Shown in pieces: positions 1 through 64,000 of a stretch of DNA of 64,000 nucleotides. Within the stretch, counting starts at the first letter, position 1; every line of letters starts with the position of its first letter. The notes under the pieces were generated by a model. The model was not told the DNA's origin and did not search any database. It worked only from the letters and a program-made list of their open reading frames with translations. The stretch lies in contig JANSYQ010000001.1 in NCBI GenBank assembly GCA_024742305.1, positions 62,001 to 126,000 on the forward strand, read 5' to 3'. The stretch is from a bacterium. GTDB taxonomy: Bacteria > Bacteroidota > Bacteroidia > Flavobacteriales_D > Crocinitomicaceae. The position numbers and the translations under genes were made by a program.

Positions 1-1614
1 CACATTTAATGCCGGTTCAAAATTCCCTGCTTGTCCACCGGGTGGAAGCGTTCCTGCCGCACCTGTAAAGCCGTCACACGGGAAGTTCCAATTACACGAC
101 ACAGGAGCGTGTGTATTTCCGATTATATCAGTACAGGCAGTTGGCGTAAGTGGCCACATAATCCAGTCATAACAATTCCCTGTGCCAGCAGTACCAAAAC
201 TAAACTCTAAGGTACCCCCAACACTTACGTTTACTTCAAACCATGTACTGTTCAATTCGCCACTGTTCAAACACCCTGTATTTGCACTGCTCGGGTTGGT
301 AGAAGGATTGGATGTACAATTGGTACATAACTCATCCACCAAACCATATCCATTGGGATCAATTTGAAATGCTGAATCAGTACAAACTGGTGCTCTACTG
401 GAGCAATCACTTGCGGTGACTGGCCCCGTTGGATTCGGACAATTTACATCAAAGGTCCAGTCGCTGGTCCCGGTTGTTTCCGCATCAAATAAAATATAAT
501 ACGTGTTCCCCGCTATCCAGTTCATGGAGCCATAGTTCCCTGGTGCTGAAAAGTCAGAGATACAATTCCAAGGACCAGCTTGCGAACAACCCGTAGTCGC
601 GTCCATCCAAAACATATCGACAAAAGCACCGTTCGAAGAGTTAATGTCAATAGAGTGAATGCCTGAAGCAGTGGCAGTAAAACTGAAAATCATTTCCGTA
701 CCCGGAGTTGTAAATCCACAAGAACTAATATCCCAACCTGCGCCAGTCCCGCTCACCGTAGCTCCTGTGTTGGTGCCACAACCAATTAATGGAGTAATGG
801 AAGCGCATGGACCTGTTCCAGCCGTTGGACATTGAACCGAAAATGTGGTGGAGTAAGCGCCTGTTCCTTCAGCATCTAGTAATATGTAATACGTTGTTCC
901 AGCCACCCAATTCATTGCACCGTATGATCCAGTAGAAAAAATATCACCGATACAGTTCCAAGGTGCGGCACTAGAGCAACCTAGAGAAGCATCTACCCAT
1001 GCAAAGTCGATAAAACCACCGGAAATTCCTGTAACATCAATTGAATACGTACCTGAAGTTGTGGGGGTGAAACTGTAAATGACTTCTTCTCCGGGAGTTG
1101 TAAAACCACAGAATGATGTTGACCAACCTGCACCTGATCCGCTCATGTTTGCAGTGACACTTGATCCACATGCGGGAATATTGGTAATGCTAGCGCAAGG
1201 ATCTGGGCTACCTCCACCTCCACATGATGTGCAAGTTACCGTTGTTGTTGCGCAGGTGCTGGCTGTACCGCAAGTTGTACAATTGGTATTGTAGTGAAAG
1301 TAATATGTTCCACTGGAAGGTGCTATGAACGATAATGGTGCGTTCCCGAAGGCAACCACGGGACCACCAGGTGTTCCACTGGTTACAGTCACACAACCTC
1401 CAATATCCACGCCCGCTTCGTAGGTATTTCCAGCGACTATTCCGCTGATTGTTGCGTAATCTCCTTGCCAGTTACAACCGCTTATTGGAACGGGAGTAGT
1501 AGTTGTTCCAGCCGTTGCTGAGCCAAATGAGAAACCATTTATACATTGTGAAAAAGAGCCAGTGCACCATACTGAAAACACCAACAATGCTATAATTTTT
1601 ATTCTATTTTTCAT
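1..1614 (-). CDS. Secreted repeat protein, N-terminal part (runs off window edge)
   Basis: The minus-strand frame is open from an ATG at 1614 to base 1 (538 codons, no stop), so the C-terminus lies outside the window. Residues 1-22 form a signal peptide ending near SFSQ. A Cys-rich beta-type region follows. Then come two homologous modules of about 130 residues, at roughly 1200-815 and 812-425. Each begins PCASIT and carries a CGFTTPG motif, a hydrophobic beta core and a conserved NWxAGxTYYILxDAE segment. This resembles pre-peptidase-type or Ig-like surface modules. A Cys-rich segment follows (CTDSAF, LCTNCTSNPS) of a type common in Bacteroidota gliding or T9SS cargo proteins. Function is unknown; cell-surface or secreted location and a T9SS sorting domain beyond the edge are inference. 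Confidence 0.8.
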   Translation of the reverse strand, partial: MKNRIKIIALLVFSVWCTGSFSQCINGFSFGSATAGTTTTPVPISGCNWQGDYATISGIVAGNTYEAGVDIGGCVTVTSGTPGGPVVAFGNAPLSFIAPSSGTYYFHYNTNCTTCGTASTCATTTVTCTSCGGGGSPDPCASITNIPACGSSVTANMSGSGAGWSTSFCGFTTPGEEVIYSFTPTTSGTYSIDVTGISGGFIDFAWVDASLGCSSAAPWNCIGDIFSTGSYGAMNWVAGTTYYILLDAEGTGAYSTTFSVQCPTAGTGPCASITPLIGCGTNTGATVSGTGAGWDISSCGFTTPGTEMIFSFTATASGIHSIDINSSNGAFVDMFWMDATTGCSQAGPWNCISDFSAPGNYGSMNWIAGNTYYILFDAETTGTSDWTFDVNCPNPTGPVTASDCSSRAPVCTDSAFQIDPNGYGLVDELCTNCTSNPSTNPSSANTGCLNSGELNSTWFEVNVSVGGTLEFSFGTAGTGNCYDWIMWPLTPTACTDIIGNTHAPVSCNWNFPCDGFTGAAGTLPPGGQAGNFEPALNV

Positions 1615-1634
1615 GATTAGTAGTGTGGGGTAGG

Positions 1635-2279
1635 TTAGTCAATAATGAGATACGTTCCTGGAGTTGCTGTAAAAGCGTTACGCCGGGCACTTGGCAAGTT
1701 TAGAAACTCAGCCACTCGAATTTTTGTAATGGACGAACCAGATGTTAGTGTTCTGTATTTCTCAGGAAAGTCACGAATCCAAACTTTCAAATCTCTTTTG
1801 TAGATTTCGTAATCTTCGCTGTCATTACCGGTCGGATTCCATTCTGGCAAAGGTCTCGGTGCCACCAACTCAGACATACTTGAAACATCGATACCATTCA
1901 GACTCACTGTGAGAGCACTCAACGGTAATAACATGACATTGTACTTATCCTTAAAAAGAAAAGAAACGGTATCCGTTTGATGACGCGTACTTTCGAACTC
2001 AACAATATTGAACAAGTCTTGATTGAAAAAGTCGTTATAATTCACATCGCATTGAATGCATTTCTTGGGACTCACGATAAAAGAACTAGTGAAATAATTC
2101 GCTAGAGCTTGATATTCGCCTGGAGACTCATTTTCAAATGCTTGAATTTCCAATCCGTTGTAATATCGAAGAACAGATCTGTTTAAGGTAAGGTCACTTT
2201 TTGCGTCGCTTTGTGTAAAGGCTGGACTATTGCATAATACTGTAGAGAGCATCAGCAATAACGTAGTCGTCATTCTCAT
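1635..2279 (-). CDS. Hypothetical exported protein, 214 aa
   Basis: The ATG at 2279 begins a signal peptide (about residues 1-22, cleavage near AFTQ). A second Met at codon 3 is an alternative start. The mature part is mixed polar sequence with no family I recognise. A Cys pair in KKCIQCD (near residue 77) could form a disulfide or bind metal. The reading frame ends 20 bases upstream of the large secreted protein that begins at 1614 on the same strand, so the two may be co-transcribed. The C-terminus ends ATPGTYLIID and has no T9SS sorting domain. Probably periplasmic or secreted. Confidence 0.7.
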   Translation of the reverse strand: MRMTTTLLLMLSTVLCNSPAFTQSDAKSDLTLNRSVLRYYNGLEIQAFENESPGEYQALANYFTSSFIVSPKKCIQCDVNYNDFFNQDLFNIVEFESTRHQTDTVSFLFKDKYNVMLLPLSALTVSLNGIDVSSMSELVAPRPLPEWNPTGNDSEDYEIYKRDLKVWIRDFPEKYRTLTSGSSITKIRVAEFLNLPSARRNAFTATPGTYLIID

Positions 2280-2656
2280 GTGTAGTTAGTCAATTCGTTC
2301 GTAGTTGGACGTGAATATAACCACTTATAAAAGAAGGTTTTAAGGTTTGCTAAACTGATTTAGTTGTTAAAATTCTGACAAAAAATGCGTTTGTTGAGTG
2401 TTCTGTATGTTTGAGTTAACATCGCCCAAGCTCAATTGAAAGTTTATAGATATATCGTATTGGTAACGTGTTGATTATACCACGTATTCCTATTCCATTG
2501 TGAAATAATTTTCCTGAAACATCTACACTTACAACTATTTCAAATGTAATCTCTATTGCTCTCGAGCATCTCCGTCAACAATGAAAAATTAACCAAGCGC
2601 AAAAAAATCTCTACCTTACTTCCAACCTTTCGAAAAAGGCCGTGTCTTTTAAATAG
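2280..2656. other. Divergent intergenic region (377 bp)
   Basis: This gap separates a minus-strand exported protein from the plus-strand ECF sigma gene. I see no ORF, tRNA or strong hairpin in it. Its right end holds a candidate ECF-type promoter, annotated separately. The remainder is AT-rich and presumably carries the divergent promoter for the 2279 gene, which I could not pin down. Confidence 0.6.
2624..2650 (+). promoter_or_regulatory. Candidate ECF-type autoregulatory promoter
   Basis: AACCTTT (2624-2630) is followed, 13 bases later, by GTCTTTT (2644-2650). This AAC-type -35 plus CGTC/GTCT-type -10 arrangement is typical of ECF sigma promoters, and ECF genes often drive themselves. The -10 ends only 6 bases before the first ATG (2657). 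The transcript would therefore be nearly leaderless, or translation would start at the in-frame ATG at 2675. Confidence 0.45.
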
Positions 2657-3202
2657 ATGAAAGAAATAGTTCACATGCACCGCGATCTGATCGAAGCCGC
2701 CAAAAAAGGCGAACGCTACGCTCAGAAATCGCTCTTCGACCTGTACAGTAAGGCGCTGTATAACATTGGAATGAGGATGCTTGGAAATGCTGACGATGCT
2801 GCAGACGTCACCCAAGAAGTATTCCTCGAGATATTCAAAAAGTTAGACAGCTTCGAGTACAAGTCCACCTTTGGTGCTTGGGCAAAAAAAATCATGGTCA
2901 ATCGGTCCATTAATCATTTGCAGCGCCGACCGATGCACTACGATTTGCCCGAGGTAGAAAAAGCGCATTTTGAACCGGAAGATGATCAAGAAGATGTGGC
3001 TGCATTGATGATGCAATTGAACACTTCCTTATTGGAGCTTCCCGAAGGTTGCCGCGTAGTGTTCACGCTGTACTACTTTGAGGGATTGCGACACGAGGAA
3101 ATTGCCTCCCATTTAAACATCTCGACATCTACCACAAAATCTCAGCTGAGTAGAGCGAAACAGCTACTCAGAGCATCTATCAAACAAAAAATTGAGGCAT
3201 GA
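2657..3202 (+). CDS. RNA polymerase ECF sigma factor
   Basis: This 181-residue protein has the two-domain ECF layout. Sigma region 2 spans about residues 14-90, with a DAADVTQEVFLEIFKKL helix for core and -10 contacts. Sigma region 4 spans about 115-175, with LPEGCRVVFTLYYFEGLRHEEIA and a helix-turn-helix ending TKSQLSRAKQLLR. It directs RNA polymerase to a small regulon. Its stop overlaps the next start (ATGA, 3199-3202), so it is translationally coupled to a membrane VWA protein that probably acts as its anti-sigma partner. The likely autoregulatory promoter lies directly upstream. If transcription starts near 2656, the Met at codon 7 (2675) is an equally plausible start. The family call is secure; the signal it responds to is unknown. 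Confidence 0.93.
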   Translation: MKEIVHMHRDLIEAAKKGERYAQKSLFDLYSKALYNIGMRMLGNADDAADVTQEVFLEIFKKLDSFEYKSTFGAWAKKIMVNRSINHLQRRPMHYDLPEVEKAHFEPEDDQEDVAALMMQLNTSLLELPEGCRVVFTLYYFEGLRHEEIASHLNISTSTTKSQLSRAKQLLRASIKQKIEA

Positions 3203-5229
3203 ATCGAAAGGAATATAATCAGGAATACGATGTTTTTGAAACGCCCAACACACTTTGGGAGAACATCGAAAAGCAATTGGACGAACCGCGCAAAAAACGA
3301 CGCATTGGCTGGTGGATATCATCCGTTGGAGTAGCCGCCGCAGCCGTATTGGTTTCTTTACTCGTTTGGAATCAAAATGAAGAAGGAAGACTCTCAGAAA
3401 AGAAAGCTCCCATGATGGCCAAAGCGGAAACAGAGCAAAACAGGGATGAAAGCGCTCCAACTAAAGATAACGGCAATGATGCAGCGTCAGCTGAGTTTGA
3501 CTCAAAGGATAAGAACTTGGGAAATGCCAAGGAGTCAGAATTTAAAAAAGTAGAATCTCTAGCTAGTGTACAGCAGAAACAATCTGCAAGCAAAAGTCAA
3601 AGTGTGGTTTATGAATGGGGGGCAGCCGTAGGTAATTCACAAGTGTATTACAATATATCTGCTGCGGACGTTTCTCATTCAACCGTTACTTCCGGAAATG
3701 GAATTGGTTGGTCAAATGGATTAACAACGAATTTTAGCGGAAGAATCAACTCCTCAGCAGATAGAAGTGTAATGCAAGGATACGCTCCCGATTTTGATTT
3801 AGACACCGAACCCTATCACGGTTCAACCTATGATCAAATCAACGAAAATCAATTCATTTCGACCAAAAAGGAAGCGCAATCTACCTTCAGTATTGATGTC
3901 GACGGTGCCTCTTACAGTGATGTTCGCGGAATGATTAAGCGTGGCGTATTGCCAAACCCTGATGCTGTGCGCATAGAGGAATTGATCAACTATTTCCCTT
4001 ACAATTATGACGAACCGAAAGGCGATCATCCCTTCGCGTTCCACACCGAGGTAATCGACTGTCCGTGGAATGCCGAACATCAACTAATGAAAATCGGAAT
4101 CAAGGGTGAGTCCATCGAAAAAGAGGCCTTACCACCGAACAATTTGGTCTTCCTCATGGATGTATCCGGCTCCATGACTAGTCCCGAAAAACTCGGTCTG
4201 ATTAAAAAAGGATTCAGCCTCCTTGTTCAGGAGATGAGGGAAGAAGATCGCGTCGCGATTTGCGTGTATGCCGGAGCAGCAGGATTGGTTCTTGAACCGA
4301 CTTCCGGTGCCAACAAGGACAAGATTATGGATGCCATCAATCGCTTGGAAGCAGGAGGAAGTACGGCAGGAGGAGAAGGAATTGAACTCGCCTATGCAAC
4401 GGCTCAGAAATACTTCAATTCAGAAGGAAATAACCGTGTCATTCTTGCAACGGATGGAGATTTCAACGTGGGCGTATCAAACGACGATGCCTTGGTAAAG
4501 TTGATCGAACGCAAGCGCGAATCGGGAGTAGCGTTGACCGTTCTTGGCGTTGGGCACGACAATTTCCAATCTTCGAAAATGGAGAAAATAGCCAACAACG
4601 GTAACGGAAATTTCTCCTACATCGATAACATCTTGGAAGCAAAGAAAGTATTGGTGACGGAGATGGGCGCAACGTTAAAAACTATCGCGAAAGACGTGAA
4701 ACTTCAACTGGACTTCAATCCGCAAAAAGTAGAGAAATACCGATTGATTGGATATGAAAACCGTGTCTTGGCAAACAAAGATTTCGATAACGACGCGGTG
4801 GATGCCGGAGAGTTGGGCGCGGGACATACCGTTACCGCCATTTATGAAATCGTTCCGGTTCAATCGAATTCTAATACCAAGGACCGCGATGTGATTGGTG
4901 AGTTGGAGAATATTATTGAAGGAAAAAGTACAGGCGATGATGAATTGGCGGTACTGAAATTCCGATATAAGCAACCACAAGGTTCTACCAGTCAACTGAT
5001 CACAACATCCATCAGTGACGTCGGCTCCATTTGTAGTACTGACATGCGATTTATCACAGCTGTCGTAGAATTCGGTCTATTATTGCGAAATTCTGAATTC
5101 AAAGGCACAGCTAACTTCGAGCGTATTCTCAAGAATGCCCGCCTCGGATTGGGGCGCGATCCTTACGGTTATCGTTCAGAGTTCATCCAGCTCGTGCAAA
5201 AAACACAGCGACTGAAAAGCGCCGATTAG
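3199..5229 (+). CDS. Membrane-anchored VWA (YfbK-family) protein with anti-sigma-like N-terminus
   Basis: A 676-residue protein. Residues 1-35 are a short cytoplasmic segment (TPNTLWENIEKQL, then KKRR), like the sigma-binding tail of small anti-sigma factors. Residues 36-58 form one membrane helix. Residues about 60-200 are a Ser/Gln/Asn-rich periplasmic linker. Residues about 205-300 match the YfbK N-terminal domain (TFSIDVDGASYSDVR). Residues about 312-490 are a von Willebrand A domain with an intact MIDAS (DVSGS near 320) and a distal ATDGDFN motif. The C-terminal domain common in YfbK proteins follows (about 500-670). The start overlaps the ECF sigma stop by 4 bases. I infer a transmembrane sensor that holds the sigma factor and reads a periplasmic ligand through the metal-binding VWA domain. 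The VWA family call is firm; the anti-sigma role is inference. Confidence 0.9.
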   Translation: MNRKEYNQEYDVFETPNTLWENIEKQLDEPRKKRRIGWWISSVGVAAAAVLVSLLVWNQNEEGRLSEKKAPMMAKAETEQNRDESAPTKDNGNDAASAEFDSKDKNLGNAKESEFKKVESLASVQQKQSASKSQSVVYEWGAAVGNSQVYYNISAADVSHSTVTSGNGIGWSNGLTTNFSGRINSSADRSVMQGYAPDFDLDTEPYHGSTYDQINENQFISTKKEAQSTFSIDVDGASYSDVRGMIKRGVLPNPDAVRIEELINYFPYNYDEPKGDHPFAFHTEVIDCPWNAEHQLMKIGIKGESIEKEALPPNNLVFLMDVSGSMTSPEKLGLIKKGFSLLVQEMREEDRVAICVYAGAAGLVLEPTSGANKDKIMDAINRLEAGGSTAGGEGIELAYATAQKYFNSEGNNRVILATDGDFNVGVSNDDALVKLIERKRESGVALTVLGVGHDNFQSSKMEKIANNGNGNFSYIDNILEAKKVLVTEMGATLKTIAKDVKLQLDFNPQKVEKYRLIGYENRVLANKDFDNDAVDAGELGAGHTVTAIYEIVPVQSNSNTKDRDVIGELENIIEGKSTGDDELAVLKFRYKQPQGSTSQLITTSISDVGSICSTDMRFITAVVEFGLLLRNSEFKGTANFERILKNARLGLGRDPYGYRSEFIQLVQKTQRLKSAD

Positions 5230-5244
5230 AAGGAATCATAGTCC

Positions 5245-5303
5245 AAGTAGAAGGTGGAAGGCTGAAAGCAAAAAGACATTTCACTTTCAACCTTCTACTT
5301 TTT
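5245..5303 (+). terminator. Candidate hairpin terminator after the sigma/VWA operon
   Basis: AAGTAGAAGGT (5245-5255) pairs with ACCTTCTACTT (5290-5300). An inner TGAAAG/CTTTCA pair (5263-5268 with 5284-5289) extends the stem, and a short T run follows. It lies 15 bases past the VWA stop. The ACCTTCTACC arm is repeated at 5330-5339, so an alternative pairing exists. Confidence 0.5.
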
Positions 5304-5407
5304 AATTTCAGTTCTCGGACATTCACTTCACCTTCTACCAAATCGGTTTACCACTGTTTATCTGTCATTTAGACTCAAAATCGTTAGTAATGCATGCTCC
5401 GATTTCG

Positions 5408-5415
5408 TATTTTTG
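5408..5415 (+). promoter_or_regulatory. Candidate -7 box (TATTTTTG) of the amidase gene
   Basis: This matches the Bacteroidota -7 consensus TAnnTTTG, 22 bases before the ATG at 5438. I see no clear TTG -33 element at the usual 17-23 base spacing. Confidence 0.4.
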
Positions 5416-5437
5416 ACGTAATCAAAAACTACTACGA

Positions 5438-8356
5438 ATGCGGTCAATTCTATTTCTTGCCCTATTATTTTTGAGCTTCACGTCAAACGCGCAAGTAACG
5501 TTTCAGTCCATTTATGCAGATCATCCGCTATTGCCTCACGGAGTATTGGAAGGAGTAGCATGGACGAACACCCGCATGCAGCATTTGCAGAATCAAGCGC
5601 CTTCCTGCTCGGGATATCCAAATGCATACGGGATTATGGGATTGCATGACAACGGTAAAAGCTACTTCATTGAAAACGGTCAGGTAGTGGCCAACTTATC
5701 TGGTATTTCTATCGCACAGCAGAAAAGCGATCCACAACTTCAGGTCGAAGCTTATGCAATTGCACTGGAGTCCATCTTAGCACAAACCAACAACAGCCTT
5801 GACCCTTCCAATATTGCCGCTTCATTGATGCAGCTCAGTGAAATCCCAGACACAGGGATTGTAAACATTCTCGCGCGCGAAATGCAAGTGTATGAGGTGC
5901 TTCGTTTTATGAAAGACCCAAAACAAGCAGAAACATTTGGATTCACTGCACATCATTATAACCTCGCTACTGTTTTTGGAGAAGATCATTACGACATTCT
6001 AAGTGCCAAGAAAATTACGTTAACAGAAACATCCATCACCAATGAAAATGGTGCCGAGTTTGTCATCAACGCAAACGCCACCCTGCAATACGGACCTGCC
6101 ATTTGGAATCCTGCCCCATCTTGTAACTTCAGTTCTAGAAACGGAGTCGCAGTTTCGGCCATAACCATCCATACCATTCAAGGATCGTACGCAGGAGCCA
6201 TTTCTTGGTCGCAAAACTGTAATTCGAACGTCTCATTCCATTATGTCATTCGTTCTTCGGACGGACAAGTGACTCAAATGGTTTTGGAGGAAGATAAAGG
6301 CTGGCACGTAGGAAGCGAAAATCCTTATACGATTGGATACGAGCACGAGGGCTACGTGAACGACCCTAGCTGGTACACTGACGCCATGTACAACTCCTCT
6401 TCGGATCTTTCCAAGGACATCATCAACAGTGGATATGGAATTCCGAGCTTACGCACGTATTTTGGACCTTCATCGACAACCGTGGACGTTTTAGGCGGAT
6501 GTACGAAAATCAAAGGGCATCAACACTATCCCAATCAAACACATACGGATCCGGGAATCAACTGGGATTGGGAGCGCTACTACCGATTGATTAATGATAA
6601 TCCAACGTACACAACTGTCACGAATACGAGCAGCACTCTATACGATTCAGGTGGATCAACAGGGCCTTACTCAGATGATGAACGTCTGTTTTGGCTCATT
6701 CAACCGCCCAACACCGATTACATCACCTTGGATTTTAACGTTTTTGATATCGAATTGGATTGGGACTACTTGTTCGTGTACGATGGTGACTCCATCAATG
6801 ATCCCCTGATTGGGCAATTCACGGGGACAACCATTCCGCAGATTACCTCTTCGGGAGGCTCTTTGCTACTGGAGTTCCGAAGTGATTGTGCCACGACCAC
6901 TCCTGGTTGGGAGGCGAGTTATACATCGGTTCCGTTAGACAATGTTCCTCCGCAATCATCCGTTGTAGCTGGAAACCTATGGCAAACCGACGACTTCACA
7001 GTCGATTTTGTTGATACTGACAATCAATCCGGCGTGAGTAATCGCTATTATCTTGTTTCAGAGAAAGAAATTGCTGAAAATGCACCAAAAAGTAAAGGAT
7101 CCTACGGGTTTGTCAATGAATCTTTTGCAGATGGTTCCGCACTTTGGACCAATCAAACAGGAAGCTTTACGATAAACTCAGGAGAGTACGTTTTGGACGA
7201 TACGACAGAGCAAAATTCTAATGCGTACACGCTCGTCGAACAGAATGCCAATCAAAGCTATTTGTATAGCTGGAACCAAATGATTGCTGGAACTGCCTCT
7301 AATCAGCGTGCAGGTTTGCATTTCTTTTGTGACGATGCCACGCTCCCGAATCGTGGAAATTCTTATTTCGTATACCTCAGAGCTTCTGATTTGGTGCAGA
7401 TTTACTCCGTGGAGAACGATGTTTTCACCTTGCAAGAAAACATTCCGTTCACCATTGATACGGATGTCATGTACGAATGTAAAGTGCAGTACGACCCCTC
7501 CACTGGTTGGATTCGCGTATTTGTAAATGACATGTTCGTGGGTGAATGGCAAGATCAAACTCCATTGACAAGTGGAAATGCCATCTCATTGCGTTCAGGA
7601 GGTTGCGCCATTCATTTTGACGATGTTCGCGTCTACCAGTCACGTGGATCTCAAGTAGCAATTACCGCTGGATTTGGAGAGCTACTATCTATTGAAAGCG
7701 AAGGCGCGGTGCCTACCGGCTATGTTTACGCTACTGCCATCGACTCAACTGATAATTGGTCCACGATAGATGAAGAAACGTACTTATTGGATTTCTCTCT
7801 GCCGGAATTGCTTAGCTTGAATGACGGTGTAGGAAATGATATCGATACGGTTACTACCGCCACGTTGGAGGCAAATTGGTCAGCGCAGGACATTCACTCG
7901 GATATTGCCAATTACGAAGTAGCTATTGGAACGCTCCCGAACTTAGACGATGTAGTCGGTTGGACCGCAAATGGACTAACAGAAACCTTCTCGCAGCTTA
8001 TCGGAAGTCCGGTCTACAATGAAGTGTATCATATTTCCATTCGTGTAACCAATGGCGCAGGGTTGGTAGAAACCTTTATCTCTGACGGACAACGATATAT
8101 TGATGATTTGGGCATTGAGACACAGGACTGGAATTCCGTGAATGTGTATCCAAACCCTTCCTCCGACATCATTCAAATCGAAGGTTTGAAGAAAGAATTT
8201 ACCGTTGTTTTGTTCGATGCGGCGGGCAAGAAATGCTTGGAACAAACTATTTCCTCGGGAGAACCGGTTTCCATTGCTTCATTAGCTTCAGGAACGTATC
8301 AGTTGGTGATTCAATCAGGTAGTGAGTTTGTGGTGAGGAAACTTATCAAGAACTAA
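5438..8356 (+). CDS. Secreted N-acetylmuramoyl-L-alanine amidase with CUB and T9SS sorting domains
   Basis: A 972-residue exported protein with a signal peptide (1-18). An Amidase_2-type zinc amidase spans about 235-385. Candidate zinc ligands are His in TIHTIQG (near 243), and His plus Asp in GHQHYPNQTHTDPG (near 360-373); HYVIRSSDGQ and WHVGSENPYTIG are typical family segments. Amidases of this type cut the link between muramic acid and the peptide stem. A CUB-like beta sandwich follows (about 400-495; YDSGG, WDYLFVYDGDS, GSLLLEFRSD). After that comes a golvesin/xanthan-lyase-like segment (near 510-540) and a concanavalin-like beta sandwich (about 555-740). The protein ends with a type A T9SS sorting domain (VNVYPNPSSD, about 895-972). 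Likely secreted by T9SS and attached to the surface, for prey or cell-wall digestion or remodelling. Its stop overlaps the convergent gene by 4 bases. Confidence 0.88.
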   Translation: MRSILFLALLFLSFTSNAQVTFQSIYADHPLLPHGVLEGVAWTNTRMQHLQNQAPSCSGYPNAYGIMGLHDNGKSYFIENGQVVANLSGISIAQQKSDPQLQVEAYAIALESILAQTNNSLDPSNIAASLMQLSEIPDTGIVNILAREMQVYEVLRFMKDPKQAETFGFTAHHYNLATVFGEDHYDILSAKKITLTETSITNENGAEFVINANATLQYGPAIWNPAPSCNFSSRNGVAVSAITIHTIQGSYAGAISWSQNCNSNVSFHYVIRSSDGQVTQMVLEEDKGWHVGSENPYTIGYEHEGYVNDPSWYTDAMYNSSSDLSKDIINSGYGIPSLRTYFGPSSTTVDVLGGCTKIKGHQHYPNQTHTDPGINWDWERYYRLINDNPTYTTVTNTSSTLYDSGGSTGPYSDDERLFWLIQPPNTDYITLDFNVFDIELDWDYLFVYDGDSINDPLIGQFTGTTIPQITSSGGSLLLEFRSDCATTTPGWEASYTSVPLDNVPPQSSVVAGNLWQTDDFTVDFVDTDNQSGVSNRYYLVSEKEIAENAPKSKGSYGFVNESFADGSALWTNQTGSFTINSGEYVLDDTTEQNSNAYTLVEQNANQSYLYSWNQMIAGTASNQRAGLHFFCDDATLPNRGNSYFVYLRASDLVQIYSVENDVFTLQENIPFTIDTDVMYECKVQYDPSTGWIRVFVNDMFVGEWQDQTPLTSGNAISLRSGGCAIHFDDVRVYQSRGSQVAITAGFGELLSIESEGAVPTGYVYATAIDSTDNWSTIDEETYLLDFSLPELLSLNDGVGNDIDTVTTATLEANWSAQDIHSDIANYEVAIGTLPNLDDVVGWTANGLTETFSQLIGSPVYNEVYHISIRVTNGAGLVETFISDGQRYIDDLGIETQDWNSVNVYPNPSSDIIQIEGLKKEFTVVLFDAAGKKCLEQTISSGEPVSIASLASGTYQLVIQSGSEFVVRKLIKN

Positions 8357-8970
8357 TCACCTTCTTTCATATCCGAAAACTGAACGTTCTTTACCCTTAG
8401 AATGCTTCTATTCGAATGACTGAGTTCATCTAGTGTGTACATGCGCAGGAACGCAGAGCCAAACAAGGAAGGTTGATACTCAATTGTAAAGCTCACCTTA
8501 ATGTTTGAAGTAGGATTGTAAATAATCTCATCCAAAGTATAGATCGTATCCGGCAAAACTGGTATGGGCGCTTGAAATTTCTTCTCTACGGTAGAATCGG
8601 CAACCGTCCACTGAACTATCTCCTGTATTCTTTGATACGTTCCGTCGTGATGTATAATTCGGTCCCCAAGGTAAAATAAACTTGATGAGTGCTGAGGATA
8701 AACAACATAAGTTTGCCCGGCATAGAGAATTAATGAGTCTTCGAATGTTACCTCATAGTATTCATAGGTTTCTCCTATGTTCTCGGTCTCAGAAATCTTT
8801 TTTCTTGCTCGCAGATTGTCGTAAAATGGCAACAAAACTTCTAGAAAAGCGGAGTCATTTAATGTGGTATCAAACAAAGCTGAATAATAATCGTCAAAAG
8901 TCTTTTCTTCCTGCGAGAAGACAGTTCCTTGATATAAAAGAGCGTTCGCTACGACGAAGAATGTTTTCAT
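8353..8970 (-). CDS. Hypothetical exported protein, 205 aa
   Basis: I place the start at the ATG at 8970, because that Met begins a proper signal peptide (MKTFFVVANALLYQGTVFSQ). The upstream in-frame Met at 9024 would add 18 polar residues in front of it and would sit on a terminator. The mature part is rich in acidic and aromatic residues, with beta-prone segments. I recognise no family. It is convergent with the amidase gene, with a 4-base overlap of the 3' ends. The terminator of rplY sits directly upstream, so it must have its own promoter. Confidence 0.65.
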   Translation of the reverse strand: MKTFFVVANALLYQGTVFSQEEKTFDDYYSALFDTTLNDSAFLEVLLPFYDNLRARKKISETENIGETYEYYEVTFEDSLILYAGQTYVVYPQHSSSLFYLGDRIIHHDGTYQRIQEIVQWTVADSTVEKKFQAPIPVLPDTIYTLDEIIYNPTSNIKVSFTIEYQPSLFGSAFLRMYTLDELSHSNRSILRVKNVQFSDMKEGD

Positions 8971-9022
8971 ACGCTGTTTTTCATACGGTACATTTTTCTT
9001 GTAGAATTGTTCATCAGAAAAC

Positions 9023-9055
9023 AAAAAACCCTGACGCTCTCATGAGGCCAGGGTT
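9023..9055 (-). terminator. Rho-independent terminator of prs-rplY
   Basis: Read on the minus strand, AACCCTG (9055-9049) pairs with CAGGGTT (9033-9027) and is followed by a run of T. The loop contains the palindrome CTCATGAG. It begins about 23 bases past the rplY stop. Confidence 0.85.
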
Positions 9056-9077
9056 CGTATTTCGAGTAAGATACTTC

Positions 9078-9701
9078 TTATTCTTCAGAAGCTCCTTCTG
9101 CTGGTGCATCATCACCACCTTCTGCTGCTTCTTCCTCTTCTTCTTCGTCTGCAACCGCACCACGAGCCATTTTCACAGCAAGTACTACCGCATTCGCAGG
9201 CTCAAGGAATGTTAAACCGTCAGAGTTCAAATCAGAGATACGAATCGACTGTCCGATACGCAAGTTTCCGATTTCCACTGTAATTGCTTCTGGCAAGTCT
9301 CCTGGAAGACCAACCACGCGCAACTTACGGTACGGCTGACGCAATTTACCACCATTCATAACCCCGATTGGAGATCCTGTGTAGCGCAATGGCAATTGCA
9401 ACTTCACCGGCTTATCATCGCTCAACTCCAAGAAATCAATGTGAAGTGGCTTATCTTTTACTGGATGCATATCCAAATCTTGGATGATCGCTACTTTCTT
9501 CGTTCCATCGATGTCCAATTCAACTTGGTAAACATCTGGCGAGAAAATCAACTTTTCTACATCTACTGACCTTACAGAAAAGTGAGTTTGCTCACCTAAA
9601 CCGTAAAGCACACAAGGAACCTGTCCAGCATTTCTCAATGCCTTAGCGTCCTTCTTCCCTACGTTCGCTCTTAACGAACCGCTCAATTGCGCTTTTTTCA
9701 T
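9078..9701 (-). CDS. rplY: 50S ribosomal protein L25 / Ctc family
   Basis: This 207-residue protein is of the long Ctc/TL5 type. An N-terminal L25 domain (about 1-90) binds 5S rRNA (GSLRANVGKKDAKALRNAG, VPCVLYG). A C-terminal TL5 beta domain follows (about 95-185; PLRYTGSPIGVMNGGKLRQ). The last 25 residues form a strongly acidic Glu/Asp/Ala tail. It follows prs with a 12-base gap on the same strand. The prs-rplY pairing is a common bacterial arrangement, and the two are very likely co-transcribed up to the terminator just downstream. Confidence 0.96.
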   Translation of the reverse strand: MKKAQLSGSLRANVGKKDAKALRNAGQVPCVLYGLGEQTHFSVRSVDVEKLIFSPDVYQVELDIDGTKKVAIIQDLDMHPVKDKPLHIDFLELSDDKPVKLQLPLRYTGSPIGVMNGGKLRQPYRKLRVVGLPGDLPEAITVEIGNLRIGQSIRISDLNSDGLTFLEPANAVVLAVKMARGAVADEEEEEEAAEGGDDAPAEGASEE

Positions 9702-9713
9702 TTGTTTGTGTAT

Positions 9714-10646
9714 TTAAATTATAAAATGTGAACTTATTGATTCGTCATTCACCGCTCGATGAATAACGTCTCCGAACAATTCTGCTACAGAGAGTACTCG
9801 GATTTTATCGCTTTGCTGTTTCAAAGGAATCGTATCCGTTACGATTAATTCTGTGATGCGCGATTTTTCGATACGCTCATACGCCGGACCTGAAAGAACA
9901 GCATGCGTACAGAAGGCTCGAACACTTTTGGCACCTTTCTCCATGAAGAGATCCGCGGCTGTGGTCAACGTTCCCGCCGTATCAATCATGTCGTCTACCA
10001 ATACAACGTCTTTACCTTCTACATCTCCAATCACCGTCATTTCTGCAATTTCATTTGCCTTCTTTCGGTGTTTGTGACAGATTGCCAAACCTACATCTAG
10101 GCGCTTCGCATAAGAGTTCGCTCGTTTTGCTCCTCCTGCATCTGGCGCCGCCATAATTAAGTTACCCGTATTGAGCTTTTCAATTTCTTCATTGAAGATG
10201 GTTGAACCGAACAAGTGATCTACAGGCACTTCGAAGAATCCCTGAATTTGATCTGCGTGTAAATCCATCGTCATGATACGATCTACACCTGCAGCCATCA
10301 TCATGTTCGCCACCAATTTGGCACCAATGGCAACACGAGGCTTGTCTTTACGATCTTGACGTGCAAATCCAAAGTATGGAACTACCACGCAGATTTTGTA
10401 AGCCGATGCGCGACGTGCAGCATCCACCAAAAGTAAAAGCTCAAGAAGGTTATCAGCAGGTGGATTTGTCGATTGTACGATAAACACTTTTTGACCGCGA
10501 ACCGTCTCTTCGAAAGAGATAGTAAACTCGCCGTCAGAGAATTGCGTTTTACTTACTTCACCCAACTCAGTACCGTAAGCAGCCGCTATTTTTTCGGCTA
10601 AATCTTTGGTACCGCTTCCGGCAAATATTTTCACTCCTGCAGACAT
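9714..10646 (-). CDS. prs: Ribose-phosphate pyrophosphokinase
   Basis: A 310-residue, full-length PRPP synthetase. It converts ribose 5-phosphate and ATP into PRPP for purine, pyrimidine, His, Trp and NAD synthesis in the cytoplasm. Visible motifs are the N-terminal FAGSGTKDLAEKIA, the metal/ATP segment MTMDLHADQIQGFFEVPVDHL, the flexible catalytic-loop Lys region and the PRPP-binding loop VVLVDDMIDTAGTL (near residue 215). It is the first gene of the prs-rplY operon. A TATCTTCG -7-like box lies 19 bases upstream (10665-10672). Confidence 0.97.
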   Translation of the reverse strand: MSAGVKIFAGSGTKDLAEKIAAAYGTELGEVSKTQFSDGEFTISFEETVRGQKVFIVQSTNPPADNLLELLLLVDAARRASAYKICVVVPYFGFARQDRKDKPRVAIGAKLVANMMMAAGVDRIMTMDLHADQIQGFFEVPVDHLFGSTIFNEEIEKLNTGNLIMAAPDAGGAKRANSYAKRLDVGLAICHKHRKKANEIAEMTVIGDVEGKDVVLVDDMIDTAGTLTTAADLFMEKGAKSVRAFCTHAVLSGPAYERIEKSRITELIVTDTIPLKQQSDKIRVLSVAELFGDVIHRAVNDESISSHFII

Positions 10647-10664
10647 AACTTCGGTTTGAGTCCG

Positions 10665-10672
10665 CGAAGATA
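10665..10672 (-). promoter_or_regulatory. Candidate -7 box (TATCTTCG) of prs
   Basis: A one-base variant of TAnnTTTG on the minus strand, 19 bases before the prs ATG. The identical variant TATCTTCGC precedes the RseP-type gene at 13001-13009, which supports its being functional. Confidence 0.35.
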
Positions 10673-10723
10673 GACAATAAACGTAGTTTACACGCGCTTT
10701 TCAGCAGAAAAATCGTGATTTTT

Positions 10724-11245
10724 TTAGCGCTTCAACTCGAAGTCGCGATCGTTGATGATCCCAAAGCGCAACGAAATGAAGAAAGTATTGGTTTCGAATT
10801 CCTTAGGTCTCGGCATGAAATGATATCCGGTTTGTAAATGCAGCCACCAAAACTTGTAGCCGATCACCGGTGCAAATCCCACCTTTGGATTGTTGAAATC
10901 AGTTCGAAAAAAGAGGTTTCCACCATAAGTTAATCCTAGTCGGCTGGGGCGGTACCAATAGCCCACATCATACCCCAAAACGTTGTACCGGAAGTTGTAA
11001 TTGAACCCCATGTGCACAGCGTGCGTTTGAGCCTTCAAGATTCGAATCTTTCTCCATTGACGTTCTGCTCCAAGCTCTAGGAAAAGGTATTTGCCTTGCT
11101 GCAAACCAATGTAGGGACCGGTTTTTACCACATTCAAACTGGCTCCCAAAAGCTTATTTGGCGACGAAGCTAAAGGCTTGTCTAACTGCTGACCCATACA
11201 AAGCAAGGGCAGGCAGAAAACGGAAATCATCAACCAGTTTTTCAT
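10724..11245 (-). CDS. Predicted outer-membrane beta-barrel protein, 173 aa
   Basis: The signal peptide covers residues 1-18 (LLCMGQ). The rest alternates polar and hydrophobic or aromatic residues, as in small beta-barrels (for example FRYNVLGYDVGYWYRPSRLG and FWWLHLQTGYHF), and ends in a strand followed by NDRDFELKR. I recognise no named family. The start codon overlaps the stop of the upstream cvpA-like gene (ATGA, 11242-11245), so the two are translationally coupled. The partner suggests an envelope function, but the role is unknown. Confidence 0.7.
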   Translation of the reverse strand: MKNWLMISVFCLPLLCMGQQLDKPLASSPNKLLGASLNVVKTGPYIGLQQGKYLFLELGAERQWRKIRILKAQTHAVHMGFNYNFRYNVLGYDVGYWYRPSRLGLTYGGNLFFRTDFNNPKVGFAPVIGYKFWWLHLQTGYHFMPRPKEFETNTFFISLRFGIINDRDFELKR

Positions 11246-11778
11246 TTCTCAGGTAATTTGTCCTCTATTACTTCTAACGTATTTTTTAGCACCAAAGTAC
11301 TTTCGTCAAAAGCAGGAATGCATGCGCGTGTCATATCTTTCAAAGGATGATAGAGTAACGAGCCCGACTTCGTTTCTTCACTGAGGATGTCTGAACGCTC
11401 GTCGTAAGAGTCCATCAAAATGAGTCCTGCGCCGAGGTAGAATGCCATTTTTAACAACCCAAAAAAGAGTCCAGAAGCCTTATTTAATGGTGAAAGACGC
11501 ACCACTTTAATGACGCGCTCCACCAATTTACCAACATAGTACACCATGGCACCTACGGCAATAAAAATGATGGCGAATGAAATTATCGGAACGTATTTCG
11601 AGTTCGAGCCAAAGTCTTCGATGATCAATCTACTGAGCCAATCTGAGAATAAAATCCCAGCATATAGCCCAACAAAAAGAGCCAAAAAACCGAAGATTTC
11701 AATGACGAAACCTTTCTTGAACCCGTTCCAGCCGGAAAGACCCAGCAGGATCAGGAAAACAATGTCCAGTACGTTCAC
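11242..11778 (-). CDS. CvpA family membrane protein
   Basis: A 178-residue protein with about four membrane helices in the first 125 residues (LDIVFLILLGLSGWNGFKKG, GFLALFVGLYAGILF, ISFAIIFIAVGAMVYYVGKL, SGLFFGLLKMAFYLGAGLIL) and a soluble tail. The GWNGFKKGFVIE start is the CvpA hallmark. CvpA proteins have been linked to colicin V export and to envelope stress, but their biochemical role is unsettled. The start codon is GTG (11778), 10 bases after the stop of the YceI-like gene. The gene overlaps the following outer-membrane protein by 4 bases. The three genes from 12427 to 10724 form a probable operon. Confidence 0.85.
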   Translation of the reverse strand: MNVLDIVFLILLGLSGWNGFKKGFVIEIFGFLALFVGLYAGILFSDWLSRLIIEDFGSNSKYVPIISFAIIFIAVGAMVYYVGKLVERVIKVVRLSPLNKASGLFFGLLKMAFYLGAGLILMDSYDERSDILSEETKSGSLLYHPLKDMTRACIPAFDESTLVLKNTLEVIEDKLPEK

Positions 11779-11788
11779 GCGGTGAGTG

Positions 11789-12427
11789 TTATTCGCAGTC
11801 TTTGTTCAGGCTTCCTGAGAACGAAATATCCACCAATTGCCATAGCAATGAAACACCGTCATCTCCAGTATGTAAATCTTCACAAACCTCGTTCAAAGCG
11901 GTAATTCCTGAAACAGCGTTCCATTTCTGCACGTCGATTTCTGTTCCGAAGGTGAAATCTTGCCCATCCATGGTGAAGTTTCCTGGCACTGTTACTGACA
12001 TTCCATTCATTGTAAAGCTCACTTCAGCAGATCCAGCTTCAGGGTCAATCGACACTACTTTTCCGGTAATCGTCGGCGTATTAATTGTTCCGAAGAAATG
12101 TTCAGAAATTTTCGCGTTACGTCCTTCATCATTTGTTTCAATGGATGCCGTGTTAATTTCAAACGCAATGGAACCAATTGCTTCTTCCATGCTTTCAGCT
12201 TCTCCCGCGATGAAAGTCACATCATTAAACGTACCTCCAACAGGCAATTTCCCAGTTGTTTTATACGCTGTAAATTTCAACTCGTACGTATCCTGATTCA
12301 AAGAGTAAAAACACTTTTCCTCCTTCGCTTTTCCTTCCCCCTCTTTATCTGTGTCTTCTCCGCCGCTACAAGACGCGAAAACAAAAGTTAAACAAAGTGC
12401 TCCTAAAATGTAAAATTGCTTTTTCAT
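11789..12427 (-). CDS. YceI-like lipoprotein
   Basis: A 212-residue protein with a lipoprotein signal (CLTFVFASC, acylated Cys near residue 20) and a short charged linker. The YceI-type beta-barrel domain follows, with YELKFTAYKTTGKLPVGGTFNDV and a later SFTMNGMSVTVPGNFTMDG. YceI proteins bind isoprenoid or other amphiphilic molecules in a lipocalin-like fold. Lipid anchoring suggests location on the inner face of the outer membrane or in the periplasm. It is the first gene of a likely three-gene operon with cvpA and a beta-barrel protein. A TATGTTTG box lies 30 bases upstream. Confidence 0.82.
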   Translation of the reverse strand: MKKQFYILGALCLTFVFASCSGGEDTDKEGEGKAKEEKCFYSLNQDTYELKFTAYKTTGKLPVGGTFNDVTFIAGEAESMEEAIGSIAFEINTASIETNDEGRNAKISEHFFGTINTPTITGKVVSIDPEAGSAEVSFTMNGMSVTVPGNFTMDGQDFTFGTEIDVQKWNAVSGITALNEVCEDLHTGDDGVSLLWQLVDISFSGSLNKDCE

Positions 12428-12457
12428 AACTACGCTTTTCTGTTCTCACGAAGTTAA

Positions 12458-12465
12458 CAAACATA
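12458..12465 (-). promoter_or_regulatory. Candidate -7 box (TATGTTTG) of the YceI-cvpA operon
   Basis: An exact TAnnTTTG match on the minus strand, 30 bases before the ATG at 12427. No TTG was found at the expected -33 distance. Confidence 0.4.
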
Positions 12466-12574
12466 TTTTAGATTTCTGTGAGAGGTGAACAGAGAAGCGA
12501 GAAGTTCCGAAATCATACTTTTCTCTTTTCTCTTATTACATCTCACTTTTTACTTCAGTCTTTTATCTTTTGTC

Positions 12575-12582
12575 TAATTTTG
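12575..12582 (+). promoter_or_regulatory. Candidate -7 box (TAATTTTG), start-proximal
   Basis: An exact TAnnTTTG match only 5 bases before the ATG at 12588. If used, the transcript is leaderless. It also argues against the upstream TTG at 12570 being the start codon. Confidence 0.4.
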
Positions 12583-12587
12583 CCTCC

Positions 12588-12947
12588 ATGGATTTTAATG
12601 TCGAATTGCGTTTTCAGGAAGTTGTAAAAGAGTTGGAGGAACAATTTGGTGGCGGCATGGACGTTCAAGCAATCCTGTTTCTTATTGGTGTGAATGAGCT
12701 TGGAATTGGCTACAAGGACTTTAGCAAGAGCGAAAAAACCGATTTGCTGCACGTGGCTATTTGTACCTTACTTGAACCGCACGGATATTACGAATTTGAA
12801 GGACGCGATACCGAGAATTGGCCCCATTTCAAACTTCTAAAAAAGTTACCGCCACTTCAAGATCGTGAACAACAACACCTCATCAAAGAAGCGATCATTG
12901 ACTACATGGAGGCAAACGAATACGTTTCTAAAAAAGCAGTAGGTTGA
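12588..12947 (+). CDS. Small conserved protein of unknown function, 119 aa
   Basis: I choose the ATG at 12588 (MDFNVELRF) over an upstream in-frame TTG at 12570, which falls beside a promoter-like TAATTTTG. The protein is soluble, acidic and mostly helical. It has no signal peptide and carries motifs LFLIGVNELGIGYKDFSKSEK and LLEPHGYYEFEGRDTENWPHF. I believe it is a Bacteroidota-conserved hypothetical but can name no family. It lies 79 bases upstream of the RseP-type protease and may be co-transcribed with it, although a -7-like box is present in between. Confidence 0.75.
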   Translation: MDFNVELRFQEVVKELEEQFGGGMDVQAILFLIGVNELGIGYKDFSKSEKTDLLHVAICTLLEPHGYYEFEGRDTENWPHFKLLKKLPPLQDREQQHLIKEAIIDYMEANEYVSKKAVG

Positions 12948-13026
12948 TTCGACGTGATTAAGGCGGGCTCATTTAACTTTTTTTGATGCCTGAAATGACT
13001 ATCTTCGCATCCTAATATCAGAGTCT

Positions 13027-14562
13027 ATGGAATTTTGGATCAAAGCTGCACAATTACTATTGTCGCTTTCCATCTTGGTTGTTTTACACGAATTCGGTCA
13101 TTATATACCAGCGCGATTGTTCAAAACACGCGTTGAGAAGTTCTACCTTTTCTTCAATTATAAGTTCTCACTTTTCAAGAAAAAGATTGGTGAAACCGAA
13201 TGGGGAATTGGATGGATTCCATTGGGTGGTTACGTGAAAATTGCCGGGATGATTGATGAGTCCATGGACAAAGATCAAATGAAACAGCCCGCTAAGCCGT
13301 GGGAGTTCCGTTCCAAACCAGCTTGGCAACGATTGATCATCATGACGGGCGGTGTTATCGTGAACTTGCTTTTAGGGATGTTGATCTACGTTTGCGTCAT
13401 TTTTGCGTACGGAGAGGATAAAATTGACACAAGTAAATTGAACCATGGAATGGCGATACATCCGTTCATGGAACAATACGGTCTTGTTTCCGGAGACAAC
13501 ATTATTGCCGTTGATGGAGAAAAAGTATACGCTCCACAAGACGTAACCAAGCAAATCATGGTCCGTGGAGGGCGCAACCTCAAGGTAAAGCATCAAGATG
13601 GTTCGGTTGAAACAATCAAACTACCAGAACATGTTGATTACAACATTTTTAAGAAAATTGGTGGCGATGCCGTATTCGATCTTCGCTTTAGAAACAAAAC
13701 GATTGGAGATGTTGCGGTAGCCAAATATGTAGGTAAGGACGCCAAGTTCAGTAAAGGTTTAGGTATTGAAAAGATTGACGGAAAGCCATTATCGGAAGTG
13801 GACGTACTCGACAATTCCTTCAGAAACAAAGGACATAAGGTTACGTTTAAAAATACTGAGGGTGATTTTACGGTATCACTGAATAAAAAGGAATTCCAAT
13901 TACTTCTTTGGTCCGCTCCTGCTTTGAGCGGAGGACTTTTGCCCGGAGACGAGATTGTTGCAGTAAATGGAAACGAGGTTCAATTTTATGACCAAATTAC
14001 TACGGCTTTGCAAAAAGCGAAAGGAGAGAAAATTACCGTTGCGGTCAATCGTGGAGGAGAAAGAATTGAACGAGAAGTAACCATTTCAAAGTACGGAAAA
14101 CTTGGCTTTGGTGGAAAAAGTGGTGATAAAATCCAGTATGCGGACAAAGACGCACAGTACCATGATGATTACTCTTTCGGTGCCAGCATTGGTGCCGGAA
14201 TCTCACAAGGGTATTGGACCTTGCACGATTACGTAGCGCAAATGAAATTCATCTTCACAGAAAAGGGAGCAACCTCACTTGGTGGATTTGGAGCCATTGG
14301 AAACTTGTTCGCCCCAACATGGAACTGGAAAATTTTCTGGGAACGAACGGCACTGATTTCCATTATTCTTGCCTTCATGAACATCTTACCTATTCCAGCT
14401 TTGGATGGTGGTCACGTAGTCTTCTTGTTGTATGAAATGATTACCGGACGTGAAGCTCCGGAGAAAGTATTAGAGATTGCACAATACGTCGGTTTGATAA
14501 TTATCCTTGGTTTGGTATTGTACGCCAACGGAAACGACATTTATAGGTTCTTCTTTAGTTAA
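13027..14562 (+). CDS. rseP: RseP-type site-2 metalloprotease (M50)
   Basis: A 511-residue inner-membrane zinc protease that cleaves substrates within the membrane, classically anti-sigma factors or signal peptides. The first helix holds HEFGH (His21, Glu22, His25). The C-terminal helices hold NILPIPALDGGHV with the third zinc ligand Asp (near residue 450). Between them lie two PDZ-like domains (GLVSGDNIIAVDGEKVYAP and GGLLPGDEIVAVNGNEVQF). About four membrane segments are visible. With an ECF/membrane-anchor pair in the same window, a role in regulated intramembrane proteolysis is plausible but not shown. The gene is followed by a hairpin terminator. Confidence 0.93.
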   Translation: MEFWIKAAQLLLSLSILVVLHEFGHYIPARLFKTRVEKFYLFFNYKFSLFKKKIGETEWGIGWIPLGGYVKIAGMIDESMDKDQMKQPAKPWEFRSKPAWQRLIIMTGGVIVNLLLGMLIYVCVIFAYGEDKIDTSKLNHGMAIHPFMEQYGLVSGDNIIAVDGEKVYAPQDVTKQIMVRGGRNLKVKHQDGSVETIKLPEHVDYNIFKKIGGDAVFDLRFRNKTIGDVAVAKYVGKDAKFSKGLGIEKIDGKPLSEVDVLDNSFRNKGHKVTFKNTEGDFTVSLNKKEFQLLLWSAPALSGGLLPGDEIVAVNGNEVQFYDQITTALQKAKGEKITVAVNRGGERIEREVTISKYGKLGFGGKSGDKIQYADKDAQYHDDYSFGASIGAGISQGYWTLHDYVAQMKFIFTEKGATSLGGFGAIGNLFAPTWNWKIFWERTALISIILAFMNILPIPALDGGHVVFLLYEMITGREAPEKVLEIAQYVGLIIILGLVLYANGNDIYRFFFS

Positions 14563-14582
14563 AGAAGAAATCATTGGACACG

Positions 14583-14633
14583 AAAAAAGCCACTGCATCT
14601 CGACTTCGCTCGATGAACAGTGGCTTTTCTTTT
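14583..14633. terminator. Bidirectional hairpin terminator between rseP and the cold-shock gene
   Basis: AGCCACTG (14588-14595) pairs with CAGTGGCT (14618-14625). An inner CATC-TCGA/TCGA-TG stem closes on a TTCG-rich loop. A runs precede it and T runs follow it, so it can terminate the plus-strand rseP gene and the converging cold-shock gene. Confidence 0.85.
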
Positions 14634-14653
14634 TAAGCTGTTTAGTGTATTGC

Positions 14654-14845
14654 TTATACGCGCTTTACGTTGATGGCGTTCTTCCCTTTCGGTCCGTCTT
14701 CCTCTTCGTATTCAACTTTATCGTCTTCACGAACATTGTCAACTAATCCTGTTTTGTGTACAAAGACATCTTTACCTGTCTCCGCATCCACGATGAATCC
14801 AAATCCTTTCTCTGAATTGAAGAATTTTACTGATCCTGTTTTCAT
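14654..14845 (-). CDS. Cold-shock domain protein
   Basis: This 63-residue protein is a complete CspA-type OB fold starting MKTGSVKFFNSEKGFGFI. The RNP1-like KGFGFI and RNP2-like VFVH motifs bind single-stranded RNA or DNA and act as an RNA chaperone. The frame stays open upstream to 14968, but conservation begins at the Met at 14845, so the longer reading is rejected. A TAGCTTTG box at 14999-14992 implies a leader of about 140 bases. Long 5' leaders are usual in cold-shock genes, where they fold to control translation by temperature. Confidence 0.95.
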   Translation of the reverse strand: MKTGSVKFFNSEKGFGFIVDAETGKDVFVHKTGLVDNVREDDKVEYEEEDGPKGKNAINVKRV

Positions 14846-14999
14846 ATTAAATGGTATTAAATTATTACCAACATTAAACCGTTCAACGCTGGTATTACTT
14901 ACGCTTACGCGAGAAAGAAAAAAAGGAAAGCTCTTAGGAATTGTTAACTCGAAAGGGCGATGCTTCATTGCATTCCGCCACGAAAGATGGTCAAAGCTA
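14846..14999 (-). promoter_or_regulatory. Putative long 5' leader of the cold-shock gene with -7 box
   Basis: TAGCTTTG (minus strand, 14999-14992) fits TAnnTTTG. The roughly 140 bases down to the ATG hold no convincing ORF and are U/A-rich near the start codon. I infer a regulated 5' UTR. No -33 TTG was found. Nothing else is recognised up to the toxin gene end at 15091. Confidence 0.35.
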
Positions 15000-15090
15000 C
15001 GGATTTAAACCGAAACACCACTACTTTCTTCGTAAGAGTACTAATATTGGTACCCATTTCTTAAAAGGAGTTTGCCTGATTTATCAACCG

Positions 15091-15549
15091 CTATCGCTTC
15101 AAGCGAGTATCCAAGGGTATTTTCACAAACTCTTTTATTCTGACCTCCGAGAACCCGGAATACAGCGGATTTAGAATGATGTTGTTCTCCATGGGCACAA
15201 TGGTAGATGGTACCTTGAGCGCAAAGAAATCTTCTTTCCGTACATGACTCGTAAATACTGACGTAGTCTTTGACGAATACGGATATTGTTTCCAGCGCTC
15301 CGGAAGTCGTTCCAGCGTTTTTATAGGTAATTCATCGGGAATTTCAATCACCGCTAACAGCAGATCCTTGGGGAGGAGCGCCATATTATCTGAATGAATG
15401 TAGTACTCCAGCAAGGCAAGCGCCCTATTTTCGGAGCAATATACCGCCCGCGTGCCAACTTCGTTCCACCGACCACCGAATTTCTCCGAGCCTATGCCCG
15501 AAAGTGTGTAATGCTTGAATTTATTATTGGCAATCCGGTAAACGAACAT
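15091..15549 (-). CDS. RES-domain toxin
   Basis: A 152-residue RES-family protein. It opens VYRIANNKF and has the characteristic segment GGRWNEVGTRAVYCSENRALALLEYY, which supplies the conserved Arg, Tyr and Glu. A later Ser lies near SGFSEVRI. Characterised RES toxins of RES-Xre systems deplete cellular NAD+. Its ATG overlaps the antitoxin stop by one base (TAATG at 15551-15547), which gives the usual antitoxin-first coupled order. Family assignment is strong. NAD+ degradation here is inferred from the family. Confidence 0.9.
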   Translation of the reverse strand: MFVYRIANNKFKHYTLSGIGSEKFGGRWNEVGTRAVYCSENRALALLEYYIHSDNMALLPKDLLLAVIEIPDELPIKTLERLPERWKQYPYSSKTTSVFTSHVRKEDFFALKVPSTIVPMENNIILNPLYSGFSEVRIKEFVKIPLDTRLKR

Positions 15550-16016
15550 TAGCTGTATACGTTGTAGCGGATTCGGTTAATGGCATCACTAACCATTTCG
15601 AAACCAAGGCTGCTATCAAGTAGATCGAAGGGAATTTTGTTACCCAATGCTTTGGAAGGCGTAAGAAGCCACTGTCTGAAGTCTTCGGTAGAATCGAAGA
15701 CTTCGTAGCCCAAACCAAACAAGCGCGCAAGCTCGTAGATACGCTCAGAAGTTTCTCTGCCGTAAACCTGCTTTTTCTGCATACTGCTGATGGATACAGG
15801 GAGAATATTTTCGAATTCCTTCTCGGTGGCACCTATGCTCGTGATAAAACCTTTCCAATCGGATTTTTTTACTCCGTTTCGAATTCGATCAATAAGCTCT
15901 AGGTGATACCCCGGAGCATCTTTCGAGTTGTAAGCTACCCACAGTGGTGAGTACTTTTCGGTTTTGTTTGATGGCGTGCCCAATGAAGGGTCGAGTTGTT
16001 CGGCTGCGCTACTCAT
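15549..16016 (-). CDS. Xre/MbcA/ParS-type antitoxin of the RES pair
   Basis: This 155-residue protein starts at the ATG at 16016 (MSSAAEQLDP). The longer frame up to 16088 would run through the operator-like palindromes. The N-terminal half is an Xre-like helical region (SDWKGFITSIGATEKEFENILPVS). The C-terminal half matches the DUF2384 toxin-binding domain (RIYELARLFGLGYEVFDSTEDFRQWLLTPSKALGN, PFDLL). Such antitoxins neutralise RES toxins and repress their own operon. The upstream palindromes at 16018-16033 and 16043-16052 are likely operators. Confidence 0.9.
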   Translation of the reverse strand: MSSAAEQLDPSLGTPSNKTEKYSPLWVAYNSKDAPGYHLELIDRIRNGVKKSDWKGFITSIGATEKEFENILPVSISSMQKKQVYGRETSERIYELARLFGLGYEVFDSTEDFRQWLLTPSKALGNKIPFDLLDSSLGFEMVSDAINRIRYNVYS

Positions 16017-16017
16017 T

Positions 16018-16055
16018 ATTGTATTTTTACAATCATATAAACGTAAATTTACAAT
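16018..16055 (-). promoter_or_regulatory. Operator-like palindromes upstream of the toxin-antitoxin pair
   Basis: ATTGTA-TTTT-TACAAT (16018-16033) directly abuts the antitoxin start. GTAAATTTAC (16043-16052) lies 9 bases further upstream, and its arm reads on into a third TACAAT (16050-16055). Repeated TACAAT/ATTGTA half-sites suggest cooperative autorepression by the antitoxin. Confidence 0.5.
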
Positions 16056-16091
16056 TTTTGTTACGGTATTGCAACATTTTCTATACAATTC

Positions 16092-17651
16092 TTACTCCAC
16101 ACGCACCAAAGTACTGTGTACGGTACCCGATTCTTTTCGAATAAGGACCACGTAACTTCCCGCTGGAAGATTCTCTGTAACCATAGGCACGTCGTGACGA
16201 CCTTGCGACAAATTACCATCGTACACATCCAAGACTTTACGATTTTGCATATCGTACACCTCTATTTTCACCCATTCAGCAGAACAAGCGAAGCGCACGG
16301 TAGCGTTGGCTCCAGCAGGGTTTGGATAAATGATAGCCTGATCTTTTGCCACTTCTTCTTCCTCATCAATTCCCACGTTACAAGCCCCAAGAACTGGGTA
16401 GAAAGTTACCGTATGTTCAAATAAACTTTGAATGCTTGCAGTGTCCACACCGAACCAATCTTTCAAAACGGAAGCATATACATCCCGGAAATCAATTTGC
16501 ATAGGAATTCCTGCCTGATTCACCACTGTATCACTAATCACAGGGTTTGGTCCCATAATTTGGAAGTCCAAACATTCTCCGAATAAGAACAAAGGTGCGG
16601 CATCTCCGTGATCCGTTCCGTAGCTTGCATTTGAGGCAATTTGACGACCAAACTCGGAGAAGGTCATTCCAGCAACGCGACTTCCGTGTCCAAGTGCTTG
16701 AATATCTTGTTGGAACGAAGAGATCGCATCGGATAAGCGCCAAATCAAATCGGCGTGCATTCCGAGTTCCGGATCATTTTGCTCTACCTGAGCTGCATGC
16801 GTATCAAACCCGTTTATGTTCAAAACATACACCTTAGTCTGTAGACCTCCGTCAATCATATTGGCTACATGATGCAATTGCTCCGCTAAAGGATTGTTCG
16901 CGATATCATACAGTCCAGCGTTTGAGTTTCCTGAATTCGCTGCGGCATTAATTTGACCTCCGTAGGCATTCGCTTGGTTAATCAATGTTGTTAAGTACTC
17001 GATGTGCGCACCGTAGTACGTTCCGTCGTTTATAGAATTACTTGTATTCAAATTGTAAACATCGGTTGGATCTACAACGGCATGGCTGAAGTTCGCCATC
17101 AATCCTTGACATGTAGCTGAAACCTGATATCCCATGCTAATTGCAAATGGATCCGGATTTTGAGCATTTGGATAAGCATCGGGGTAATTCGGGAAATGAT
17201 TATCAAAGTTTCGTCCTAACCAACCTGTATCAGCCGGCGAATCGATCAATCCAGACGTCCAAATATCCATTGAGCGGAAATGTGAACGGTTTTGTTCAGG
17301 GTATCCTACGTTTTGAATAATCCCCAAGTTTCCATTGTTGAACATTGTTTCCATTCCCGTCATTACAGGGTGAAAACCAACCTCTTGTGTAATGTTCAAA
17401 ATACTTGTTTCGGGAATCAACACGTTGGAGCGTTGAATCACCAAATTATCGTATTGATCGATTGGAATTACCGTAGAAAGTCCGTCATTTCCTCCGTTCA
17501 ATCGAATGATTACCAGCACGCGGTCATCTGCCATACTCGCTGGCTGAAACATTTTCTGTCCCAGCGATTGAATCCTAATTCCATTTTTAAATAGTATCGG
17601 CACCCCGGCGGATGCAATGGCTATATTTCTTACAAAGTCTCTTCTTTTCAT
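16092..17651 (-). CDS. DUF1501 family protein with T9SS sorting domain
   Basis: A 519-residue protein that begins with a Tat-like twin-Arg leader (MKRRDFVRNIAIASAG). The sulfatase-like DUF1501 fold follows, with VLVIIRLNGGNDGLSTVIP, RSHFRSMDIWTSG and the C-terminal AGMTFSEFGRQIASN and GTDHGDAAPLFLFG segments. The last 75 residues are a type A T9SS sorting domain (IIYPNPAGANA). DUF1501 proteins are nearly always paired with DUF1800 proteins, as here (gap 42 bases). Their substrate is unknown. A Tat-like leader combined with T9SS sorting suggests folding, perhaps with a metal, before export. The family call is firm. Confidence 0.9.
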   Translation of the reverse strand: MKRRDFVRNIAIASAGVPILFKNGIRIQSLGQKMFQPASMADDRVLVIIRLNGGNDGLSTVIPIDQYDNLVIQRSNVLIPETSILNITQEVGFHPVMTGMETMFNNGNLGIIQNVGYPEQNRSHFRSMDIWTSGLIDSPADTGWLGRNFDNHFPNYPDAYPNAQNPDPFAISMGYQVSATCQGLMANFSHAVVDPTDVYNLNTSNSINDGTYYGAHIEYLTTLINQANAYGGQINAAANSGNSNAGLYDIANNPLAEQLHHVANMIDGGLQTKVYVLNINGFDTHAAQVEQNDPELGMHADLIWRLSDAISSFQQDIQALGHGSRVAGMTFSEFGRQIASNASYGTDHGDAAPLFLFGECLDFQIMGPNPVISDTVVNQAGIPMQIDFRDVYASVLKDWFGVDTASIQSLFEHTVTFYPVLGACNVGIDEEEEVAKDQAIIYPNPAGANATVRFACSAEWVKIEVYDMQNRKVLDVYDGNLSQGRHDVPMVTENLPAGSYVVLIRKESGTVHSTLVRVE

Positions 17652-17665
17652 TGCGTTCGTTTTAA

Positions 17666-17684
17666 CTCTCCTGTGAAGGGAGAG
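17666..17684. repeat. Intergenic hairpin between the DUF1800 and DUF1501 genes
   Basis: CTCTCC (17666-17671) pairs with GGAGAG (17679-17684) around a 7-base loop. It has no T tract and lies inside an operon, so it is more likely a REP-like element or RNA stabiliser than a terminator. Confidence 0.4.
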
Positions 17685-17693
17685 CGAGGGGTT

Positions 17694-19310
17694 CTACATT
17701 GTATGGAATTCGGGCATTTGGAATAATTGCGATAAGACGAGCTCAACGCGTGTTCGCACCGGATCCTCATACACCGGGTTTCCAATATTCGCTTGATAAT
17801 CGTTATACTCCAAGGTCCACTCGAAATCAGGCAGCCCATTGGTCAACATCAACTTCAAGGTCAATTGTTGAGCAGCCGTTAATCCTTTTGGACAGAACAT
17901 ATCGGTGAGGTCCTGAATCACCGTTGGTGCATCCGCTGGTACCGAAAGATTGTCCACAACGTGCAATGCATCAATTTTGAAATTGTCTCCATTCACTGGA
18001 ATTCCCGTGGCGATAGTTAACCAAAGAGCGATATCAAAGCGTGTTTTGATATGCGCCGCATTCACCCAAAGTTTGGAAAATGATGGTAGTTGATAATAAG
18101 CGGGCCATCCTGCTACGCTTGGTGGAAATGCATACGCTTGACCGAGTGCCTCTCCCAACCAGTATACATTTAACAACATTTCATAATCCGTTGCAAGGTT
18201 GAAATTCGGTTCAGCCTCGCATTGATTCAACATTGAATACAGCATGTCCATCGGTCCTTTGATTAAGGCACCACGAACTGAAATATCGTAGAAATGCTCA
18301 CTCAGGAATAACTCCGTAAGCACTGGTTCAATTTGATAATTATTTGCGATGAAAGTATTGGCCATTTCAGCAATGACAGTCGATTCCACAGCAGGCGTTA
18401 AATCGTAATTCACGAAATAACGGTAGAACTTACGGCAAATGTAATTTGCTACTTCATCCTGTTGGAAAATTACCTCGATCAAGTCTTCGTATTCCGTGGC
18501 TCCATTTGCTGGAATACTGGCATTGTTAAACGCCGCAGACATTGTCTTGTTCGATTGGTCGTGTAGTAATGAATCGTACACGGCATCCACGGTAGTTTGC
18601 GATGTGCTTCGAAGTCCAGTAACATAATAACCTGTCAATATCTTTGCGGCTTCCGCAACATCATGTTCTGTGTAATTGGTGTAATCTCCCGGGCCAATTT
18701 GAGGTCCTTTACCGATGGTAAACAATTCCAATAGCTCGCGTGCATAATTCTCATTCGGACTGAAAACATTGTTTTCTGCACCGTTCAAGAACAACAGCAT
18801 ACAAGGATTCACGGTCACATCTTTGACCATTTGTTTGAAATCGCCCAATGCATGCGAACGTAACAAAACATGATAATCGTAGGTAGCACGTGCATCTTGC
18901 GTTGGCGGTGCTGCGAAATGATTGTGCCAAAACAGGCAAATTTTCTCAGCAATTGTTAGCGACTCACTATTGATTCGTTGCATCATCCATGCTCCGAGAG
19001 AACCCAAACGAGCAGTTTCGACTGATTGTGCATCCACTGCATTTGCGGGATAAACAGCATTGATCCATGTTTGTCCTTGGGCAACAATTGTTTCATCAGG
19101 GTGATAGGCAAGTGGCTGTCCAACAGCAGGAATTTGCATGAGCGAGGTAACCGTGGCATTCATTCCGTTGGTCACAGCGTCCAAAATTTCTTGATTGGTA
19201 GCGCCAAATGTAGTTCTTCGTAATAGGTGAGCAGCCTCTGCTTTTGTCCAAGGACCCGTATAGGGAGTTAAACTAAGTGAGACGCCCGGTAGCGGTTCGT
19301 TTTCCGGCAT
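17694..19310 (-). CDS. DUF1800 family protein
   Basis: A 538-residue protein with the family hallmarks: an N-terminal EAAHLLRRTTFGAT, a central KICLFWHNHFAAP, NENYARELLELFTIG, and a C-terminal GWPAYYQLPSFSKLWVNAA. No clear signal peptide is present from the ATG at 19310 (MPENEPLPG), and there is no sorting domain, unlike its DUF1501 partner downstream. The pair is transcribed together, DUF1800 first. Function is unknown. The two families are thought to act together on an extracytoplasmic substrate, but the lack of a visible signal here leaves the location open. Confidence 0.88.
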   Translation of the reverse strand: MPENEPLPGVSLSLTPYTGPWTKAEAAHLLRRTTFGATNQEILDAVTNGMNATVTSLMQIPAVGQPLAYHPDETIVAQGQTWINAVYPANAVDAQSVETARLGSLGAWMMQRINSESLTIAEKICLFWHNHFAAPPTQDARATYDYHVLLRSHALGDFKQMVKDVTVNPCMLLFLNGAENNVFSPNENYARELLELFTIGKGPQIGPGDYTNYTEHDVAEAAKILTGYYVTGLRSTSQTTVDAVYDSLLHDQSNKTMSAAFNNASIPANGATEYEDLIEVIFQQDEVANYICRKFYRYFVNYDLTPAVESTVIAEMANTFIANNYQIEPVLTELFLSEHFYDISVRGALIKGPMDMLYSMLNQCEAEPNFNLATDYEMLLNVYWLGEALGQAYAFPPSVAGWPAYYQLPSFSKLWVNAAHIKTRFDIALWLTIATGIPVNGDNFKIDALHVVDNLSVPADAPTVIQDLTDMFCPKGLTAAQQLTLKLMLTNGLPDFEWTLEYNDYQANIGNPVYEDPVRTRVELVLSQLFQMPEFHTM

Positions 19311-19390
19311 CTTAGTGCTTTTTATAGTTAGCAGTCAGCAAATTACGAAAACCTTGCCAAAAATCCCAAACGAATTTAGAAATCTAACAT

Positions 19391-20329
19391 TCAATCAGTT
19401 GAAGTGTTAATAAACTGGATGTTGCGTTTGAGCCCTTTGTATTTTGTGCGCTTGACAGCGCTGTTCCGGAAGATTTCACGAAACACTTCCTCAGTAAGAT
19501 CCTCCCAGTCGGCCTTAGACATTTTTAGTAGGTTTTCGTGCGGGTCAAAAGAAGATTCATGGTGTGGTTTTGAAAATCGATTCCAAGGGCAAACGTCTTG
19601 ACAGACGTCGCAGCCAAACATCCAACCGTCCATTTGCTCTTTAAATTCTCCTGGAATGATGGCATCTTTTAGTTCAATGGTCAGGTAAGAAATGCACTTC
19701 GATCCGTCCACGACATAAGGTTCCACAATGGCATCCGTTGGACACGCGTCAATGCATTTTGTGCACGTACCGCAATAATCCTTCATCGGTCCGTCTGGCC
19801 GCAGTTCTAAATCAATGATGAGTTCCGCGACGAAAAAGAAAGATCCGTGCTTTGGATGAATTAAGTTGCTGTTTTTTCCTACCCAGCCCAAGCCACTTTT
19901 CGCCGCCCATGCTTTGTCCATTACTGGTGCTGAATCTACAAATACTCTTCCTCCTACTTCACCGATTTCTTCGTGAATAAAGGTCATCAGTGACTTTAGT
20001 TTATCCTTGATGACAAAATGGTAGTCTTTTCCGTAGGCATATTTGGAGATTTTGGGTGCCTCCTCGTCCTTCTGAGTTTCTTCAGGATAGTAATTCAAGA
20101 GTAACGACACAACCGACTTCGCTCCATCTACTAACAAACGAGGGTCCAAACGTTTGTCGAAATGATTTGCCATGTAAGACATTTTGCCATGATAATCACG
20201 CTTCAGCCATTCCTCCAAACGTTTTGCTTCTTCTTCTAAAAAGTCAGCCTTTGAGACACCACAGAACATAAAGCCCAACTCATGCGCCTTTTTTTTAATC
20301 TGATGTGTATTTCGTTCGATATTCTTCAC
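19391..20329 (-). CDS. queG: Epoxyqueuosine reductase
   Basis: A 312-residue, cobalamin-dependent iron-sulfur enzyme that reduces epoxyqueuosine to queuosine in tRNA wobble position 34. Visible features are [20 protein letters not shown] with the catalytic Asp, [16 protein letters not shown], and two ferredoxin-type [4Fe-4S] motifs: [16 protein letters not shown] and [11 protein letters not shown]. The C-terminal segment is short, without the HEAT domain of longer homologues. The start is a GTG at 20329. In many Flavobacteriia queG lies beside ruvB and the cox/act genes. Here a block of five genes lies between queG and ruvB. Confidence 0.95.
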
Positions 20330-20356
20330 AAATCAATAAACAAGGGACAACCCTCA

Positions 20357-20387
20357 TTGAATTCTCTACGTTTAATCCATACCTTTG
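20357..20387 (+). promoter_or_regulatory. Bacteroidota promoter TTG-N20-TACCTTTG
   Basis: TTG at 20357-20359 and TACCTTTG at 20380-20387 have the spacing described for the -33/-7 promoters of this phylum (17-23 bases). The predicted start of transcription is near 20391-20393. This excludes the upstream TTG at 20385 as a translation start for the downstream gene. Confidence 0.6.
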
Positions 20388-20411
20388 CTTACGCAAGATG
20401 AAATTAATCAA

Positions 20412-23279
20412 TTGAGATTAGCACTACTGATAATATTACTATTATTCTGCTCAGAAATCACTTTGGGACAACTGCCCGTTTGGCCTTTAGTTACAGGATA
20501 CCCTCAATCTGGACCTACAAACAACACAACATCTATCACTCCGCATCAATATGTGGACTGGACCTCAGCAAATCCAACATCAGTGGTGTTAGCAGGCACG
20601 GGAAGTAATCGTGTTGGTCCTTCTCAAGCGGGAATTAACGGATGCAATCAGCTAGAATTTTTCACCCTACACAATGGCGAGTTCAATGCTTCCGTTGCAG
20701 CGTTAGAATTGTATACTCCCACTGGAACCTACATGCCATTGGCAGGTGGAGACATGAATGCTAGTGCGGGGGATTATGAAGTACAAATTGTTCGTCGACC
20801 AGGATTTCCCAACCAATGGTTTGTTATCTACAGTCTAGCACCAACTTCCTACCCTTCTGGAAACCCCGGTTACCAGTCGAGTTATTTGGCGTATTCTTTA
20901 ATTGAAGTGAACAGTGGTGCAGCCAATTATGTCCTCGATGGATTGGGCAACCCAATACAAGATAGAATTTTGAGTATTGGAGGAACAAATTATCAATATT
21001 TCCCTGGTAAAGCTACCTCTAGAACTTCCGTTGTAGCAGGATACGATCATGACATTTATGTCCAGCGAAGAACACAAGCGTTTGGTTCGGGAAGTATTAG
21101 TTCCACTTTTCAAGTTGACCGTTTCTCAGTGTCAACGCAAGACGACATTGTCCATACTGGAAGTTCCAATACCATAAGTGGATACTCTTGGAATTTGATG
21201 GTAGGTGGAAGTCCGATAGAGCTTTCGCCTTCAGAAAACACGCTAGCGGTAACAGCTAGAACGCAAAACAACAACCAACAGGAAGTATACTTGTTTGATC
21301 CTTCCAATTTAACTGCAGCGCCCAACACAATTCGTCTGAGTGATTTGTGGATTGAATTTACAACGCCTCCAACTGGAATGACAGGACTCTTTCACCAAGC
21401 TAGTGAGTTCGACTTCACTAATGGTTCCGGAGTTGACTTTCTTCGCAATTTCGAAAGGAAAATCATTGGTTGGGAGTTCAGCCCCAGCGGTGACTATCTT
21501 TATTTCTGCGGGGGAGGATATCAATCGGGAGCAGCACAAAACATTACCTACCTTGCTCAAGTTGATCTGAACCAAACCATTTCCGGCAACCATGTGGTTC
21601 GCTTACAAGTGCAGCAGCCCAATTTGGCAGGAACTTATAATCCTACTACTGGGGTTGGAGATTCCTGGAGTTCATCCAATTATACCAACCTTTGGAATCG
21701 TAGGGGGTTGGGTCGCTTACAAAGCTGTTACGACGGGAATTTATACTTCACAAAATCCAATGTTCAGGAACTAATGGTGATCCCTAACCCGGATAGTCCT
21801 ATGCCCATTAACATGGTACCAAGCGATCTTGATTTCTCAACACCGCAAACGCCCAACATTCCCCTAGACGGAATTGCAGGCTTTATGCCCGATCAAATTG
21901 ATGGATACAATTATTTACTGGGTGCAGGAACCTCTACTGGACAATTGTTGGAAGTCAACACAGGAAATGTTGTCAGTGGAGATACACTTCAATTTTGTGC
22001 TCCAAACACCATTGACGTTATTGCTGATTGGGGGACAAGTGCCGATTACTATTGGAATACGGGAGATTCAACGCAACAGCTAACACTTTCTCAAGCTGGA
22101 ACGTATTCAGTAGATGTTTACGTTAACGGCTGTTTCATTACTACAGACTCTGTACACGTCGTTGGCGGAAATGTCACGGTTGATCTTGGACCGGACACAG
22201 CTTTCTGCGCACCCGGAACACTTCTTTTGGATGCAACCACCGCTGGAGCCGATTATTTGTGGCAGGACGGAAGTACGCAATCGACGTATCAGGTAACTGC
22301 AAGCGGCACGTATTCCGTGACCGTAGATGTAGGCGGTTGTATTGACTCCGACACCATTCAAGCGACGATCAACCCGGGAACGAATCCACAATTGGGTAAC
22401 GATACGCTTATTTGTGACATCAGCGCGACTATTTTTTATGATGTTTCAGAATCCGGCGCATCGTATGTATGGCAAGATGGATCGACAAACTCCACGTTTA
22501 CCGTAACATCTTCAGGGACGTATTGGGTAGAAAGTTCCATTGGTTCTTGTTCCAATTCAGATACAGTCAATGTGGTAATTGCTGAGCAACCGGACATAGA
22601 TTTGGGGAATGACACTACTTTCTGTGGACCGGTGCAATACGTTTTGGATGCAAGTTGCACTAATTGTACGTACGAATGGCAAGATGGCTCTACCGGACCA
22701 AACTTGGATGTCTCATCCGCTGGAGTTTATTACGTAGAATTGGACAATTCAGGTTGTACAGATTCTGATACGATTGAAATTCAACAGTTTTTTGCACCAA
22801 ACGTGTCCATCGACAATATCGAGATATGTGAATCAGCGCAAGAACTTGTTTCCATAGATGCAACGGGTGTTTCCTATGAGTGGCAAGATGGATCAACCGG
22901 CAATACATTCTTGGTTGATGCTCCGGGCGTGTACTCGGTTGTTCTTACCAATGTTTGTGGGTCTGACACTGTTGCTTTTCAAGCAGTTTCTGTTGAGTGT
23001 TTCTGTGACATCTACGTTCCCAATACTTTTACCCCGGATGCAGATGAACTTAACCCTGTTTTCCAAGCGTATACTGATTGTGCATTGCAGTATTTTGAGT
23101 TGGAAATTTACAATCGATGGGGTGAAATAATTTTTACTTCAACTGACGTGAATTACGGGTGGGATGGAACCTACAACGGGAAGCTAGTTCAAGACGGAAC
23201 GTACACTTGGAAAATAGAGTATGCATTCTCCGACAATGTTCCCGGTGAGAGTGTAGGCCACGTTACAGTCATCCGATAA
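20412..23279 (+). CDS. Secreted Ig-like-repeat protein with T9SS type B sorting domain
   Basis: About 955 residues. The best start is the TTG at 20412, which opens a signal peptide (MRLALLIILLLFCSEITLGQ). Residues about 20-520 form a beta-rich N-terminal domain that I do not recognise. Between about 22000 and 22990 come five Ig-like repeats of 70-80 residues, four of them sharing the WQDGST core. The C-terminus (VPNTFTPD, YNRWGEIIF, WDGTYNGKLVQDGTYTWKI) is the gliding-motility-associated type B T9SS sorting domain. Likely a cell-surface adhesin-like protein. An ATG at 20398 in another frame reads only MKLIN before a TGA that overlaps the TTG. This could be a leader peptide or mark an indel that split the natural start. 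Confidence 0.85.
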   Translation: MRLALLIILLLFCSEITLGQLPVWPLVTGYPQSGPTNNTTSITPHQYVDWTSANPTSVVLAGTGSNRVGPSQAGINGCNQLEFFTLHNGEFNASVAALELYTPTGTYMPLAGGDMNASAGDYEVQIVRRPGFPNQWFVIYSLAPTSYPSGNPGYQSSYLAYSLIEVNSGAANYVLDGLGNPIQDRILSIGGTNYQYFPGKATSRTSVVAGYDHDIYVQRRTQAFGSGSISSTFQVDRFSVSTQDDIVHTGSSNTISGYSWNLMVGGSPIELSPSENTLAVTARTQNNNQQEVYLFDPSNLTAAPNTIRLSDLWIEFTTPPTGMTGLFHQASEFDFTNGSGVDFLRNFERKIIGWEFSPSGDYLYFCGGGYQSGAAQNITYLAQVDLNQTISGNHVVRLQVQQPNLAGTYNPTTGVGDSWSSSNYTNLWNRRGLGRLQSCYDGNLYFTKSNVQELMVIPNPDSPMPINMVPSDLDFSTPQTPNIPLDGIAGFMPDQIDGYNYLLGAGTSTGQLLEVNTGNVVSGDTLQFCAPNTIDVIADWGTSADYYWNTGDSTQQLTLSQAGTYSVDVYVNGCFITTDSVHVVGGNVTVDLGPDTAFCAPGTLLLDATTAGADYLWQDGSTQSTYQVTASGTYSVTVDVGGCIDSDTIQATINPGTNPQLGNDTLICDISATIFYDVSESGASYVWQDGSTNSTFTVTSSGTYWVESSIGSCSNSDTVNVVIAEQPDIDLGNDTTFCGPVQYVLDASCTNCTYEWQDGSTGPNLDVSSAGVYYVELDNSGCTDSDTIEIQQFFAPNVSIDNIEICESAQELVSIDATGVSYEWQDGSTGNTFLVDAPGVYSVVLTNVCGSDTVAFQAVSVECFCDIYVPNTFTPDADELNPVFQAYTDCALQYFELEIYNRWGEIIFTSTDVNYGWDGTYNGKLVQDGTYTWKIEYAFSDNVPGESVGHVTVIR

Positions 23280-23285
23280 TCGAAT

Positions 23286-24347
23286 TTACATCTGAACGTT
23301 ATTGATATTCTCGAATGGCTCAGGAATGTTCTCAGGTTCCTCATCTATCAACTGTAAAATGTCGCGTGAAATACCCCGTGAAATATTCGAAATTGGAACG
23401 TCGTTTACCGAACCTTCGAATGGATTCTCTCCAGCCAAGCCAATACGTAACATCGTATTAAATACCCAAATCACCAACGCGGTAAATGGAATGTTGAGCC
23501 AAATAAAATAATCTCCAATGAATTCATACGGTTTTCCAATCTCGCCCAAGTCCGAGCCCATACTGGCGAAGCTTGGAATGATGGCAAATGGCAGTAACCA
23601 CATAAAAATATGTACAAAATGATAACTAATACTTCCGTATTGTTTGGGGTAAGGGAAGTTTTTAATTCGTTCCGATTTCCCCTGCAGTGCGGTCATCTCT
23701 TGAAGCATTTCTTGCATTCGCAACAACGAAAAGTCCCAAATCTTGCCTTCATCTGCCAGCTTTCGTAAATGCTTAGATTGTAAGTTGATGACAGCATTCG
23801 GCTTGTTGTCCTTCTGCATGACATAATTTAACTCTTCTTCAGATAAATAATCGCGAAGCTCTTCCTCCAAAGGCGTTCGATGTTCGGGAATATGATATTC
23901 AAAATTGACTTTCTTTTTCCCTTCCATATTATACGTAGCTTCCCAAGGCTTCTTGGTTCTCATCGCGTAGCGCAATGCAGTCAACCAAGCAACATGACGG
24001 CGCGTAATAATTCGAATATTCTCCTTTTCATCCTTTGCCTCAGTCGCTTTGTGGATGTAAAAACTATCCTTCACCGTGATTACAAACGAACGTGAAACAT
24101 TCACTATGCCACCCCAAATTTTGCGAGCTTCCCAAATTCTATCGTAAGCCGCGTTGTTCTGAAAGCCGATAAGAAATGCCACTGCCGTACCCACAACACC
24201 TACTGGAGTGAAAGGAAGTTGCAACCATTTGATGTCCAGTAATTCATACAGAACGGTGACAACAGTTGAAAGGCAGATAAAGAAGATCAGCTCCCTGCGA
24301 GTCCATATCAGAACAGTTCGCATGGGAAACCTGCGTCGGGTATACAT
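23286..24347 (-). CDS. Bestrophin-like (UPF0187) membrane channel
   Basis: About 353 residues from the Met at 24347 (MYTRRRFPMRTVLIWT). The upstream Met at 24383 is less likely. Membrane helices lie near the N-terminus (ELIFFICLSTVVTVLYELL and GVVGTAVAFLIGFQNNAAYDRIWEARKIWG, which is the bestrophin signature). Further helices lie at FVHIFMWLLPFAIIPSFAS and FIWLNIPFTALVIWVFNTM, followed by the NPFEGSVNDVP segment. Family members form pentameric anion or cation channels in the inner membrane. It is convergent with the T9SS protein, 6 bases apart, and divergent from the next lipoprotein gene. Confidence 0.9.
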   Translation of the reverse strand: MYTRRRFPMRTVLIWTRRELIFFICLSTVVTVLYELLDIKWLQLPFTPVGVVGTAVAFLIGFQNNAAYDRIWEARKIWGGIVNVSRSFVITVKDSFYIHKATEAKDEKENIRIITRRHVAWLTALRYAMRTKKPWEATYNMEGKKKVNFEYHIPEHRTPLEEELRDYLSEEELNYVMQKDNKPNAVINLQSKHLRKLADEGKIWDFSLLRMQEMLQEMTALQGKSERIKNFPYPKQYGSISYHFVHIFMWLLPFAIIPSFASMGSDLGEIGKPYEFIGDYFIWLNIPFTALVIWVFNTMLRIGLAGENPFEGSVNDVPISNISRGISRDILQLIDEEPENIPEPFENINNVQM

Positions 24348-24448
24348 GTTTGTTTCGTTTATTCGTTGCCGCAACTTACACAATATTCCTCAAAGTGCAG
24401 TGCTCCCAAAGCTTCGTATATTTAGCTCAAAACCAATCCATCGGTGCA

Positions 24449-25417
24449 ATGAAATATTCGCTCTTACTCCCAATATTGTTCTTTCTATTGAACGCCTGTT
24501 CGGATGCATCTCGCAACTCTGAAAAGGAGGGGCAAGCAGAACTTTTTGTGGAAAGAACGACACCATTACTGGTTGTTTTGGGAACCATTCAAGATGCCGG
24601 GTCTCCTCAAATTGGATGTAAAAAAGAATGTTGCAAAGATCTTTTTACCAACCCCGACCCCGATCGTATGGTTGTTTCCCTTGGTGTATCAGACAGCGAA
24701 GGTCGCAACTACATTTTCGATGCAAGCCCCGATTTACCACGCCAATTTGAACTGCTTCGAAAAGTGAGTAAAAGAACTCCGAATAATGCTCCTGACGGAA
24801 TATTTCTAACACACGCGCATATTGGTCATTATACCGGGCTTATGTATCTCGGGAAAGAAGCTATGGACGCAAACCAAGTGCCCGTTTTCGCCATGCCGCG
24901 TATGGAACAGTTCCTTCAGGAAAATGGACCATGGAGTCTGCTGGTAGAACGAAAAAACATTAAAATTCAAGCACTGCAAGATGGAGAGTCAATCGACCTA
25001 GGTGAAATTTCGGTAACTCCCATTTTGGTTCCACATCGGGATGAGTTCTCTGAAACTGTCGGGTATCGCATCGAAGGACCAAATAAAAGTGCACTTTTCA
25101 TTCCGGACATTGATAAATGGACCAAGTGGGAAAAAGACATCATAGAAGAAGTCAAGAAGGTAGACTTTGCCTTTTTGGATGCGACTTTTTTCAGTGGAGA
25201 GGAAATCAATAACCGAGATATCTCACAAATCCCGCACCCTTTCGTCGTAGAGAGCTTGAAAGCATTTCAAAATCTTGATGCCAAAGAGAAAAGCAAAATT
25301 CACTTTATTCATTTCAATCATACCAATCCTATTATTAATCCCAATAGTGAGGAAGCAAAGCGTGTTCGTAAAGCTGGATTCAACATTGCTCAGTTACGTC
25401 AAACGTTCTTCCTGTAA
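24449..25417 (+). CDS. Metallo-beta-lactamase-fold lipoprotein (PqqB-like)
   Basis: About 322 residues from the ATG at 24449, which starts a lipoprotein signal (LLLPILFFLLNAC). Earlier in-frame starts would put about 33 polar residues before it. The mature domain opens LLVVLGTIQDAGSPQIGC and has FDASPDLP, then the metal motif THAHIGH (HxHxGH instead of the usual HxHxDH), then a C-terminal HFIHFNHTNP. The overall order resembles PqqB/coenzyme PQQ-type hydrolases. Two Cys (KKECCKD) follow the first strand. Substrate unknown; probably a periplasmic hydrolase anchored to a membrane. It is divergent from the bestrophin gene (101-base gap). Confidence 0.82.
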   Translation: MKYSLLLPILFFLLNACSDASRNSEKEGQAELFVERTTPLLVVLGTIQDAGSPQIGCKKECCKDLFTNPDPDRMVVSLGVSDSEGRNYIFDASPDLPRQFELLRKVSKRTPNNAPDGIFLTHAHIGHYTGLMYLGKEAMDANQVPVFAMPRMEQFLQENGPWSLLVERKNIKIQALQDGESIDLGEISVTPILVPHRDEFSETVGYRIEGPNKSALFIPDIDKWTKWEKDIIEEVKKVDFAFLDATFFSGEEINNRDISQIPHPFVVESLKAFQNLDAKEKSKIHFIHFNHTNPIINPNSEEAKRVRKAGFNIAQLRQTFFL

Positions 25418-25436
25418 AAAGCCCTGTTACTTCTGC

Positions 25437-25444
25437 TATCTTTG
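25437..25444 (+). promoter_or_regulatory. Candidate -7 box (TATCTTTG)
   Basis: An exact TAnnTTTG match 42 bases before the ATG at 25487, in the gap after the MBL-fold gene. No TTG -33 element was identified. Confidence 0.4.
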
Positions 25445-25486
25445 GTATTTAATGAATAACACACACGGAACTCTTATTTTCACGGC

Positions 25487-26104
25487 ATGAGTCACTATCA
25501 AAACATTCAACGAACCTTAGAAGCGATGTTTAAGAAACAAACGCCCAAATCGGGTATGCTTCGACTCAATCAAGGAATGCAATTCGATAGACCCGGAGGT
25601 CCTTATTTGGTTCTAGTGGTCATGGTTATTCTTGTGGCTTCCATTAGTCTTATTTTTAATGGGAATTTCATAGTTGGATTAGCCATTTTACCACTACTCG
25701 TTCCCATTTCGGCGTACATAATGGATATTCAGGGTATTGAAGTTGATTTCAAAAACGGAAAGATTCGAAAATACCGCTCATTTTTAGGAATTCGAACAGG
25801 CAATTGGCATGATTTGGGTGCTTTCGATAGTGTTCGCGTGTATCAGCATAAGTTAAAGACACGCCGAGGATTGGTTGGCAGTATGACCGGAAAAAAATAT
25901 GATACAGATGCGTTTTACTACGTTCGTTTGGTCAGTCTAGGATTGAATAAATCGATTTCGTTGTTGGAGTTGGATGATTACAACCGTGCTAAATATCAAG
26001 CTGAAAAAGTAGCGCGACATTCCCGTCTCATTTTTATCGAGAAACCAGCTAGGTTGAAAACAATTGTAGTTACTAAAACCGGCTTTGAAAGTGATAACGC
26101 TTGA
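25487..26104 (+). CDS. Hypothetical two-helix membrane protein, 205 aa
   Basis: Two adjacent hydrophobic segments (about residues 40-60 and 62-80; LVLVVMVILVASISLIF and FIVGLAILPLLVPISAYIM) form a hairpin in the membrane. A soluble C-terminal half follows with alternating strands (IEVDFKNGKIRKYRSFLG, a PH-like or membrane-flanked pattern). I recognise no named family. The stop lies next to the convergent transglutaminase-like gene (26105), with no gap. Function unknown. Confidence 0.7.
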   Translation: MSHYQNIQRTLEAMFKKQTPKSGMLRLNQGMQFDRPGGPYLVLVVMVILVASISLIFNGNFIVGLAILPLLVPISAYIMDIQGIEVDFKNGKIRKYRSFLGIRTGNWHDLGAFDSVRVYQHKLKTRRGLVGSMTGKKYDTDAFYYVRLVSLGLNKSISLLELDDYNRAKYQAEKVARHSRLIFIEKPARLKTIVVTKTGFESDNA

Positions 26105-26659
26105 TTAGGCTTCTGTAAGAGCGGCAATACATTCCTCACGAATCTTCCATAACTTTTCCTCCGAGTAAGGAGCATTGGCAAGCTTTAGCCATGATCTCAG
26201 GAATTTCCTGTGGTGCTGAATCTTTTCTGTAATTAAGAATTCTGGTTCTACAGTACGTTCTTGAAGTATGTCAGATGCGATTTTTTCATACGAACTTGAA
26301 TTTGAGGTTGCGTCTACATAGGTTCCCCCTACTTTCAGATAACAGTGTGCTTCAGGGATTCCATCTAATTGATAACTGTTCAATACATCTTTAACCTTCG
26401 GCGTGTTCTCAGGTGTCATTAGATAGATGCCAACCAGTAACTCTACCGAATCCAACTCGTTTAATTGAGCAATTTGGTACAAAAATCCATGCTTGGTGCT
26501 ACATGTTCCCATTCGGCGGTACCAAACACTTTCGAAATCGCCACGATCTTCACCGCGACCGTATTTAAAATTGCGAACACTACGCACCAAGTCCTCCCAG
26601 GTTACGCACCCGGACTCAATGATGTCTAATGTAAGTGGATCGTTTGAGACTAGTTCCAT
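26105..26659 (-). CDS. Transglutaminase-like protein, 184 aa
   Basis: The start at the ATG at 26659 overlaps the ruvB stop by one base (TGATG), so translation is coupled to ruvB. The sequence carries a Cys in MGTCSTKHG, a His in IPEAHCYLKV and an Asp in GTYVDATS, in the order and context of the transglutaminase/papain-like Cys-His-Asp triad. No signal peptide or membrane segment is seen. I infer a cytoplasmic transglutaminase-fold protein, catalytic or a derived non-peptidase. The triad reading is mine and not confirmed by alignment. The tight overlap with a DNA-repair helicase gene is curious. Confidence 0.6.
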   Translation of the reverse strand: MELVSNDPLTLDIIESGCVTWEDLVRSVRNFKYGRGEDRGDFESVWYRRMGTCSTKHGFLYQIAQLNELDSVELLVGIYLMTPENTPKVKDVLNSYQLDGIPEAHCYLKVGGTYVDATSNSSSYEKIASDILQERTVEPEFLITEKIQHHRKFLRSWLKLANAPYSEEKLWKIREECIAALTEA

Positions 26660-27684
26660 CAAAAAAGTCCTCCTTGGGAGAACCCCAAATTTTTACCCAA
26701 ATGTTTGTAGGCTTTCTCAGTTACCTTTCTTCCGCGCGGTGTGCGCATGATAAATCCTTCTTGAATGAGAAAGGGCTCGTATACCTCTTCTAGGGTACCC
26801 GCATTTTCACCAATTGCCGTGGCAATAGTAGACATACCCACTGGTCCGCCGCCAAACTTATCAATGATCACAGACAAAATCTTATTGTCCATCTCATCGA
26901 GACCGTTCTTATCCACATTAAGCGCTTCTAAGGCATGATCGGTAATATCTAAGGTAATTGTGCCATCTCCTCTAATCTGAGCAAAATCACGCACTCTACG
27001 TAACAATGCATTGGCAATTCGTGGTGTTCCGCGACTTCTGCTAGCGACTTGATAAGCGGCATCCTCGGTGATAGGGATATCCAACAGTCCGGCAGAACGC
27101 TCTACGATTAGCGTCAAGGTCTTAGAATCGTAATATTCCAAACGAGAATTAATACCAAAACGTGCGCGAAGAGGTGAAGTCAACAAACCAGATCGCGTTG
27201 TGGCTCCAATCAACGTAAACGGATTCAATTCAATCTGAACGGTGCGTGCATTCGGTCCCGAATCGATCATGATATCTATGGTGTAATCCTCCATCGCAGA
27301 GTACAGGTACTCTTCAATTACAGGGCTTAATCGGTGAATTTCATCAATAAATAATACGTCGCCACGCTCCAGGTTGGTCAATAATCCAGCTAAGTCACCG
27401 GGTTTATCCAACACGGGCCCGCTTGTTATCTTACAATTAACGCCTAACTCATTTGCTATGATATTGGCCAAGGTTGTTTTCCCCAACCCCGGAGGGCCGT
27501 GCAATAATACGTGATCGAGTGGCTCATTACGAAGTGTAGCCGCTTTCACAAAGACTTCTAAATTCTCTGTTACTTTTCGTTGTCCGGTAAAATCTTCGAG
27601 ACGTTTGGGGCGTAAGACTTTGTCGTAATCCTGATCGTTTGATCCGCCTTCCGCCTCTTCTCTGTAATCAAATGAATCGTCCAA
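26659..27684 (-). CDS. ruvB: Holliday junction branch-migration helicase RuvB
   Basis: A 341-residue AAA+ ATPase motor that drives branch migration of Holliday junctions with RuvA. Motifs are Walker [10 protein letters not shown] (near residue 64), Walker B FIDEIHR, the beta-hairpin [11 protein letters not shown], sensor 1 [10 protein letters not shown], and the C-terminal winged-helix [10 protein letters not shown] with RTPRGRKVT. Length is normal. It lies downstream of the respiratory operon, separated from coxA by a terminator. Its stop overlaps the start of the transglutaminase-like gene. Confidence 0.97.
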
Positions 27685-27710
27685 TGCTCGCCGCTTTATT
27701 CAAATGTACA

Positions 27711-27753
27711 AAAAACCCTGACTCCCGATAGCTATCGGGACAGTCAGGGTTTT
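27711..27753 (-). terminator. Strong terminator of the act-cox operon
   Basis: AAAACCCTGAC (27712-27722) pairs with GTCAGGGTTTT (27743-27753). Within it TCCCGATA (27723-27730) pairs with TATCGGGA (27733-27740), giving a nearly perfect stem of 19 pairs with T runs on both sides. It lies 24 bases past the coxA stop and isolates ruvB from the respiratory operon. Confidence 0.92.
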
Positions 27754-27776
27754 CAATATTGTTGGTTTCGAAAAGA

Positions 27777-29582
27777 CTAATGCTCTTCCTCTCCTTCCGC
27801 CAATGGCACAGTTTGAGGAACGAAGTCTTCTTCTTGACCCGGCTTAGAGTAATCGTACGGCCATCTGTGTACCGTTGGCAATTCTCCCGGCCAGTTTCCG
27901 TGAATGTGCTCCACAGGCGTTGTCCACTCAAGCGTATTTGAACGCCATGGGTTCTGAGGTGCTTTCGGTCCTCGGAAAATGCTGTAGAAGAAGTTGAACA
28001 AGAACAAAATCTGACCCAATGCCGCGATAATTGCGAAAATGGTTACAATGACGTTCAAATCCATAATCATTTCGAAAGTATCTCCATCGAAGGTTTCGTA
28101 CACTGAATAATCGTAGTAACGACGTGGCGCTCCTGCCAATCCAACGAAGTGCATTGGGAAGAATACCCCATACGCTCCAATCAAAGTAATCCAGAAGTGC
28201 GCGTACCCAAGACGTGTGTTCATCATTTTACCGTACATCTTAGGGAACCAGTGATAAACTCCGGCGAACATACCGAGTACCGCTGACATACCCATTACAA
28301 TGTGGAAGTGAGCTACTACGAAATACGTATCGTGTATAGCGATATCCAATGCTGAATCGGCAAGGATGATTCCTGTTACACCACCAGTAATGAACGTTGA
28401 AACCAATCCGATGGCAAACAACATTGCTGGTGTATAAACGATCGAACCTTTCCAAAGCGTGGTGATGTAGTTAAACACCTTCACCGCCGATGGGATCGCA
28501 ATCAATAAGGTTGTAAATACGAAGACACTACCCAAGAACGGGTTCATTCCGGTAACGAACATGTGGTGCCCCCATACAATGAAGGAGAGGAACCCAATTG
28601 CGAGAATGGACCCAATCATCGCACGGTAACCAAAGATCGGTTTTCGTGAATTCGTTGAAATAATTTCTGATGATAGTCCAAGTGCCGGTAAGAGTACGAT
28701 GTATACCTCCGGGTGTCCTAGGAACCAGAACAAGTGCTGATACAAGAGTGGCGAACCACCGTGCTGCGTAAGCATCTCTCCTTGAACAATGATATCCGAT
28801 AGGTAGAAACTTGTTCCCGCCATACGGTCCATCATCAACAACACTGCTGCTGAAAGTAGAACCGGGAAGGAAAGTACCCCCAAAATTGCCGTTACGAAGA
28901 ATGCCCAAACAGTCAATGGAAGACGCGTCATTGACATTCCTTTCGTACGCAAGTTCAATACTGTTACAATGTAGTTCAACGATCCAATCAATGAGGATGC
29001 GATGAAGATACTCATGGAGAACAACCACAATGTCATACCCAAACCTGAACCTTGCACTGCTGTTGGAAGTGCAGAAAGTGGTGGATAAATTGTCCATCCT
29101 GCCATGGCTGGTCCTGTTTCAACGAATAACGAAACGAACATTAATACAGACGAGATAAAGAAGAACCAGTACGACAACATGTTCAGGAATCCTGATGCCA
29201 TATCGCGTGCTCCCACCTGCAATGGAATTAGAAGGTTAGAGAATGTTCCTGACAATCCACCTGTAAGAAGGAAGAATACCATGATCGTACCGTGAATTGT
29301 TACCAATCCGAGATACATGTCCTCACTCAAAACTCCATTCGGTGCCCATTGGTCACCAAGGAAGAACGAAAGGAATTCAGACTCTTCTCCTGGCCATGCC
29401 AATTGGATACGGAACAAAATAGATAACAACATTGCCACAACCCCCATGAAGACAGCAGTCATAAGGAACTGCTTACCAATCATTTTGTGGTCCTGACTAA
29501 AGATGTACTTTGATACGAAACTTTCCTCGTGGTGTCCGTGATCATCGTGGTGTCCGTGTGCTTCGTGCGCTACTGCCCCCAT
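27777..29582 (-). CDS. coxA: Cytochrome c oxidase subunit I
   Basis: A 601-residue, 12-helix haem-copper oxidase catalytic subunit. It reduces O2 to water in the inner membrane and pumps protons. Visible features are TIHGTIMVFF with the low-spin haem His, WFLGHPEVYIVLLPALG with the CuB His and cross-linked Tyr, and DTYFVVAHFHIVMG with the high-spin haem and second low-spin haem His. The N-terminus is unusually His-rich (HEAHGHHDDHGHHEE) and the C-terminus is acidic. It is the last gene of the act-cox operon and ends at a strong terminator. No subunit III gene is present nearby. Confidence 0.96.
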   Translation of the reverse strand: MGAVAHEAHGHHDDHGHHEESFVSKYIFSQDHKMIGKQFLMTAVFMGVVAMLLSILFRIQLAWPGEESEFLSFFLGDQWAPNGVLSEDMYLGLVTIHGTIMVFFLLTGGLSGTFSNLLIPLQVGARDMASGFLNMLSYWFFFISSVLMFVSLFVETGPAMAGWTIYPPLSALPTAVQGSGLGMTLWLFSMSIFIASSLIGSLNYIVTVLNLRTKGMSMTRLPLTVWAFFVTAILGVLSFPVLLSAAVLLMMDRMAGTSFYLSDIIVQGEMLTQHGGSPLLYQHLFWFLGHPEVYIVLLPALGLSSEIISTNSRKPIFGYRAMIGSILAIGFLSFIVWGHHMFVTGMNPFLGSVFVFTTLLIAIPSAVKVFNYITTLWKGSIVYTPAMLFAIGLVSTFITGGVTGIILADSALDIAIHDTYFVVAHFHIVMGMSAVLGMFAGVYHWFPKMYGKMMNTRLGYAHFWITLIGAYGVFFPMHFVGLAGAPRRYYDYSVYETFDGDTFEMIMDLNVIVTIFAIIAALGQILFLFNFFYSIFRGPKAPQNPWRSNTLEWTTPVEHIHGNWPGELPTVHRWPYDYSKPGQEEDFVPQTVPLAEGEEEH

Positions 29583-29630
29583 TCTATCTTAATTTAATTT
29601 TTTAGTCTAACTAGTGTAAATATCTTTCTC

Positions 29631-30998
29631 TTATGTTGTTTGACCGTCTTCGTTGTCTACAACATCACCTCCATCCGTTGGCTCTTCACCATCTTCTCCT
29701 TCAGCTTCTTTCGCTTTAGCCGCTTCTGCCTCAGCTTTCTCCGCCTGGATTTCAGGATACGTCTTGGTAGGTTCTTTCTTGTAATACGTGTGTTCGAAAG
29801 TAGCTTCATGGATTTTTCCACGCTTCATTAGGCGCTTCTCTCCATCCATTTTCTTCCATTCTCCTTTCATCCAAACGTCGTATTCTTCTTTTTCCATTAC
29901 CACAACTACCATGTTCATGTTGTAGTGTGCCCCACCACAAATCTTGTTACACATGAGGATGAAGTTGAAGTCTTCGTCGTTTTTGATTTCACGCATTTCC
30001 TGCGTAGTCATGTTTGGAGTTACTTTGAATCGAGTGATTGCACCCGGAACAGTGTTCATCTGCGTACGCAAGTGCGGAATGTACGCCGAGTGAATTACGT
30101 CCTTAGAGCGGAAAGTCAACTCGTAGTTTTGGTCCTTACACAAGTACAAAGTATCCGTGATGATATCATCTTTTGCTCGCTTATCGTACTTACCAGTATT
30201 TCTCGCTTTCATTTGGTATAACAAGCGAATCAACTGCTCCTTGCGCGCCAAACTTTCTTCCATGTCCGTGCGCATCTCTTCGGAGTACACTTTTTTCGGA
30301 TCATTCAGTTTGTTCTCAAGATCTTCGATTCCGTTAGGACCCGTTATCATGTTTTCTATCGCTTTGTCGATAGTTTCTGTGGTCATCAAAGCCAATGGGT
30401 TCGCAGCGTCATCATTCAACTTGTAGTCGTATTTACCCAACTGGTTATCAACACCAGCGTAACGTGCGTTCCAATTGAACTGGTAAGAGAATAGTTCCAC
30501 ACGAATTGCATCGTCCTTCGCTTTGTCTGTCACTTCGTTCCAACTGTTCAATCCGAGGATGATGATTACCGCCAAAACAACTGCCGGGATCACTGTCCAT
30601 ACCATCTCCAACTTATTATTGTGAGGATAGTAGAATGCTGGAACTCCAGGTTTCTTTACGTATTTCCAAGCGAATACGAACAACAATGCATTCGTAAGGA
30701 AGAATACCAAAATGATGATTACGAAGTTCAGGTTCAATAACCAGTCTGTTTGTTCACCATGCACGGATGCTGCCGGACCACGACCTGTCCATCCGTACTT
30801 CAACATCATCCAGATGAAGCCAATGAAAAGGAAAAGCATAAACCCAAGCATGAGTTTCGCATTCAATCGGTTATCACGATTTGAAATCTCGTTCTCTTTC
30901 TTGTTAGTCAATTTTGAGGACAACTCGTATACACGCATCAATTGCGCAAGAGCTATAACTCCCAAAATAATTACCAGTAATACGAACAATTTAGCCAT
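29631..30998 (-). CDS. coxB: Cytochrome c oxidase subunit II
   Basis: A 455-residue subunit that takes electrons into the CuA centre. The CuA ligands are visible: the first His in VIHSAYIPH, then CNKICGGAHYNM with two Cys, His and Met. Four hydrophobic segments lie in the first 160 residues, two more than in classical subunit II. An insertion of about 80 mostly charged helical residues (near 215-285; LENKLNDPKKVYSEEMRTD) lies between the first cupredoxin strands. The C-terminal tail is Glu/Ala-rich and acidic. No haem-binding CXXCH is present, so this is not a caa3-type fusion. Electrons must come from ActE/ActA or another cytochrome. Confidence 0.95.
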   Translation of the reverse strand: MAKLFVLLVIILGVIALAQLMRVYELSSKLTNKKENEISNRDNRLNAKLMLGFMLFLFIGFIWMMLKYGWTGRGPAASVHGEQTDWLLNLNFVIIILVFFLTNALLFVFAWKYVKKPGVPAFYYPHNNKLEMVWTVIPAVVLAVIIILGLNSWNEVTDKAKDDAIRVELFSYQFNWNARYAGVDNQLGKYDYKLNDDAANPLALMTTETIDKAIENMITGPNGIEDLENKLNDPKKVYSEEMRTDMEESLARKEQLIRLLYQMKARNTGKYDKRAKDDIITDTLYLCKDQNYELTFRSKDVIHSAYIPHLRTQMNTVPGAITRFKVTPNMTTQEMREIKNDEDFNFILMCNKICGGAHYNMNMVVVVMEKEEYDVWMKGEWKKMDGEKRLMKRGKIHEATFEHTYYKKEPTKTYPEIQAEKAEAEAAKAKEAEGEDGEEPTDGGDVVDNEDGQTT

Positions 30999-31027
30999 CT
31001 ATCTGTGTGTTATACTATCAAAAATTA

Positions 31028-32233
31028 TTAAATGTCGTGGTGAATACTTTCGTCTAAGAAAGGGTGATTCACCGGCGTCAATGGTGCCTTCGTAAGGTTG
31101 GTCAAAACCACTTTAATTAATACTCCAGCCAAGATGATTCCAATTCCGAATTCAATGAATCCAGGATACGCTGTTGGTCCTTGAGATCCAAAAGCAATCA
31201 TTTGATAAGCATCTAACCAGTGTCCTAGTAGAATGATAATTCCAACGAATGTCAAAATACCTGCATGACGTTTTGCATCGCGCGACATCAAAATCAACAT
31301 TGGGAAAACCATGTTGATAATGAACATGAAGAAGTACAAGAATTTGTGGTCCTGAATACGTGCAACGTAGTACGTTACCTCCTCTGGAATGTTTGCATAC
31401 CAAATCAACATGAACTGAGAGAACCACAGGTACGACCAAAGGAATGAAATGGCAAACATCCATTTCCCGATGTCGTGAATGTGACTATCGTTCACTTTTG
31501 GTAAGTATCCTTGATTTTTTAGGTACAATACCAACATAACCAAAACTACCATTGTTGATACCCACATTCCTGCAAAGTTGTACCATCCAAACAAGGTAGA
31601 AAACCAGTGGTAATCAACAGACATTACCCAGTCCCACGCGGATGTTGAACTAAATACGGCAAAGAATACCAAGAACAATGCTCCCTTTCGGTAGTTACGG
31701 AAGTGAATTTCCGTACCTCCTACTCTATCTTCTTCCAATGAACGCTTGCGGAACCCACGAAGAAAAATCAAGTAAGTTGCCAAGTAGGCTGCTGTTCTGA
31801 TCCAAAAGAATGTTTTGTTCAAATAGAATTGTTTTCCAACAGCAATAGGATCATAATGATGTCCGCCCTCTTTGTACAGCTCAGGATCCATCCATCCGTA
31901 TACATGCGCTCCGTCCAATACGGTAATTACCAAAAGAACTATTGCAAGTAATCCTGCTCCATAAGGAAGTGCCAAAGCAATCGCTTCAATTGGACGTTTG
32001 ATGTAAGCATACCATCCCGCTTCCGTCGCATAGTTCAAAGCCAAGAAGAACAAAGCTCCCAGTGCGATACAGAAGTAGAAGTAGCTATTGGAAAGCAATC
32101 CACCCATGATGCGTGTTACGTAAAGATCTCCATCACCACTGTGAACAATCAAACCAATGATTAAACTTAATACCCCTGCGATGATAAGACCGTAGGAGAT
32201 CATGTTTGATTTATTTGATACTTTAAATTCCAT
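31028..32233 (-). CDS. actF: Alternative complex III subunit ActF
   Basis: A 401-residue integral membrane protein with about ten helices. It belongs to the quinol:electron-acceptor oxidoreductase subunit family found at the end of act operons. Typical features are the early hydrophobic hairpin (MISYGLIIAGVLSLIIGLIV), WYAYIKRPIEAIALALPYGAG, the AHVYGWMDPELYKEGGHHYDP loop, and SAWDWVMSVDYHWFSTLFGWY. It lies between actE and coxB. ActF structurally mirrors half of the NrfD-like core and helps assemble and stabilise the complex. Confidence 0.93.
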   Translation of the reverse strand: MEFKVSNKSNMISYGLIIAGVLSLIIGLIVHSGDGDLYVTRIMGGLLSNSYFYFCIALGALFFLALNYATEAGWYAYIKRPIEAIALALPYGAGLLAIVLLVITVLDGAHVYGWMDPELYKEGGHHYDPIAVGKQFYLNKTFFWIRTAAYLATYLIFLRGFRKRSLEEDRVGGTEIHFRNYRKGALFLVFFAVFSSTSAWDWVMSVDYHWFSTLFGWYNFAGMWVSTMVVLVMLVLYLKNQGYLPKVNDSHIHDIGKWMFAISFLWSYLWFSQFMLIWYANIPEEVTYYVARIQDHKFLYFFMFIINMVFPMLILMSRDAKRHAGILTFVGIIILLGHWLDAYQMIAFGSQGPTAYPGFIEFGIGIILAGVLIKVVLTNLTKAPLTPVNHPFLDESIHHDI

Positions 32234-32264
32234 CGTATTTCGTTCGTCTTATTAAAAATTCTTC

Positions 32265-33047
32265 TTACTCAGGGCTTTCAGTTTCTCCGTCTTCATCGGT
32301 CATCTCCTCATCTGTGCCTTCTTCGTCAGTTGTTGCTTCCTCATCCATCTTTGATGTCCCGTAATCTTTGTTGATCAATCGTTGGATGTAGTGAACCAAT
32401 GTCCAAATTTCTTTCTTGTTGATGAGTGATCGATGCGATCCCATGGCTCCTTTACCGTAGTAAATAGAGTAGAACATCTGTCCTTCTGTTGCTGCTACGT
32501 CTGCGTAGTTAGGAACTCCGACATACGTCTCATTTACCATCATTGGACCATTTCCGTCTCCTTTCTCGCCGTGACAGTGTGCACAGTTCGCTACGAAAAG
32601 CTTCTCTGCATTTTTCCAAAAGGCTTTGTACGCTACTGAATCAGACTCAGCAGGTAGTGCCAATGGATTTTTATCGTCCTTCGCCAGTTCGTATGTATTG
32701 ATACTTTTTGGAGAAAGCTCCTCTCCGTACATTCCGTGTGATTCTTTAAACTCAGCGTTCGCTTTGTGCTTGTAAGGCAACATCAATGCTACTTCCGCTG
32801 AATCCGTTCCGTAAAAAGGAATCGTTCCATTCGGCGGTGTCATTGCAGACAAACGTGATTTCAACTCAGGTTTTTCACGTTCCTTGATGTGACCGTAGTC
32901 CACATTTGGCTCAATTGCCGGAGAACGATACATGTCTGGCATGTATTCTAGTCCCGGGCTATCCGGATCGCTACCACAAGATCCAAGAATCAACATGGAT
33001 ACTGCTGCAATCGCTAAACTTCCTATTATTCTCAATTTCATTTTCAT
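32265..33047 (-). CDS. actE: Alternative complex III subunit ActE, mono-haem cytochrome c lipoprotein
   Basis: A 260-residue protein with a lipoprotein signal (SMLILGSCGSD, acylated Cys near residue 24), a long N-terminal linker and one c-type haem site (CAHCHGEKGDGNGPMM, with a candidate Met ligand downstream). ActE is thought to pass electrons from the penta-haem subunit to the oxidase or to soluble carriers on the periplasmic side. The last 30 residues are acidic (Glu/Asp/Thr repeats). It lies 17 bases after actD and 31 bases before actF. Confidence 0.94.
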   Translation of the reverse strand: MKMKLRIIGSLAIAAVSMLILGSCGSDPDSPGLEYMPDMYRSPAIEPNVDYGHIKEREKPELKSRLSAMTPPNGTIPFYGTDSAEVALMLPYKHKANAEFKESHGMYGEELSPKSINTYELAKDDKNPLALPAESDSVAYKAFWKNAEKLFVANCAHCHGEKGDGNGPMMVNETYVGVPNYADVAATEGQMFYSIYYGKGAMGSHRSLINKKEIWTLVHYIQRLINKDYGTSKMDEEATTDEEGTDEEMTDEDGETESPE

Positions 33048-33063
33048 CTTCTGAACTGAATAA

Positions 33064-33600
33064 TTATGCTACATCTTTTTGATCCAACTCTACGATTCCT
33101 GTTTCTTTCAACATGGCTTCCAATTCCTCTGCAGAAAACTGAGAGTTTTCAGAAGTACGAAGTTCCATTACAAAACGGTCGTCTGTTGTTCTTGGATCCG
33201 GGTTTTGCGCTGGCATTCCTGGAAGCGTTTTATTACGCAAGAAATACGTAATTGCCATTCCGTGTGCCGCACACAATACAGTGAACTCGAATGAAATTGG
33301 GATGAATGCCAAAATGTTATCCAAGTATGTAAAGTTTGGTTTACCACCAATGTTCATCGGCCAATCCACTACCATGAAGTAGCGCATTCCGATAGTTGCT
33401 AACGTAAGACCCGTCAAACCGTAAATAAAGGCCATGATTCCCAATCGCGTGTTTTTCACACCGATGATAGGATCAATACCGTGGATTGGGAACGGAGAGA
33501 ATACCTCCGATACCTTTACTCCTTTCGATACCAACTTCTTCGCACCGTCTTTCAGTACGTTGTCGTCGTCATACATTGCATATATTACCTTATCTGCCAT
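33064..33600 (-). CDS. actD: Alternative complex III subunit ActD (DUF3341)
   Basis: A 178-residue subunit with two membrane helices (near 55-77, GIMAFIYGLTGLTLATIGMRYF; near 95-120, ILAFIPISFEFTVLCAAHGMA). It has the family motifs VFSPFPIHGIDPIIGVKNTRLG and NPDPRTTDDRFVME. The start is 3 bases after the actC stop. ActD bridges the two large membrane subunits in known structures. Confidence 0.94.
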   Translation of the reverse strand: MADKVIYAMYDDDNVLKDGAKKLVSKGVKVSEVFSPFPIHGIDPIIGVKNTRLGIMAFIYGLTGLTLATIGMRYFMVVDWPMNIGGKPNFTYLDNILAFIPISFEFTVLCAAHGMAITYFLRNKTLPGMPAQNPDPRTTDDRFVMELRTSENSQFSAEELEAMLKETGIVELDQKDVA

Positions 33601-33603
33601 GTC

Positions 33604-35133
33604 TTATTCGTTATTATCGTTATTATCTTCTTTCTTCTCTTCCGAATCATCTTCTCCTTTTGCATCGTCAGACGCGTCGGTAGAATCTTCCGCCTTTGGC
33701 TCTTCTACTGGAGCTTCTGCTTTGGGTGCTGCCTCTGCAGCCGCTGGCTCTGCGTGATGATCATCCGGCATGTTCTTGTAAGATTCTCCTGAGCCTTTCA
33801 AGATGGATTTCACCTCGTTCAATGCCAATACTGGGAAGTAACGCGCGAACAATAGGAAGAATACGAAGAACAATCCAATTGTTCCAATGTACACACCGAT
33901 GTCAATGTGACTTGGGTAGTGCATACTCCATGATGATGGAAGGAAGTCGCGGTGTAGTGATGTCACGATAATTACGTAACGCTCGAACCACATACCGATG
34001 TTTACTACAATAGAGATAATGAATGTAAATAGAAGACTACGACGCAATTTCTTGAACCACATCAACTGTGGTGAGATTACGTTACATGTCATCATTGCCC
34101 AGTACGCCCACCAGTAAGGTCCGGTTGCACGGTTGATGAATGCATACGCTTCATATTCCACTCCTGAGTACCATGAAATGAACAACTCGGTAATGTAGGC
34201 GGTACCAACGATGGAACCTGTTACCATGATTACGATGTTCATGTACTCGACGTGTTTCGTGTGAATGTACGCCTCTAGACTCATTGCCTTACGCATAATC
34301 AAAAGAAGCGTTTGTACCATTGCGAATCCTGAGAATACCGCCCCTGCAACGAAGTATGGAGGGAAGATAGTCGTGTGCCATCCTGGAATTACCGAAGTGG
34401 CGAAATCAAAGGATACGATAGAGTGTACCGAGAATACAAGTGGTGTTGCCAAACCTGCAAGGACCAATGAAACCAATTCGAAACGGTTCCAGTGTTTTGC
34501 ACGTCCTGACCATCCGAAAGACATAATTGAGTACATCTTCTTTGGAATTGGCTTTTTAGCACGGTCACGAATAGTAGCGAAATCGGGAATCAATCCGATG
34601 TACCAGAATACAAGTGATACGGAAAGATAGGTCGAAATCGCGAATACGTCCCAAAGAAGTGGTGAGTTAAAGTTTACCCAAAGAGAACCAAAGTGGTTTG
34701 GAAGTGGCAATACCCAGTATCCTAACCAAAGACGTCCCATGTGAATTAGCGGGAACAAACCTGCCATGAATACGGCGAAGATGGTCATCGCCTCTGCAGA
34801 TCGGTTAATCGCCATACGCCATTTCTGACGGAACAAGAGTAGCACGGCTGAGATCAAGGTTCCGGCGTGTCCGATACCTACCCACCAAACGAAGTTGGTA
34901 ATATCCCATGCCCAACCGATGGTTTTGTTTAGTCCCCAAACACCGACACCGGTACCAAGTAGGTAAAGAATACATCCTACACCGTACAATCCGATGATTA
35001 ATGCAATCCCGAAAAGGATGTACCACATTCGTGGTGCCTTATCCTCAATCGGACGACATACGTCTTCGGTAATGTCATGATAGGTCTTGTGACCTAATAT
35101 GAGGGGTTCTCTAATTGCTGCTTCCTTATGCAT
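33604..35133 (-). CDS. actC: Alternative complex III subunit ActC (NrfD-like)
   Basis: A 509-residue membrane subunit of the NrfD/PsrC family with about ten helices. It houses the quinol oxidation site on the periplasmic side. Recognisable segments are the N-terminal EPLILGHKTYHDITED, ITNFVWWVGIGHAGTLISA, RSAEAMTIFA and FPLIHMGRLWL. The C-terminal 55 residues form a low-complexity Ala/Glu/Asp tail that is not part of the fold. The gene lies between actB (21-base gap) and actD (3-base gap). Confidence 0.95.
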   Translation of the reverse strand: MHKEAAIREPLILGHKTYHDITEDVCRPIEDKAPRMWYILFGIALIIGLYGVGCILYLLGTGVGVWGLNKTIGWAWDITNFVWWVGIGHAGTLISAVLLLFRQKWRMAINRSAEAMTIFAVFMAGLFPLIHMGRLWLGYWVLPLPNHFGSLWVNFNSPLLWDVFAISTYLSVSLVFWYIGLIPDFATIRDRAKKPIPKKMYSIMSFGWSGRAKHWNRFELVSLVLAGLATPLVFSVHSIVSFDFATSVIPGWHTTIFPPYFVAGAVFSGFAMVQTLLLIMRKAMSLEAYIHTKHVEYMNIVIMVTGSIVGTAYITELFISWYSGVEYEAYAFINRATGPYWWAYWAMMTCNVISPQLMWFKKLRRSLLFTFIISIVVNIGMWFERYVIIVTSLHRDFLPSSWSMHYPSHIDIGVYIGTIGLFFVFFLLFARYFPVLALNEVKSILKGSGESYKNMPDDHHAEPAAAEAAPKAEAPVEEPKAEDSTDASDDAKGEDDSEEKKEDNNDNNE

Positions 35134-35154
35134 TACAACAGGGTTTTATTTCGA

Positions 35155-38100
35155 TTAATGAGCTTTTTCTTTCTTCTTTCCGTGTCCATCGTGACCTTTG
35201 TCCTCGTGTCCTTCATCCCCACCATGGTGCTTTTCATGCTGAAGTTCGTTTAGGAATTTGTTGTCTTCGTTACGAACTTTCACTTTAAACCATACGTTTG
35301 GTTTCACACCTACTTCTTCCAAAGCTTGATATGCACGCTTGTCATCCGCACTCTTGCGAACTGCCGAGTTAGTATCGTTCCAGTCACCTACTGTGATTGC
35401 GTTTACTGGACATACATCTGAACAAGCTGTGGTGTAGTCACCATCTTGAACCGGACGATTTTCTGTCTTCGCATCCAATTTACCTGCTTGAATACGCTGC
35501 ACACACATAGAACATTTCTCCATAACACCCCGTGTACGAACGGTAACATCTGGGTTCAATACCATACGTCCAAGATCATCTTGTGCTGGGTTGATTTCTG
35601 CTTGTGCTTTGTAAGAAGGGTAGTTGAACCAGTTGAATCGACGTACTTTGTACGGACAGTTGTTCGCACAGTAACGCGTACCGATACAACGGTTGTATGT
35701 CATTTGGTTCAATCCTTCGTTTGAGTGTGTTGTTGCTGCAACCGGACAAACTGTTTCACACGGAGCGTGGTTACAGTGGTGACACATCATTGGCTGGTGA
35801 ACAACCATCGGGTTATCCTCCGGATCCTCAGCGTCTGCGAACCACTCCATCTTGCTCTTGTCGTGATCGTAACGTGTTCCCGGAGCTGCCTCCTCAGTTG
35901 ATGCGAAGTAGCGATCAATACGCAACCAAGCCATTTCACGACCTTTACGCACCTCTGTCTTACCTACAACTGGAACGTTGTTTTCTGACTGACATGCGAT
36001 CAAACAAGATCCACAGCCGATACAAGAAGACAGGTCTACTGTCATTCCCCAACGGTGGCCTACGTTTTCAACTGGATGTGCATCCCACAAGTCAAACTCT
36101 TCTAATGGCGCTTCTACGTGATGTCCTTCTTCGTTCACCTTTTGAAGTGTCCAATCCGGATTGTACGCAGATTTATCTCTGTGCTTGTAGATGTCAAACG
36201 TTGTCTCACGAACTACAGAGTTACGCCCCATTGCTGTTCCGTGAATCTGCGTTACCGCTACCAAGTGTGTTTTATCTGCTTGCACTTTTAGAGACCCTGC
36301 CCCGTACAATGAATATGTTCCATTAGAAACGGAAGTCAATGCGAAGGCATTTTCTCCAATCGTTTTCTTATTTCCTTTTTCGTCTGTTTCGTAACCACCG
36401 TACTCAGCAGTTGGATAAGCAGCCTTACCGATCTTCTCACCGTTCGCACCACGACCGTAACCTAGTGCTACACCCACAGTACCACGTGCTTGTCCTGGCA
36501 ATGGCATTACTGGAAGCTCTACCGATTTTCCGTTAACTGTCAACGTTGCTACTGTCAAACCGTTCTCCTGATCGAAGTATTTTGTACAACCCTTAGCGTC
36601 CATATCCTTTGGCGCCATCGTGATGTAGTTGTCCCAAGTAGCTTTCGTTAATGAATCCGCCATCTCTTGCAACCATGGGTTGTTCGCTTGTTGACCGATA
36701 CCCATACCTGACTTTTGGTACATAACCACTTCCCATTCACCTGACATAGAAGGCGCTTTTACTGAAGCCAAACTTCCCGTGAATGAAGGTTGCGTCGGCT
36801 GTGGTGTTTCTCCTGAAGAACAGCTATTATGAACCATCATTCCCCAGTAGGTGTGCTCATCCGCATAGTTGGAAACAGAAGGATCATTTTTCACCCAAAG
36901 TTCACGCATGAAGTCGTATACTACTTTTGAATCCTTTGAATCACCCGCTCGTCTTTCTGCACCTGCCCAAACCAAGAATGATTCAATGGCAGAAGATGTT
37001 CCGTGTAATGGTCGAATTGTTGGCTGTGCGATTGCATAATGCTCTCCAACAACATTGAAATCGTTCCAAGCCTCCAATGCATGAAGATCAGAAGCTACGT
37101 ATTTACAACGAGATGCTGTTTCATCCGCATAAAGCGACATAGAAACAGACGTTTTAATTTTATCTAGTCCTTTTGCGAAATCGTCTCCATTTGGAAGTGT
37201 GTACACTGGGTTCACACCGTAGAAGATAACTGCATCCGGTCCTTTTCCTTTTGCTACATTAGAAGCAAACTCGTTCATCTCTTTGTCATTCGACATGAAC
37301 ATGTTGATACGATCGTTAACGTTGATCGTTGTTTTGTAAGCTCCAAGAACGTGGTTCAATTTGTTCACCATCATCTGAACATCCACGTCGTTTGAACCAC
37401 AAACTACCAAGGAAGCATCTTTGGATACTTTCAATGCGTTAGCCGCTTTCTTCGCTGCTGTAAGTGCTGTTCCACTTAGTTTTGTAGAAACAGAAGTAGA
37501 AACGCCGAATTCTTTCAATAGGTAAGCAACAACATTTGCTTGTTCCGATGGCTTAATTTGACCACGAACATCCGCATTCGATCCAGTAACCGACATCATT
37601 GACTCGAACTGGAAGTGTTTCGACATCCAATCTCCGTCAGGATTACGACGCTCGCCATACTGACCTGTAAACACAGTTGGCATCAACCAAGAGTTCAAGA
37701 AGTCCGCATCGATAGAGACAATTGTCTTCGCTTTGGAGAAGTCGTAATTAGGAATGATTCCTACTCCGTCTTGTACATCAGTTGGTGCTCCTGCTGCAGC
37801 CTCATCAGTCATTTCTCCTTCTGCGTTTGCTACAGGCTCTGTTGGCGCTGCACCTTCCACTGGAGAATTTACTGTCAATCCGAATGAACGCTTGTTCGCC
37901 TCACGCATTCCCGCGTAAGAAACTGCATCGTACTGAATATGTTGGAATTTGTCTTGTCCTACTGTTTCAGCAAGCATTCCGATAGCTGTACGTGCCGTTG
38001 GTCCTGTAACCGTATTCGATACAAGCACCACTTTGTTGGCAGCTTTCAAGCCAGCGATTACTTTTTGGTCCAACTTGCTGTAAGAAGTCAACTCTTTGTT

Positions 38101-38562
38101 GATTGTTGGACGTACTAAGCGCTCGCTATCGTAGAGACCTAAAACGGAAGCAACAATACGCGGGTTTACCCCTCCTTTTGTAATTCCGAAGTCTTTGTTT
38201 CCTTTAATAAAGATTGGTCGACCTTCTCGTGTCTTCACCAAAATGCTTGCGTAAGAAATACCATCGTAATAAGTAGATGCATACCAAGTTGGCATACCTG
38301 GTGTTACATCTTCTGGCTTGTTTACGTATGGTACCGCTTTATTTACGGGAGCCTCACATGCTGCAACCGTAGCCGCTGCCACGCTAAACCCTAAAAACTT
38401 TAGGAAATCGCGTCGTCCTGTTGATGACTCTTTTAGTTTATCGTCACCCAAAAACTCCTCTACGGTAGTTTGAGTCGGAAATTCCTGATCTCTGGATTCG
38501 AGAAACTGAGGAGTCTCGTGCAACTCGTCAATTCCTTTCCAATATTTTCTATTCATTCCCAT
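35155..38562 (-). CDS. actB: Alternative complex III subunit ActB, iron-sulfur protein
   Basis: A 1135-residue periplasmic subunit, in effect a fusion of a molybdopterin-oxidoreductase-like domain (about 60-780) and a four-cluster ferredoxin domain (about 840-1085). The N-terminal part has an internal Tat-type motif (GRRDFLKFLGFS, near residue 48) followed by AACEAP, a possible lipidated Cys. Cluster motifs are CIGCGSCLIACQSENN, CHHCNHAPCETVCP, CIGTRYCANNCP and CSMCVQRI...CSDVCP. In known complexes the molybdopterin-like domain binds no cofactor. A low-complexity Pro/Glu/Ala insertion lies near 225-265. The C-terminal tail is His/Lys/Asp-rich. Confidence 0.96.
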   Translation of the reverse strand: MGMNRKYWKGIDELHETPQFLESRDQEFPTQTTVEEFLGDDKLKESSTGRRDFLKFLGFSVAAATVAACEAPVNKAVPYVNKPEDVTPGMPTWYASTYYDGISYASILVKTREGRPIFIKGNKDFGITKGGVNPRIVASVLGLYDSERLVRPTINKELTSYSKLDQKVIAGLKAANKVVLVSNTVTGPTARTAIGMLAETVGQDKFQHIQYDAVSYAGMREANKRSFGLTVNSPVEGAAPTEPVANAEGEMTDEAAAGAPTDVQDGVGIIPNYDFSKAKTIVSIDADFLNSWLMPTVFTGQYGERRNPDGDWMSKHFQFESMMSVTGSNADVRGQIKPSEQANVVAYLLKEFGVSTSVSTKLSGTALTAAKKAANALKVSKDASLVVCGSNDVDVQMMVNKLNHVLGAYKTTINVNDRINMFMSNDKEMNEFASNVAKGKGPDAVIFYGVNPVYTLPNGDDFAKGLDKIKTSVSMSLYADETASRCKYVASDLHALEAWNDFNVVGEHYAIAQPTIRPLHGTSSAIESFLVWAGAERRAGDSKDSKVVYDFMRELWVKNDPSVSNYADEHTYWGMMVHNSCSSGETPQPTQPSFTGSLASVKAPSMSGEWEVVMYQKSGMGIGQQANNPWLQEMADSLTKATWDNYITMAPKDMDAKGCTKYFDQENGLTVATLTVNGKSVELPVMPLPGQARGTVGVALGYGRGANGEKIGKAAYPTAEYGGYETDEKGNKKTIGENAFALTSVSNGTYSLYGAGSLKVQADKTHLVAVTQIHGTAMGRNSVVRETTFDIYKHRDKSAYNPDWTLQKVNEEGHHVEAPLEEFDLWDAHPVENVGHRWGMTVDLSSCIGCGSCLIACQSENNVPVVGKTEVRKGREMAWLRIDRYFASTEEAAPGTRYDHDKSKMEWFADAEDPEDNPMVVHQPMMCHHCNHAPCETVCPVAATTHSNEGLNQMTYNRCIGTRYCANNCPYKVRRFNWFNYPSYKAQAEINPAQDDLGRMVLNPDVTVRTRGVMEKCSMCVQRIQAGKLDAKTENRPVQDGDYTTACSDVCPVNAITVGDWNDTNSAVRKSADDKRAYQALEEVGVKPNVWFKVKVRNEDNKFLNELQHEKHHGGDEGHEDKGHDGHGKKKEKAH

Positions 38563-38592
38563 ATCCTTAATTCGAATTCTTCAAGTTCTTTA

Positions 38593-39960
38593 TTAATAGT
38601 GGCACTTAGCACACTCCCATCCACCTAGTTCTCTCGGAGTCACTTTGTCATCATCAAGGAACTTGCTATACAATGTCTTGTTGTGTTTCACCAAACGGTT
38701 GTGAATCTCGTCGTAATACGTCAAAGTTTCAGAATCATCATCCGCCAAAATACCTGGAGCGATTGTTGACTGGTTGTGGCATTCAATACACCACCCCATT
38801 GTCAATGTCGCTTTTGTGAATTTGATTTCAGCATCAATGTTCTCCTGAACCAAGTTCAACTCTTCGTGCGACTGTACTTTCGCAACTTCCACTTGCTTGG
38901 TCATGTCTCCGTGACACTGCGCACAATCCAAACCTCCTACAACTACGTGTTGCTGGTGGTTGAAGTATACGTGATCCGGAAGGTTGTGCACCTTGTTCCA
39001 AACAATTGGCTTCGTTTTTCCTGTGTATTTCTGACCATCCCAACCGGCAGCATCATAAATCTTTTGGATTTTCGCTTGTTGTTCCGGCTCATTCCCTTTG
39101 ATCTGCTTGTGACAGTTCATACAAACGTTCACAGATGGAATACTTGCTGTTTTTGACTCTGTAACTGTATTGTGACAATACTTACAGTCAATTCCGTTGA
39201 TACCTGCATGCGTCGCGTGAGGGAAGTCGATTGGTTGTGAAGGCTGATACCCTTCCATTATGTTAATGCTGTAGAGTCCTTGGAATAATGCAACCAAAAT
39301 TCCGATAACCACTACTAAGGCACCAATTCCGACATACTTTCGGTTCAACCACGCCCATCTCTTCAATTCATCAGCGTAGCTTGCTTTCGCTCCTTCTTCA
39401 TCACCCTCGGATTCTGCTTGCGCATGCTTAAGTTGACGACGAACACCTCCAACAGCCATGATGATTGTTGCAAATACAGCGAAGAGCACGATCCAAATCC
39501 ACCCTAAAGAAGACTCTTCCTCTTCAACAGCTCCTCCTTCCGCAGCCCCGGGACCACCCGGTCCGCCACCACCTGTATCCTCAACTTGAGCATCGATCCA
39601 ATCGAAAATGGAAAGGATTTGTTCATCCGTCCACTTATCACCAAAGGCGGTCATTGCTGTCGGCTTAATCTGTGATCGTTGTTGAGCATACGAGTTTTGC
39701 GCCGCTGCTTCTTGCCAGTTACGCACCCAAAGGATTAAGGTCGCTTCATCAGCATTCTCCAACCAAGCTTCACGAGCACCGGACAGCTTCGGTCCAGTAC
39801 CATCCTTGAACGGATGGTGACACGTGGCACAATTGGCCTTAAATAAAGTTCCTCCATCTTGTGCCTGAGCAGTATACGAACCCGTTAAGAACAGGAGCGT
39901 TACGACGGCCAAACACCATTTGTTAAAATTTCTAAACATCTGACTACTAGATATTTTCAT
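38593..39960 (-). CDS. actA: Alternative complex III subunit ActA, multihaem cytochrome c
   Basis: A 455-residue protein with six CXXCH haem sites: CATCH in an N-terminal mono-haem domain (about 25-130), then CKYCH, CMNCH, CAQCH, CIECH and CAKCH in the C-terminal penta-haem domain (about 245-455). Between them lie a Gly/Pro/Glu linker and two hydrophobic helices (near 155-175 and 207-235). A signal peptide precedes the first domain. The penta-haem part carries electrons from the iron-sulfur subunit. The extra mono-haem domain could be a tethered shuttle to the oxidase. It is the first gene of the eight-gene operon, and its promoter lies upstream at 40008-40015. Confidence 0.95.
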   Translation of the reverse strand: MKISSSQMFRNFNKWCLAVVTLLFLTGSYTAQAQDGGTLFKANCATCHHPFKDGTGPKLSGAREAWLENADEATLILWVRNWQEAAAQNSYAQQRSQIKPTAMTAFGDKWTDEQILSIFDWIDAQVEDTGGGGPGGPGAAEGGAVEEEESSLGWIWIVLFAVFATIIMAVGGVRRQLKHAQAESEGDEEGAKASYADELKRWAWLNRKYVGIGALVVVIGILVALFQGLYSINIMEGYQPSQPIDFPHATHAGINGIDCKYCHNTVTESKTASIPSVNVCMNCHKQIKGNEPEQQAKIQKIYDAAGWDGQKYTGKTKPIVWNKVHNLPDHVYFNHQQHVVVGGLDCAQCHGDMTKQVEVAKVQSHEELNLVQENIDAEIKFTKATLTMGWCIECHNQSTIAPGILADDDSETLTYYDEIHNRLVKHNKTLYSKFLDDDKVTPRELGGWECAKCHY

Positions 39961-40007
39961 GTAAAAAACTGTTCGTCTTGCGCCAAAAACGCGAGTTTTG
40001 ACGATAG

Positions 40008-40015
40008 CAAATTTA
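40008..40015 (-). promoter_or_regulatory. Candidate -7 box (TAAATTTG) of the act-cox operon
   Basis: An exact TAnnTTTG match on the minus strand, 47 bases before the actA ATG at 39960. It sits in the 251-base divergent region shared with the SPOR-protein gene, in which I see no other feature. No perfect TTG -33 was found at the standard distance. Confidence 0.45.
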
Positions 40016-40156
40016 GCACAAAAGTCAGTTTACATGACATTTGCATGACAATTTTGGAGGGCTTCGAATTAATTTAGAAGTATTCTAAATAAGGATATTT
40101 CTACGCAATCTTTCAACTCCTGTTCAGTCAGCACTTTTCGGCTTGTTTAGATATTT

Positions 40157-40190
40157 TGGCACAGTCATTGACCCAACTTTTGTATTTTTG
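40157..40190 (+). promoter_or_regulatory. Candidate promoter TTG-N23-TATTTTTG of the SPOR-rnpA operon
   Basis: TTG at 40157-40159 and TATTTTTG at 40183-40190 lie within the allowed spacing. The -7 box ends 21 bases before the ATG at 40212. Confidence 0.5.
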
Positions 40191-40211
40191 AATCAACATT
40201 GATCTGCACCT

Positions 40212-40628
40212 ATGAGGAAGACATTACAAATTTTGATAGCTGTTCTAAGTATCTCTAGCCTTTCTTTGGCTCAGCAGGGCGACATACAAGTCAAGAAAGA
40301 CGCTAGAATAAACGCACTTGTCGCGAAACAAAGTGAAGTAATTCCGCCGGATACCAAAACAAAAATCAAAGGGTATCGCGTTCAATTGTATTTTGATGCT
40401 GATCGAGGTACTATTAATAATGCGCGCTCGCGTTTCATTGCTCAGTACCCGCGTGTAGATACCTACGTTGAGTACAACGCGCCCAATTACTATCTTAAGG
40501 TAGGAGATTTCAGAACGCGTTTGGAGGCTGAAAAAATCAAAGCTGCTATGACTGCGGAATTCCCTACGAGTTTTGTCATTGAAGAGGACATCAATTTACC
40601 ACGCCTTGTTAAAGAGGAGGACGACTGA
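40212..40628 (+). CDS. Exported SPOR-domain protein, 138 aa
   Basis: Residues 1-20 form a signal peptide (SSLSLAQQ). The rest is one SPOR-like fold (about 52-130): KGYRVQLYFDADRGTINNARSRF, an intervening strand, then NYYLKVGDFRTRLEAEKIKAAM. SPOR domains bind septal peptidoglycan stripped of stem peptides. Here the protein may be a periplasmic cell-division or wall-associated factor. It is the first gene of a compact operon with rnpA (5-base gap) and an S41 protease. Confidence 0.85.
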   Translation: MRKTLQILIAVLSISSLSLAQQGDIQVKKDARINALVAKQSEVIPPDTKTKIKGYRVQLYFDADRGTINNARSRFIAQYPRVDTYVEYNAPNYYLKVGDFRTRLEAEKIKAAMTAEFPTSFVIEEDINLPRLVKEEDD

Positions 40629-40633
40629 ACCTC

Positions 40634-41026
40634 ATGAATCAACAACTAGGGAAAGAGTACAAACTCTGCAACAAACAACTCATTGATGCACTTTTTGATG
40701 GTGGACGCTCACAAAAGCAATACCCCTTCATTGTTAAATACGCTGTGCAGGAATTGAAAAGCAACACTCCTTTCCAAATGGTAATTGCAGCGCCAAAACG
40801 AACCTTTAAAACAGCCGTCCAACGAAATCGCATCAAACGAATTTGCAGGGAAGCTGTACGGAAAAATAAAACGGAACTAGAATCCTTCTTGAACGATCAA
40901 AATCGGCAATTGGGAATTTTCTTACTTTACACGGGAAAAGAAGAAATCTTACCCGCTAAATTGGAGCAAAAAACACGAGTTTTGTTTCAGAAAATTATTG
41001 ATGACTTACAACACAACTATGCGTAA
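40634..41026 (+). CDS. rnpA: Ribonuclease P protein component
   Basis: A 130-residue basic protein with the RnpA signature in AVQRNRIKRICREAVR (near residues 58-73) and the N-terminal LCNKQLIDALF segment. It assists the catalytic RNA in maturing tRNA 5' ends. It is not next to rpmH or dnaA as in many bacteria. Its stop overlaps the start of the S41 protease gene by 8 bases. Confidence 0.95.
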   Translation: MNQQLGKEYKLCNKQLIDALFDGGRSQKQYPFIVKYAVQELKSNTPFQMVIAAPKRTFKTAVQRNRIKRICREAVRKNKTELESFLNDQNRQLGIFLLYTGKEEILPAKLEQKTRVLFQKIIDDLQHNYA

Positions 41027-42659
41027 CACATTTCGATCTCTTTTAATCGTCTTTATCACCTCGTTCATTTCCGTTACTGGAATGGCCCAAAACAATGGGT
41101 TTGAAGTGATCCGTAGCCTAGAAATCATGAATGAGATTTATGAGAACTTGGAGAAATACTACGTGGATGACCTCAACTCTGGAAGCATGTCGAAAGCTGC
41201 TATTGACGCTATGTTAAAGGATCTAGATCCTTATACAGTGTATTATCATGAAACCGAAATTGAAGACTATCAACTGATGACTACCGGACAATACGGCGGA
41301 ATTGGTGCTCTGATTCGAAAGGTGGATGATTACACGTACATCACTGAACCGTATGAAGGAAAGCCGGCTCAGGTAGCTGGATTGCGTGCTGGAGATAAAA
41401 TCATTTCCATCGATGGAAAAGACATGAAGGACAAACCTTCCTCTGAGGTATCCACTGCCTTGAAAGGCCCGAAAGGAAAAGAGCTTGAAATAGAAGTTGA
41501 GCGTCCGAATGGAGATACGAAAAAATTCAAATTCACTCGTGACGAAATCAAGTTGCCAGATGTACCGTATTCCGGGCTGATGGACAACAATGTTGGTTAC
41601 ATCAAGCTGAATAGTTTTACAAGAACTGCGCATCAAGAAGTTTTGGGTGCATACACCGACTTGAAAGCAGAAGGCATGGAGAAACTCATCCTTGACTTGC
41701 GCGGAAACGGTGGTGGATTGCTCATCGAGGCTGTGAAGATTGTGAACATGTTCATCCCAAAAAATGAAGTTGTTGTTACCACTAAGGCACGAGTAGCTGA
41801 GGAAAATCGAAAATATACAACCATGTCCAATCCGGTGGATCTAGACATACCCGTAATTGTTTTGATTGATGAAGGCTCGGCTTCTGCGAGTGAAATTGTT
41901 GCTGGAAGTTTACAGGACTATGACCGCGCTGTTATTGTGGGTACCACTTCCTTCGGAAAAGGGTTGGTGCAGCGAACGTACGACCTTAGTTATGGTTCCA
42001 AAATGAAGCTGACCATTGCTAAGTATTACACGCCGTCAGGTAGATGTGTGCAGCGACTAGAGTACTACGATCGCGCTGAAGGAGACCGTCCCGAAGAAGT
42101 ACCCGATTCATTGCTTCAAATTTTTCACACCAAGAATGGACGTGAAGTAATAGATGGACGAGGTATCGAGCCGGATGCCGATGTTGAACCCAATGAATTC
42201 AGTCGATTGACTGCTGTGCTGTACGGTCAAAATTTCGTTTTTGATTTCGCGACTGATTATTACTATCGAAATTTGGAAAATGCGCCCTCTGAGGACTTCG
42301 ACTTGCCCGAAGCAGAATATAAAAAGTTCAAAGAGTACGTGTTGGAGCAAGATTTCACCTATTCCACCGCTTCGGAAGAGCGCTTGAAGAAAATGAAAGA
42401 AACTGCCGAAGAGGAAGGCTTCTATGAAGACATGAAGGATGAATATGATGCACTTCTAAAGAAAGTAGTTCCATCGAAAGAGCGTGACTTGGAGAAATTC
42501 AAGAAAGAAATCATGCAACTTATTGAAAATGATATTGTTTCACGATATCATTATCAAAGAGGACGCTCCATTCATGCTTTTAAGGACGACGTTTTCATGC
42601 AGCGCGCTATGGAAATTTTCAAAAGTTCTGATGAGTACAATACGATTCTAGGAAATTAA
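41019..42659 (+). CDS. S41 family C-terminal processing protease
   Basis: About 546 residues from the ATG at 41019, which starts a signal peptide (MRNTFRSLLIVFITSFISVTG). Earlier in-frame codons lie inside rnpA and would disrupt the signal. A PDZ domain (about 80-160; GGIGALIRKVDD, GLRAGDKIISIDGKDM) precedes the protease domain. The catalytic Ser is in DEGSASASEIVAG, and the Lys is in TTSFGKGLVQ. A long charged helical C-terminal extension follows (about 400-546), as in Bacteroidota homologues. It acts in the periplasm on protein C-termini and may trim envelope proteins. Confidence 0.94.
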   Translation: MRNTFRSLLIVFITSFISVTGMAQNNGFEVIRSLEIMNEIYENLEKYYVDDLNSGSMSKAAIDAMLKDLDPYTVYYHETEIEDYQLMTTGQYGGIGALIRKVDDYTYITEPYEGKPAQVAGLRAGDKIISIDGKDMKDKPSSEVSTALKGPKGKELEIEVERPNGDTKKFKFTRDEIKLPDVPYSGLMDNNVGYIKLNSFTRTAHQEVLGAYTDLKAEGMEKLILDLRGNGGGLLIEAVKIVNMFIPKNEVVVTTKARVAEENRKYTTMSNPVDLDIPVIVLIDEGSASASEIVAGSLQDYDRAVIVGTTSFGKGLVQRTYDLSYGSKMKLTIAKYYTPSGRCVQRLEYYDRAEGDRPEEVPDSLLQIFHTKNGREVIDGRGIEPDADVEPNEFSRLTAVLYGQNFVFDFATDYYYRNLENAPSEDFDLPEAEYKKFKEYVLEQDFTYSTASEERLKKMKETAEEEGFYEDMKDEYDALLKKVVPSKERDLEKFKKEIMQLIENDIVSRYHYQRGRSIHAFKDDVFMQRAMEIFKSSDEYNTILGN

Positions 42660-42690
42660 TCGTTCTTAACGTAGCTCTAAACTACTCATC

Positions 42691-44238
42691 ATGCTTCGCC
42701 GATATTTCGGTTCCAACATACATACGCAAATTCACGTATTTCTGCTTTGCGCACTAGCATCTGCTATTGTCGTGAGTAAGTTTGTGATGTCGCTGAGCAT
42801 GATCCTTCTTTTGCTCAACATTCTCTTGGAGGCAGATTTTAAATCGTACTGGGAGCGCATTAAGTCCACGAGACTCTTCCATTGGGTCGCTTTCATCTTT
42901 GCCTGGCACCTCATCAGTCTGCTTTGGTCTGAGAACTGGGATTACGGATTCCACGACATTAAAGTCACCCTACCATTAATCGTTCTTCCGCTGGTGCTAA
43001 CGTGTAAGCCTATCGGTCGGCGCAAGCGATTAAAGTGGGTTTTGGGTATTTTCCTCGCCACGGTTCTCTTTGCTTCCCTCTATAACTTTCTATCCTATCA
43101 ACAAGTATTCGGTCCGCGCTACTACGATGATATCCGTGGTATGTCCTTGTTTGATTCGCACGTGCGACACGCCTTGATGGTGGTTATGGGAATAGTAATT
43201 GCCGTTCAGTTTTATCGGTGGAGAAAGCTTCCGGTATTTGCAATGGTAGCCATTGTTGTTTGGCTCCACTTCTACACCTATTACTCACAGGTCCTCACAG
43301 GAACAATCGTTTTGATAGGAATTTATGCCGTTTATGGCTTCTACTGGATGTATCATCGTTACAAATACCTAGCGTATGGTGGGTTGGCTATTTTTGTTGG
43401 CGCCATCGTAGCTGCACTCATTTGGATTTTCAACCCAATCACCTACGATCCGGAAGTGTTTCACAAGGACATTTTGAACAAGGAACGCACGGCAGAGGGG
43501 AATGGATACTACAACAATCCTGGGGAAGTATCTCCAGAGACAGGGAAGCCCATTGATATTTTTATCTGCCACAAAGAGTTGAAACGCGAATGGGAAAAAG
43601 CCTCAGAAACCCCCTACTACGGACGCGATAAAAAAGGTCAGTACATATTCAGAACGCTCACGCGATATATGGCCTCCATGGATGTTCGAAAGGACGCAGA
43701 AGGTTTTCGTTCCATGAGCAAGAAAGACATTAAAGCGGTGGAGCAAGGACATACGAGTATTTATCATAAAGGAATTTGGGCCCGCGTCAACGGACTTCGC
43801 TATCAACTCAATAATGCGACCAATCCAAATGGACACTCCTTGTTACAGCGAATTGAGTGTTGGAAAGTGGGCGTTCACTTGAGCAAAGAGAATTGGCTCA
43901 TTGGTGTGGGTGGCGGCGATATTCAAGACAGCTTTAATGACTACTACGAAGCGACTAATTCATCGCTCACCGAAAAACATAGAGATCGAACACACAACAT
44001 GTATTTAACCATGCTTCTTGGCTTTGGAATACCGGGCTTGTTTCTCTTACTTATTTCTCACATTCACTTTCTACGTGAGCAATTCAGAAATGGTCAATTG
44101 GTCGGTCTCGGATTCATTATAATCATCATGATATCCTACCTTGTAGAAGACACACTGGAAACGCAATCGGGAATTACTTATTTCGGCTTGTTCTACGGAC
44201 TTTACATCATTCCTTTGAAAAAACAACGGAAAACCTAA
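42691..44238 (+). CDS. O-antigen ligase / polymerase family membrane protein
   Basis: A 515-residue protein with about ten membrane helices. A large soluble loop (about 255-410) lies before the last helices, as in WaaL/Wzy-type proteins. The WENWDYGFHD-like segment after the second helix (LWSENWDYG) and the post-loop RTHNMYLTMLLGFGIPGLFLLL are characteristic. Members transfer or polymerise undecaprenyl-linked glycans at the periplasmic face. No other polysaccharide genes are nearby, so the substrate is open. It could be lipopolysaccharide, capsule or a glycoprotein glycan. Confidence 0.85.
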   Translation: MLRRYFGSNIHTQIHVFLLCALASAIVVSKFVMSLSMILLLLNILLEADFKSYWERIKSTRLFHWVAFIFAWHLISLLWSENWDYGFHDIKVTLPLIVLPLVLTCKPIGRRKRLKWVLGIFLATVLFASLYNFLSYQQVFGPRYYDDIRGMSLFDSHVRHALMVVMGIVIAVQFYRWRKLPVFAMVAIVVWLHFYTYYSQVLTGTIVLIGIYAVYGFYWMYHRYKYLAYGGLAIFVGAIVAALIWIFNPITYDPEVFHKDILNKERTAEGNGYYNNPGEVSPETGKPIDIFICHKELKREWEKASETPYYGRDKKGQYIFRTLTRYMASMDVRKDAEGFRSMSKKDIKAVEQGHTSIYHKGIWARVNGLRYQLNNATNPNGHSLLQRIECWKVGVHLSKENWLIGVGGGDIQDSFNDYYEATNSSLTEKHRDRTHNMYLTMLLGFGIPGLFLLLISHIHFLREQFRNGQLVGLGFIIIIMISYLVEDTLETQSGITYFGLFYGLYIIPLKKQRKT

Positions 44239-44269
44239 CCTTTCACTGGAAGTTCCGTAAAGGAAAGTG

Positions 44270-44303
44270 TAATTTTGCTTGGCGTGAAAGTCACATTTTC
44301 ACG
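44270..44303 (+). promoter_or_regulatory. mgtE leader: -7 box and small hairpin
   Basis: TAATTTTG (44270-44277) matches TAnnTTTG. Just downstream, CGTGAAA (44283-44289) pairs with TTTCACG (44297-44303) around a 7-base loop, ending 16 bases before the mgtE ATG. The hairpin would lie at the 5' end of the transcript. A regulatory role is speculation. Confidence 0.35.
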
Positions 44304-44319
44304 GCGGAAATGACGAGTC

Positions 44320-45672
44320 ATGGGATTTCAACTAACAAAAGAGTTTCTCGAGGAAGTATCTGAAGCTGTACTATCGAACGATATTCAGTGGCTGGAAGAG
44401 CATGCATTGGATCTTCACGACGCCGATCTTGCTTGGATTATTGACGAGTTGGACGAGGATGAAGCAAAATCTCTCTATTACTTACTCGACGGTGAACGTC
44501 AAGCGGACATTCTTGCGGAACTAGACGACGAAGCACAGGAAGAATTAATCAAATCGTTCTCTCCAGCAGAAATTGCCTCTCAACTAGAGAATATGGACTC
44601 GGATGATGCCGCCGATTTGATTGCGGACCTACCACGAGAGCAGATCGAAGAGGTGATCTCCCACATCAAAGATGATGAAGCTGCCGACGACATTGTTGAC
44701 CTTCTGAATTACGAGGAAGACACCGCTGGTGGACTCATGCAGAAAGAGTTCATCAAGGCGAAAATTGATTGGCCAGTGAACCGTTGTGTAGTTGAGTTAC
44801 GCAGACAAGCAGAGGAAGTAGAAAAAGTGTTCACAATTTACGTTGTTGACGACGATGATCGCTTGGTAGGTTTTCTCTCATTGAAACGCTTACTTTTTGC
44901 CAGCCCAAAAACGTTGATCAAGGACCTTTATCAAGATAAAAACATGATTTCCGTGAAAACGAGCGACGATGATGAACACGTGGCGAGGATCATGGAAAAG
45001 TATGACTTGGTCTCGGTTCCAGTTGTCGATCTGAACAACAAATTGGTGGGTAGAATTACGATTGATGACGTTGTCGACGTAATTATGGAAGAAGCCGAGA
45101 AAGACATGCAGTTGGCATCGGGTATCTCCGAAAAAATTGAATCCAGCAGTAGCGTTTGGAGAATTTCACGAGCGCGATTGCCGTGGTTGATCATTGGTCT
45201 GCTTGGCGGAATCTTGGGGGCACAAGTAATTTCGGGATTTGAAGGAGGAATTAGTGAGGTTCCTGCCCTCGCCTTCTTCATACCACTCATTACCGCGATG
45301 GGCGGGAATGTCGGTGTACAATCTTCAGCAATCGTGGTACAATCACTTGCGAAGGGCGATGATCAATTTGGGTCGATCTTTAAAAAAATTGGCAAAGAAT
45401 CACTCGTGGCTGTCGTGAACGGAATTCTACTTTCCCTCATTGTATACGGATTTGCTTACATTTTCGATAGCACGACTCTCGGCTTAGTCGTTGGGCTTTC
45501 GCTCTTTACTGTGATTATGTTTGCCGCCGTCTTTGGCACACTCATTCCATTGCTTTTAGATCGATACAAAATTGATCCAGCGCTTGCTACTGGACCATTT
45601 ATCACGACTCTAAACGACGTTCTTGGATTGTTCATTTACTTAACCATTGGCGTTTTATTCTACGGATTGTAA
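44320..45672 (+). CDS. mgtE: Magnesium transporter MgtE
   Basis: A 450-residue protein with the full MgtE layout. An acidic N-terminal helical superhelix spans about 1-130 (SPAEIASQLENMDSDDAADL). Two CBS domains span about 135-255, and five membrane helices span about 285-450 with FFIPLITAMGGNVGVQSSAIV, the ion-pore signature. In known MgtE, Mg2+ bound between the N and CBS domains closes the channel. The stop directly abuts the ATG of the dehydrogenase gene (no gap), which suggests co-translation. Confidence 0.96.
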   Translation: MGFQLTKEFLEEVSEAVLSNDIQWLEEHALDLHDADLAWIIDELDEDEAKSLYYLLDGERQADILAELDDEAQEELIKSFSPAEIASQLENMDSDDAADLIADLPREQIEEVISHIKDDEAADDIVDLLNYEEDTAGGLMQKEFIKAKIDWPVNRCVVELRRQAEEVEKVFTIYVVDDDDRLVGFLSLKRLLFASPKTLIKDLYQDKNMISVKTSDDDEHVARIMEKYDLVSVPVVDLNNKLVGRITIDDVVDVIMEEAEKDMQLASGISEKIESSSSVWRISRARLPWLIIGLLGGILGAQVISGFEGGISEVPALAFFIPLITAMGGNVGVQSSAIVVQSLAKGDDQFGSIFKKIGKESLVAVVNGILLSLIVYGFAYIFDSTTLGLVVGLSLFTVIMFAAVFGTLIPLLLDRYKIDPALATGPFITTLNDVLGLFIYLTIGVLFYGL

Positions 45673-46611
45673 ATGCGCGTAGTTTTCATTGATACCGTCC
45701 ATGAAGTGCTCCAACAACGATTGGAAGCAGCAAATTTCACTTGCATTGACGCAACTCAACTCGATTTTGATGCACTGACGAATCAGCTCAGCGCAGCAGA
45801 AGGCATTGTGGTTCGATCCAAATACCGAATGGATGCCACGCTCTTAGATCACGCGCCGAATTTACGATTCATTGCACGCTCGGGAGCGGGAATGGAGAAC
45901 ATTGACGAAGAATACTGCCAACAGCGAAATATTCGCTTGTACAATGCTCCAGAAGGGAACAGAAATGCCGTTGGGGAGCATGCGCTGGGTATGCTGTTAT
46001 CCCTACTCAATCGTCTGCATTTGGCCGATGCCGAAGTAAGAAGCGGAAAATGGGACCGTGAAGGAAATCGCGGCTATGAGTTAGATGGAAAAACGGTAGG
46101 GATTATCGGCTATGGAAACAATGGCGGTGCCTTTGCGAAGAAACTTTCCGGGTTTGACGTCAAGGTTTTGGCATACGATAAATACAAATGCAATTATAGC
46201 GATGATTACGCCGAAGCTGCTTCCATGGAAGAGATATTTGAACAGGCAGACGTGCTTAGTTTTCACATTCCTCAAAACGAAGAAACTATTTTCTTAGCAA
46301 ACGAAGCCTATTTCGCGAAATTTCAAAAACCTATTTACGTCATCAATCTAGCGAGAGGAAGAATTGTTGACACGAAAGCTCTGATGAGTGGATTGGAAAA
46401 AGGAACTATTCTAGGCGCTTGCCTAGACGTTTTGGAGTATGAAAAGGCAAGTTTTGAGTCCTTCTTTGAGCAAAACCTCGATCCAATTTTTAAGGATTTA
46501 TTGACGAGTGATAAGGTGATTCTTTCACCACATGTAGGTGGATGGACCTATGAAAGTTACTTCAAACTTAGTGATGTTCTTGCGGATAAAATATTAGCGG
46601 ATTTTGGGTAG
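45673..46611 (+). CDS. D-2-hydroxyacid dehydrogenase (phosphoglycerate dehydrogenase-like)
   Basis: A 312-residue NAD-dependent oxidoreductase. The Rossmann glycine motif is VGIIGYGNNGGAF (near 140). The catalytic Arg is in NLARGRIVD, and the catalytic His is in LSPHVGGWTYES. The substrate-binding lobe has RSGAGMENID. There is no ACT domain, so it is not a full regulated SerA. The exact substrate cannot be read off. It follows mgtE without spacing, which ties its expression to Mg2+ transport for unknown reasons, or simply by operon packing. Confidence 0.9.
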   Translation: MRVVFIDTVHEVLQQRLEAANFTCIDATQLDFDALTNQLSAAEGIVVRSKYRMDATLLDHAPNLRFIARSGAGMENIDEEYCQQRNIRLYNAPEGNRNAVGEHALGMLLSLLNRLHLADAEVRSGKWDREGNRGYELDGKTVGIIGYGNNGGAFAKKLSGFDVKVLAYDKYKCNYSDDYAEAASMEEIFEQADVLSFHIPQNEETIFLANEAYFAKFQKPIYVINLARGRIVDTKALMSGLEKGTILGACLDVLEYEKASFESFFEQNLDPIFKDLLTSDKVILSPHVGGWTYESYFKLSDVLADKILADFG

Positions 46612-46661
46612 GCGGTATCGCATGATTAATGTATATTTCGGAAACACTTAATCTCACTGTT

Positions 46662-47009
46662 ATGAATATCGATAGCAAATTTCACAAAAAGTTCGAGGAG
46701 GATATGCGAAGCATGGGACTGTTTTATTATCCGAGAAAGCTAGACGCAATTATCGAATATTTAGGCCCGTCTATTCACAATAAGGATGCTTCATTAGTTG
46801 CTTGTTCCGATAAAAACGAAACCCATTATATCAAGGAAAAGTTTTTGGTTGGCAAACTAGGGCTGGATGCCGATGATCCACGTTTAGATAAGGCAATAGA
46901 TAAGGTTTGCGAATTGATGGGCAGCGACAACAGCCATAAAAATCGGGTTACTTTTTATTACATGCTAATGGCCATTTTGCAAGTAAAGCATACAGCGTTG
47001 AAGGACTAA
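46662..47009 (+). CDS. DUF2853 family protein, 115 aa
   Basis: I prefer the ATG at 46662 (MNIDSKFHKKFEEDM), since family similarity begins there; an earlier Met at 46629 would add 11 residues. The sequence has the DUF2853 core LGPSIHNKDASLVACSDKNE and the C-terminal RVTFYYMLM segment. It is soluble, small and helical. Function of the family is unknown. Its 3' end overlaps the convergent methyltransferase by 4 bases. Confidence 0.85.
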   Translation: MNIDSKFHKKFEEDMRSMGLFYYPRKLDAIIEYLGPSIHNKDASLVACSDKNETHYIKEKFLVGKLGLDADDPRLDKAIDKVCELMGSDNSHKNRVTFYYMLMAILQVKHTALKD

Positions 47010-47854
47010 CCCACGCGCAACATATTTCCGAAGTACATTTTTTTACCTGTTGTGGTTTCCATCCACAATTCGGAAACTTGATGCGTTCTGTCTTCGAAGT
47101 AAAGCGCACTGAGATCCGTTAAAAACTCGATTGACACCTGCGGGCTGTACGTGTTCATAATCAGAAACCCATCTGGCGCTAATAATTGATTCGCATTGCC
47201 GAGAAGGTCATCGAGTTTGTCCTCTAGCTTCCACTTTTCTTTCTTCGCACCTATTCCCCATGCTGGTGGATCCATAATAATGCCTTGGTAGGTGTTCCCT
47301 CGTTTCAATTCCCGTGTAGCAAATTTCAGTGCGTCCTCATGCACCCACTTGATATTCATTAGACGCGATTGCTCCATATTGGCTCGTGCCCAAGAAATTA
47401 GCTGCTTGACAGAGTCAACATGTAATGTTTCTGCACCCGCGCTTCGTGCTACTAATGATGCCGCTCCGGTGTATGCAAATAAATTCAGGAAACGACTATC
47501 ATTCGAAAGACGCTCTTTAATGAAGTCCCAATTGGTGCGTTGTTCAGGAAAAAGACCGACATGTTTGAACTTTGTCAATCGCAATTCAAACGTCAAAGAT
47601 TCATAACGGATCGACCACGAATCGGGTGCCTTTTTCAACTGCTTCCATTGTCCGGATTGCGCTCCTTTTTGAACGAACTCCCAATGCGCCAGTTGCCGCC
47701 ATTCCTCGAAGGGCTTTCCAGATCGAAAATAGGCTTGCACCTCGGGGCGAATGGTGATAATTTTTCCCCAGCGTTCGAGTTTCTTTCCGCCGCCGGCATC
47801 AATGAGTTCGTAATCCTGCCAAGGCTCTGTGAAAATTTTTGGGGTGTCGCTCAT
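47006..47854 (-). CDS. Class I SAM-dependent methyltransferase (RlmI-like)
   Basis: A 282-residue protein. After an N-terminal substrate-recognition part comes the Rossmann methyltransferase domain: FLNLFAYTGAASLVARSAGA (motif I), HVDSVKQLISWARANME (acidic loop), and IIMDPPAWGIG, the DPPxxG catalytic motif of rRNA cytosine-5/RlmI-type enzymes. The likely substrate is 23S rRNA, but no PUA domain is visible, so the exact target is unsure. It is convergent with the DUF2853 gene. Confidence 0.85.
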   Translation of the reverse strand: MSDTPKIFTEPWQDYELIDAGGGKKLERWGKIITIRPEVQAYFRSGKPFEEWRQLAHWEFVQKGAQSGQWKQLKKAPDSWSIRYESLTFELRLTKFKHVGLFPEQRTNWDFIKERLSNDSRFLNLFAYTGAASLVARSAGAETLHVDSVKQLISWARANMEQSRLMNIKWVHEDALKFATRELKRGNTYQGIIMDPPAWGIGAKKEKWKLEDKLDDLLGNANQLLAPDGFLIMNTYSPQVSIEFLTDLSALYFEDRTHQVSELWMETTTGKKMYFGNMLRVG

Positions 47855-47886
47855 TTTTAGGGAAGAATTGAATCAACGCTTGTGTC

Positions 47887-47948
47887 CTCCCCCTTTGTCC
47901 CCCTGCGCCATCGCTGAAGCTTTTGGCGAAAGCGTTCCAAAGGGGGAG
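47887..47948. repeat. REP-like inverted repeat
   Basis: CTCCCCCTTTG (47887-47897) pairs perfectly with CAAAGGGGGAG (47938-47948) around a 40-base centre. The centre has its own CGCTGAAGC/GGCGAAAGCG partial pairing. It fills most of the gap between two minus-strand genes. C-rich stems like this recur between genes in related genomes. Confidence 0.6.
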
Positions 47949-47976
47949 ACGAAATCTCGGGAAGATTATTAATTAT

Positions 47977-48555
47977 CTATCTTCTAGGCATCTTCTTACG
48001 TCCGCCCATCATTTGAGCCATACGCATTTGATTTTTGGATGGAGCTGCGCGCAATTGCGATTGCATCTGATTGATTTGCTCTTTCATCATTCCAGACTTG
48101 TCCATCTTCTTAGCCTCCGCTAAAAGTGTTTGTGCTTCTTTACGTCGCCCTGTTTGAACACAAATTCCTGCAAGGTGCATACGCGCAACGGCGTTATCCT
48201 GTGAAGTTCTCAATCCCATTTCAATGGCACGGCGCAAGAGTTGCTCGGACTTCGCAAAGCCCAATTCTTGCGTATTCAAAACCGCCTGTAAAAACAAAAC
48301 GTACGCATGCTGTTTTTTCGGTAAAAATTGCGGTGCTGAAATCCGATTAATGTACTTCTTAGCCTTTTCGGTGTTTCCAAGTCGCATTTGGTTCAGCGCC
48401 AAAATCATGTTTTCGTTACGGAAGAACGAGAAGCCGATGATGAAAAGAGGGAGAATCATGGTAATTCCCCATCCCCAATATCCTTCGGCGAATAAGAGGT
48501 ACGTTGACAATAAAGTCCCGGCTGCTAGAACGCAGCGAATAATAAATCCAATCAT
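47977..48555 (-). CDS. Membrane protein with TPR-like repeats, 192 aa
   Basis: Two N-terminal membrane helices (about 1-22 and 27-45; FIIRCVLAAGTLLSTYLLF, GWGITMILPLFIIGFSFF) are followed by about three TPR-like helical pairs (ALNQMRLGNTEKAKKYINRI, EQLLRRAIEMGLRTSQDNAVARMHLAGIC, GRRKEAQTLLAEAKKMDKSG). The tail is Met/Lys/Arg-rich and basic. It starts 2 bases after the ridA stop, so the two are co-transcribed. Function unknown; probably a scaffold on the cytoplasmic face of the inner membrane. Confidence 0.75.
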   Translation of the reverse strand: MIGFIIRCVLAAGTLLSTYLLFAEGYWGWGITMILPLFIIGFSFFRNENMILALNQMRLGNTEKAKKYINRISAPQFLPKKQHAYVLFLQAVLNTQELGFAKSEQLLRRAIEMGLRTSQDNAVARMHLAGICVQTGRRKEAQTLLAEAKKMDKSGMMKEQINQMQSQLRAAPSKNQMRMAQMMGGRKKMPRR

Positions 48556-48557
48556 AA

Positions 48558-48992
48558 CTATTTAATGGTTGCAATGCATTTTAATTCGATAGCGATAGGC
48601 GTAGGCAAAGAGTTGATTTCAACGGTTGTTCGACAAGGTTGATTGTCTTTGAAGTATTCAGCATAAATACGATTGTAGGTGTGAAAATCGCGTTTCATGT
48701 TCACCAAGAACACCGTCACATCCACTAGCTCATCCCAACTAGAACCCGACGCTTCCAAAATCGCACGAACGTTATCAAACACGCTTCTGCATTGAGCCTC
48801 GAAATCAAACTCTAAAAAATTCCCGTTTTTATCCAACTTCAATCCTGGAACGGCAGAATCCGTGGCATCCGAACCTGCAACGCGCGGTCCAACACCCGAT
48901 AGAAAAAGCAATTCTCCCACACGGCGCGCGTGCGGATAAGAACCAACAGGTTTTGGTGCGCTATCCGTGGAAATACGTGATGTTTCAGACAT
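48558..48992 (-). CDS. ridA: RidA family (YjgF) protein
   Basis: A 144-residue homotrimeric enamine/imine deaminase family member. Visible features are SDSAPKPVGSYPHARRVGELLFLSGVG-like N-terminal content, DNVRAILEASGSSWDELVDVTVFL, and the C-terminal PCRTTVEINSLPTPIAIELKCIA with the conserved Arg and Glu. An insertion near residue 45 (VAGSDATDSAVPG) makes it slightly longer than the typical 125-130 residues. A TATATTTG -7 box lies just upstream. The promoter region is shared with the divergent lipoprotein gene at 49077. Confidence 0.9.
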   Translation of the reverse strand: MSETSRISTDSAPKPVGSYPHARRVGELLFLSGVGPRVAGSDATDSAVPGLKLDKNGNFLEFDFEAQCRSVFDNVRAILEASGSSWDELVDVTVFLVNMKRDFHTYNRIYAEYFKDNQPCRTTVEINSLPTPIAIELKCIATIK

Positions 48993-49006
48993 AATCGAAT
49001 TTTCGG

Positions 49007-49014
49007 CAAATATA
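49007..49014 (-). promoter_or_regulatory. Candidate -7 box (TATATTTG) of ridA
   Basis: An exact TAnnTTTG match on the minus strand, 14 bases before the ridA ATG. A TTG (minus strand, 49042-49040) lies 25 bases further upstream and overlaps the divergent plus-strand promoter region. Confidence 0.5.
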
Positions 49015-49044
49015 CGGGATTTCAGAGATATCTTTGGTACAATT

Positions 49045-49072
49045 TTGGGTACATTGGAATTCTGTAAATTTG
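49045..49072 (+). promoter_or_regulatory. Promoter TTG-N17-TAAATTTG, leaderless
   Basis: TTG at 49045-49047 and TAAATTTG at 49065-49072 fit the phylum consensus. The ATG at 49077 begins 4 bases after the -7 box, so transcription should start at or within a base or two of the start codon. Confidence 0.6.
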
Positions 49073-49076
49073 CATT

Positions 49077-49757
49077 ATGCGTAAAGGCTTACTTCTTCTC
49101 ACACTATCTGCATTGACCTTCCTCACAAGTTGTGTGGAGATTATTGACGATTTGACGCTGAACTTGGATGGCAGCGGAACACTTCGCTACAACCTCAATT
49201 TAAGTTCGAGTAAGGTGAAAATCAACTCCATTCTTGCTTTGGATAGTTTGGATGGTAAAAAAGTACCCTCCATTCCTGAAATTAAGTCGAAAGTGAGCCG
49301 CATCGAGGAAATGCTCAACGAGCAGGCTGGGATCAGCAATGCCAAGATCGAGGCAGATTACGCGAACTTCATCTTCAAACTGAACTGTGACTTCGGATCG
49401 TTAGAGGAACTTCAGGCTGCCATGAAAAAGGTGATCATTGATCAGAACAAAAACAAACCCATCCCAGAGCTCGATTACAAATGGCTCTCATTTGCTGAAA
49501 ACACCTTGCAACGATCTGTACCCGAACTGACGATCAAAAAATCTAAGGAAATTAAAGATACCGACCGTGACTTGTTGCGCGACGGAACGTATACCTCCAT
49601 TACCCGATTTGAATCGGAAGTAGACCACTACGACAATGAAAGTGCCCGGCTGTCAGCGAACAAAAAGGCGGTAATGATTCGAACGGACCCCTATTCACTC
49701 ACTCAGAATCCACATTTGTTAGATAATGTTATTTATCTGAAGGGATCGTCCAACTAG
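49077..49757 (+). CDS. Hypothetical lipoprotein, 226 aa
   Basis: The lipoprotein signal is LTLSALTFLTSC (Cys near residue 19). The mature part opens EIIDDLTLNLDGSGTLRYNLNLS, a beta hairpin seen in Bacteroidota lipoproteins of unknown role. Helical stretches and a polar C-terminus follow. It is the first gene in a run of four tightly packed genes that includes two large exported paralogues. I infer an outer-membrane-associated function. No family name is assigned. Confidence 0.75.
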   Translation: MRKGLLLLTLSALTFLTSCVEIIDDLTLNLDGSGTLRYNLNLSSSKVKINSILALDSLDGKKVPSIPEIKSKVSRIEEMLNEQAGISNAKIEADYANFIFKLNCDFGSLEELQAAMKKVIIDQNKNKPIPELDYKWLSFAENTLQRSVPELTIKKSKEIKDTDRDLLRDGTYTSITRFESEVDHYDNESARLSANKKAVMIRTDPYSLTQNPHLLDNVIYLKGSSN

Positions 49758-49820
49758 GACTTGAAATTTCGTACTTTTGTGCCACAATATTTTGGTCACA
49801 AAAAACGGCCTTTCACAGTC

Positions 49821-51665
49821 ATGAAATACATAACGCTAATCACATTATTATTCGCTTCATTCAGCGGATTTTCACAAAAATCAGAAGATTTAGTTCCCGA
49901 AGAAGCCATTTCGGTTCTAAGTATCAACAACATCAACCTATTGCAGAAAATTTCCTTGGACGAATTGGTTCAATATCGATTCATGGAGGAGTTGCACCAC
50001 GAAATTACCGATGGCTCTACGGCAGGTTGGACGCTTAAAGATTCTGGATTTGATTTTGATCAAAAAATGAACGTTTTCCAAGGTGGAAACGGGGATTATT
50101 ACGTTACAGGAATGTCTTTCGGTGTGAAGGACAAAGAGAGTATGTTCAAGATTTTTGATGACTTTGAATCTATTGAAAGTGGCATTTCCGGAGTGGAAAT
50201 GTACGCGTCCTACTTCAACCGATTAGCAATTCAAGGAGAAAACGCCATTTTCTATCGAATTTGGACCGATTACGATCAAGTGAGTGATATCACCGACTCT
50301 ATTTGGTACAGCCGCGGTGGTGGATACCGCTGGGATTACTACGATGAATACGAAGAGTATGATGAGTGGGATGTCATGGAAGAAGATGAGTGGGAAGAAG
50401 AAGAGGACTTGGAAGAAGCCTATCCTGAAAAAACCTACTACGAATTGCTTGATTCTGTCGAGGTAGCATTGAACGAATTGTACTTAGAGACATTTGCTCA
50501 AAAGTTATTGGTTGAAAAACGCAATCTAAAAAAGGCAAATGCGGAATTTGCAAAGCAATTGGATGCTAACTCGGAGGGATCTTACTTCATCAACAACACA
50601 AGAAACATGCTAAATTCAAACGATTTCGATTGGATGAAGCGCCGTAATCCGGATGTTTACAAACGCATTGAACAGTTGTATAACGGAAATATTCTTTCTG
50701 GAAACTTTTTCATTGACGACAACACGATCAAATTGGATTTGAAAGCACAATACGGGGAAGAGCTAGGCGAAATCTATGAAAAACTGGGGTCCGCTAAATT
50801 CGACAAGAACTTCCTGCCGTACATTCACGAGGATGATATCGCTTATGCGTCGTTTCAAGCAGACTACGAAAATGCCTACGATTTGATTTACGATGCGGGA
50901 ATGTCCATCGTTACGCAATCCGATCGTGAGGAAATGGTAGCTATGTCCATCACTTTTGATATCCTCTACTCCTTTTTAGATAAAGAAACACTTTTCGAGA
51001 CATTCAAAGGAGCGGCGTTTATGACCTACAAAGGTATTCAGAAGGTAAAGACAAAGAAAATTGTGTTTGATTACGACGAAGAGACCTTTGAATACATCGA
51101 ACGCGAAGAGGAAGCGGAGGAAGATCTGCCCATTTTCACTTGGGGCTTCGCTACCGAAAACCACGACCTAATTGAACGCATCATGCGCCATTCGCAGCGT
51201 TCTATGTCCCGATATACTTGGGAAGGAGCTTCATACCTTGTAGAGCATGAAGGCTACTGGGAAATTACCAACGGAATGATGGGAAGCGTTTCCATGTACT
51301 TGATCAACAAAAATGGGGTTTTCATTGTGACCAACGACGCAAACCTTGCCATGGAAAACTCTAACGGTTTTGGTTCCAAAGCCATTCCAAAGAAGCGCAT
51401 GAAAGCGGCTCGAAAAGGAGGAAGCTTGTATGCGTTTGCAGATATGAATCGTGCGATTGACGAGTTGCCAAGAGAGATGTTCAATAGTCGTGAAAACGAA
51501 ATGCTCGATGTTTTCCGCGGAAAAACTGGAACCGTAGAGTTAACATCAGAAAAATCTTCCGGAGCGAAATCAGATTACGCATTGACGTACACCTTTGAGT
51601 CGGAAGAAGATTCAGGAAAGTACATTTTAGACTTAATCAATAGCCTTTACGTTATTTCTAATTAA
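49821..51665 (+). CDS. Exported DUF4836-like protein, 614 aa
   Basis: I start at the ATG at 49821, which begins a signal peptide (MKYITLITLLFASFSGFSQ). The longer frame begins at a TTG at 49761 and adds 20 polar residues. The first mature segment (VPEEAISVLSINNINLLQK) and overall layout resemble DUF4836 proteins. Residues about 165-210 form a striking Tyr/Trp/Asp/Glu-rich stretch (DYYDEYEEYDEWDV, then EEDEWEEEEDLEE), perhaps metal-binding. It appears to be a diverged paralogue of the next gene. Function unknown. Confidence 0.75.
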   Translation: MKYITLITLLFASFSGFSQKSEDLVPEEAISVLSINNINLLQKISLDELVQYRFMEELHHEITDGSTAGWTLKDSGFDFDQKMNVFQGGNGDYYVTGMSFGVKDKESMFKIFDDFESIESGISGVEMYASYFNRLAIQGENAIFYRIWTDYDQVSDITDSIWYSRGGGYRWDYYDEYEEYDEWDVMEEDEWEEEEDLEEAYPEKTYYELLDSVEVALNELYLETFAQKLLVEKRNLKKANAEFAKQLDANSEGSYFINNTRNMLNSNDFDWMKRRNPDVYKRIEQLYNGNILSGNFFIDDNTIKLDLKAQYGEELGEIYEKLGSAKFDKNFLPYIHEDDIAYASFQADYENAYDLIYDAGMSIVTQSDREEMVAMSITFDILYSFLDKETLFETFKGAAFMTYKGIQKVKTKKIVFDYDEETFEYIEREEEAEEDLPIFTWGFATENHDLIERIMRHSQRSMSRYTWEGASYLVEHEGYWEITNGMMGSVSMYLINKNGVFIVTNDANLAMENSNGFGSKAIPKKRMKAARKGGSLYAFADMNRAIDELPREMFNSRENEMLDVFRGKTGTVELTSEKSSGAKSDYALTYTFESEEDSGKYILDLINSLYVISN

Positions 51666-51667
51666 GA

Positions 51668-53017
51668 ATGCGTAAAAAATTAGCGATCATTTTTGCCTTA
51701 GCGCTGCTCTTCGCAGCTGTGCTGATTGTCCGACCGTGGGAATCTGTTGGGAAAGACATGCCGCGTTTTTTCGATCGTTTACCTGATGCCGATATCATTG
51801 GTAAGACCGATTTGTTGAAGCTTTCTGAGTCGCTGGAACAAACCACTTACCATTATCGCATTCCGTTTCGTGAGTTTCTCACGCGTGAATTTATACTTCT
51901 CCAATCCAAATCATTTGGCGTCGATGTTCAGAAACCTGTGTATTTCTTTGCGAACGAATCTGATTGGGAACTCAGAGATTACGGAGCGATGTTCCACGTG
52001 AAGGACAGCTCGCTAATTACCAAAGGAATTAAGCGACTTTCCTCGGTCATCAAGCTTTCTGATACGCTGATCTATGACCAAAAAATATATCGAAATTCGG
52101 CTGCACAGATTTCTATCGCCTACGGAGATAACTGGTTGTTGGTGTATTGCGGTGAAGATTTCAAACGGACGTATCACGATGTGCTTTTCGCGAAACGCAA
52201 CGAAATTCCACCCAACTGGCGTGCTTTCCTGAACCAAACCAAAATGGAAGGAACTCCGCTAGTTGCCAAGTGGAGTTCGAAAGACTTGGATGGATACGGT
52301 TTGAACGCGGTAGATGTCTGCCTAGCTAACGATAGCAGTAGCATCACCCTTCTCAGTCAAATTCATCAAAACGATTCCATTGCCATCCGCTTGTTGGATA
52401 GCGGCCCAACATACCCAAAACAAGAATTCACGAAGACTTTGGCCAACTTACACATGGATATCTCCGGTTTGAAGGATCACCCGAACGATCCTTTGGTCCT
52501 CATCATGAAGCAGATTGCTCAGAAAATTAGCTTTCCGTTACAGGATTTTCTTACGGCATGGCAAGGTTCCGTAGCGTTTAGACAAGGAGGATTGCAAAGC
52601 TATAGCGAGAAATACATAGAATCCGAATTGGATGAAAATTTCAATGTAACGGAAGTTGTGAAGTACAAAACGATCAAGCTTCCTGGATTCTCCCTGTTTC
52701 TCGGCATGAATGAAAACTACCCTGATTTCTTGAATCGACTCAAAATCAAAGGTATTTTAACCAAACCAGATAAGCGCTATCGACTGTTGTTTTCGCCTCC
52801 ATTGGCACTGCAAAAAGAAGAATCATCTATCACTTTGCACACAGCGACTTACTACGAGAAGCCGGATACTAGTTCTGTGAACAGTGTAATGTTTACCTAC
52901 AACAAAACACCGTATACCGTACACCTCGACTCATTGGGCACCAATACTTATTATTGCCGCTTGCACATTCCTTTGAATCACTTGGTACAAAGCAATATTA
53001 CCACCGATGAATTTTGA
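51668..53017 (+). CDS. Exported or membrane-anchored protein, paralogue of the preceding gene, 449 aa
   Basis: The ATG at 51668 lies 2 bases past the previous stop. Residues 3-22 form a signal anchor (KLAIIFALALLFAAVLIV). The order of features follows the preceding protein: a PDADIIGKTDLLKL opening, a GVDVQKPVYFF block, AMFHVKDSS, and a later FLTAWQGSVAFRQGG block followed by a Lys/Glu segment and LPGFSLFLGMN. I infer tandem duplication with strong divergence. No named family is assigned. The 3' end overlaps the DUF1801 gene by 11 bases. Confidence 0.7.
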   Translation: MRKKLAIIFALALLFAAVLIVRPWESVGKDMPRFFDRLPDADIIGKTDLLKLSESLEQTTYHYRIPFREFLTREFILLQSKSFGVDVQKPVYFFANESDWELRDYGAMFHVKDSSLITKGIKRLSSVIKLSDTLIYDQKIYRNSAAQISIAYGDNWLLVYCGEDFKRTYHDVLFAKRNEIPPNWRAFLNQTKMEGTPLVAKWSSKDLDGYGLNAVDVCLANDSSSITLLSQIHQNDSIAIRLLDSGPTYPKQEFTKTLANLHMDISGLKDHPNDPLVLIMKQIAQKISFPLQDFLTAWQGSVAFRQGGLQSYSEKYIESELDENFNVTEVVKYKTIKLPGFSLFLGMNENYPDFLNRLKIKGILTKPDKRYRLLFSPPLALQKEESSITLHTATYYEKPDTSSVNSVMFTYNKTPYTVHLDSLGTNTYYCRLHIPLNHLVQSNITTDEF

Positions 53018-53351
53018 GTCGTACCTAGAGAAGAAAGACCCCAAACATCACGAAGTTTTGCGGTTGGTACACGATCAAATGCTGGCTGCACATCCTGGAA
53101 TTCAGCTGGTAAAAAAATGGGGGCTGCCTGTTTTCATGTTGAAGAAAAACGTGGCGTACCTGGACGTTCAGAAAGACCGCCCATTGCTCGGTATCATGTA
53201 CATGAAAGATATACCCGGAATGAACCAGTTAACTTTTGTCGGAAACAGAAACCAAATTGGACATTTCTATTTGGATGGAATGGATGATGCTCGATTCTCG
53301 GAACTCTTGACCGTTATTGAAATGGCCGTTTCCCACGATTTGAATCGGTAG
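53007..53351 (+). CDS. DUF1801 family protein, 114 aa
   Basis: A small soluble protein of the YdhG/DUF1801 type. It has a helical N-terminus, then VKKWGLPVFMLKKNVAYLDVQK and LGIMYMKDIPG, the usual strand layout of this fold, which is thought to bind metal or nucleotide-like ligands. The start overlaps the stop of the upstream exported protein by 11 bases, giving translational coupling. Function unknown. Confidence 0.8.
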   Translation: MNFESYLEKKDPKHHEVLRLVHDQMLAAHPGIQLVKKWGLPVFMLKKNVAYLDVQKDRPLLGIMYMKDIPGMNQLTFVGNRNQIGHFYLDGMDDARFSELLTVIEMAVSHDLNR

Positions 53352-53451
53352 TTGTTGTGGACAGAAATGTTAAAAATGTGCCTTTCACTTCATTTTCGCA
53401 ATAAATAGTTTTTGTTGTCGTAATAGATATCGAAATTCACTATTCGATACG

Positions 53452-54525
53452 ATGAAAAATGCACTTCTAACGATCTTGCTCTGCAACGTCGGTCTATCTT
53501 TTGCTCAATCACCCAACCCTGACTGTTCCGACTATTTTGAGCCTATTGCTGCTGGTCGATCAACTGATGCTCGATCTGAAGCCATGGGACTTACCAATGT
53601 GACAAGTTGGGACAACATCAACACCAGCTTTTATAATCCAGCAACGCTTAGTACAATTGAAGGCATTCAAGCGAGCGGTACTTATGCCAATGCGTTCTAT
53701 AATTTTGATGAAGCATTCTATACCTATTTGGGCATTGGCGGGAAAATCAATCGATATTTAAACTTCAAATTGTCACGATTTTCTTTTGACTCCAACGAAC
53801 CTATAGATGTGTTTGGAAACGTTTACGACAGAAAATATACCTTCACCACCTTTGGCTATGGTGCGGAACTGATCAAAAACTGGCATCTTGGTGTCAATCT
53901 AAAACATCTAGAGTCGCAGAGCATCCAAGGCGAAACGTTTACAGGATTTATGTCAGACATTGGCGTCGTTGGAAAAATCCAATTGGATAGCAATCGTCAT
54001 GTACTCAAACCCGGACTCAGTTTTTCAAATTTCACCGCCTCTAAGCCTGAAAATGCAGCAAATGAAGACAAATATCCCATTTACGGACGGGCTGGGATTT
54101 CCTATGAATTTACGTCCATCAATCATTTAATTCGTGATACCATACCGCTATTTTGTGCAATAGTTCAAGCCGATTATGAGGATGATTTCACGCGACCCTA
54201 CCGAAGATCGTTTAAAGCCGGAGTTGAACTCAGCCTTGTAAAAATGCTGCATCTGCGTGCCGGCTACTACTATCAATCAACAAATGACGTCTTTTGTTCT
54301 CCCGCTGGCGACTTCCTCCTGAACGACCCTTTTATAAACTCTTTTACCTATGGAATCGGCATTGAAGCCCCCATACATTTGTGGATCCAATTGCCCATTC
54401 GATTGAAGGTTGATTACGCACGCATGATGGAAGCGGAACTGTATGATGAAGATAACTTCCCTTCAACAGGGTACGATGCAGAGATGTTTCAAAGCTTGAC
54501 CATGCGCTTGGATTGGAAATTTTGA
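53452..54525 (+). CDS. PorV-like outer-membrane beta-barrel protein, 357 aa
   Basis: A signal peptide (1-18, GLSFAQ) is followed by a short N-terminal segment GRSTDARSEAMGLTNVTSWDNINTSFYNPATLST. Its A-x-G-x-x-x-V/N-P-A pattern is typical of FadL/PorV/UPF0164-type barrels. About 14 amphipathic strands follow, and the protein ends in MRLDWKF with a C-terminal aromatic. In Bacteroidota such barrels include PorV, the T9SS shuttle, and PorQ. This one is shorter than PorV and not next to porU, so PorQ-like or an unrelated FadL-like barrel is also possible. Confidence 0.7.
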   Translation: MKNALLTILLCNVGLSFAQSPNPDCSDYFEPIAAGRSTDARSEAMGLTNVTSWDNINTSFYNPATLSTIEGIQASGTYANAFYNFDEAFYTYLGIGGKINRYLNFKLSRFSFDSNEPIDVFGNVYDRKYTFTTFGYGAELIKNWHLGVNLKHLESQSIQGETFTGFMSDIGVVGKIQLDSNRHVLKPGLSFSNFTASKPENAANEDKYPIYGRAGISYEFTSINHLIRDTIPLFCAIVQADYEDDFTRPYRRSFKAGVELSLVKMLHLRAGYYYQSTNDVFCSPAGDFLLNDPFINSFTYGIGIEAPIHLWIQLPIRLKVDYARMMEAELYDEDNFPSTGYDAEMFQSLTMRLDWKF

Positions 54526-54696
54526 TTTGGAACCGAGTATTTCGCTAGCAAGAAAAACTTCTCTTACCTGAATTCCTTTGGTACGCGGTGAAGAAATAAT
54601 TTATCCACGATTTTAACAGCAAATTGTAGAAAACTACACGGCAATTTTACATGGGAATGCGTGGGATTAAACCTACCTTAAAGGAAAATTCTGTTT

Positions 54697-56070
54697 ATGC
54701 CCCGAAAAACAACCGCGCCTGCTAAAACCACTACCAAATCAGCAAAATCAAAAAAAAAGAAGGTATTTGTACTGGATACCTCGGTCCTACTGCACGACCA
54801 TCAATCCATAACCAATTTCGATAAGCACGATGTTGCCATTCCGATTACCGTTTTGGAAGAATTGGACAAGTTCAAAATTGGAAACGACACCAAGAACTTT
54901 TCTGCTCGTGAAGTCATTCGCTTTATCGACAAATTATCCAACGGCAACAGTTTGCAAGATTGGATTCCACTGGGGAAAGGAAAAGGGAAATTTAAAGTGA
55001 TTCTCAACGCACAACCGCAGTCTTTTGATGCAGAAGATGTTTTTGCGCGTGGGAAAAACGATCATAAAATTATCAATGCAGCACTGTTTTTAAAGGAGCA
55101 ATTACCCGGCGATGAAGTAACGTTGGTGACAAAGGACATTAACCTACGGATCAAAGGAAAAGCATTGGGCATTATTTCTGAGGATTACGAAACAGGTAAA
55201 GTGTCTCATGACGATACGGAGCCAACAAGCGTTATTACGGTTGAGAATGTTGAATCGGAACAAATACGCCAAATTTTCACGAAAGGATTCATTGATGAAG
55301 ATGGAATTTTGGGCAATCACAAGGCGGCGAATGGCTATTATATCCTAAAAAACGGAAAGTCGTCATCCTTGGCGGTTTACAATCCACACTTGGATCGCAT
55401 TGAACGCATCGAGAAAGAGTTTGTTTACGGAGTGAAACCGAAAAATTCAGAACAAGCGTTTGCTTTGAACGCACTGCGCAACCCTGATATTAAACTCGTC
55501 GCTTTGATGGGCGTTGCAGGAACCGGGAAAACACTTCTAGCCTTGGCATCTGCTCTAGAGCAACAAAAGAAGTTCAACCAAATCATTTTAGCGCGCCCCA
55601 TAGTTCCCTTGTCTAATAAGGAAATTGGATTTTTACCGGGCGACGCAAAAGATAAAATTGGTCCGTACATGGAGCCGCTTTGGGACAACCTCAAGTTCAT
55701 CAAGTCTCAGTTTGGCGAGAACGAACGCAAACGAAAAGCCATTGAAGAGTTAGAAGAGAGCGGAAAATTCGTTATTACGCCCTTAGCTTTCATTAGAGGA
55801 CGTAGCTTGTCGAATATCATGTTCATTATTGATGAGGCCCAAAACTTAACGCCCCACGAGGTAAAAACCATCATTACGCGTGCAGGCGACAACACCAAGA
55901 TTGTCTTCACCGGCGATGTGAATCAAATTGACACACCGTACTTAGATGAAAACAGTAACGGCTTGGCATATCTCGTTGATCGCTTGAAGGGGGAGAAACT
56001 CTTCGCGCACGTAAAGCTGGAGAAAGGTGAGCGCTCTGAATTGGCGAATTTGGCGAATGATTTGCTGTAG
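54697..56070 (+). CDS. PIN-domain/PhoH-like ATPase
   Basis: A 457-residue protein of the PIN-PhoH type. The N-terminal PIN nuclease domain (about 18-150) has VFVLDTSVLLHD with the first catalytic Asp, VLEELDKFK, and later acidic residues in ARGKNDHKI and TKDINLR. The C-terminal PhoH domain (about 245-455) has Walker A MGVAGTGKTLL and Walker B IMFIIDEAQNLTPHE, with TGDVNQID. These proteins are sequence-specific RNA helicases and nucleases in the few cases studied. An N-terminal Lys/Thr/Ala-rich tail precedes the PIN domain. The gene is followed by two hairpins. Confidence 0.93.
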   Translation: MPRKTTAPAKTTTKSAKSKKKKVFVLDTSVLLHDHQSITNFDKHDVAIPITVLEELDKFKIGNDTKNFSAREVIRFIDKLSNGNSLQDWIPLGKGKGKFKVILNAQPQSFDAEDVFARGKNDHKIINAALFLKEQLPGDEVTLVTKDINLRIKGKALGIISEDYETGKVSHDDTEPTSVITVENVESEQIRQIFTKGFIDEDGILGNHKAANGYYILKNGKSSSLAVYNPHLDRIERIEKEFVYGVKPKNSEQAFALNALRNPDIKLVALMGVAGTGKTLLALASALEQQKKFNQIILARPIVPLSNKEIGFLPGDAKDKIGPYMEPLWDNLKFIKSQFGENERKRKAIEELEESGKFVITPLAFIRGRSLSNIMFIIDEAQNLTPHEVKTIITRAGDNTKIVFTGDVNQIDTPYLDENSNGLAYLVDRLKGEKLFAHVKLEKGERSELANLANDLL

Positions 56071-56073
56071 GGG

Positions 56074-56122
56074 CTAGGATGTAAACATTCTAGGAATTTC
56101 ATGTGCATTTATTGGTAAATGC
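56074..56122 (+). terminator. Paired hairpins after phoH
   Basis: CTAGGATGT (56074-56082) pairs with ACATTCTAG (56085-56093), with one G-T pair. GCATTTA (56105-56111) pairs perfectly with TAAATGC (56116-56122). The first lies 4 bases past the phoH-like stop. T tracts are weak, so termination is plausible but not certain. They also mark the left edge of the AT-rich cassette. Confidence 0.45.
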
Positions 56123-56256
56123 GTATTTTGGGTTTACTCGAGCCACTCAACAAACAATTACAACGGATTATAATGGGCTTTTGCTGATTTCATTTTGTTA
56201 TTTGGAGGGAGTAGTTGGTATAGATGAGTTATGCATAAATATACCTAAATCAAAAA

Positions 56257-57087
56257 ATGGCCGATTTAAATTACGCTGATAAACGCATTATTGAAAAGTT
56301 CTTAGGGATGGGGTCAGGTTACGTTCTTGATTTCTCTAATCGAACATTTGAAGAATTTGTTTATGATTCAGTCGGAATCAACATCTACGAAAACAAATAT
56401 GATTTTGAAAGCGGATCTAAAGCTAATAGGTTAAGAGCATTTTTAAAGCTTGAATCAAATCATCGAGTAGGTGTATTAATTGATGCCTTCTGTGAATATT
56501 GGAATAGTCAAGTGGGGCTATATAGTTCCACTTTCGATTCAGCTGATCAGCATTTGTGTGATAAATGCAAACAAATAGCAATCAGATTAAAGCAAGACTC
56601 CGTAATTGACGAAATTGAAGTGATTAAGGAAGATGTTAATGATAAGGACATCACACTCCTAGCAAAATCTATAAGAGAGAGCATAGAAAAAAATGAGCCG
56701 GAAGTAGCTCTAGACAGACTGCACACGTATTGTATGAAATTCTTCAGAAATCTATGCGACAAACATCAAATTGAATATGGTAGTGGGGAATCCCTTAATG
56801 CTATTTTCGGTAAATATGTCAAGTATATTGTCTCAACTGAATATGTTGAATCAAGCATGACCGAAAAAATACTTAAGTATTCTATCAATATTATTGAAGC
56901 TTTTAATGATGTTCGTAACAACAAAAGTCTTGCACATGATAACGCTCTTCTCAATTACAATGAGAGTCTATTGATCTTTAATAACGTTACCAATTCGATA
57001 AAGTTCATATTAACAATAGAGGAAAGAATTGATGCAGAATTACAATCGGAAGATGCTGACGACGATTGGGAAGAATTACCATTTTAG
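56257..57087 (+). CDS. Abortive infection family protein (Abi-C, HEPN-like)
   Basis: A 276-residue soluble protein. The C-terminal half (about 148-255) matches the Abi-C domain: ALDRLHTYCMKFFRNLC, GSGESLNAIFGKYV, FNDVRNNKSLAHDNALLNYNE. The RNNKSLAH stretch (Arg220 to His227) fits the R-x4-6-H motif of HEPN ribonucleases, and an N-terminal helical domain precedes it. Abi-C proteins abort phage infection by killing or arresting the host cell. Base composition is clearly lower in GC than in its neighbours. The gene is followed after 29 bases by a NucS-like nuclease gene in the same direction. Family call is good. RNase activity is inferred from the motif. Confidence 0.85.
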   Translation: MADLNYADKRIIEKFLGMGSGYVLDFSNRTFEEFVYDSVGINIYENKYDFESGSKANRLRAFLKLESNHRVGVLIDAFCEYWNSQVGLYSSTFDSADQHLCDKCKQIAIRLKQDSVIDEIEVIKEDVNDKDITLLAKSIRESIEKNEPEVALDRLHTYCMKFFRNLCDKHQIEYGSGESLNAIFGKYVKYIVSTEYVESSMTEKILKYSINIIEAFNDVRNNKSLAHDNALLNYNESLLIFNNVTNSIKFILTIEERIDAELQSEDADDDWEELPF

Positions 57088-57116
57088 TATATAGAAAAAT
57101 TTATTGAAAGAATAAT

Positions 57117-58784
57117 ATGAAAGAATCGAAAGTACGAGATTTACTAATTAATCAACTCGAAATTTTCGAATCAGGTTTAGAGTTTCTCGATAAAGAAAAG
57201 TATTTACCTAATGTTGAAGGCACAAGAAGCTTCATCGATATACTCGCAAAAGACAGACAAGGCAAATTTGTAATTATTGAAGTTAAACGAGCCAATGCTT
57301 CTTCGCGTCAAGCAATTCACGAGCTACTAAAATACGTTGAAGCGATAAAAGAAAATAAATCTTTAAAAGAGGATGAATTACGTCTAATGGTTGTTTCAAC
57401 GGTTTGGAATGAATTATTGATCCCATTCTCCTCATTCGTGCAAAGAGTTAACCTCGACACTAAGGGCTTTCAAATAGATTTTTTAGCTGATAAAAAGACA
57501 TATAAAGCCATAGAAGTTTCAATCGTTCCGGTTACAGAAAACAGATTAATTAGTAATAGTCATGCCGTACGATATTACTACACCGAAGAATCTTTGAATA
57601 ACGGAATCAAGGAGCATGAAAATTCTTTTGATGTTCTCGGCGTTAGAGATTACGTGTTGTTCGTTTTGGAAGCTCCTGAAAACTATCTTGACATGGTTAA
57701 GGCATCAATAGGTTATTCTAGGGATTTAATGAATGAAAAACTTGGTTCTTATGAAAAGAATAATCAATTCATGTCTAAAATTGATGAGCATTATAACTAT
57801 AAGTTCATGATTTATTCAGGCAACACGTTACTCACGGACCATGAATATTCAGATATACTTTCTAAGAACTATGAATATCCCGAAGTTTTTGATGAAACCA
57901 TGGAAGATGAATCAAGACCAAAACTCGATAAGCTGGAGGAACTAAATGCAATGTTAACGGAATGTGAACCTTTTCCTGATGCAGATTACACTGAAATTGG
58001 CTACCCTGCAAAATTTGAAAATATTCTTGACGAACAAAAATGGAAGATCCGTGATGTTCATCGTTATGGAAGACTAAAAGATAATGAACTACTGAAGGAT
58101 GAGGTATTAGTCAGAGAGTTTAGGGGATCGGCAGGAACAACTAAGCAGAAATACAAATCAGAGTTAGATTTTGACAGTAAGGCTAATATTAATAGGGTCA
58201 TCGATGAAATTGATTTTTGCCTAAGTGATAACATCGTTTGGAAAAATCACATATTGTCAATCATCAATGAACTAAAAAAGGAAACAGCTATTGTTAAATC
58301 TAGTTGTATAATTTCCAACCCTATGAACGTCATATATACGATTCACCTTAGCACAACAAGGCCAAATGGAATTGAATTTTTACCATTGTATGAATTAATC
58401 GTGGAAAAGGAAAATCAACGTGACACTTATTTAGGGTACTTGGGATACAAGAAGAAAAAAGAATTTAGTTTAAATGAAATTTGGGATACTTTTTTTGATG
58501 GTAGTCCAACCATGTTCTTCTATTCTTTAATTTGGGGTGGATACGATGAAAACAATTTGAAAATATGCGAAGAACTTGGATTGGAATATAAAACAATTAA
58601 AATTGTTGAGCGAGATGAGCAGTTCCAGTTTTACAAATTCGAAAACTATACATTCAATAAAGTTGACGAATTGTACCCATTAGGTGAATTGGAACAATTT
58701 ATTGATGAAAATGAGGGGTTTGTGGAAGAAATAAACGATTTGTTTGAAGAGAATCATTTAGGGAACGGAGTATATTCAATTTAA
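57117..58784 (+). CDS. NucS-like PD-(D/E)XK nuclease protein, 555 aa
   Basis: Residues about 1-130 match the NucS/DUF91-type endonuclease core: GTRSFIDILAKDRQGKFVII with Asp41, then EVK (Glu55 and Lys57), and QAIHELLKY with Gln65 and Tyr73. This is the metal-dependent PD-(D/E)XK arrangement with the usual Q...Y helix. The remaining 425 residues are not recognised. They include helical and mixed regions and an acidic C-terminus. Low GC, like the Abi-C gene before it, with which it is almost certainly co-transcribed. I infer a DNA- or RNA-cleaving defence effector or sensor paired with the Abi-C protein. A classical NucS mismatch nuclease is less likely, given the length and partner. Confidence 0.8.
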   Translation: MKESKVRDLLINQLEIFESGLEFLDKEKYLPNVEGTRSFIDILAKDRQGKFVIIEVKRANASSRQAIHELLKYVEAIKENKSLKEDELRLMVVSTVWNELLIPFSSFVQRVNLDTKGFQIDFLADKKTYKAIEVSIVPVTENRLISNSHAVRYYYTEESLNNGIKEHENSFDVLGVRDYVLFVLEAPENYLDMVKASIGYSRDLMNEKLGSYEKNNQFMSKIDEHYNYKFMIYSGNTLLTDHEYSDILSKNYEYPEVFDETMEDESRPKLDKLEELNAMLTECEPFPDADYTEIGYPAKFENILDEQKWKIRDVHRYGRLKDNELLKDEVLVREFRGSAGTTKQKYKSELDFDSKANINRVIDEIDFCLSDNIVWKNHILSIINELKKETAIVKSSCIISNPMNVIYTIHLSTTRPNGIEFLPLYELIVEKENQRDTYLGYLGYKKKKEFSLNEIWDTFFDGSPTMFFYSLIWGGYDENNLKICEELGLEYKTIKIVERDEQFQFYKFENYTFNKVDELYPLGELEQFIDENEGFVEEINDLFEENHLGNGVYSI

Positions 58785-58833
58785 TATGCATAACAAGCTC
58801 TATACTCTACGCCTTAAACGAACTATATTAGAG

Positions 58834-58856
58834 AAAAGGCGCGATAGTATAGCGCC
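58834..58856 (-). terminator. Terminator of the sprA-GNAT transcript
   Basis: On the minus strand GGCGC (58856-58852) pairs with GCGCC (58842-58838), followed by TTTT (58837-58834). It lies 25 bases past the GNAT stop. Confidence 0.7.
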
Positions 58857-58880
58857 GAACCGTTAAACCTGCACCCCAAC

Positions 58881-59339
58881 CTACTTCCCTTCATTTTCAG
58901 GAAAGAACATGCGTCCATTGTACCATTCTTTATCTATCGTGGCTCCTTTGCGTTCGTAGAAAGCGATGGCGTCGGTATTCCAATCCAAGACTTGCCAGTC
59001 CATGCGGGCGCAGTTTCGTTCTTTGGCGATGTTTACCACCGCATCGAAGAGTTTTGATCCAGCTCCGGTACCTCGATAATCGGGTAAAACGTACAAGTCT
59101 TCCAAATACAAAACAGGACCTTTCCAAGTAGAATACGCCATGTAGTACAAGGCAAAACCAATAATACGATCTGATTCTGTTGCTACGAGGGCTTCACATA
59201 CCTTTTTATCAAATAGGTCAGCACCCAACTTTTCTGCGGTATTGACTACTTCATCGGGCTCATTTTCGAAATCGGCAAGACCTTGGATCAATTCCAAAAT
59301 TGCCGTTTCATCGCCGCGTTGTGCATTACGAATTATCAT
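58881..59339 (-). CDS. GNAT family N-acetyltransferase
   Basis: A 152-residue GCN5-related acetyltransferase. The acetyl-CoA motif is VLPDYRGTGAGSKLFDAVV (R/Q-x-x-G-x-G/A). Other strands are IIGFALYYMAYSTWKGPVLYLEDLYV, and DWQVLDWNTDAIAFYERKGA gives the C-terminal substrate side. The layout resembles diamine or thialysine acetyltransferases of the SAT1 type (DWNTDAIAFYERKGA, then WYNGRMFF). The ATG overlaps the sprA stop by one base (TAATG), so expression is coupled to sprA. A role in T9SS is not known. The pair may be simply an operon neighbourhood. Confidence 0.9.
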   Translation of the reverse strand: MIIRNAQRGDETAILELIQGLADFENEPDEVVNTAEKLGADLFDKKVCEALVATESDRIIGFALYYMAYSTWKGPVLYLEDLYVLPDYRGTGAGSKLFDAVVNIAKERNCARMDWQVLDWNTDAIAFYERKGATIDKEWYNGRMFFPENEGK

Positions 59340-62300
59340 TATTGTACACCCGCTAGGTTGAAACGCAAACGAATACCTGTGCTTAGGTTTCCTGTTGGGA
59401 ACGCGGTAGTCACTTTTGGTGTGTTTACCGTTTGATCATAGTAGAACGATACCACCAAGTACTTATTCAGGTTGTAGTCCGCTGAAGACCGAATCGAAAT
59501 TACACGCTGACCTGCTGTTGCTTGGTTGGTTTGTTCACTGATTTTACGAATCACTGTCAAGTTATCACGGAAGGAAATATCGACACGAACGTTCAAATCA
59601 TTCGGTTCAATTTTACCGAACGGTAATTTCACTTGCGTAAACTTATATCCGGTACCGATTACCCATTCGTTTCCAAGAATCTCCGTCACCTGATTGTTGT
59701 TCAATGACAGGGTCGCATTTCGATCCTTCTTGTACTCGAACTTCGTGATCAATCCTTGCGGCTTCCCTTTCGTCTTAATCATCCAGGTAGCATCCAAACC
59801 AATCAATGGAGAGAAGCGCTCTGAAATGGCAATGTTCTGTACCACCATTCCCGGAATGAAGTTGTTATTCAAGTCACGAGAAGTAGCAAATCCTCCGTTA
59901 TCGAATTCGGCATTCAAGTTGGTTTGCATTCCTGAAACACTCACGGTGTTGCTGTAAGAGTGACGAATTACAAAGTTCTTCAACTTGTCTTTCATGAACT
60001 CGAAGTTCTTCAATCCGTTGTAGTTCAACGACCAGTTTGGCAATGGCATATTTCGAACAGGATTCACGTTGCGATCATTCACACTTCTGTTAGAGAATGA
60101 GGTCATGAAGGCACCAATAATTACATCTTGCTGCGTCGATCCGTAGCCATCGTAGTAGCCGGAGGTCAACTCACTAGAATTCGGGTTTTGTGCCCCCAAC
60201 AATTGCGAAACTTCTTTACGGTTCACCAACAATTGATCAAATACAGACGATTCGAAATCTCCTCCAAGCGTTGTAAACGCGGAGCTGAACGATACATTCG
60301 AATACGTTAAGGTGCGCGTCTCAAACGGTGATTGCGACTCGAAGCCTCCATCTGTTCCCAACAATGGATTCCATCGGAAGAATTCCGTTTGGCTCACAGA
60401 GTACGTTCGGTTCAATGACAGCTCAATCGAAAGATCTTTCAATGGCTGCAATGTCGAACGCATGTTCAATGTCTGGTTGTTCGTATTCGTATACTGACGG
60501 TTCAATCCTTCATTTTGAACCAACCAGCCGTTATTCGCTGCTGTTGAAGCAATGTCGTACCCAGTTGGTCGTCCAAAGACGTCGTAACGTTGCTGTCCGA
60601 AGATAAATCCACCCATTCCTGAGTTGAAGCTTGGGTTGAACCCTAACACTCCAACTTCCTGATTGTACCCTGGAAGAACGGTACCATTGGTAAGGTTGTA
60701 CGTTCCTGATACGTTTCGTACGCTCATTAATGCGCGTGCTGCAAATCCTGCAACTGGATGTACTTTTCCGCCGCGCTTTTCACGCTTCTCTTCGCGCTTC
60801 ACTTTGCGTTCCCACTTTCTCAAGGTACGATCCCACTTACGCTTTTCCTTCTTGGTCATATCCTCCACTGGCTTCGGAGGTTCAGGCTTCTTCAACTTAG
60901 AGCTTTCCGGAGATTCATTGGAAGTTGGTCCGTCAGTCGCGTTTCTTCTTGGACTTACCGCCGTACCACGTGGTCCACCTCGAGCGCTTCTTCCATCTGA
61001 ATTTACACGCTTCAACCATGGAATTTTGTTGTAAAGATTCGTGAAGTTGGCTTGCGCAGTAAAGTTGATGTTTCGGCTATTTTGAACCGTGTTTCCGAAG
61101 TTTCCAATTTCAGACTGATTCAATGGTCCACGCTGCCAGTTGTACGTTCCAGCGTATTTTACGTTACCGTTGATCCAATCCGTCGCTGGAATCTGATCGA
61201 ATGGAAGCGAGTAGCTGAACGAGTAATTGTGCGTGTAGTCCATCGCTGTTCCGAAGGTTCCTAACTGACGCGAAATACTGTCAGTAAACTCTTCCCAACC
61301 AGCTCCCGTTCTACGATTTACTTCTCCATCTGCCTCGGTGAAGAGCGAGCGATTGGTAGCCGTAAACTGGAACTTCAATTTCTTTGTCAGGTCCCAACCA
61401 AGATTGTAATTACGGTTCCAGTTGAACTGTTTTACATATACCGGACGGAACGAGAACGATGTATCAATCGTGTTGCGAATCTCTCTTTCGTTGTACGAGC
61501 GCATGATATCGTTTCCGAAGGAAATATTCTTCGGCATTGGATAGAAGTTGAACTCACGAATGATTTTGAACCAATTCGATTTCTTCAGGAACTTATTGTT
61601 TCTGAATGGCATGATTGGCTTCGCGTTGAAGGAATAGTTGTAAGATAGATTCCCCGTCCACGTTTTCGTGTTGTCGTACTTCGTATTAAAGTCGCGTAAT
61701 CTGTTTTCAGTGTAAGCATAAGATGCCGTCCAGTTGGAAATACGCCAAAAACGATTTGTGGCTCCAGCTTTAAGCTCCTTACGAACTCCTGAGAAGTTGT
61801 ATGAGCGACGTTCTGCGAAGTCCTGCCCTAATCTTGAGCGACGACGACGTTCTGCCAAATCATCGTATTCAGAAAGTTTGATGTCCGGGTTGAATGGATC
61901 GAACTCAGGGTTCACAATGCCAATCGAATACGCATAGAAGAATGGCAAGGATACACGTGCCTTACGACCGAAGAACTGACCGAGTTGAACATTGGCGTTT
62001 AGGTCAAATCCAATTTGCTGGTTTCGTTGACGCTCCTGCACGCGGCTGTCTACCGTTCCCCAGTTAATTCCCGAGTAGTTCGCCGACATATTTACGTTGG
62101 CAAAATCGGCAAATTGTACACGCATGCTTGCTGTCGCTGCTGATCCTCCCTCATCTACGAAGTCGGTCAATCGCAACTCATTTACCCAAATCACGGCACA
62201 TTTCTCTAGTCCGTCTTCGTTCCACGTGTCAAGTTCGTGAGAATTCTTGCCAGGGTTTCGAACACCAATCATGATGGTCTTCATTCCCTGTAAGTTCGGA

Positions 62301-64000
62301 TTACCTTTCACACGAATAATGCGTTCTTCATTTGGAATTTTCTTTTCGTATACAACGTTGTTCGCAACTCCCGCTGTACCGGAAAGTACCGCTGCATTAC
62401 GATCTTGTTTCAGATCCAATAATTTTTGGAACTCAATGTCAATATTGTTGGCTTCTGGCCAAATTTCGAGGTCAGAACTTGCTCCGGGCTGCGTTAAATT
62501 CACCGGTACTTCGTACTCGTAATAGTTGTCGGTAAAATCAGTCCCCAAACGGATGAAAACCGTCACATCTTCATCATTAAGCGGAGTAGATGCACCTGCT
62601 ACAGCTTCCCCGTGAACGAACATTTTCAACCGCTTGTAGGTACGAACGTCGAACTGCACATTACGGAAGGCAGCACGAGCATCTCCATCTTGAAGATTAC
62701 AAACTTCCAACATCAATGACTGCTCGTTCAAAGGACGTTGAATCGGCTGAGATGGATCAATTTCTTGTTGAATTCCTGGAGGAATTACGTACTGTACTGG
62801 CGAACGCTGCTCATTTTCCTGAATGTTTACAGCACCGATATTAAAGGTTGTAAGGTTTGGATCCACAGTAACACCATCTCCCGGCTCTGTCAAATCCTCA
62901 GCGTAACGTCTCCATTCTCCACGGATAAACTCCAAACGTGCGAATCGTAAAACAACCTCCTCGTTAAAATCTTTCAGGAACATACGCATGAAGCGAATAG
63001 AGCGGAAGTCAGTAATTCCGTTAATTCGTTTCTCGAAATCTACAATTGGCACTCGGAACTGATACCATGTCTCTACCTTGTTCCCCGTCGGTGTTCCTAC
63101 GGTGTAATCTTGTGAAGAGATGATGTAGTTTTGTCCTACAATCATGTCCTGTGGACGCATACTAATTTTGTACTGGAAGTAGCTCTCCGTTTCTGAAAGG
63201 TTGTTGTCCTGATTGATGTCCTCAATATCCGGCGTATTCGATCCAAGCGTTGGATAGCCTCCTCCATTTGGGTTCATGGCATCCGACATTTCTGTCGTTG
63301 GCGAGTTGCCCTCCATTCCGTTGAATTGCTTGTAGCGCTCCAAAATACTCAAGTCAGCCGCATCATAATCATCATCACGATAATAGTTGTAGTCATCCGA
63401 AGATGGATCGGCTAGCATGCGTGCTTTTGTTGCAGCATCAAGGGTTCCGTTGTTCTGCACCCACGTCACATAGTTTTGATAATGTAGCGCTTCATCGGCA
63501 TTGCTCCATCCATCAATCCCCACATCCTGATTTGCGCGTGTTTCGGGGTCGGCATCAAAAGCATTCACAATTACTTGTTGCGTAGAGACTCGCGCCCAAA
63601 TCGTTGTATCAATATTGTCCGCAGTTGCCGTTGTTGATGTTGGCAAACCGTGCTCAAAACTCTTTCTAGAGTCCGGCAAGATATCCTCTGAAATGTTTCC
63701 GAGGTTGAAATACAAATCTCCTCCTGAGTGATTGCCTGGGTTTTGTGCCTCAGCATCATCATTGAATGGATCCAACAACCAAAACTGAATGTACTCGATG
63801 TTGGTTTGTTCAAAGTTATTGGTGGTCAATGCACGCATAATTCCACCCCAACGGTTTTGCGGATCTGTGAATGTTCCATCGGCATTCACGGTGTTGGTAG
63901 TATCGTAATTATACATTCCGCGTTCTTCCGGATAATACGCCAGGTCCAACACAGGTACGTTTGTTGGTGTTCCGTATTGGTTTACCTGATTCGGCCAAAT
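59339..64000 (-). CDS. sprA: Gliding motility / T9SS outer-membrane translocon SprA, C-terminal part (runs off window edge)
   Basis: The frame is open from 64000 to a stop at 59339 (1553 residues), so the start and about a third of this very large protein lie outside. SprA (SOV in Porphyromonas) forms a giant outer-membrane beta-barrel that exports T9SS cargo. Typical SprA text is visible: LDLAYYPEERGMYNYD, WGGIMRALTTNNFEQTNIEYIQFW, EDINQDNNLSE, and KYKQFNGMEGNSP near the window edge. The remainder is mostly alternating barrel strands. A highly basic, low-complexity segment (about 60770-60870; KKEKRKWDRTLRKWERKVKR) interrupts the barrel region and is also seen in homologues. Several cargo proteins in this window carry matching sorting domains. 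Confidence 0.95.
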   Translation of the reverse strand: MWPNQVNQYGTPTNVPVLDLAYYPEERGMYNYDTTNTVNADGTFTDPQNRWGGIMRALTTNNFEQTNIEYIQFWLLDPFNDDAEAQNPGNHSGGDLYFNLGNISEDILPDSRKSFEHGLPTSTTATADNIDTTIWARVSTQQVIVNAFDADPETRANQDVGIDGWSNADEALHYQNYVTWVQNNGTLDAATKARMLADPSSDDYNYYRDDDYDAADLSILERYKQFNGMEGNSPTTEMSDAMNPNGGGYPTLGSNTPDIEDINQDNNLSETESYFQYKISMRPQDMIVGQNYIISSQDYTVGTPTGNKVETWYQFRVPIVDFEKRINGITDFRSIRFMRMFLKDFNEEVVLRFARLEFIRGEWRRYAEDLTEPGDGVTVDPNLTTFNIGAVNIQENEQRSPVQYVIPPGIQQEIDPSQPIQRPLNEQSLMLEVCNLQDGDARAAFRNVQFDVRTYKRLKMFVHGEAVAGASTPLNDEDVTVFIRLGTDFTDNYYEYEVPVNLTQPGASSDLEIWPEANNIDIEFQKLLDLKQDRNAAVLSGTAGVANNVVYEKKIPNEERIIRVKGNPNLQGMKTIMIGVRNPGKNSHELDTWNEDGLEKCAVIWVNELRLTDFVDEGGSAATASMRVQFADFANVNMSANYSGINWGTVDSRVQERQRNQQIGFDLNANVQLGQFFGRKARVSLPFFYAYSIGIVNPEFDPFNPDIKLSEYDDLAERRRRSRLGQDFAERRSYNFSGVRKELKAGATNRFWRISNWTASYAYTENRLRDFNTKYDNTKTWTGNLSYNYSFNAKPIMPFRNNKFLKKSNWFKIIREFNFYPMPKNISFGNDIMRSYNEREIRNTIDTSFSFRPVYVKQFNWNRNYNLGWDLTKKLKFQFTATNRSLFTEADGEVNRRTGAGWEEFTDSISRQLGTFGTAMDYTHNYSFSYSLPFDQIPATDWINGNVKYAGTYNWQRGPLNQSEIGNFGNTVQNSRNINFTAQANFTNLYNKIPWLKRVNSDGRSARGGPRGTAVSPRRNATDGPTSNESPESSKLKKPEPPKPVEDMTKKEKRKWDRTLRKWERKVKREEKREKRGGKVHPVAGFAARALMSVRNVSGTYNLTNGTVLPGYNQEVGVLGFNPSFNSGMGGFIFGQQRYDVFGRPTGYDIASTAANNGWLVQNEGLNRQYTNTNNQTLNMRSTLQPLKDLSIELSLNRTYSVSQTEFFRWNPLLGTDGGFESQSPFETRTLTYSNVSFSSAFTTLGGDFESSVFDQLLVNRKEVSQLLGAQNPNSSELTSGYYDGYGSTQQDVIIGAFMTSFSNRSVNDRNVNPVRNMPLPNWSLNYNGLKNFEFMKDKLKNFVIRHSYSNTVSVSGMQTNLNAEFDNGGFATSRDLNNNFIPGMVVQNIAISERFSPLIGLDATWMIKTKGKPQGLITKFEYKKDRNATLSLNNNQVTEILGNEWVIGTGYKFTQVKLPFGKIEPNDLNVRVDISFRDNLTVIRKISEQTNQATAGQRVISIRSSADYNLNKYLVVSFYYDQTVNTPKVTTAFPTGNLSTGIRLRFNLAGVQ

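Follow-up and report, generated by a model that had tools for sequence, protein, structure and literature searches.

Organization and base composition of the locus

Within the window, that is, the whole 64,000-nucleotide stretch of DNA analysed here, a block of two co-directional plus-strand genes sits between the convergent phoH (54697-56070, plus strand) and GNAT (58881-59339, minus strand) genes, with a 1537-aa ORF next to the latter; phoH, GNAT and sprA, the names used for this neighbourhood, are presumed from the sequences. Gene A (56257-57087) encodes a 276-aa protein of the Abi_C (PF14355) family with a HEPN-type motif (Arg220-Asn221...His227), and gene B (57117-58784) encodes a 555-aa protein composed of a NucS-type PD-(D/E)XK domain (residues ~1-135) and a C-terminal part (~138-555). 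The ORF coordinates agree with the 29-base spacing that the initial annotation had given for this co-directional pair.

Windowed GC content falls to 31-36% over the pair, whereas the flanks stand at roughly 39-50%. Gene A (33.8%) and gene B (33.3%) lie below the mean of 43.5% (sd 2.0) of the 34 remaining window ORFs with a length of 200 aa or more, which served as the composition reference and which place both genes at z-scores of about -5 for GC and about -3 for GC3. The low G/C content reported earlier is thereby confirmed (33-34% against that mean). In the same comparison, the synonymous-codon likelihood of A and B was not unusual.

Insertion at a variable site between phoH and GNAT

Comparison with 12 same-genus genomes, in which the gap between phoH and GNAT is empty or otherwise filled, together with the end motifs described below, places an insertion carrying both genes at 56229-58862 on the plus strand, the exact ends of which we infer. 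Measured between the last codons of the two genes, the gap is 5-150 bases long in 7 of the 12 genomes, including 51 bases in the closest one (G412; phoH 93% and GNAT 88% identical), while in the other five it extends over 0.87-3.2 kb and is filled by unrelated ORFs. Among the occupants seen in the genus (L078-L082) are an epimerase-like ORF of ~295 aa and a 441-aa ORF, the latter SGNH-like by eye. Among 150 genomes of the taxonomic family, gene A was found in three (its own, G461 at 59% identity, and G489 as a weak partial match) and gene B in two (its own and, in pieces, G432). Given this gap variation and these counts, the site appears to be variable and the pair to have been acquired there recently, and the foreign composition and horizontal arrival suggested in the initial annotation are supported by the strongly negative GC z-score and by the gap that is empty in relatives.

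Gene A belongs to a mobile Abi_C family

Gene A matches the Pfam Abi_C profile over residues 183-252 (E 5.1e-11; 43 bits against a cut-off of 24). The residues R220, N221, H227 and H156 are kept in all 24 rows that cover them in the gene A alignment, the 25 rows of which comprise the window protein, 23 further covering rows and a last row that is a fragment. As the R-H motif is also present in the relatives at L006 and L105, all 26 covering sequences have an intact R-x6-H, and the assignment of an Abi-C protein with an Arg220-His227 motif, originally read by inspection, is borne out. Family membership and motif conservation suggest that gene A likely encodes a putative HEPN growth-arrest RNase.

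Relatives of gene A reach 59% identity in Bacteroidota, with matches in 19 of 395 genomes of the phylum (its own included), and up to ~45% identity on plasmids (128 records at E<=1e-3, 49 at E<=1e-10). Two viral contigs (L051 and L052) bear an Abi_C gene as well, and since the ORFs close to it resemble phage genes by eye, temperate phages may carry Abi_C too. Published work documents Abi_C among the genes carried by Tn7-like transposons and also on plasmids from sewage (PMC8649781, PMC9600348).

At 9 of the 25 A loci read, the gene adjoins or sits inside a run of R-M or AbiE genes, a figure that describes these loci and does not give a rate, since the plasmid loci were chosen for diversity (14 of 128 records). 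R-M genes lie beside A at seven loci (a DNA methyltransferase at L005, BglII-type R-M at L006, Eco57I-type R-M at L007 and L104, type ISP at L105, type I HsdM at L098, and, at L103, type III mod/res on either side of A) and AbiE at two (L111 and L094). At the other 16 loci, no R-M or AbiE gene was recognised adjoining A among that part of the neighbours that was profiled. The type III operon at L103, a Bacteroidota locus, extends over ~2031-10493 and holds a 496-aa ORF along with the Abi_C gene between its methyltransferase and restriction subunits. Gene A thus presents as a portable HEPN-type protein, and its repeated occurrence next to AbiE and to restriction systems of several unrelated types is consistent with a back-up role in cell suicide.

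Gene B couples a NucS-type nuclease domain to a long C-terminal module

Gene B matches Pfam NucS_C over its curated cut-off (E 4e-10), and its nuclease domain shares both fold and catalytic residues with the NucS/EndoMS structures 2vld and 5gke. The residues D41, E55 and K57 are kept in 20 of 20 aligned family members, which upholds the PD-(D/E)XK reading made earlier. The same holds for the remainder of the protein that had gone unrecognised, as the ~415 C-terminal residues gave no confident structural match. Literature searches found no paper describing this nuclease-plus-C-terminal-module family. By analogy, gene B is probably a putative one-protein nuclease-plus-sensor of the Shedu-like kind.

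The relatives of gene B span Bacteroidota, Bacillota, Actinomycetota and Pseudomonadota. Defence-like neighbours include an N6 methylase fused to specificity domains (L031), SMEK and OLD proteins (L043), GmrSD ~3 kb off (L045) and AbiEii (L037), and because the profiled neighbours were ten proteins hand-picked as defence-like, no enrichment rate is claimed; some relatives adjoin ordinary genes. In G432 (L095, 4355-5898), the B relative is split over two frames and lies downstream of what by eye are an HsdS-like ORF and an AAA ATPase gene.

Genes A and B are not neighbours at the other loci examined

The initial annotation had proposed a two-gene anti-phage system, a claim that the co-occurrence analysis speaks against. 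Six-frame searches with a family HMM for each gene at E<=1 found the A family in 0 of 26 B loci (20 from a two-sequence profile scan of genome contigs, 5 plasmid loci and G432) and the B family in 0 of 25 A loci, the flanks read being up to 8 kb for B loci and 4-6 kb for A loci, with many ending at contig ends. Some of the B loci are of limited length (<4 kb for L041 and L042), and the copies carried by L004 and L040 are nearly identical, so that the independent loci are fewer than 26. Positive controls were complete, the same searches recovering B at all 26 B loci, A at all 25 A loci and both in the window. Searches of called ORFs likewise showed no A-B pairing, although the ORF caller overlooked A in L006 and L105. 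Among the 150 same-family genomes, the other clear match to A (G461) and the other match to B (G432) come from two separate genomes. In the loci examined, A and B are inherited separately, which is the pattern that the initial annotation had itself named as speaking against its proposal.

Relatives of gene B in integron arrays

Four of the 26 B loci (L010, L042, L048 and L049) place the B relative in an integron array. In the Vibrio locus L049, B is one cassette in a large array of attC repeats; in L042, attC sites flank B on both sides; in L048, attC sites accompany an integrase fragment (62.6 bits); and in L010, a Pseudoalteromonas plasmid, an integron integrase is present in two ORFs, one of which, at 291 bits, exceeds the cut-off of 265. 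The two integrase ORFs of L010 lie at 4418-5341 and 5874-5972, with one attC just before the B relative and IS genes thereafter. In a tree of 23 B proteins, in which the position of the window protein is weakly supported (81/85), L010, L048 and L049 group together and L042 is far off, so that integrons probably captured B at least twice. Anti-phage cassettes are documented in integrons (PMC12409362, with reference to Darracq et al. 2025, Kieffer et al. 2025 and Getz et al. 2025).

A candidate orphan cassette in the window

These arrays raise a tentative alternative for the mode of arrival, one that fits either functional reading of A and B, namely, that the pair is a two-gene integron cassette outside any integron, inserted at an attG-like site through the action of an integrase since gone. 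A candidate 5' cassette junction, GTTATGC (56228-56234, plus strand), which is one base off the standard GTTRRRY, lies 22 bases before the gene A start codon and is the exact reverse complement of GCATAAC (58788-58794), which begins 3 bases past the stop codon of B. The latter opens a candidate attC-like imperfect palindrome (58788-58868, plus strand) that closes with GTTAAAC, ending 81 bases from the start of GCATAAC, and a hairpin can form between them. The 5' end of the proposed cassette is complementary to R'' by the last stop codon and has a GTT boundary; if it is an integron-type cassette, its end motifs would set the unit boundaries between G and TTATGC at 56228/56229 and between G and TTAAAC at 58862/58863. 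Across 617 gene runs in 41 sources, the GTTATGC/GCATAAC/GTTAAAC signature gave 9 matches, of which one is the window locus, 6 fall within the real L042 and L049 arrays and 2 appear to be chance matches, and it should be noted that the signature was spotted before it was tested. For the bottom-strand hairpin rejoined to the 5' end of the cassette itself, z is -3.35 and 4 of 500 shuffles do as well; with flanks, 3 of 200 shuffles do so; as integrated, the fold is only mildly better than shuffles (z -1.80; 23 of 500 fold equally well).

The model searches weigh against this mode of arrival. A search for attC sites by covariance model with default filters gave 0 window matches at E<=10. Model R1, trained on the sites of L010, L042, L048 and L049, the scores of which are therefore partly by construction, placed the window site third of 7 when run unfiltered (7.4 bits, E 1.1) and matched no attC site in the genome of the window. 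Model R2, built without L042, scored the window site at 5.0 bits (E 7.9), although it recovered 3 of 4 held-out L042 attC sites at E <0.01. The integron integrase cut-off (TIGR02249) was reached neither in the window's genome nor in any of 200 family genomes, nor in 14 control genomes, which thus offer no positive control, while the model passes on L010. In favour of this mode of arrival, cassettes are documented to insert at attG sites in genomes (PMC12901181, citing Loot et al. 2024). The fuller proposal, in which an orphan two-gene cassette brought a HEPN-type RNase together with a NucS-type nuclease that represents a new family of one-protein defences to an attG-like site in a Bacteroidota lineage with no integrase found, appears rather doubtful.

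Interpretation

Taken together, the evidence probably favors one insertion that brought two independent, mobile, defence-type genes, namely, a HEPN-type RNase (A) and a Shedu-like one-protein nuclease (B). An insertion of ~2.6-2.8 kb between phoH and the GNAT gene would have delivered both. Gene A, of the Abi_C family and HEPN-type, would most likely cut RNA and halt growth, either on a sensed infection or on failure of an adjoining restriction system. Gene B would act as an N-terminal NucS-type DNA nuclease, its C-terminal module most likely sensing for or gating the nuclease in the Shedu manner. The adjacency of A and B would then reflect chance co-capture of two defence genes that may function independently.

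It is unlikely that A and B instead form one two-gene anti-phage system in which B senses and cuts DNA and A aborts the infection. The shared strand, the short spacing, the common low GC, the single insertion and the occurrence of both families near defence genes in some loci would suit such a system, and with 29 bases between them, the two genes may be co-transcribed and could cooperate here even if their relatives do not. Neither gene, however, was found at the examined loci of the other, with all positive controls complete, and the further matches in the family lie in different genomes. A role outside phage defence, with A as a toxin and B as its antitoxin or regulator, or with B as a DNA-repair enzyme, seems more improbable still. 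This proposal has some basis in that Abi_C and HEPN proteins can act as toxins and that true NucS functions in DNA repair. Yet A and B are found without each other as neighbours, which argues that B is not an antitoxin needed by A, and B is missing the N-terminal region of NucS and, at 46.6 bits, stays below the NucS equivalog cut-off of 216. The reading of two independent genes delivered by one insertion turns a single claim, that of a new two-part system, into two smaller ones, on A and on B.

The gene B family, taken up by integrons probably at least twice, presents as a candidate anti-phage nuclease. If the insert is an integron cassette, it would be integron defence cargo settled in an integron-free genome; transient integrases could then introduce defence genes into genomes in which no integron ever resided, and B would represent an unrecognised family of integron-borne defence nucleases.

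Comparison with known systems

The B relatives in the four arrays resemble the integron-borne anti-phage cassettes of Vibrio and mobile integrons treated in a passage of PMC12409362; the window differs in that its attC site is a candidate only and no integrase passes the cut-off. Shedu (SduA) differs from gene B in domain order and in the extra module: Pfam SduA_C gave no match in the window protein up to E 1 and matches 1 of 20 family members (E 0.003). With NucS/EndoMS, gene B shares a C-terminal-type nuclease domain with D/E/K residues, but in B this domain is N-terminal and is followed by ~415 residues, and the full NucS architecture is absent, as the equivalog match runs from profile position 129 of 250 and from protein residue 2. 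Gene A is like the Abi_C or "abortive infection family" proteins (PF14355) in its domain, which is over the cut-off, and in its R-x6-H motif. It differs in its neighbour, which is a NucS-like nuclease in the window and R-M, AbiE or neither recognised at other loci. Its near-full-length PF14355 relatives, ~29-59% identical, are carried on plasmids, viral contigs and chromosomes.
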